Virus record (IMG/VR): IMGVR_UViG_3300044825_003289
Span: 1-26,453 of that record
Direction: 5' to 3' (one strand)
Origin: a virus
DNA length: 26,453 nt
Positions 1 to 26,453 of this stretch are shown one piece after another. Within the stretch, counting starts at the first letter, position 1. Each line of letters opens with the position of its first letter. Position numbers and translations under genes: made by a program. Under the pieces are notes generated by a model. The model ran no database searches, was not told the origin of the DNA, and worked only from the letters and a program-made list of their open reading frames with translations.

Positions 1-1
1 A

Positions 2-862
2 AACCTCACACAAAGGTTGATTTATCAATTTAAAACATCAGAACAAGACACCTCTAACATTGAGTTTGTTTACGATGATTCATACGATGTTGTGGTATTT
101 TTCAATCATATCAATTTACCAATTAAAAAAGGGTCCAAAGTTTTTGTTTTTCCCCACGAACCAACATGGGCGGGTTCACACCAAGTGAATTATCCAAAGG
201 ATAACGACATCACAGTTTTTGGTTTCGACAAAAAGTTTTATTCACCACAAGAAGTCTGTGTTGAAACTCCGGCTCACACCTTTTACGGTGGAAGAGGTCC
301 TTGGATTGACAAGAAAGAGGATTGGAATTACGAAACTCTAATTAATATCAATCCAACAAAAACAAGAAACATTTCCTCAGTTATAACAAAACTCAATTCG
401 GATGACATTAATCCCGAAGGATGTTCCTACAGAAGTAGACATAACCTGAATCAATATCTCATTGAAAACGCACCCTTTATTGATTTCTATTCTGGTTGGG
501 ATTTGAAAAAAGAATCTGACAAAAAAAGTGCGGTAGAATCTTATCGATTCAGTATTGCTTTGGAAAACCAATATACTAAAAATTGGATTACCGAAAAGTT
601 TTATGATTCAATTTTGTACAACACAGTACCAATCTACATGGGTTGTACAAATTTACAAGAAATTTATCCCGAGTGCGGTTATTTTACATTTGAAGACGTT
701 ACAAACCACAAACAATGTTTAGAATTAATTAATCACATTGAGAATAATGCTGAAGAACTTTATGACAAAATGTTACCTGAAGTTTTAAGAATAAAAGAAA
801 AATATTTTAACAACTATAACTTGTTAAAGAAAATTAATAATTTGTGTAATGATGGAATTTGA
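2..862 (+). CDS. GT10 (alpha-1,3-fucosyltransferase-like) glycosyltransferase, 5' partial
   Basis: The reading frame is open from base 2 with no stop and no convincing start (only a TTG at 17), so the gene most likely begins before the window. The C-terminal half carries the signature of family 10 fucosyltransferases: a SIALEN block followed by NWITEKFYDSILYNTVPIYMG-type residues (around nt 550-650), matching the family pattern F..EN...YiTEK...A....VP.y.G that binds GDP-fucose. The family transfers fucose from GDP-fucose to a glycan. In a phage it may modify host surface polysaccharide, a virion protein or DNA-linked sugar, and the sequence does not say which. The end overlaps the next gene by 14 bases, so the two are probably co-transcribed. 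No late motif is visible. The family assignment is strong; the acceptor is unknown. Confidence 0.8.
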   Translation, partial: NLTQRLIYQFKTSEQDTSNIEFVYDDSYDVVVFFNHINLPIKKGSKVFVFPHEPTWAGSHQVNYPKDNDITVFGFDKKFYSPQEVCVETPAHTFYGGRGPWIDKKEDWNYETLININPTKTRNISSVITKLNSDDINPEGCSYRSRHNLNQYLIENAPFIDFYSGWDLKKESDKKSAVESYRFSIALENQYTKNWITEKFYDSILYNTVPIYMGCTNLQEIYPECGYFTFEDVTNHKQCLELINHIENNAEELYDKMLPEVLRIKEKYFNNYNLLKKINNLCNDGI

Positions 863-1481
863 AGACAAAATTTTTAAAAAGAGTAACTTGGAACACAATG
901 ACAGTATTTCAACTTACAACGGTTGGGGTGCCCAACAAAATCATAATGCTTTCGAAGTTTTTTATAACTTCATTAGAGATGTACAACCAAAAAGAATTTT
1001 GGAAATTGGAACATCAAACGGTGGGTTCACGCAATTTTTAAAGTATGCCTGTGACCGTTTGGGTTTAGACACTCACATTTTATCTTTGGATGTCCACGAA
1101 AAATCTTGGTATCAAGGTATTATCGAAATGGGTGTTGACCTTCGAATTGAAGACATCTTTTTGAACGGTTATCAAGACATTCCACAGGAATACAAAGATT
1201 TCATTCAGGGCGATGGTGTAACTATTGTTCTATGTGATGGTGGTGACAAAATCAGAGAATTTAATCTTTTGTCCAAATTTATTAAAAGAGGAGATTACAT
1301 CTTGGGTCATGATTACGCTTTCAACAGACAAGTTTTTGAAGAATCAATTTATCTAAAAATTTGGAATTGGCACGAAATGTCCGAATCAGACATTTTAGCA
1401 TGTTGTCAAGAAAATAATTTAGTTGACTATAACCGTCAGATTTTTGAGTCTGTCGTTTGGGTGTGTAAAAAGAAATATTGA
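849..1481 (+). CDS. Class I SAM-dependent methyltransferase-like protein (CmcI/cephalosporin-hydroxylase type)
   Basis: This 210-residue protein has a Rossmann methyltransferase motif I, RILEIGTSNGGFTQFL (about residues 49-64), then ILSLDVHEKSW (acidic end of strand 2) and IVLCDGGDK (motif near strand 4). This order is typical of the cephalosporin hydroxylase/rhamnosyl O-methyltransferase group, which often sits beside sugar-transfer genes. The likely role is methylation of a sugar or a related small group made by the neighbouring transferases; this is inferred from context only. The start is ATG 849 or the adjacent ATG 852. It overlaps the upstream gene by 14 bases, and the next gene starts one base after its TGA, so the three form an operon. 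The substrate cannot be read from the sequence. Confidence 0.68.
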   Translation: MMEFEDKIFKKSNLEHNDSISTYNGWGAQQNHNAFEVFYNFIRDVQPKRILEIGTSNGGFTQFLKYACDRLGLDTHILSLDVHEKSWYQGIIEMGVDLRIEDIFLNGYQDIPQEYKDFIQGDGVTIVLCDGGDKIREFNLLSKFIKRGDYILGHDYAFNRQVFEESIYLKIWNWHEMSESDILACCQENNLVDYNRQIFESVVWVCKKKY

Positions 1482-1482
1482 T

Positions 1483-3150
1483 ATGTCTACAACTTTAGTA
1501 ACAGGATTATGGAACATTAAAAGAGACTCATTGACTGAAGGATGGTCAAGAAGTTTTGAACATTACTTGGAAAAGTTTGACCAACTTTTAAAAGTTGAGA
1601 ACAACATGATAATTTTTGGTGACCCTGAGTTAGAAACATTTGTTTTCGAGAGAAGAAATCGAGAAAACACACAGTTCATACCAAGGTCACAAGATTGGTT
1701 CAAAAACGATATCTACGAGAAAATTCAAAAAATAAGAACGAATCCTTCTTGGTATGGTCAATCAGGTTGGTTACCAGAATCAACACAAGCTAAATTGGAA
1801 ATGTACAACCCACTTGTCATGTCCAAGATGTTCTTGTTAAATGATGCCCGTATAATGGACCAATTTGATTCTGAATATCTATTTTGGATTGATGCGGGAA
1901 TTACCAACACAGTTCATTGGGGATACTTCACACACGATAAAATCCAAAATAAGTTTGATAAACTTTTCCAAAAATTTGGTTTCATTGCATTTCCTTACAA
2001 AGCTGAAACCGAAATTCATGGTTTCACATATCCAAAGATTAATCAATACGCCGGCGCCGATGTAAAGTTAGTTTGTAGAGGTGGTCTGTTTGGTGGAAAT
2101 AAAAATGTGATTGCAGATGTTAACGGAATTTATTATAACATTCTCCAATCAACTCTATCGGATGGTTACATGGGTACTGAAGAGTCAATTTTCAGTATTA
2201 TGTTATATCGTCATTCTGACATGTTTGACTACTATCAAATTGAAGACAATGGATTGATTGGTAAATTCTGTGAAGATTTAAAAAATGACAAGCACGTATT
2301 GAAAAACGTAAATGGTATTTCAAACTACAACAAGTTAGATGTTAATAATACGGCACTTTACGTAATCACATTCAATAGTCCGAACCAGTTTGAAACTTTG
2401 ATTAAATCAATGGAACTTTATGATAATAACTTTTTGACGAAACCGAAAAAGTTTTTATTAGACAATTCATCCGACCTTTCAACTACCGAGAAATACTCGG
2501 TACTTTGCGAACAACATGGTTTTGAACATATCAAAAAAGATAATTTAGGAATTTGTGGTGGTAGACAATGGATTGCAGAACACGCTCAGGAAAACGACTT
2601 TGACTTTTATTGGTTTTTTGAAGATGACATGTTTTTCTACAATGGAAAAGATTCAGTTTGTAGAAATGGTTTCAATAGACACGTAAGTGGAATCTATGAA
2701 AAGTCCTTGGAAATAACCAAAAACCATTCGTTGGATTTCATCAAACTCAATTATTCTGAGTTTTATGGTGATAATGGAGTCCAATGGTCGTGGTATAATG
2801 TACCACAAAACAAACGAGAAGAGTATTGGCCGGAAAAACCCAATCTTCCCGTTCATGGTTTGGACCCGAATGCTCCGAGGACCAAATTCAATCAAATGTT
2901 CTCTTATAAGAATATCCCCTTTGCCATAGGTGAGGTTTACTATTGTAACTGGCCGCAAGTAGTTTCAAAGTATGGAAATGAGAAAATGTTTTTAACAACT
3001 AAGTGGGACCGTCCTTTTGAACAAACGTGGATGAGTTACATCTTCCAAGAAACAAAAGCGGGAAACATCAAACCAGCTCTGATGATGATTACTCCCACGG
3101 AACACAATAGATTTGAGTTTTACGAAGCAGGTTTAAGAAAAGAGTCCTAA
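1483..3150 (+). CDS. Two-domain glycosyltransferase: YibB/HtrL-like N-terminus plus second GT domain
   Basis: The frame is open from 1423, but ATG 1483 follows the upstream TGA by one base and gives the natural start MSTTLVTGLWNI, so 555 residues are predicted. Residues ~1-280 resemble the HtrL/YibB family (TLVTGLW..., YLFWIDAGI, a GGLFGGN block and a TEESIFSIM block). From about residue 285 a second unit begins with ALYVITFNSPNQFETL and leads to WFFEDDMFFY near residue 380, an acidic DxD-like metal/nucleotide-sugar site typical of GT-A folds. Two transferase units in one chain could add two sugars in sequence. The gene closes the glycan operon and is followed directly by a late motif for the next gene. 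The domain reading is good; donor and acceptor are unknown. Confidence 0.66.
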   Translation: MSTTLVTGLWNIKRDSLTEGWSRSFEHYLEKFDQLLKVENNMIIFGDPELETFVFERRNRENTQFIPRSQDWFKNDIYEKIQKIRTNPSWYGQSGWLPESTQAKLEMYNPLVMSKMFLLNDARIMDQFDSEYLFWIDAGITNTVHWGYFTHDKIQNKFDKLFQKFGFIAFPYKAETEIHGFTYPKINQYAGADVKLVCRGGLFGGNKNVIADVNGIYYNILQSTLSDGYMGTEESIFSIMLYRHSDMFDYYQIEDNGLIGKFCEDLKNDKHVLKNVNGISNYNKLDVNNTALYVITFNSPNQFETLIKSMELYDNNFLTKPKKFLLDNSSDLSTTEKYSVLCEQHGFEHIKKDNLGICGGRQWIAEHAQENDFDFYWFFEDDMFFYNGKDSVCRNGFNRHVSGIYEKSLEITKNHSLDFIKLNYSEFYGDNGVQWSWYNVPQNKREEYWPEKPNLPVHGLDPNAPRTKFNQMFSYKNIPFAIGEVYYCNWPQVVSKYGNEKMFLTTKWDRPFEQTWMSYIFQETKAGNIKPALMMITPTEHNRFEFYEAGLRKES

Positions 3151-3155
3151 CAAAG

Positions 3156-3162
3156 TATTTAT
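3156..3162 (+). promoter_or_regulatory. Candidate late promoter TATTTAT (site 1)
   Basis: TATTTAT lies in the 18-base gap between the glycosyltransferase stop and ATG 3169. Only six bases separate the motif from the start codon, so no room exists for a normal leader or ribosome site. It is flanked by an inverted repeat, CAAAG on the left and CTTTG on the right. It is one of eight copies, all in the sense direction before late-type genes. Confidence 0.6.
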
Positions 3163-3168
3163 CTTTGT

Positions 3169-3546
3169 ATGGAATTTTTTATCAGAAAGAATGCGACTTT
3201 ACCTGTTTTGAAGATGCAGGTTGTTAAGGACGGTAGGACTGGTTATTTAGAGGTCATGGAATCTTTAGAGAATGCAACTATCTATTTTTCTATGATAAAT
3301 GAGGCAACAGGCATTCCTAAGATTGTATCAGCACCATGTTACATTGTGAGTTTGATTTTGGCTGACGGTGCACCTACGGAGTATTACATCTACTACAGGT
3401 TTACCTCAAGGGACACGAACACACCGGGAAGATACACAGGTCAGTTCCTTATCAAAAACGCTGATGGTAATTTGATTATGCCAATCAGGGAGGACCTTTA
3501 TATCAATATCGAAGATAGTTTCATCTCTGAAACTGCGTGTTGTTAA
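3169..3546 (+). CDS. Small virion-type protein, beta-rich, BppU-N-like
   Basis: This 125-residue protein begins MEFFIRKNATLPVLKM. It alternates short hydrophobic strands with turns and contains ATIYFSMINEATGIP and a GRYTGQFLIKNADG block. The layout resembles the N-terminal domain of siphophage baseplate upper proteins (BppU), which have a similar G.Y.g.F motif near the end; this is a weak structural likeness rather than a firm match. It ends in a Cys-Cys pair. It has its own TATTTAT motif six bases before the ATG, which implies late expression and fits a structural or fibre-attachment role. No enzyme motif, signal peptide or membrane segment is visible. The next gene downstream is the DNA polymerase, which has a different type of promoter. 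Confidence 0.55.
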   Translation: MEFFIRKNATLPVLKMQVVKDGRTGYLEVMESLENATIYFSMINEATGIPKIVSAPCYIVSLILADGAPTEYYIYYRFTSRDTNTPGRYTGQFLIKNADGNLIMPIREDLYINIEDSFISETACC

Positions 3547-3577
3547 TTGACCAAAACAAACCTTTGTCGTATATTTA
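3547..3577 (+). promoter_or_regulatory. Host-type promoter for the DNA polymerase gene
   Basis: TTGACC (3547-3552) is followed after 17 bases by TATATT (3570-3575), extended as TATATTTA. This is close to a sigma-70 promoter and also fits the Bacteroidota pattern TTTG...TAnnTTTG in its TTG and TAtaTTT parts. It begins one base after the stop of the upstream gene. Transcription would start near 3582 and leave a leader of about 60 bases. It is clearly different from the TATTTAT sites and suggests early or middle expression by host RNA polymerase. Confidence 0.55.
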
Positions 3578-3599
3578 CAGTTGAATGAGGAAGACAAAC

Positions 3600-3614
3600 T
3601 CCACATGGTGTGGA
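3600..3614 (+). promoter_or_regulatory. Hairpin in the DNA polymerase leader, possible translational operator
   Basis: TCCACA and TGTGGA form a perfect six-base-pair stem with a three-base TGG loop. It lies 31 bases before ATG 3646 and covers the alternative GTG start at 3610. T4 DNA polymerase represses its own translation by binding a leader hairpin, so a comparable control is possible here, but sequence and position differ from T4. A short frame, ATG 3585 to TAA 3620 (11 codons), also runs through the hairpin. Confidence 0.3.
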
Positions 3615-3645
3615 AGATAATGTGTCACTCGGAAAAAACTGTATT

Positions 3646-6447
3646 ATGATTACACCTGAAGAAATCAAAGCCTTCTTGGAGGGTAACGACCCTGAAGAGT
3701 TTATCGTGTCGTGTGAGTTCGATTATATGTCGGATTCAATCTATAAAATCAAAGAAATTCCGGGTAAGGGTAAAGAGATTCGTAAGGATACGTTTACCCC
3801 TTTTTGTTGGGTTGGTGACCTGAAAGGTTTGGGTTTTTATAACAACTCCAAGGGACTTCAGAAAGAGGCAATGAGTAAACACGGTATTATGATTACCAAG
3901 TTGGATACTCATGGTGACGAACGAATGGAAAAGGGACTTACCTATATGGTTAAGTCACTCAAAGGGTACAGAAGTCTAATTCAGTTTTTTCGTGAAGGAG
4001 GGGCAGACCCTTGGGGTGAGAAGTTCCGTGATAAGATTATGATTCTTCCACCTGTTGAGCAATACTTTATCTCAAAAGAAAAACGATTGTTCAAAGGTTA
4101 TGAAGACTATGATGACGTAACCCGATTGGTATTTGACTTGGAGACCACCTCTCTTGAACCTAAGGACGGTCGTATCTTCATGATTGGTATCAGAACAAAC
4201 AAAGGATACAACAAAATTATTGAGTGTATCGACGAGAGTCAGGAGAAGGAAGGAATCTTAGAGTTCTTCAAAGTAATCAACGAACTCAAACCAAGTATCA
4301 TCGGTGGTTACAATTCAGCGAACTTCGACTGGTATTGGATTTTTGAACGTTGTAGAATTTTGGGAATGGACATCAGAAAGATTGTTCGTTCTCTACACCC
4401 TGAACATTCTATCTCTCAGAAGAAGAATATTCTCAAACTTGCTAACGAAGTTGAGGACTTTATGCAGACTTCTATTTGGGGGTATAACGTTATTGATATT
4501 ATCCACGCAGTACGTCGGGCTCAGGCAATCAACTCTTCCATCAAGTCGGCAGGTTTGAAATACATCTCTGAGTTTATCAACGCCAAACAACCCGACCGAG
4601 TTTACATCAACCACGATAGTATTGGTAAGATGTACACCGAAAAAGAAGAGTATTGGTTGAATATAAAGAATGGTGAATACCGTAAGAAGGGTAACTTTAC
4701 AGATTTGGATAAGAAGTTCCCCGATACCTACGTCTTGACTGACGGTGCCGACATTGTGGAACGATACCTCCAAGATGACTTGGATGAAACTCTCAAAGTT
4801 GACAAGGAATTCAACCAAGGTTCTTTCCTTCTTGCTTCGATGATTCCAACAACCTATGAAAGAGTTTCCACTATGGGAACCGCAACTTTGTGGAAGATGT
4901 TGATGCTCGCGTGGAGTTACAAACATAATTTGGCAATACCAGCTAAACAATCCAAAACAGACTTCGTTGGTGGTCTGTCACGACTTCTTAAGGTTGGATA
5001 TTCTAAGGACGTACTCAAACTTGATTTCTCTTCTCTGTATCCTTCCATTCAGTTGGTACACGATGTGTTCCCCCAATGTGACGTGACAGGTGCGATGAAG
5101 GGTATGTTGAAGTACTTCCGTGACACTCGTATCCTCTACAAACAACTCGCTGAGGAATGTTACGAGACGGACCCCAAAAAGGCGGCGACTTATAACAACA
5201 AACAACTTCCTATTAAAATCTTCATCAACTCGATGTTCGGTGCACTATCAGCTCCACAGGTCTATGCTTGGGGGGATATGTATATGGGTGAACAAATCAC
5301 CTGTACGGGTCGTCAGTATCTTCGTCAGATGATTAAGTTCTTTATGTCTCGTGGGTACACACCTCTTGTAATGGATACGGACGGTGTGAACTTCTCACTT
5401 CCTGAGGAGGCTAAGTCACGTAGATATGTGGGACGTGGTTTGAATTGGAAGGTGAAGGTAGGAAAAGTATACGAAGGTCCTGAAGCGGATGTTGCTGAGT
5501 ACAACGACATCTTCATGAGGGGTGAGATGGCTTTGGACACCGATGGGGTATGGCCCAGCTGTATTAACCTTGCTCGTAAGAACTATGCGGTTATGGACTT
5601 TAAGGGTAAAATCAAACTCACAGGTAACTCCATTAAATCAAAGAAACTACCTGGTTACATCGAGAAGTTCTTGGACAAGGGAATCAAAATGCTATTGGAA
5701 GGTAAGGGAAAAGAATTTGTTGATTACTACTACGAGTACATCGAAAAGATTTACAACCAACAAATTCCTCTTGCACAGATTGCACAAAAAGCAAAAGTGA
5801 AACAAACCCTTCAGGAGTATAAGGTACGTTGTACACAGACCACCAAAGCGGGTTCTTTGATGTCACGACAAGCTCACATGGAACTTGCAATTCAGCACAA
5901 TATGAATGTGAATTTGGGGGATGTTATCATGTACGTAAACAACGGGGAGAAAGCATCTCACGGTGACGTACAAAAAGTACCTGCAAAGAAATATTCAGAC
6001 CTACAGAGAAAAAAACATTTTGAGAAAACGGGTGAGGTTTTGGAAGACGTTCCATCATACATTAACTTGAATTGTTATATTCTTGACCCTGCAGAACTTG
6101 AAAACAATCCTGATATGACGGGGGATTACAATGTACCTCGAGCAATTACCACATTCAACAAACGGATTGAACCTCTGTTGGTTTGTTTTAAAGATGAAAT
6201 ACGTAGTGGGTTACTTGTGACTAATCCTGACGATATGGGTATCTTTACCGCTAGTCAGTGTGAACTTATCAACGGATATCCTATGGGACCTGGTGACCAA
6301 GACGATTTGAACGAGGTTATGACAATGTCTGATGGTGAGGTAAAATATTGGGAAAAAAGAGGATTGTCACCAACTTATATGTACGATTTGGCAGAAGAAG
6401 GGTGGGAGCAGTATATTTACAGCTATGAAGCTGAAACACATAGCTGA
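3646..6447 (+). CDS. 43: Family B DNA polymerase with 3'-5' exonuclease (T4 gp43-like)
   Basis: This is the replicative polymerase. With ATG 3646 it is 933 residues; an in-frame GTG at 3610 would add 12. T4 gp43 is 898. Exonuclease motifs are present: DLETT near residue 164 (Exo I), GGYNSANFD near 220 (Exo II) and YLQDDLDET near 372 (Exo III). Polymerase motif A is DFSSLYPSI near 460, motif B KIFINSMFG near 524, and motif C VMDTDG near 576. Motif C reads DTDG where the usual form is DTDS; both catalytic aspartates are kept. All catalytic acids for synthesis and proofreading are therefore visible. ATG 3646 is preferred because a hairpin covers the GTG and the protein start MITPEEIKAFL looks natural. 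It is expressed from a host-type promoter. Its 3' end overlaps the next gene by 23 bases. Confidence 0.95.
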   Translation: MITPEEIKAFLEGNDPEEFIVSCEFDYMSDSIYKIKEIPGKGKEIRKDTFTPFCWVGDLKGLGFYNNSKGLQKEAMSKHGIMITKLDTHGDERMEKGLTYMVKSLKGYRSLIQFFREGGADPWGEKFRDKIMILPPVEQYFISKEKRLFKGYEDYDDVTRLVFDLETTSLEPKDGRIFMIGIRTNKGYNKIIECIDESQEKEGILEFFKVINELKPSIIGGYNSANFDWYWIFERCRILGMDIRKIVRSLHPEHSISQKKNILKLANEVEDFMQTSIWGYNVIDIIHAVRRAQAINSSIKSAGLKYISEFINAKQPDRVYINHDSIGKMYTEKEEYWLNIKNGEYRKKGNFTDLDKKFPDTYVLTDGADIVERYLQDDLDETLKVDKEFNQGSFLLASMIPTTYERVSTMGTATLWKMLMLAWSYKHNLAIPAKQSKTDFVGGLSRLLKVGYSKDVLKLDFSSLYPSIQLVHDVFPQCDVTGAMKGMLKYFRDTRILYKQLAEECYETDPKKAATYNNKQLPIKIFINSMFGALSAPQVYAWGDMYMGEQITCTGRQYLRQMIKFFMSRGYTPLVMDTDGVNFSLPEEAKSRRYVGRGLNWKVKVGKVYEGPEADVAEYNDIFMRGEMALDTDGVWPSCINLARKNYAVMDFKGKIKLTGNSIKSKKLPGYIEKFLDKGIKMLLEGKGKEFVDYYYEYIEKIYNQQIPLAQIAQKAKVKQTLQEYKVRCTQTTKAGSLMSRQAHMELAIQHNMNVNLGDVIMYVNNGEKASHGDVQKVPAKKYSDLQRKKHFEKTGEVLEDVPSYINLNCYILDPAELENNPDMTGDYNVPRAITTFNKRIEPLLVCFKDEIRSGLLVTNPDDMGIFTASQCELINGYPMGPGDQDDLNEVMTMSDGEVKYWEKRGLSPTYMYDLAEEGWEQYIYSYEAETHS

Positions 6448-6712
6448 CTTTAATGTCAACAATCCCGAAGCCGACTTTTGGATTATCCGTAAAGGAAGTG
6501 AAAATACTGTCGGTACACCCACTCGTGAGTTTTCACCTGAACACATCGGTGTCACTGTAACTCGCCCTGATTTGGTTATACCCGATTATTTGTTCTATAT
6601 GTTCAAATATTTTGCTCAATTAGGATTGTTTTCTCAACTTGCTCACGGCACAACTAACCTGAAGAACATCAGTATTAAAGACGTTAAGAATGTTCCTATC
6701 AGGACTGCTTAA
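6425..6712 (+). CDS. Stand-alone half of a type I restriction specificity (HsdS) target-recognition domain
   Basis: This 95-residue protein contains FWIIRKGSENTVGTPT, EHIGVTVTRPDLVIPDYLFY and AHGTTNLKNISIKDVKNVPI in separate blocks. The order (R-K/R-G-S, a v..p...i.p.Yl.y helix start, then G-t-t-n..I...d....ip) is that of the C-terminal part of an HsdS target-recognition domain, which normally reads one half of a bipartite DNA site. There is no helical spacer, second domain, HsdM or HsdR in the window. It starts inside the polymerase gene (23-base overlap), so it is probably translated from the same mRNA. It could act as an anti-restriction subunit mimic or as a DNA-binding accessory to replication; neither is shown. 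It converges with the next gene and overlaps its end by 14 bases. Confidence 0.6.
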   Translation: MKLKHIADFNVNNPEADFWIIRKGSENTVGTPTREFSPEHIGVTVTRPDLVIPDYLFYMFKYFAQLGLFSQLAHGTTNLKNISIKDVKNVPIRTA

Positions 6713-7034
6713 GTCCATCTGAGGATATAATGTACCAAGTTCCGGCACAGAATCGGAACTCTACACATGCACCTTTGTCGATAAGGATTTCATCGTATTC
6801 CTCATCAATTTTTCCCATATCGGGAATAATCAAAACTTTTGTCATTGCCTTGATGGTGGTGTGGTCTGTTGAAATAGAATCCAAACGTACTTTAGCACTT
6901 TCTATTCCTCTAATTACAACACAAGACTCACCATGAGTTTCGTAAAATGGTTCCGATACTACGGCAACCTCTGAAGTGTGGATTATTTTGTTATTAAAAA
7001 CCCTTTGTGAAGGGACACTTTTGATGACAGACAT
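6699..7034 (-). CDS. Hypothetical small virion-like protein
   Basis: This 111-residue protein of unknown function has many short beta strands. The C-terminal segment, GACVEFRFCAGTWYIISSDG in character (about residues 88-107), resembles the WyiisSdG endings seen in many phage surface and tail-associated proteins. No catalytic motif or membrane segment is visible. Its start lies four bases after the stop of the gp13-like gene, so it is the last gene of that leftward late unit and is probably translated from the same mRNA. This context supports a structural or head-tail role. Its end overlaps the convergent HsdS-like gene by 14 bases, with no terminator hairpin recognised between them. Confidence 0.55.
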   Translation of the reverse strand: MSVIKSVPSQRVFNNKIIHTSEVAVVSEPFYETHGESCVVIRGIESAKVRLDSISTDHTTIKAMTKVLIIPDMGKIDEEYDEILIDKGACVEFRFCAGTWYIISSDGLKQS

Positions 7035-7038
7035 AAAA

Positions 7039-8157
7039 TTAGATTACGTAAATTTGTCTTGGCATTGCTCTGAACTTCATTTGTTTGTTGAGGTTTTCAG
7101 CAATCTCCGCTTCCTTCTTCATTTGGTTTTCAGGACGGAGTCTTTCAAGACGTAGTTTTAATTCTTCTTCTAACTTACTTTTTTCATCTTTAGCCTCAGT
7201 CTGAAGTACTTGATAGTCCATGATGATTTCACTATCGGGAGTCTTCAAGTTACCACTATATTTTCCACGAACACGAGCCAAGGTTTCTTTAGCATAAGCA
7301 GTGAACCAACGTCTAACCCATTGTTGACCAGGAACATTTAAATCTTCCCATGATAGTTCTTCAATGGGTACATCCGAAGGTAACTTGATGATGTCGGGGT
7401 TATCTTTAAGACATTGAGCTCTACTGTCACCGTCTACTTCGTAATAGAAATACCAAACAGCTTTACCTGTATATTCAGAGTAGTTACTCCATGAGAAATT
7501 ACTACCCGGGGCGTTGTAGAGGGTAATTAACTTTTTACCATCAGGTAATCCTGTGATTTTGTAAGTTAATTCACCACCCAAGATTCTGTTAAGAATGTTT
7601 GCCTCTTGATATCTCAAGAGGTAATCAAATCCACTTAACATAAAGTAAGAACCGGCAGTTCCAATTTGTGCATAACCTGCTTGGTTAGCACCCAAACCAA
7701 CACCACCAAATCCATAGTCAGTGGTTCCCCAAAGGGCTAAGTTTTGGAATGGTTGGTTAGAAAACCATAGAAGTTCGTTTACCTCTCTACCCGCAGGGAT
7801 TTCATACGTTTGGGTATTAGCACTCAAAACAAAGTAATCTTGTTTTAAGACCCATGGTCCCATAGTTTGAAGTCCTACAATCTTCGAGTATGCGTAGGTG
7901 AATTGGTCTTCGAAGTTGAGAGTTCGTGTAATCAGTGCGTTAGCGACCGACTTTTCACTCATATTTAAATTCACAAGGTTTACCCATTGTGATTCAATCA
8001 ACCAATCAAGAACGTATTGTTCGTAATCCTGAATGGAAAGCTCCATCAAGGAATCCAACATATCATCCTCTAATTCTACGCTTCGTAGAGGTGCACCAAG
8101 TTGGTGCTTCAATCGAGTATAAATTCTACTTCTTTCGGGTTCCGGAATTACTGCCAT
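7039..8157 (-). CDS. Neck / head-to-tail connector protein (T4 gp13-like)
   Basis: The protein is 372 residues; T4 gp13 is about 309. It has an N-terminal helical region with EDDMLDSLMELSIQDYEQYV, a central beta region, and a C-terminal helix WFTAYAKETLARVRGKYSG (about residues 285-303) followed by a charged helix-rich tail. The pattern (W..Y..A..ke.lgr.R.Kf.g, then an acidic segment and L..E...E...L..EL) is shared by neck proteins of many myoviruses, where they join the portal vertex to the tail. The start is ATG 8157, only four bases after a TATTTAT motif, and the next in-frame ATG is 32 codons later, so this start is firm. It follows the SOD-fusion gene and precedes a small structural-type gene. 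Confidence 0.62.
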   Translation of the reverse strand: MAVIPEPERSRIYTRLKHQLGAPLRSVELEDDMLDSLMELSIQDYEQYVLDWLIESQWVNLVNLNMSEKSVANALITRTLNFEDQFTYAYSKIVGLQTMGPWVLKQDYFVLSANTQTYEIPAGREVNELLWFSNQPFQNLALWGTTDYGFGGVGLGANQAGYAQIGTAGSYFMLSGFDYLLRYQEANILNRILGGELTYKITGLPDGKKLITLYNAPGSNFSWSNYSEYTGKAVWYFYYEVDGDSRAQCLKDNPDIIKLPSDVPIEELSWEDLNVPGQQWVRRWFTAYAKETLARVRGKYSGNLKTPDSEIIMDYQVLQTEAKDEKSKLEEELKLRLERLRPENQMKKEAEIAENLNKQMKFRAMPRQIYVI

Positions 8158-8161
8158 GTCT

Positions 8162-8168
8162 ATAAATA
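8162..8168 (-). promoter_or_regulatory. Candidate late promoter TATTTAT (site 2)
   Basis: On the minus strand TATTTAT is followed by AGAC and then ATG of the gp13-like gene. Four bases separate motif and start, so a transcript started from it would have almost no leader. The site sits in the 18-base gap after the SOD-fusion stop and forms the palindrome CTATTTATAG-type core (CTAT/ATAG). Confidence 0.6.
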
Positions 8169-8175
8169 GTCGGCA

Positions 8176-9699
8176 CTATCTTAAGTTGTAAAGAAGGTCA
8201 TTTTTATCAAAAACATATTCCCCCAACACGATTTCAGGGTTGTTTTTAAAGATTACCACACGACCACCTTTTACAAAGACCATCCAGTCAACATTGTAAT
8301 GTTCGATATCACCCGGTTTGGTAACAACAATTTTACCATCAGTTTCTTGAAGTTCATCGAAACCTTTTACTTGAGCGGTCAATATTTTACCGTCAAGATT
8401 GATTTCCATGTCGATTTTTTTGATGGCGTCTTTGATTTTACCAGCACCTGCCGTGACATTAACAACCGCACCTGAGATGCTCTTCATAATTTTTTCCTTA
8501 GCGGTGGTTTCCCTACGAGTTCCAACTTTGTCCTTTTCTTCTAAAGTTGTCATAATGTTTCTGAAGGTAGAACTCTTTGGGTCGTAAATTCTATCGGTGA
8601 ACTTTTCAATAAACTTGCACATACGTTTCATTTCTTGAATTTGTTCACCGGGAGTTTTTTCTTGGAACTCTATTTCTTGTTCACCGACGTTTCTTAAAAC
8701 CTTATTCAAATCACGAACCATAATACAGAATACAGAATAGTTGGTGTTCATGTTATTGATTACTGAACGACCTTCTTTCTCTAAGTTGTAAACTCCGGGA
8801 ATTTCTCCATTGTCACTTTGGAAGTGGTATCTGTCTTTGTAGTAGTTCTGATGGGTTTTGATAATTGTGTTACGGTAAAAGTTTCTTGCTGGTCTGTTGA
8901 CATTGAAGAACAGTTGGTAGAATTCGATATCCTTCCGTGAGCAGGCTTCTGATTTTCCTTCCATAAGTAATTGTCCTATTTGACGGGTTTCTAATAATTG
9001 GGTTTCTGTTTTGAGTTCCAAAAGATTTTCCACAAAGTCCCAATTGACTGCCGTCCAAAAGTTCTTGATGTACTCATCTCTCTTGTTTCTGTATTTGAGG
9101 TAATACGCATGTTCCCACAAATCTAAGCCTAAAAGTGGATATCCGCCGCCTTCGATAACATTCATTAGTGGATTATCTTGATTGGGGGTAGACATAATCT
9201 TCAAAGTATTCTTGTTGGTTAAGATTAACCACACCCAACCTGAACCAAATCTTTCTTTAGCAATTTTTTCAAATTCTGATTTGAACTTTGGTAAACCACC
9301 GTATTGGTTCCTAATTTTCTGATACATTTTCTTTCCAACTTTTGTTGGTGTTGGGGAGAGCATGTTCCAAAACAATGCGTGGTTAAAAGCTCCACCGGCA
9401 TTATCTCTTACGGCTTTTGGATATTTGGATATGTTTTTAATTATTTTTTCTAAGTCATCTGTCCCTTTTCTTTTTTTAAGAAGTGCATTTAACTTATCGA
9501 CATATCCTTTGTAGTGTTTATTGTAGTGAACGTTCATTGTCTCAGGGTCAATAAAACGTTTCAAGGCTGAATAGGCGTACGGGAGTTTCTCAATCCCGAT
9601 TTTTTTCATTTCTTTGATAAGAACTTTTACCTCTTCTTTTTTCTGTTCGTGGATGATTTTCTTTTCGACTTTCTCCACTGATTCTTGTAGATGTTCCAT
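8176..9699 (-). CDS. Mn-type superoxide dismutase domain fused to a phage-specific C-terminal region
   Basis: This 507-residue protein contains a complete Fe/Mn superoxide dismutase at residues ~37-230. It includes LPYAYSAL, HYNKHYKGYV, DNAGGAFNHALFW, FGSGWVWL, STPNQDNPLM and GLDLWEHAYYLKY. By comparison with E. coli SodA the metal ligands are H58, H107, D193 and H197, the gateway tyrosine is Y66, and Q174 in the NQD block is the manganese-type glutamine; all are present. SOD converts superoxide to oxygen and hydrogen peroxide. Residues 1-36 are a charged helix. Residues ~235-507 have no SOD counterpart; the last 80 residues contain TAQVKGF and DWMVFVKGG in a mixed alpha/beta segment. Typical SODs are ~200 residues, so this is a true fusion. 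A late motif precedes it and a neck gene follows, which suggests a virion protein. It ends with TAG. Confidence 0.88.
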   Translation of the reverse strand: MEHLQESVEKVEKKIIHEQKKEEVKVLIKEMKKIGIEKLPYAYSALKRFIDPETMNVHYNKHYKGYVDKLNALLKKRKGTDDLEKIIKNISKYPKAVRDNAGGAFNHALFWNMLSPTPTKVGKKMYQKIRNQYGGLPKFKSEFEKIAKERFGSGWVWLILTNKNTLKIMSTPNQDNPLMNVIEGGGYPLLGLDLWEHAYYLKYRNKRDEYIKNFWTAVNWDFVENLLELKTETQLLETRQIGQLLMEGKSEACSRKDIEFYQLFFNVNRPARNFYRNTIIKTHQNYYKDRYHFQSDNGEIPGVYNLEKEGRSVINNMNTNYSVFCIMVRDLNKVLRNVGEQEIEFQEKTPGEQIQEMKRMCKFIEKFTDRIYDPKSSTFRNIMTTLEEKDKVGTRRETTAKEKIMKSISGAVVNVTAGAGKIKDAIKKIDMEINLDGKILTAQVKGFDELQETDGKIVVTKPGDIEHYNVDWMVFVKGGRVVIFKNNPEIVLGEYVFDKNDLLYNLR

Positions 9700-9715
9700 G
9701 TTAGAAGATTTTCCT

Positions 9716-9722
9716 ATAAATA
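9716..9722 (-). promoter_or_regulatory. Candidate late promoter TATTTAT (site 3)
   Basis: On the minus strand TATTTAT lies 16 bases before the ATG of the SOD-fusion gene, in the 38-base gap after the SNF2 helicase. It is extended to TATTTATA, the exact reverse complement of the T4 late consensus. An AGGA follows directly and is too far from the ATG to be a convincing ribosome site. Confidence 0.6.
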
Positions 9723-9737
9723 ACAGGAAAGTTTGGT

Positions 9738-11492
9738 TTATCTTCGTTGGTTGATGCTCTTCAAAATTTCTTCCACAACATTTGTTTCATCTTGAATGTC
9801 ACCCATGACAGTTCCGATGATTCTTTTCTTTGTGTTCAAAATATCGTAAATGATACCCTCTATTGTGTTGTCAAAGATAGGGTAATAAACCAACACGTTA
9901 TTTTTTTGACCGTAACGATAAGCTCGGTCTTCAGATTGACTGTGGTCGGAAGGTAGGAAAGACAAATCGTTCATAATAACCGCTTCTGCTGCGGTCAGAG
10001 TAATACCAACACCAGCCGCTTTGATGTTACCTATAAAAACTTTTACGTTTTCGTCCGTTTGAAATTTGTCAACCGATTCTTGTCTTTGTGTTTTGGACAT
10101 AGACCCATCCAACCTGACGGCAGATTTTCCAAAATGATTATAAATTACCTCCAAAGATTTTGTGAAGTTACAAAAAATGATAACCTTTTTTCCTTGTTCG
10201 ATAATGTTCTCGGCGAGTTCAATGGTGTGTTGTGTCTTTTCATCGGCAATTACCTGTCGAACTTGTGTGAGTTTGGTGAACTGAATCGATAAGTTTTTAC
10301 TCTCCTCAGGATTTTTATCGTACCAGTTGTAGTAGTCCCCCATCAATTCTTCGTACAACTTTGAACGAAGTCTTAGGTAAACAGGTGTGATAATTTTTTC
10401 AGGTAAATCCAACACATCTTCTTTAAGTCTTCTTAAAACCGTTGTTGATGTTCGGTCCCGAAGTTCTTCAAGATTTGATGCCCCCATCACATTCCAAACC
10501 TTTCTTATACCCACTTTGAACTGATATCCCGCACAATATCTGACCACATAAGCCATCCAGTTTTTAGCAACAGGTGAATCAACCAAACTCAATAGATTAA
10601 AATAGTTGATGGGTCTTGATGTCATAGGGGTACCTGTCAACAACCACAACCTATCAACATCTTTTACCAAGTCATTTATCAACTTGGTTCTCTGTGCTTG
10701 GACATTTTGGATGTAGTGAGCTTCATCGATGATTACTAAATCAAATTTGGAATTGAGTATTACCGAATTTTTTCTGTCTTTGGAGTCGTGGAAATTTTTG
10801 ATGATATCATAATTCATGATAACAATTTCTGCGTCGGGAGAAAAATTCTTACCCTCGCAGACAAAAGATGGTTTTTTTGAATAAAGTTCGTATTCCCTCT
10901 GCCAGTTTATCTTGAGTGATGCTGGACATATGATAAGAATTTTCTTTGCTTCCGTTTCTAACGATGCAATGATTGTTGAAGTGGTTTTACCCAAACCCAT
11001 ATCGTCCGCCAAAATATACTTTTTGTTTTCAAGTAAACTTTTGATGGCAATTTTTTGGTGTTCAAGTGGAGGACGATGATTATACTTTTCATAATCAATT
11101 TCTCCAACTTTGATTTTATTGTCTTTAATGATTGAAACTTTGGGGACCCAAATGTCAGTCATTGGCTCTGTTTCAAAGAACCTTCCCCATATGTGGTACG
11201 CCTTATCTTTTTCAGCCAATAACTTTTCAATCCACAACTTTTCGGGAATCTTCATCAAAAACTTATCGTCGGCAATCTTTTGTGAAAAATAAGAATCGAG
11301 TAACACCCACTTCTTTGCGACTTTGGGAACGTTGTCTTTGTTGGTGACAATATATTCTGCCTGACTTCGAGTTGGATAAAACTTTTTGTTCTTAAGGAGT
11401 TTGTCTTTCAAACCCAAAATATAATTGTTTGCCCCTTCGTAAGATTCAAGAATTGAAATGGCTTTGGATTCTATTGTTAAATCTATACCCAT
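9738..11492 (-). CDS. SNF2-family DNA translocase/helicase (SMARCAL1/HARP-like core)
   Basis: This 584-residue superfamily 2 ATPase carries all SNF2 motifs: ADDMGLGKTT (162-171, Walker A), DEAH (256-259), LTGTP (285-289), VRLDGSMS (459-466), AGVGITLTAA (493-502) and QSEDRAYRYGQ (519-529, motif VI). Compact SNF2 enzymes of this kind move on duplex DNA and can anneal or remodel forks; phage versions are thought to serve repair, recombination or fork rescue, as T4 UvsW does. The first ~145 residues are a separate N-terminal region with no motif that I recognise. The start ATG shares one base with the TAA of the SET gene (TAATG), so translation is probably coupled. It stops 38 bases before the SOD-fusion gene. 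Confidence 0.9.
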   Translation of the reverse strand: MGIDLTIESKAISILESYEGANNYILGLKDKLLKNKKFYPTRSQAEYIVTNKDNVPKVAKKWVLLDSYFSQKIADDKFLMKIPEKLWIEKLLAEKDKAYHIWGRFFETEPMTDIWVPKVSIIKDNKIKVGEIDYEKYNHRPPLEHQKIAIKSLLENKKYILADDMGLGKTTSTIIASLETEAKKILIICPASLKINWQREYELYSKKPSFVCEGKNFSPDAEIVIMNYDIIKNFHDSKDRKNSVILNSKFDLVIIDEAHYIQNVQAQRTKLINDLVKDVDRLWLLTGTPMTSRPINYFNLLSLVDSPVAKNWMAYVVRYCAGYQFKVGIRKVWNVMGASNLEELRDRTSTTVLRRLKEDVLDLPEKIITPVYLRLRSKLYEELMGDYYNWYDKNPEESKNLSIQFTKLTQVRQVIADEKTQHTIELAENIIEQGKKVIIFCNFTKSLEVIYNHFGKSAVRLDGSMSKTQRQESVDKFQTDENVKVFIGNIKAAGVGITLTAAEAVIMNDLSFLPSDHSQSEDRAYRYGQKNNVLVYYPIFDNTIEGIIYDILNTKKRIIGTVMGDIQDETNVVEEILKSINQRR

Positions 11493-11896
11493 TACTTAAT
11501 GTCTATTATTTGTCCAGTACTTTCCCAATAACTACTATCTCCGTAATATACTGTGATTTCTTCACCCACTTCAATGTTTCGTAACGCGTAAAAATCAAAA
11601 CTTTTTTGACCTTTTGTGTCTGTCCACTCAGCGTTTGGATTTTCAGAGTGATTGTAAAAAGAGGAATACCCGAGACCTAACACGTGAATTTGGTTGGAAG
11701 AATTTCTTGGAAAGAAAAATCTATAGTCGGGGAGAATGTTATATTCACCACCTCTTTTAGTTGGTATTTCTAACACAGGTGCAACCTCAAATACTTCACC
11801 CTTCCAAATTTTTTGAATTGCGAAAACCCCAACTCCATGAATAGGACTTGGTGCTACTCTGATTTTGTATGGTGGGTTGATAACCATTTTGTTCAT
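11492..11896 (-). CDS. SET-domain protein (putative lysine methyltransferase)
   Basis: With ATG 11896 the protein has 134 residues; ATG 11887 is also possible, and the longer frame from 11926 runs through the promoter region and is unlikely. Three SET motifs are visible: HGVGVFA near the N-terminus, YNHSENPNAEW in the middle (the NHS..PN cofactor knot) and GEEITVYYG near the C-terminus. SET enzymes transfer a methyl group from S-adenosylmethionine to protein lysines. There are no pre-SET or post-SET cysteines, so it is a minimal version like those found in some bacteria and large viruses. It is the first gene of a two-gene unit with the SNF2 helicase and shares a base with its start. A target protein cannot be named. 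Confidence 0.8.
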   Translation of the reverse strand: MNKMVINPPYKIRVAPSPIHGVGVFAIQKIWKGEVFEVAPVLEIPTKRGGEYNILPDYRFFFPRNSSNQIHVLGLGYSSFYNHSENPNAEWTDTKGQKSFDFYALRNIEVGEEITVYYGDSSYWESTGQIIDIK

Positions 11897-11916
11897 AATA
11901 ATAACAACTAAACAGG

Positions 11917-11923
11917 TATTTAT
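11917..11923 (+). promoter_or_regulatory. Candidate late promoter TATTTAT (site 4), between divergent genes
   Basis: TATTTAT is 13 bases before ATG 11937 of the gp14-like gene. The same bases read ATAAATA on the minus strand, 20 bases before ATG 11896 of the SET gene, which matches the T4 late core in T4 orientation. The 40-base gap between the two starts contains no other clear signal. Confidence 0.55.
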
Positions 11924-11936
11924 CAATATATCGGTT

Positions 11937-12452
11937 ATGGCACAGAAATTAGTTCCAATTACACGTCTTGGTAAATTCTTTGGTGGAGAAGACTATTCTC
12001 TCGACATCGCTATGGGTTCAGAGTGGTTAGAGGGGGATATGAACTTCACCGTTGTTCTCTATCGTGTTGACAGATACAAGACAAGAATCGACAACGTTTA
12101 CGGTGAAGCACCTGAGGGTGGTATTCAGTTTTACGCACCTGTTGAACTCAAAGGTTATGTACAAATTTTGGCTCCGACTGGACAACGACTTGGTAATTCA
12201 AGAATTGAACAAGACGAACCCGGTAACATGAGGTTTTCAATCTATCAATCTTATTTGGATGAATTGGGGGTTGATATTGCTTATGGTGACTATTTGGGTT
12301 ATTATGAGACTGAGAAAAAAGTTCGTTACTATTCTGTGTCTGATGACGGCAGGGTCGTTTCCGATAACAAACACACTTACGGTGGATATAAACCTTTCTA
12401 CAGGACAATTATCGCTGTACCTGCTAGTCAAAATGAATTCTTTGGAACCTGA
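11937..12452 (+). CDS. Neck protein, probably T4 gp14-like
   Basis: The frame is open from 11865, but the first 24 codons run over the divergent SET gene start and the late motif, so ATG 11937 (MAQKLVPITRLG) is chosen, giving 171 residues. The C-terminal half has DIAYGDYLGYYETEKKVRYY, then a KPFYRTI segment. This resembles the GD.i.fp....fei..v....pFYq section of gp14-type neck proteins that close the head and receive the tail. T4 gp14 is 256 residues, so this is shorter. Support also comes from position: a gp13-like gene lies nearby and a gp15-like gene follows directly, the order of T4. Its TGA overlaps the next ATG (TGATG), so translation is coupled. Confidence 0.5.
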   Translation: MAQKLVPITRLGKFFGGEDYSLDIAMGSEWLEGDMNFTVVLYRVDRYKTRIDNVYGEAPEGGIQFYAPVELKGYVQILAPTGQRLGNSRIEQDEPGNMRFSIYQSYLDELGVDIAYGDYLGYYETEKKVRYYSVSDDGRVVSDNKHTYGGYKPFYRTIIAVPASQNEFFGT

Positions 12453-12883
12453 TGCCATTTCCCAAACAAGTAAAACCAAATATCGATTTAGTACCTCCTA
12501 AGACACTCTTTACGAGGAGGGAACAACTTTCGGAATTCATCAATAAGGATGGTACTTATTTACCCAAATCTGTTCTACATGCGGATTTGGATTTAGGTAT
12601 GTTAGAGTTTGTAAAAAATTCTCTCAAAACAACAGTATCGGGAAAAGATGTGAATGTTGTTGATAAAATTATTACCAATCAAAGATGGTCTCAGTTTACT
12701 GAAACCTGGAACTTTGTGGACCCTGACTTTAACGTTCAACTACCTTTTATCACAGTGGTTAGAAAACCTGAGGTTAAATATGGAACTAACCCTTCCACCC
12801 AATACACGATTCCTGTTAGAAAACAATTTTATTATGCTACAGTTCCAACTTGGAACGGTAATCAAAAGGGTTACGATATCTAG
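12452..12883 (+). CDS. Tail sheath stabiliser / completion protein (T4 gp15-like), part before an in-frame TAG
   Basis: This is the first 143 codons of a 349-codon reading frame broken by a TAG at 12881-12883. The start ATG overlaps the gp14-like stop. The segment has a proline-rich start, a conserved-looking block LPKSVLHADLDLGMLEF and a WSQFTETWNFVDPDFNVQLPFI block. The frame continues past TAG without any other stop into a part that looks like gp15, so the two halves belong to one protein that caps the tail and stabilises the sheath. The amber codon may be a mutation, a sequencing or assembly error, or a site of suppression. Alone, this half lacks the gp15 core. Confidence 0.6.
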   Translation: MPFPKQVKPNIDLVPPKTLFTRREQLSEFINKDGTYLPKSVLHADLDLGMLEFVKNSLKTTVSGKDVNVVDKIITNQRWSQFTETWNFVDPDFNVQLPFITVVRKPEVKYGTNPSTQYTIPVRKQFYYATVPTWNGNQKGYDI

Positions 12884-12943
12884 ACCATTCCACAACCAGT
12901 ACCAGTAGATATTGATTATAGTGTAAAAATTATTTGCAACAGA

Positions 12944-13498
12944 ATGAGGGAGTTGAATACATTCAACAAAAATGTACTTCAAACTTTTTCTTCACGTCAA
13001 GCCTACACCTTCATTAAAGGTCAATACGTCCCAATCATCATGAATAATATCACTGATGAATCTGTTTTGGATATTGATAAAAGGAACTACTACATTCAAA
13101 GTTACGATTTTACCATGTTGGGTTATCTTATTGATGAGGAAGAATTTGAAGTAAAACCTGCTGTAGCCAGAGTACTACAGATGTATGAGGTGGATACTAA
13201 AGTTCCCACAGGGAAACGAAATCAAATTAGTCCATCCAATCCAAACGAGTTTGAGTATCCTTTTTACTATACTTCAGGTAATACATCGTTGACTGATTTT
13301 CCTGTGGATTATAGGATTGATGTAAAATTTGTGAGTTCTCAAAACGTAGATACCTACGATGTTTACATTAATGATGATTATTATGGTACAGATGTTTTTA
13401 CCATTCAATTAAATCAAGGAGACAAATTTCAAGTGGATGTAAACAAGACTACAGTAGGTGAAGAGGCGAATATTCTCTTCAATGCGAAGTTAGTTTAA
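12944..13498 (+). CDS. Tail sheath stabiliser / completion protein (T4 gp15-like), part after the in-frame TAG
   Basis: The same frame as 12452-12883 continues after the TAG at 12881. Codons 12884-12943 already encode conserved-looking sequence (TIPQPVPVDIDYSVKI), so ATG 12944 is merely the first ATG after the break rather than a likely true start. The block P.P.DidYsvkI..nrm.eln.f, then a QAY..IkGqyvPI segment, then SYDFTMLGYLIDEEEF matches the layout of gp15: a PSPIKMIYEL-like strand, a helix, a basic strand and a WSLTFEVNGW-like strand. No late motif or ribosome site precedes it. The stop TAA shares three bases with the stop of the convergent gene at 13495, inside TTAA. Confidence 0.6.
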   Translation: MRELNTFNKNVLQTFSSRQAYTFIKGQYVPIIMNNITDESVLDIDKRNYYIQSYDFTMLGYLIDEEEFEVKPAVARVLQMYEVDTKVPTGKRNQISPSNPNEFEYPFYYTSGNTSLTDFPVDYRIDVKFVSSQNVDTYDVYINDDYYGTDVFTIQLNQGDKFQVDVNKTTVGEEANILFNAKLV

Positions 13499-13659
13499 TC
13501 TTCTCCGTAGATATCTTTTTTTTCTCCACACCTCTCGTAAATAAGGTTTTCTAAAAATTTATACATTTTGATTCCTTGCTTGTCACAATACTTTTTGAGT
13601 ACTGCATGAGCGTCTTTTGATATTTTAAGGTTCTTGATGTCCTGAGAAGAAGTTTTCAT
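13495..13659 (-). CDS. Small ribbon-helix-helix-like DNA-binding protein
   Basis: The frame is open to 13719, but ATG 13659 gives a more natural 54-residue protein. It contains NLKISKDAHAVLKKYCDKQG followed by IKMYKFLENLIYERC. One strand followed by two amphipathic helices, with the pattern lkIs.e.h..Lk..c...g..m...le.lI, is typical of ribbon-helix-helix proteins of the Arc/MetJ fold, which bind DNA as dimers and often repress their own gene. A tandem 11-base repeat lies directly upstream and could be its operator. It is the only leftward gene between the gp15-like and sheath genes, so it may be an inserted regulatory gene. The target is unknown. Confidence 0.6.
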   Translation of the reverse strand: MKTSSQDIKNLKISKDAHAVLKKYCDKQGIKMYKFLENLIYERCGEKKDIYGED

Positions 13660-13681
13660 AAAGGTAGAAAAAAGGCAGAAA
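13660..13681 (-). repeat. Two tandem 11-base repeats before the RHH gene
   Basis: AAAGGTAGAAA (13660-13670) and AAAGGCAGAAA (13671-13681) are adjacent copies with one mismatch, ending at the base before the start codon of the RHH-like gene. A spacing of 11 bases places both copies on the same face of the helix, as expected for side-by-side ribbon-helix-helix dimers. The composition is A-rich, so chance cannot be excluded. Confidence 0.4.
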
Positions 13682-13740
13682 AAATTCTTACTGCTTATCA
13701 ATACATATTCAAAAGTCAAGTTTTTTACCTTCGAACTTAA

Positions 13741-13747
13741 TATTTAT
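13741..13747 (+). promoter_or_regulatory. Candidate late promoter TATTTAT (site 5)
   Basis: TATTTAT ends 34 bases before ATG 13782 of the tail sheath gene, leaving an A-rich leader with no clear Shine-Dalgarno sequence. The rest of the 122-base gap between the RHH and sheath starts holds the tandem repeat above and no further recognisable signal. Confidence 0.6.
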
Positions 13748-13781
13748 CTGTAAAATAAATCCGAATAAGAAAAATTAAAAT

Positions 13782-16700
13782 ATGTTTTTTCAAGTAACAT
13801 CTACACAAGCTAATCAGAAGGTATTTGTATCACCTGGTGTGTACACCTCAGAAACTGATTTATCGTTTGTTGCTCAGAGCGTTGGTGTAACAACTTTGGG
13901 ATTGGTTGGTGAGACTATGTTTGGTCCTGCATTTGAACCAATCTTCATCACAAACTTTGACGAATTCCAAACGTTCTTCGGTGGTACCAACCCTGAAAAA
14001 TTTATAGGAACCCAAATTCCTAAATACGAGGCGGCTTACATCGCTAAAGCCTATCTTCAACAATCAAATCAACTTTTTGTAACAAGAGTTTTGGGACTTT
14101 CAGGTTATGACGCAGGTCCCTCTTGGACAATTACCGCAATTGCTAACGTAGATGGTGAAACTGTCGGTATTGATGCGGGTGTTGCACAAACTTTTTGGTC
14201 TGCAACATTTACAGGTACCTCTACTGGTACTTCAGTGACCTTCACTTCATCGTTACCTTCAATTATCAACAACAACCTAACAAACCAATACACTCTATAC
14301 GACGGTTCAACTTCTTCTTATTCGAGAGATATTCAAGCTTTCATGAATTCAATTTCAGGAAATACTTCTTTGTCAGCAACAACCGCTCAATTCTATGGTG
14401 TTCCCTCTCAAGTGGGATATGACCAATTGAACGGACAGTACAGTGTTTTGAGTAATAATTTTGGTGTTGATAGTTTGGACCCATTGGCTAATGACCTAAC
14501 CGACAGTGTAAATGACCCTTGGTATTACGCAACTTTTGATACAACCGGTTCTTCTTGTAATTACTCAGGTTATTCGTGGAACTATGTTGTTTCTAATTAC
14601 TACACAGGAGCTTCTAACACATTCTCGGGTACGGTTTCAGGTAACGTTTACTTCTATAGCGGTACCGCATTCACAGATTACTGTAATTTGGTTGTTGCTA
14701 CAATGCGTTCGAGAGGTATCTCAGAATACTCATCGACTCAACACGGTCCTCAATATCAAGTAACAGGATTAACTGATTTACAAATGGTTTGTACTGGACC
14801 TTACTCAGGTATTAGTCAAAATCCTTTTGCAACATTCCAAGTAAGTGGTGTCACACGAACAGGAGATTCCTTTGATTTTGATGTATCGTTTGGAGCAAAT
14901 CAATCTAACTACATTACTAAGGTTCTTGGAATTACAAACTTTGGAAAATCAAGATTCGAGGTTCCTGTTTACGTTGAAGAATCTTATCCAGGTTTACTTA
15001 CTTACGGTTACAATAAAGGATACATCAGAGGGTTGAACTGTGGTTACATCGCACTTCCCGAAGCACGTGATACCACATCTACAACTTCAATTGCGTGGAA
15101 CTTACAACAATATCAAAGTCCTAGGACTCCTTATGTTGTTTCTGAACTTCGTGGTAACAAAGTTTATAACTTGTTTAGATTTGTAAGTATCTCTGATGGT
15201 GATGCTGCTAACACACAAATTAAAATTTCAATTACCAACGTTTCATTCTCCAACCAAACCTTTGATGTTATGGTTAGAGATTATTTCGATACGGACGCTA
15301 ATCCTGTTGTGTACGAAAAGTACACAAACTGTACTATGGACCCTTCAACGAACAGTTTCGTAGGTAAAAAAATTGGTTCATTTGATGGTGAGTATCCTTT
15401 GAACTCAGCTTACATCATGGTTGAAATTGCTGATGAAGCACCATTCGATGCACTCCCTTGTGGATTCTACGGTTTGGATGAGAGAATTTACGAATCTCCA
15501 ACTAATCCATCACCATTCCCAATCATCAAGAACAAATACTTCTATCCTGGAGAAACTATTTACGACCCCCCATTTGGAACAACTGCGGGTGGTTCTAATG
15601 TTGTGACTTCAAGTGGTGACAACGTAAGAAGAACTTATCTTGGTATTTCTTCACAGTTTGGAATTGATTCAGACCTCTTGGCTTACAAGGGTAAGAAGAA
15701 TCCTACTGTGGGTTGGTATGAAGCTTTGGATTCAATTCCTTGGAACTATCAAACTAAAGGATTCCACTTTGATTCAGGTGCTACTGTTGTAACAATTGGT
15801 AACGCATATGTTACAAGTGGTACACCAGCATTTGTTTGTGGTGTTGCTGACTTTAGTGCTGAACCTCAAAACCAAACTAACCCTTATTACTTCTTGTATT
15901 CTCGTAAGTTTACAATGGTATTCCAAGGTGGTTTTGACGGATGGGATATCTACAGAGAGTTTAGAACTAATACCGACAGATTCCAACTTGGAGCTTCAGG
16001 ATACCTGCAAGGGGCTTACATCTCTCAGAGATACCCAACCGCATCGGGCGATGGTACATTCAAGAGAATTGTAGTTGCTGACAACACTCAGGATTTTGCT
16101 AACACTGACTACTACGCATATCTTCTCGGTATCTTGTCGTTCAACAATCCTGAATCAACAAACATCAACGTGTTTGCTACAGGAAGTATCGACTACGTAA
16201 ACAACAACAATCTTTGCGAGTCGGCTATCGATATGGTAACCAACCAAAGAGCGGATTCTGTTTACATTGTTACTACACCTGACTACAACATGTACACTTC
16301 GGACGGTGGTTCTCAGTACGAAATTATCTACCCACAAGCTGCGGTTGATAACCTTGACGACACAGGTATCGATTCATCTTACACGGCAACTTACTACCCA
16401 TGGATTTTGGAAAGAGACACGGTTAACAATACCCAACTTTACATTCCTCCAACAGGACAAGTATGTAGAAACTTGGCACTCACGGATAACATTTCGTTCC
16501 CTTGGTTCGCATCGGCGGGTTACACAAGAGGTCTTGTTAACTCCGTGAAGGCAAGATTGAGACTCACTCAAGAAGACAGAGACATTCTTTATCAAGGAAG
16601 AATCAACCCAATTGCAACATTCTCTGATGTAGGTACTGTAATTTGGGGTAACAAAACTCTCCAAGTTAGAGACACTGCTCTTAACAGATTGAACGTAAGA

Positions 16701-16994
16701 AGATTGTTGTTACAAGCTCGTAAGTTGATTTCAGCTGTAGCGGTAAGATTGTTGTTCGAACAGAACGATGATATTGTGAGACAACAGTTCTTGGATTCGG
16801 TTAACCCAATTCTTGACTCAATCAGAAGAGACAGAGGTTTGTATGACTTCCGTGTAACTGTAAGTTCTACTCCTGAAGATTTGGATAGAAACACATTAAC
16901 AGGTAAAATCTACCTCAAACCAACGAAGGCACTTGAATTCATCGACATCGAATTCTTGATTACTCCAACAGGAGCTTCGTTTGAGAATATTTAA
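13782..16994 (+). CDS. 18: Contractile tail sheath protein (T4 gp18-like), oversized
   Basis: This 1070-residue sheath protein is much longer than T4 gp18 (659). The N-terminus has the family hallmark FVSPGVYTSETDLSF followed by TLGLVGETMFGPAFEP. The C-terminal ~170 residues are the conserved sheath core: SFPWFASAGYTRGLV, QGRINPIATF, NVRRLLLQARK and a closing IEFLITPTGA strand. Between about residues 110 and 372 lies a Ser/Thr/Tyr/Asn-rich segment with few charges that looks like an inserted surface domain. A second variable part with several blocks follows near residues 380-700. The sheath polymerises around the tube and contracts to drive it through the envelope. It has a late motif upstream and a strong terminator ten bases after its stop. 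Confidence 0.93.
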   Translation: MFFQVTSTQANQKVFVSPGVYTSETDLSFVAQSVGVTTLGLVGETMFGPAFEPIFITNFDEFQTFFGGTNPEKFIGTQIPKYEAAYIAKAYLQQSNQLFVTRVLGLSGYDAGPSWTITAIANVDGETVGIDAGVAQTFWSATFTGTSTGTSVTFTSSLPSIINNNLTNQYTLYDGSTSSYSRDIQAFMNSISGNTSLSATTAQFYGVPSQVGYDQLNGQYSVLSNNFGVDSLDPLANDLTDSVNDPWYYATFDTTGSSCNYSGYSWNYVVSNYYTGASNTFSGTVSGNVYFYSGTAFTDYCNLVVATMRSRGISEYSSTQHGPQYQVTGLTDLQMVCTGPYSGISQNPFATFQVSGVTRTGDSFDFDVSFGANQSNYITKVLGITNFGKSRFEVPVYVEESYPGLLTYGYNKGYIRGLNCGYIALPEARDTTSTTSIAWNLQQYQSPRTPYVVSELRGNKVYNLFRFVSISDGDAANTQIKISITNVSFSNQTFDVMVRDYFDTDANPVVYEKYTNCTMDPSTNSFVGKKIGSFDGEYPLNSAYIMVEIADEAPFDALPCGFYGLDERIYESPTNPSPFPIIKNKYFYPGETIYDPPFGTTAGGSNVVTSSGDNVRRTYLGISSQFGIDSDLLAYKGKKNPTVGWYEALDSIPWNYQTKGFHFDSGATVVTIGNAYVTSGTPAFVCGVADFSAEPQNQTNPYYFLYSRKFTMVFQGGFDGWDIYREFRTNTDRFQLGASGYLQGAYISQRYPTASGDGTFKRIVVADNTQDFANTDYYAYLLGILSFNNPESTNINVFATGSIDYVNNNNLCESAIDMVTNQRADSVYIVTTPDYNMYTSDGGSQYEIIYPQAAVDNLDDTGIDSSYTATYYPWILERDTVNNTQLYIPPTGQVCRNLALTDNISFPWFASAGYTRGLVNSVKARLRLTQEDRDILYQGRINPIATFSDVGTVIWGNKTLQVRDTALNRLNVRRLLLQARKLISAVAVRLLFEQNDDIVRQQFLDSVNPILDSIRRDRGLYDFRVTVSSTPEDLDRNTLTGKIYLKPTKALEFIDIEFLITPTGASFENI

Positions 16995-17003
16995 TATCTT
17001 TGT

Positions 17004-17031
17004 AAAGGGGGAGAATCAACTCCCCCTTTTT
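17004..17031 (+). terminator. Intrinsic terminator after the tail sheath gene
   Basis: A ten-base-pair stem (AAAGGGGGAG, 17004-17013, pairing with CTCCCCCTTT, 17020-17029) closes a six-base loop and runs into a T tract to 17031. It begins ten bases after the sheath TAA and ends 13 bases before the HAD gene. It is the clearest terminator of the window and should limit read-through from the strongly expressed sheath gene. Confidence 0.88.
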
Positions 17032-17044
17032 AGCCACATACCAA

Positions 17045-17866
17045 ATGAAAAAACTCATTTCCGAAAAAATCACCGAACTAGGTCCCGATTTGAAATATTA
17101 CGCATTTGATTGGGACGACAACATCGTTCATATGCCAACCAAGATTGTTTTGGTGGATGAAGATGGTGATGAGGTAATGATGACAACTTCTGACTTTGCG
17201 GACTATAGGTCTCAAATTGGGAAAACCCCATTCAATTACAAGGGTTCTAAAGTTGTTGGTTTTGCTGAGGAACCATTCCGATTTTTTGGTGTAGAAGGAG
17301 ATACTCAATTTTTAGAAGATTCTTTAGTTGCTAAACCTGGTCCTGCGTGGGATGATTTTCGGGAGGCAATTAACAACGGGTCAATTTTTGCGATAATCAC
17401 CGCAAGAGGTCATAACCCAAACACAATTAAAGAAGGTATCTATAATCTTATCCAAAACAACTATAAGGGTATCAATCGTGATGAACTTTTAAAAAACCTG
17501 AAAAAGTACCGTGATTTTGTGGGTGAGGAAGACATGACAGATGAAGAACTTATCCGTTCTTATTTAGAACTCAACAGATATAACCCTGTTAGTTTCGGAA
17601 ATGAGACAAGTGCCTCAAGTCCTGAAGAATTAAAAGTGAAAGCTATGGAAGATTTTGTACGTTATGTAAAATCGATGGCAGCACTACTTCAGAAAAAAGC
17701 CTATTTAAAAAGAGACATTGCTAACAAATTCATTCCTAAAGAGCCAACTATTGGTTTTTCAGATGATGATGAAAAGAATGTAGAAGCGATGAAAAAACAT
17801 TTTAAAGGGATAAAAGAACCAATTAAAACATATACCACTAAAGGAGGAACTAAAAAAGAATACTAG
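17045..17866 (+). CDS. HAD-superfamily phosphatase-like protein
   Basis: This 273-residue protein has the haloacid dehalogenase motifs: YAFDWDDNIV (motif I with nucleophile D22 and general acid/base D24), FAIITARGHN (motif II, T119), lysines around 197-199 as candidates for motif III, and IGFSDDDEKNV (acidic motif IV, D240-D242). HAD enzymes hydrolyse phosphate from small molecules, nucleic acid ends or proteins; T4 PseT carries a similar phosphatase domain. Only the HAD unit plus a helical insert (about 125-215) is seen, with no kinase P-loop. It lies between the sheath and tube genes, after a terminator and without a TATTTAT motif, so its expression must rely on read-through or an unseen promoter. 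It stops with TAG, with an in-frame TAA three codons later. Confidence 0.75.
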   Translation: MKKLISEKITELGPDLKYYAFDWDDNIVHMPTKIVLVDEDGDEVMMTTSDFADYRSQIGKTPFNYKGSKVVGFAEEPFRFFGVEGDTQFLEDSLVAKPGPAWDDFREAINNGSIFAIITARGHNPNTIKEGIYNLIQNNYKGINRDELLKNLKKYRDFVGEEDMTDEELIRSYLELNRYNPVSFGNETSASSPEELKVKAMEDFVRYVKSMAALLQKKAYLKRDIANKFIPKEPTIGFSDDDEKNVEAMKKHFKGIKEPIKTYTTKGGTKKEY

Positions 17867-17933
17867 TACCGGATTTAATGGAAGAGTAATTTTTGTCTTT
17901 CGGAAGTCAAGAGAAAAATTTTCTAACAAGGTA

Positions 17934-17940
17934 TATTTAT
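17934..17940 (+). promoter_or_regulatory. Candidate late promoter TATTTAT (site 6)
   Basis: The motif ends 35 bases before ATG 17976 of the tail tube gene. It extends to TATTTATA and is followed by an A-rich leader without a clear ribosome site. It lies within the 109-base gap after the HAD gene; nothing else was recognised in that gap. Confidence 0.6.
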
Positions 17941-17975
17941 AAACAAAGATAAAAATCTAAAGAAAAAGAAATACC

Positions 17976-18464
17976 ATGGCAGATTTATTAATGAAAATGC
18001 CCATTCCCTACGAACCGAAACGTCAGAACCGTTTCATTCTTAGGTTTCCCTCAACTTTGGGAATTAACGAATGGTTTGTAGAGTCAACAGCCAGACCACA
18101 CATCACAATTGCACCAACTGAAATTCAGTTTTTGAACACCTCAACGTTCGTTGCGGGAAGATTCAACTGGCAAACAATTCCTGTTGTGTTCCGTGACCCA
18201 ATCGGACCTTCAGCAGCTCAAGCTCTTATGGAGTGGGTACGTTTACACGCTGAATCAGTAACAGGTCGTATGGGTTATGCTGCAGGTTACAAAAAAGACA
18301 TCGACCTCGAGATGCTCGACCCAACAGGAGTAGTAGTTGAAAAATGGATTCTTTATGGTACTTTCTTAACTGACGTCAACTTCAACTCATTATCTTACTC
18401 ACAAGATGCTTTGGCAACAATCTCAGCGACTTTGAGAATGGACCGTTGTGTATTGATTTACTAA
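17976..18464 (+). CDS. 19: Tail tube protein (T4 gp19-like)
   Basis: The 162 residues match the length of T4 gp19 (163). Typical tube features are the N-terminal basic strand PKRQNRFILRFP, the STARPHITIAPTEI segment, a central VVFRDPIGPSAAQALMEWV block and the ending LATISATLRMDRCVL. Stacked hexamers of this protein form the rigid inner tube of the contractile tail. It has its own late motif and is followed by a terminator, so it can be made in high amounts separately from the next genes. The start is ATG 17976 (MADLLMKMPIPYEP). The order sheath, tube, chaperone-like gene, tape measure is standard for myovirus tails. Confidence 0.9.
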   Translation: MADLLMKMPIPYEPKRQNRFILRFPSTLGINEWFVESTARPHITIAPTEIQFLNTSTFVAGRFNWQTIPVVFRDPIGPSAAQALMEWVRLHAESVTGRMGYAAGYKKDIDLEMLDPTGVVVEKWILYGTFLTDVNFNSLSYSQDALATISATLRMDRCVLIY

Positions 18465-18500
18465 GATTTTATTTACTTAAACTTTTTTCAGAATATTTTT

Positions 18501-18531
18501 AACCGTAGAGCGAAACTCTACGGTTTTTTTT
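18501..18531 (+). terminator. Intrinsic terminator ending at the next start codon
   Basis: AACCGTAGAG (18501-18510) pairs with CTCTACGGTT (18516-18525) around a CGAAA loop, giving a ten-base-pair stem followed by a T tract to 18531. The ATG of the gp26-like gene is the very next base. The hairpin should stop tube transcripts; any that read through carry the stem directly against the start codon. Confidence 0.85.
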
Positions 18532-19275
18532 ATGGATACAACATCACAAGAATACGGACAAATGAATATGGACCTCCCACATGACGTGGTTGGTCTACCC
18601 TCACAGGGAATGTTTTACAAAAACAAGAAGTCTGCAATTAAGGTAGGATACCTAACAGCGGCGGATGAAAACGTCATTATGGCGGGTGGTAATGACATGG
18701 TTTTGAATCTACTTCGAAACAAAATCTACGAACCTGGTATGAGGGTTGAAGAATTGTTGGAGGGAGATATTGAGGCTCTTTTGATTTTTTTGAGAAACAC
18801 CGCTTTCGGTCCTGAAATCGAGATGAGGTTGACTGACCCAAAAACAAACAAGCAATTCACCGCAAATGTAAGAATGGATGAATTGACCATTATTAATGGG
18901 GAACAACCCGGACCAGATGGGTACTTTTCAACAGTTCTCCCTGTTTCGGGGGCAAATATCAAACTCAAACCATTGACATACGGAGAGGTAAATGAAATTC
19001 GTAATCAAATTGATACGTACCCCCAAGGTAGAGTTGCACCAAGGAGAACTTGGAGACTTCAAAAAGAAATTGTGGAAATTGATGGTAGTCAAGATAAAGG
19101 TCAAATTGCCAAGTTTATCGAGACAATGATGATTGCCGATTCAAAACACATAAAGAAATTCATGGACAAAAACGAACCTCGTTTGGATATGTCTCGTATT
19201 GTTATGACCCCGTCAGGAGAAAGACTCACCGTGAATGTGGGTTTTGGGGTCGAATTTTTTCGCCCTTTCTTCTGA
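18532..19275 (+). CDS. Baseplate hub / tail-assembly chaperone-like protein (T4 gp26-like)
   Basis: This 247-residue protein has VGLPSQGMFYKNK near residue 20, then VGYLTAADENVIM, a segment with LLRNKIYEPGM, a GDIEALLIFLRNTAFGPE block and an LKPLTYGEVNEIRNQ block. The pattern LPS.G.fY...v.v..ltA.DE..l, ...gD...Ll..lR..afG is shared by gp26-type hub proteins and tail-assembly chaperones that lie between tube and tape-measure genes. Such proteins help build the hub or keep the tape measure soluble. The ATG directly follows a terminator, and no late motif was found. The 3' end overlaps a second frame that appears to carry the missing C-terminus, and a +1 shift at 19258 would give a 292-residue product. 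Confidence 0.68.
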   Translation: MDTTSQEYGQMNMDLPHDVVGLPSQGMFYKNKKSAIKVGYLTAADENVIMAGGNDMVLNLLRNKIYEPGMRVEELLEGDIEALLIFLRNTAFGPEIEMRLTDPKTNKQFTANVRMDELTIINGEQPGPDGYFSTVLPVSGANIKLKPLTYGEVNEIRNQIDTYPQGRVAPRRTWRLQKEIVEIDGSQDKGQIAKFIETMMIADSKHIKKFMDKNEPRLDMSRIVMTPSGERLTVNVGFGVEFFRPFF

Positions 19276-19411
19276 TTATAGACAATCACAACTTTCTGAA
19301 TTTTATTATTTGGCGAGTATTCTACACGTTTCGTGGACTGATTTTCTCAAAATGCCGGTTTTTACGAGGAAATTTCTTTTGGATAAGTGGGTTGAAAACA
19401 ATAAGAAATAA
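19235..19411 (+). CDS. Overlapping small ORF: frameshifted C-terminus of the gp26-like protein, or separate gp51-like protein
   Basis: In the +1 frame relative to the gp26-like gene, 58 codons run from ATG 19235 to TAA 19411. The part beyond the upstream stop, SSDYRQSQLSEFYYLA then FLKMPVFTRKFLLDKW, looks like a real protein: a helical segment ending in MP...R..l..k, as seen in the second product of tail-assembly chaperone pairs and in gp51-type assembly proteins. Translation could start at ATG 19235, which directly follows an out-of-use TGA, or be entered by a +1 shift where codons TTT TTT CGC (19255-19263) allow tRNA-Phe to move from TTT to TTC before a CGC codon that appears uncommon here. 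The shift gives 243 + 49 residues. Confidence 0.6.
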   Translation: MWVLGSNFFALSSDYRQSQLSEFYYLASILHVSWTDFLKMPVFTRKFLLDKWVENNKK

Positions 19412-19431
19412 TAAAAAAACACTCAAAAACC

Positions 19432-19438
19432 TATTTAT
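19432..19438 (+). promoter_or_regulatory. Candidate late promoter TATTTAT (site 7)
   Basis: The motif ends 17 bases before ATG 19456 of the tape-measure gene, in the 44-base gap after the small overlapping ORF. An A-rich stretch precedes it; no ribosome site is evident. Confidence 0.6.
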
Positions 19439-19455
19439 CTAGAAACCCTTTTTGA

Positions 19456-21168
19456 ATGGCTGAATTGTTAAAAGGTCTTAGTGAGTTTTTCGGAGCTGAA
19501 GAGTACAAAAACATGCTCAATGTTGTTGATAACATTGGTCGTATTCAAGATGGTATTGTAGATATTAACAAAGGGTTTGGAGAGAGTCGACAACGTGTTA
19601 TTGAATTCAACACGGTTTTAGTCGACAGTGCGGGAGAAATCAAAAGACTTGGGGGAAATGTTTCAGACGTAGCTAATACGGTAGTTAGTATTGCCGAAGG
19701 TGCACGAAGAAATGTTGTTGCCACTACTGACACAATTACAGAGTTGTATGCCGCTTCACAACTTATTGGTAGAAGTGTTACGGACATAGTAAACAACTTT
19801 GCGGTTGTTGGGGTAGAAATGTCCGACATTGGAGAACAAATTACCGAAAGTTTTGAATTCATTCAAGGTATTGGTCTTAACGCTGGCAAGATTATGGGTA
19901 CTGTTGTGGACCAAACAGAATTACTCAATAGATTCAATTTTGAAGGGGGAGTTCAAGGATTTACTCGAATGGCGGCTCAAGCCTCGATGGTTCGTTTGGA
20001 TATGAGCAAAACCGCAGCCTTTGCTGACAAAGTGATGAACCCACAAGGGGCTTTGGAAACGGCACAGGCGTTTCAAAGATTGGGTGTTGCTGCCGGTACA
20101 CTGATTGACCCATTTGCTTTGATGGACGCATCAATTAACGACCCTGCGGGTTTACAAGATAGCCTTATCGAGATGACCAAACAGTTTACTCAATTCAATG
20201 AGGAGACTGGAAGATTTGAAATTAATCCGGGAGGTGTGAGATTGATGTACGAATTGGCTGAAGCTGCGGGTATGAACTACAAAGAGTTTAGCCAACTTGC
20301 ATTGTCCGCCGCTGACGTGGATAGAAGATTATCTCAAATCAACTTTGGGATTGATGCAAAAGAAGAGGACAAACTTCTTATGGCTAACTTGGCTAAGATG
20401 GGTGAAGGTGGTCGATACTACGTTGAAATCGAGGACGTAGGTAAGGTAGACTTGGCGGACATTACTCAAGAACAAATGTCAGCACTTAGAAAACAATACG
20501 AGGAAGGACCAAAAACCACAGAGGAGTTGTTGAGAAGTCAACAAGACATTTTTGCGGTCATGAGTCAAGACCTCAAGGCACTTCCCTATCAGTTGGGTTA
20601 CGCGATTGCGGGTCAGACAGGTATAGCTCGAGCTTTTGAGTTTATGAGTCAAGCCGAAAAGAAAGGTTTCGAAGCGTTCTATGGAGCGTTGGGACCTGGT
20701 GAAGATGTCAGAAAAGAGATTGAAGGGATGGGTGATGAATTTGCTTCGGCAATCGGTGCCCTTGTCACGGATAACAACGAAACCAACCGTAGAGCTCTTT
20801 CGGATTTGTTAATCAGCAATGCTAATCAAATTAAAGAAGGGACCCTTAACACCGCACTTCAAACCATACAGAACTTCAAACAGATGGAGAATACTCAGGA
20901 TAATCCTTATTTGCAAATTGCACAAAAGTTGGCAAATAGGGTGGATACGAGTAAGTACGAGACTCCCAAAACAACTACCCAAACAGACACCACTCAGACA
21001 ACTAACGTTAATATTGATGGTTCTGTGGACTTCAACATCAATGTTCCGCAAGGAGTTGATACAAAACAATTAACAAGTATCATAAACAGTCCTGAGTTTG
21101 CTGAGAGACTTTATGAAATTTTTGTTAGTCAGTCTGAAAAAGCACCTAAGCCTCTCCCAAGAAAATAG
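19456..21168 (+). CDS. Tape-measure / tail-length protein (T4 gp29-like by position and size)
   Basis: The 570 residues are close to T4 gp29 (590), which sets a tail of about 100 nm. The protein is mostly helical: it begins with MAELLKGLSEFFGAEEYKN, then long amphipathic helices with regular Val/Ile spacing (about 40-160), Ala- and Gly-rich helices in the middle (MTKQFTQFNEETG, YELAEAAGMNYKEFSQLALSAADV), and a Thr/Gln-rich linker (TTTQTDTTQTTN) before a short C-terminal domain. This composition and the position between chaperone-like and baseplate genes fit a tape measure. No lysozyme or peptidase motif is visible. It has a late motif upstream and ends with TAG, followed by an in-frame TAA two codons later. 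If the gp29 reading is right, tail length should be similar to T4. Confidence 0.68.
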   Translation: MAELLKGLSEFFGAEEYKNMLNVVDNIGRIQDGIVDINKGFGESRQRVIEFNTVLVDSAGEIKRLGGNVSDVANTVVSIAEGARRNVVATTDTITELYAASQLIGRSVTDIVNNFAVVGVEMSDIGEQITESFEFIQGIGLNAGKIMGTVVDQTELLNRFNFEGGVQGFTRMAAQASMVRLDMSKTAAFADKVMNPQGALETAQAFQRLGVAAGTLIDPFALMDASINDPAGLQDSLIEMTKQFTQFNEETGRFEINPGGVRLMYELAEAAGMNYKEFSQLALSAADVDRRLSQINFGIDAKEEDKLLMANLAKMGEGGRYYVEIEDVGKVDLADITQEQMSALRKQYEEGPKTTEELLRSQQDIFAVMSQDLKALPYQLGYAIAGQTGIARAFEFMSQAEKKGFEAFYGALGPGEDVRKEIEGMGDEFASAIGALVTDNNETNRRALSDLLISNANQIKEGTLNTALQTIQNFKQMENTQDNPYLQIAQKLANRVDTSKYETPKTTTQTDTTQTTNVNIDGSVDFNINVPQGVDTKQLTSIINSPEFAERLYEIFVSQSEKAPKPLPRK

Positions 21169-21177
21169 GGATAATTC

Positions 21178-21184
21178 TATTTAT
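21178..21184 (+). promoter_or_regulatory. Candidate late promoter TATTTAT (site 8)
   Basis: The motif ends 14 bases before ATG 21199 of the large baseplate gene and lies in the 30-base gap after the tape-measure gene. It is the centre of a perfect palindrome, TTCTAT/ATAGAA with a TT centre (21175-21188). Confidence 0.6.
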
Positions 21185-21198
21185 AGAAAAAGTAATAA

Positions 21199-24100
21199 AT
21201 GCCGAGTCCTTTAGATTTTCCAAGTTCAGAGGTTTTTAGAAAGAAACTTGTTGTCAGGAATTTAGTGCCTTACAAAAAGTCACCAAGCTCGATTACTCCG
21301 CCAATTAACTACGAAACAATACAAAGGGATTTATCACCCACTGATAGTGATGACACCTTAATTGACAACCCAATCTTTGCCAACAAACTTTACCCTCTTA
21401 ACCAATACGGTGCTGACGGTGGATATACTCAAGTCAGAGACCCGAACACTCTACAGAATACAAATTCCAACGAGGGGGAGTATGGATATCAAGACGCAAA
21501 CATTATTGACGAAAGTTATGTGGCGGCACTACAAGGTTTTGCCAACCTTTCACCGGCTTGGAAACCTCTCAACGCTTACGCCAACACGACTCAATTATTC
21601 GATGCTGCTCAGTTCATCGGACAACTTGAGATTCTACAAACCAATAACGGAAGAGGAAGTAACGGACAACCCTACCCAAACTTTAATCCGTCATCTTACC
21701 GAACGGTTTCACTTATCCTCAACCCTGACCCAACAGGTACAAACGGACCGTTATCTTCAGATTCCTACTTAGCCAAACTCGGGGCAAGTTTCTACAAGAA
21801 ATCCTTCGAATACAATGTAGCAAGACAAATTACACAAGAAACAAGAGGTCGTGCTAATTTCCTTAACGTAAATGGTGGAGAGGATATCTTGGCGTTTATC
21901 AACGGAAGAGTTCCCCTGTTGGAACCAAACTGGACAATTACCGAAGGTTCCACGATAATAGGTGCCGCAGCCAATTTACTTAACAGAGTTTCGGGTTCTT
22001 ACGCACCGTTTTCTGTTATTCCCGGTCAATACTTTGACCCCCAAATCAACAGTGGAATACCAACAACAGGATTTCAGTTGGCATCTGCCTTCTTGGGAGC
22101 CAATGCCGCAGCGGGATTAGGAAGGTTCTTTAATAGTCTCAATTCACAATCAAACTTAAGAGGTTCACAACTTTTCCTTCAAAACACAGGTGGGGGTCAA
22201 AGGTCACAACTTTTCAAGAACATTGACTTCAATCTATACAAACCAGGGTACGATAGACCAATTTTTGATAGAGTAGCGGGAGCGCTCCAAGGAAGAAATA
22301 CAAACAACGGAGAATACTACGTTGGTAGTGTTAAATCAGAACCCGCTCAAGTTTTCTCACCTTCAGGTGATATCCCTGTTGACCAATTTGGTCGTGAGGT
22401 TCAATCACCTGTTTATGGACCATCAGAACTTGCACAACTTTACGAAGGACCTGGTAAGGCTCTTCGTCTCGGTGCGAATGGTCCTGTCTACACCGACGGT
22501 GGTGGTATTGAAGGTGGATTCACATGGGTATCCCCCAAGTTCAAAGGAAACGCTGGTAAGTACGTTGGTATTGGTGGTAAAACAATTGCGGATGACCCCG
22601 ACTTCAAACCCTCAGCATACGGACCAACAGAGTCAACGAATTACTCCTTCAGAGAAGGTTCAATATTAGACGATACACAACGTATCATCGACTCACAACC
22701 AAGAAGTGGGGGAAGAAGACAACAACACGTAGGAAACGCCATAGACCAAGTATCTAAGGTCTTTAACGATGGATACAAAGAGATTACCAAAGGTTCCAAG
22801 GTTATTCGTTACATTGGACAACCTGGTGTAGAGGTAGGGGCGGAATATTGTCGAATCTTCACAAAAGATACACCATATCTTCAATACAATGACCTACAGA
22901 AACAAGATGGTATGACAACACAAAACCGTAGATTCTCTTATTCGGTTTTGGATAGTACCTACAATTTGAATATCTATCCCAACAAGAGAGAGGGTGGACA
23001 AGATTCTACCAATATAATTGGGGGTGTACCACCAGCAGGGGGTAACGTAGATGGTTATGCTAAAAAATATATGTTCTCATTAGAGAACTTAGCATGGAGA
23101 ACATCAAGTAGACCTGGTCTTTCTTATGGTGATTTAGCAGTTTGTGAGAGAGGACCTAATGGAGGTAGAGTAATGTGGTTTCCACCATATAACTTGAAAT
23201 TCAACGAGTCAACAAATGCGTCATTCCAACAGACAGATTTTATTGGTAGACCTGAACCTGTATTTACCTACAAAAACTCCAATAGAACAGGTACTTTGAA
23301 TTGGACAATAGTTGTTGACCACCCATCAATTATGAACATGATTGTCAATCGTGTTTTATCAAATGAAAACAACAAAAACAGAATCAATTCAATTATTGAA
23401 TCCTTCTTTGCCGGTTGTAGAAAGTATGACATCTATGAGTTAGCCGCAAGATACTATACAATCAATCCTGAGGACCTGTTTGAAATTCAACAAAGAATCC
23501 AAAATCAAGACATCACCACAGAAGAAATTCGTTACATCAAAAATACCATTCAGGTTGGTGATGCTTCTACTTCGAATGGGGGCACACCTGGAGGTGGAAA
23601 TACAAATGGTTCAAGTGATAGTTCACAAACAGGAAATCAAGATAATTTTGAAGAGTTAATTAATCTTGGACTGTACTTTGACAATGACATTCCAAAGCCA
23701 AACCAAGTTGTACAGAACTACGAAAATTACTACACAACCTACACCAGTTCTGCAAACAAAGCGGTGTACAATGAAAACAGTGTCGAACCAACAAAATCAT
23801 CTTTGTTTTTCACAAACATTGTTGAAGCAAACAAACAAAAGATACAAGAGAAACTTATTCTCCTTGACCAAAGACTCTCCCAATACCCCCAAGCAACCGC
23901 TGAGTTAGTTCTCAGAGGAACTGCTTCAAGTCCTGCTTCAGTTGACTACAACCGAGCACTTGGACAAAGAAGGGTCGATGCCGCGGTTCAATACATCAGA
24001 AGTATCGGAAGTTTGGGAAAATACATTGATGAAAAAAGATTGACGATTGTATCTACCGCACCAGGAGAGGTTGCTTTTGTTGACCCTGATGGTAACAATG

Positions 24101-26292
24101 CCACTTACGATAGACAATTTTGTTCAACGTCAGCAGACAGTAGCTCACAACCAATTTCTATTTATTCTGTCAACGCCATGGCGTGTAGAAGAACTGCAAT
24201 AGAAAACATTACAGTAAAAATTCCACCACCACCAAAGGTACCACCTACTATTGTACCATCTTCAACAAGATATCAAGAAGAATTGACTGCGGTTGTTGAT
24301 TCAAAAACTGTGACACAACAAGTTGTAACTCAGGAAACAGTATTCAGAGATAACATTACCAAAAGAGTACTTAGAAATCTTTTGTCTGAGTGTGACTACT
24401 TTGAGGTTATCAAAGAAGAAACTCCAATGGTATACGACAACCTTAAAGAAAAGTTAAAGTTTTTCCATCCAGCATTTCACTCGATTACCCCTGAAGGATT
24501 GAACTCAAGGTTAACGTTCCTACAACAATGTATGAGACCGGGTGACACCATCCCTACAACAAAAGTGGACAAGCAGGGAGTTACTACTTTGGAATATAAT
24601 AATGCCGTAAACACCTCTTTTGGTGTGCCACCAGTATTGATTCTAAGAGTGGGAGATTTCTATCACTCCAAAATTATTCCTCAAAACCTTACTATCAACT
24701 ATGAAAATTTGGATTTGAATCCTGAGGGAATTGGTGTACAACCAATGTTGGCTAATATTTCATTATCATTTGCATTTGTTGGTGGACAAGGTTTACAAAA
24801 TGCGGTAGATAAACTTCAAAATGCTTTGTCATTTAACTTCTATGCTAACACTGAAGTTTATGATGACAGAGCAGATGCGACTGATACAAGTTACAAAGTA
24901 ATTGACAAACAATTCTTGGATGACTTAGATATAAGTTTACCACCACCAACTATTCAAGAAGTACAGACAACCCAAACATCTGCAAACTTGGACACTATTG
25001 GTGGTATTCTTACATCCGAAGTCACCAACACAACTCAAATTGGAACAATTGAGTACAAAACATTTATGAATCAGTTCAAGGCTACAACACAAACTTACTT
25101 TACGAATGTTGTTAGTAAGAACACTGATTTGACTCGTCAATACAATAATGCCGTAAGACAAATATTTTCACTAAGTCGTAATTATACAACAGGACCGATA
25201 TTAGCAAACTCAAATCAAATATCTCGTTTGTTCGGTAAACCCTCACAGATAGAATTCACAGTTAATCAAATCTTCAGTGCATATATCAATGACATACAAA
25301 ATGGTAGTGATGGATTTATTACCTTTATGAGTGGACAAAACTATAGTCCAAAAGTGATGAGATTGATAAAGAAAAATTTGGAAGATTACGTAAGAAGTAA
25401 GAAAAATTCTTTTGCCAACTCTATTACCACAGTTATACAAGGATTAACAACTGTCCAAGAAGGTTTGATACAGCAAATCACAAGAGCAAATACTATACCA
25501 TTTAATGGAACCGCACCAAATACTGGAACAGATGGATTCCAACAAGCAAATGGTAACATAGTTATTTTCGATGTATCAGGAACAACCGATGTGCACGCTT
25601 CATCAACGGTTGCTAATACATTCTTAGAACTTAACGCTGATATTGTAAAAATTGCAAATGACTTGAATGAATTCGACGAAAAGGTATCAACCAGTTATCC
25701 ATTCACTCAAAATGGTTTGAATTACTCGGGATATTTGGTACAAGACCCATCAACAAATTTGAATACTTTCATTAATGATGTGTTTGTTCCGTTTACCTCT
25801 CAAAACATTACCTTTACCAGACCTAACAGTGGAGACCAATTTAGAAACAACATCGAGTTTTGGAACAACACTGCAAACAAAAGACAATACTTTGTTTTGT
25901 CAAAAGAAGCGACAGACCAACCAACCTACGAAACATTCAAAACGGCGATTATCGGAAACATCAAAAACATAACTGAAGGTAACACAGACCTCAACGGACC
26001 GTTCGATGCGTATTGGTTGGAAATTGCTCGCCAAATCTTCAACAAAGAAAATGAAGTCACAAATACATTTATCACAACAATTAGTAATGACAAACTCAAA
26101 AAATTTATAGTTTACACCCCATTCTCATCAGAGAAAAAGAGAGTGTTTACTTATGAAAAAGATGCGTCACCTTCTAGTCTTAGGAAAATTCTAATTAAAA
26201 ACTTGGGACTCAAGAATAACACCAACACGGACATTGCAACTTGGGCAAACGAATCTGCAAATGTCATAACACCAAAGGTTCAATTGTTATAA
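21199..26292 (+). CDS. Giant baseplate protein with embedded OmpA-like domain
   Basis: The protein has 1697 residues. Residues ~1-620 are Asn/Gly/Tyr-rich with no recognised fold. Residues ~630-745 contain SLENLAWR, a WFPPYNLKFNES segment, FIGRPEPVFTY (about 681-691) and NRTGTLNWTIVVDHPS, a pattern known from baseplate or tube-initiator proteins of large myoviruses. A Gly/Ser/Asn linker (787-816) leads to an OmpA-like domain (~870-1005): LRGTASS, YNRALGQRR (917-925), a PGE turn, two cysteines (C975, C996) and an RR pair (997-998). A PPPPKVPP linker follows, then another structural region with YHSKIIPQNLTINYENLDLNPEG and a long helical C-terminus. It probably links tube end, baseplate and possibly cell wall. 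A late motif precedes it, and the next gene starts two bases after its TAA. Confidence 0.72.
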   Translation: MPSPLDFPSSEVFRKKLVVRNLVPYKKSPSSITPPINYETIQRDLSPTDSDDTLIDNPIFANKLYPLNQYGADGGYTQVRDPNTLQNTNSNEGEYGYQDANIIDESYVAALQGFANLSPAWKPLNAYANTTQLFDAAQFIGQLEILQTNNGRGSNGQPYPNFNPSSYRTVSLILNPDPTGTNGPLSSDSYLAKLGASFYKKSFEYNVARQITQETRGRANFLNVNGGEDILAFINGRVPLLEPNWTITEGSTIIGAAANLLNRVSGSYAPFSVIPGQYFDPQINSGIPTTGFQLASAFLGANAAAGLGRFFNSLNSQSNLRGSQLFLQNTGGGQRSQLFKNIDFNLYKPGYDRPIFDRVAGALQGRNTNNGEYYVGSVKSEPAQVFSPSGDIPVDQFGREVQSPVYGPSELAQLYEGPGKALRLGANGPVYTDGGGIEGGFTWVSPKFKGNAGKYVGIGGKTIADDPDFKPSAYGPTESTNYSFREGSILDDTQRIIDSQPRSGGRRQQHVGNAIDQVSKVFNDGYKEITKGSKVIRYIGQPGVEVGAEYCRIFTKDTPYLQYNDLQKQDGMTTQNRRFSYSVLDSTYNLNIYPNKREGGQDSTNIIGGVPPAGGNVDGYAKKYMFSLENLAWRTSSRPGLSYGDLAVCERGPNGGRVMWFPPYNLKFNESTNASFQQTDFIGRPEPVFTYKNSNRTGTLNWTIVVDHPSIMNMIVNRVLSNENNKNRINSIIESFFAGCRKYDIYELAARYYTINPEDLFEIQQRIQNQDITTEEIRYIKNTIQVGDASTSNGGTPGGGNTNGSSDSSQTGNQDNFEELINLGLYFDNDIPKPNQVVQNYENYYTTYTSSANKAVYNENSVEPTKSSLFFTNIVEANKQKIQEKLILLDQRLSQYPQATAELVLRGTASSPASVDYNRALGQRRVDAAVQYIRSIGSLGKYIDEKRLTIVSTAPGEVAFVDPDGNNATYDRQFCSTSADSSSQPISIYSVNAMACRRTAIENITVKIPPPPKVPPTIVPSSTRYQEELTAVVDSKTVTQQVVTQETVFRDNITKRVLRNLLSECDYFEVIKEETPMVYDNLKEKLKFFHPAFHSITPEGLNSRLTFLQQCMRPGDTIPTTKVDKQGVTTLEYNNAVNTSFGVPPVLILRVGDFYHSKIIPQNLTINYENLDLNPEGIGVQPMLANISLSFAFVGGQGLQNAVDKLQNALSFNFYANTEVYDDRADATDTSYKVIDKQFLDDLDISLPPPTIQEVQTTQTSANLDTIGGILTSEVTNTTQIGTIEYKTFMNQFKATTQTYFTNVVSKNTDLTRQYNNAVRQIFSLSRNYTTGPILANSNQISRLFGKPSQIEFTVNQIFSAYINDIQNGSDGFITFMSGQNYSPKVMRLIKKNLEDYVRSKKNSFANSITTVIQGLTTVQEGLIQQITRANTIPFNGTAPNTGTDGFQQANGNIVIFDVSGTTDVHASSTVANTFLELNADIVKIANDLNEFDEKVSTSYPFTQNGLNYSGYLVQDPSTNLNTFINDVFVPFTSQNITFTRPNSGDQFRNNIEFWNNTANKRQYFVLSKEATDQPTYETFKTAIIGNIKNITEGNTDLNGPFDAYWLEIARQIFNKENEVTNTFITTISNDKLKKFIVYTPFSSEKKRVFTYEKDASPSSLRKILIKNLGLKNNTNTDIATWANESANVITPKVQLL

Positions 26293-26293
26293 T

Positions 26294-26453
26294 ATGCCGT
26301 TTCAATATTACAACAGGTATAACCAGTTCTTGGTAAATGGACAACAAACAGTTGTTCCATTTGTAACTATTGACCCTAAGCCAACAGACAAGGTCTTTGT
26401 CTATAAAGTAGGTAGGAGTAGATTGGACAGGGCTTCTCAAGAATTTTACGGTT
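26294..26453 (+). CDS. Baseplate wedge protein, T4 gp53-like, 3' partial
   Basis: The frame opens at ATG 26294, one base after the stop of the giant baseplate gene, and runs off the end of the window, giving 53 residues. The sequence MPFQYYNRYNQFLVNGQ is followed by KVFVYKVGRSRLDRASQEFYG. The latter matches the start of gp53-type wedge proteins (y.v..g.tRlD.lS...YGd..lwW), which is also related to LysM-like segments. In T4, gp53 joins wedges around the hub. The short gap suggests co-transcription from the motif at 21178. The rest of the protein is not seen. Confidence 0.7.
   Translation, partial: MPFQYYNRYNQFLVNGQQTVVPFVTIDPKPTDKVFVYKVGRSRLDRASQEFYG

Follow-up and report, generated by a model that had tools for sequence, protein, structure and literature searches.

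We report that SODx, a 507-residue gene product of an uncultivated phage, joins a complete Mn-type superoxide dismutase (SOD) to a second, conserved phage part that is predicted to consist of a helical segment and a PD-(D/E)XK nuclease-like fold. The fusion is real and modular, as shown by related phages in which the gene is present and the SOD cleanly absent. Within the loci seen, this conserved phage gene can do without its SOD module but not without the nuclease part. The gene lies in a window of 26,453 nucleotides, by which we mean the whole stretch of DNA that was analyzed (IMG/VR record IMGVR_UViG_3300044825_003289, positions 1 to 26,453). The relevant features are the following.

8176..9699, minus strand: SODx, the SOD-nuclease-like fusion gene, 507 aa; one complete open reading frame (ORF) with an ATG start and full-length relatives.
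9595..9699, minus strand: N-terminal charged helical segment, residues 1-35; a counterpart is retained in SOD-less relatives.
9019..9594, minus strand: Mn-type Fe/Mn superoxide dismutase domain, residues 36-227, from Pfam, PDB relatives, and residue conservation.
8548..9018, minus strand: middle helical region, residues 228-384, with a conserved GRSxxNxxNTNYxxFC motif.
8179..8547, minus strand: predicted PD-(D/E)XK nuclease-like domain, residues 385-507, with E397, D424, D430, Q443, and K445 invariant.
9738..11492, minus strand: SNF2/SF2 helicase gene, constant upstream neighbor of SODx (PF00176, 8.1e-27; PHROG 62 DNA helicase, 5.6e-110).
11492..11926, minus strand: SET-domain gene (PF00856, 3.5e-14), present in some relatives.
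7039..8157, minus strand: neck or head-tail adaptor-like gene, 372 aa (PHROG 211, E 1.9e-10).
6699..7034, minus strand: o111, a small conserved gene, by synteny the last in the helicase-SODx-neck-o111 cluster.
9715..9722, minus strand: promoter-like motif TATTTATA upstream of SODx, reading TATAAATA on the opposite strand.
8161..8168, minus strand: promoter-like motif TATTTATA upstream of the neck-like gene, from a motif scan.

The SOD domain is complete. Residues 36-115 match Sod_Fe_N (PF00081, E 4.9e-21, 75.4 bits against a cut-off of 27) and residues 124-225 match Sod_Fe_C (PF02777, E 1.9e-37, 127.8 bits against a cut-off of 20.9), and the closest solved structure is the S. aureus Mn/Fe SOD 5n56, which covers residues 36-227 (E 6.5e-56). 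The metal ligands H58, H107, D193, and H197 and the gateway Tyr66 are all intact, the Mn-type pair is formed by Gln174 and by Gly103 at the Fe-type Gln position, and the dimer-bridge residues are His62/Tyr200 and Glu196. All of these residues, which SODx shares with Mn-type enzymes such as S. aureus SodA/SodM and E. coli SodA, are invariant in the distinct fusion sequences that cover them (129/129). Fe/Mn SODs are normally free enzymes of ~200 aa, whereas SODx adds an N-terminal helix and, after the SOD domain, ~280 residues that have no SOD counterpart. A preliminary description of this DNA had proposed both a complete Mn-type SOD, from the ligands, Tyr66, and Gln174, and a long C-terminal part foreign to SODs, and both proposals hold. 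The best matches to the SOD part in phage collections are bacterial-type SODs of ~45-49% identity, and the resemblance to Firmicutes and enterobacterial SODs, among phage and PDB sequences alike, gives no firm indication of where the SOD came from.

The same fusion recurs widely. A search of IMG/VR with the SODx protein returned at least 595 confirmed stretches, and in the best 80 of these loci the match spans nearly the whole of SODx or reaches the contig end, at 53-100% identity. A separate search with the C-terminal part as the query yielded 66 loci, all of them with the SOD, and the fusion is retained in members with as little as ~45% overall identity. Among roughly 200 SOD-bearing loci the two parts are split in just one (L221, 4267-5831), where they occupy two overlapping ORFs, probably through a frameshift or sequencing error. 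Since many independent contigs carry the same fusion, chance and artefact are excluded; in particular, the assembly artefact that the preliminary description had named as the finding that would undo its joining of a SOD to a second phage domain is ruled out by hundreds of stretches with fixed synteny. Median dN/dS values of ~0.04 for the SOD part and ~0.10 for the C-terminal part (NG86, 59 pairs), which are rough given a high dS of about 0.9-1.0, indicate strong purifying selection on both parts. The fusion is carried by a large group of uncultivated phages that are related to T4.

Versions of the gene without the SOD also exist. A profile search from outer members of the family returned 80 loci, of which 62 have an ORF with SOD and nuclease parts and 18 have the nuclease part alone in its ORF; because L221 has its SOD in the overlapping separate ORF, the truly SOD-less loci number 17. 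These occupy the same slot between the same neighbors and retain the N-terminal helix, so the SOD part is dispensable. The clearest case is the comparison of L238, with the SOD, and L247, without it: nucleotide identity is 82% before and 86% after a gap of ~585 nt (~195 codons) that is in frame and spans the SOD, and L247 retains the codons for EMKKIEIEKL, equivalent to the flank EMKKIGIDKL in L238, with the reading frame continuing. Neither of the large SOD-less records, G010 with 318 kb and G011 with 309 kb, shows a SOD elsewhere. Far more distant is a 290-aa stand-alone homolog of the nuclease part, with the same motif and adjoining a SET gene, in the 735-kb megaphage LR756501 (L085; BLASTP E 8e-12, tblastn E 3e-9, profile E 4.3e-23). 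No SOD is detectable anywhere in that record, and an IMG/VR search with this homolog alone gave no relatives. Thus the search for the C-terminal region with and without the SOD that had been suggested at the outset found both, as fusions, as 17 SOD-less loci, and in LR756501.

In the tree of the nuclease part, SOD-less rows from viral contigs fall at two places within the SOD-bearing group, whereas in the helicase tree the SOD-less versions form one clade, which is also nested among SOD-bearing phages; the number of losses is accordingly two in the former and one in the latter. Because the SOD-less rows are nested on both trees, at least one loss of the SOD is well supported. We infer that a single early gain of the SOD is likely, an interpretation limited by the disagreement of the trees on the losses and by the great distance of the only outgroup, L085.

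The nature of the C-terminal part is suggested by its predicted fold together with its conserved residues. An AlphaFold2 model of residues 228-507, built with 52 relatives, reached a pLDDT of 86.9 and a pTM of 0.80; the model of full-length SODx is weak (pTM 0.50). The top Foldseek match of the C-terminal model in the PDB is the homing endonuclease I-Ssp6803I (E 9.6e-4, probability 1.00), followed by Hjc Holliday junction resolvases (E 4.1e-3 and 0.078) and, more weakly, by RecU and others. E397, D430, Q443, and K445 are invariant in every sequence that covers them, SOD-bearing and SOD-less alike; in the model E397 lies in a long helix, D430 just before a strand, and Q443 and K445 in the strand that follows, and this E...D...QxK set corresponds in the model to a PD-(D/E)XK arrangement of the QxK variant. 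SODx thus appears to share a fold and motif with I-Ssp6803I, Hjc, and RecU, and differs from them in having no family match at the sequence level, an extra helical region, and a SOD in most members. Even the top Foldseek matches reach only modest TM-scores (~0.4-0.5 of the target), so the assignment is to a nuclease-like fold and not to the Hjc or RecU families. No Pfam nuclease family scored above cut-off for this part, DUF6602 and EcoO109I being weak (below cut-off or far from significant), and the 52 members gave no Hjc or RecU match among Pfam families listed up to E 0.5. The fold of the whole C-terminal part is also matched in BFVD, within an uncultured marine phage protein of 1113 aa (A0A8D9CCA0, TMq 0.80), and fusions of the nuclease part to other partners may therefore exist.

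We considered whether SODx replaces the T4 gp49 resolvase. Profiles for endonuclease VII, RuvC, and RusA gave nothing above cut-off in the relatives that carry SODx, whereas T4 does match endonuclease VII. This argument from a missing resolvase is only suggestive, because phages without SODx (Mel-JY01 and immuto) likewise lack endonuclease VII and RuvC matches, the SODx-bearing records may be fragments, and the weak resolvase-profile matches that were inspected are, by sequence, generic HNH-like proteins.

The gene order helicase, SODx, neck-like gene, o111 is constant, on one strand and opposite to o195 and the sheath genes. The neck-like gene, whose profile matches the counterparts in Microcystis phage Mel-JY01 (3.8e-119) and in LR756508 (2.5e-121), is syntenic with the tail genes of Mel-JY01, in agreement with the earlier report of a neck gene next to SODx. 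In Mel-JY01 and LR756508, an o195-like gene directly follows the neck gene, and SODx is absent. Several further observations concern these neighborhoods. SET genes lie near the nuclease-part gene both in LR756501 (L085, 5275-5712) and in the window (11492-11926), in phages that are otherwise very distant. The helicase gene is broken into two ORFs in L003 (6171-7962). ORFs of 143 and 184 aa at 12452-13498 of the window correspond to a single gene of 353 aa in L002, a nearly identical contig, the split being caused by a single base difference that creates a stop codon. In the 484-kb megaphage LR756508 (L153), two tail-sheath-like genes lie a short distance apart (4092-6584 and 7590-10073).

The motif TATTTATA at 9722-9715 is common to SODx and structural genes, in agreement with the late-type motif noted at the start. 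In the window its sense orientation also precedes a 1697-aa gene and a 162-aa gene at 17976; the relatives of the 162-aa gene in L151 and L152 bear the annotations tail tube and tail completion protein. The window alone shows a weak excess (4 copies against 1.4 expected), and the motif is strong elsewhere: 59 of 70 relatives have it within 60 nt upstream of SODx or of the version without the SOD, against 0.8 expected from shuffling, and in a 182-kb relative (G001, loci L172-L181) it stands no more than 45 nt upstream of 28 of 182 genes, the portal gene among them, against ~1 expected, with the opposite orientation upstream of 6 genes. A chance occurrence is rejected given its strength in the 182-kb relative and across relatives. 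TATTTATA is what the T4 late promoter box, TATAAATA, reads on its complementary strand, so late expression of SODx is plausible from this motif.

As to the host, the 182-kb relative has an SD-like site at 6 of 182 genes and A-rich leaders. The relatives of the sheath are in Microcystis and Flavobacterium phages, and those of the polymerase in phages of Salinibacter and Nostoc/Anabaena. As a guess from sequence, the host may belong to the Bacteroidota; a search of GTDB contigs gave no fusion, and so neither a host nor a prophage. The 182-kb relative also has a cluster of 24 tRNA genes (L178-L179).

Phage SODs are already known. The free phage SODs of Pseudomonas PA5oct/Callisto and Vibrio 2.275.O are Fe/Mn SODs with the same four ligands as SODx; unlike SODx, with which they are ~25-29% identical, they stand alone, have neither a neck-gene neighbor nor a nuclease part, and carry Asp or His at the Mn-type Gln position in the alignment. 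SOD is among the ROS-defense genes of freshwater phages (Kavagutti et al. 2019; PMC6802176), and neither the fusion nor a nuclease domain figures in the portion of that work available to us. An Fe/Mn SOD is also among the viral genes of Microcystis blooms (PMC12542629). In BFVD, a 501-aa protein entitled "superoxide dismutase [uncultured Caudovirales phage]" (A0A6J5L953) matches the C-terminal structure (E 2.7e-23, TMq 0.86); its length and structural match point to a member of the fusion family already in UniProt, under a title that names the SOD and not the second domain. No earlier description of a SOD-nuclease-like fusion was found in the open-access literature, where absence is not proof.

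We favor, at about an even chance, the hypothesis that SODx is a dimeric SOD-nuclease made late in infection that acts in the cytoplasm on or near phage DNA, with the SOD an early and optional insertion. Working with the helicase from the adjacent upstream gene, the helical and nuclease-like domains would most likely cut or process DNA, possibly at junctions or branches. A complete Mn-type SOD would have been inserted early in the phage group between the N-terminal helix and the nuclease part, its usual dimer would pair two nuclease domains, and it would remove superoxide at the site of late phage DNA handling, thereby shielding phage DNA and metal enzymes in the infected cell; a nested sub-lineage would have lost the SOD and retained the nuclease part. 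The SOD activity, the nuclease activity and its substrate, the dimerization, the late timing, the cytoplasmic location, and the purpose are all what we infer. A tighter coupling, in which an active SOD dimer is tied to the PD-(D/E)XK nuclease as a redox-coupled enzyme, with late phage DNA processing shielded from, or switched by, superoxide or the cell's Mn/Fe state, is unlikely in our estimation. Still less probable is that the SOD is kept mainly to control the nuclease through dimerization or metal loading, as in redox- or Mn-gated cutting, and not as an antioxidant. PD-(D/E)XK resolvases such as Hjc act as dimers, and the dimer-bridge residues H62, Y200, and E196 are invariant, which would suit such an element, but so are the catalytic gateway Tyr66 and Gln174, which pure scaffolding does not need, and the nuclease motif is intact where the SOD is missing.

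It is possible, though on balance somewhat unlikely, that SODx is an ordinary auxiliary SOD, which serves the infected cell as an antioxidant in the cytoplasm and whose partner is incidental and offers a shared promoter and translation or a scaffold for solubility or dimerization. The free-standing SOD genes in PA5oct-like jumbo phages and Vibrio 2.275.O, the reported ROS-defense genes including SOD in freshwater phages (PMC6802176), and the dispensability of the SOD all agree with this; against it, the fusion persists down to ~45% overall identity and is split only in L221, probably by a frameshift. The preliminary description had instead placed an active SOD in or on the particle and its gene within a late structural unit. 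Packing of the fusion in the neck or head, where it would protect either the particle or a newly entered host cell, now seems distinctly unlikely. The adjoining neck gene at all loci and the motif shared with structural genes, portal included, do favor it, and these elements of the late structural unit stand; the cluster, however, runs opposite to the tail genes, and the link to the helicase is as constant as that to the neck gene, the only linkage in favor of a particle location. Neither PHROG nor Pfam supports a structural protein, and no structural PHROG matches SODx or its C-terminal part, which has instead the predicted nuclease-like fold with E...D...QxK. Furthermore, nested relatives dispense with the SOD part, and Mel-JY01 and LR756508 have the homologous neck gene and no SODx gene at all.

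Phage antioxidant genes are usually regarded as loose, host-derived metabolic genes. Here a SOD is firmly joined to a nuclease-like core gene found constantly in a widespread group of uncultivated phages, and the annotation "superoxide dismutase" conceals a second domain that is probably related to DNA. Because closely related versions with and without the SOD exist, the purpose of a phage SOD becomes directly testable.
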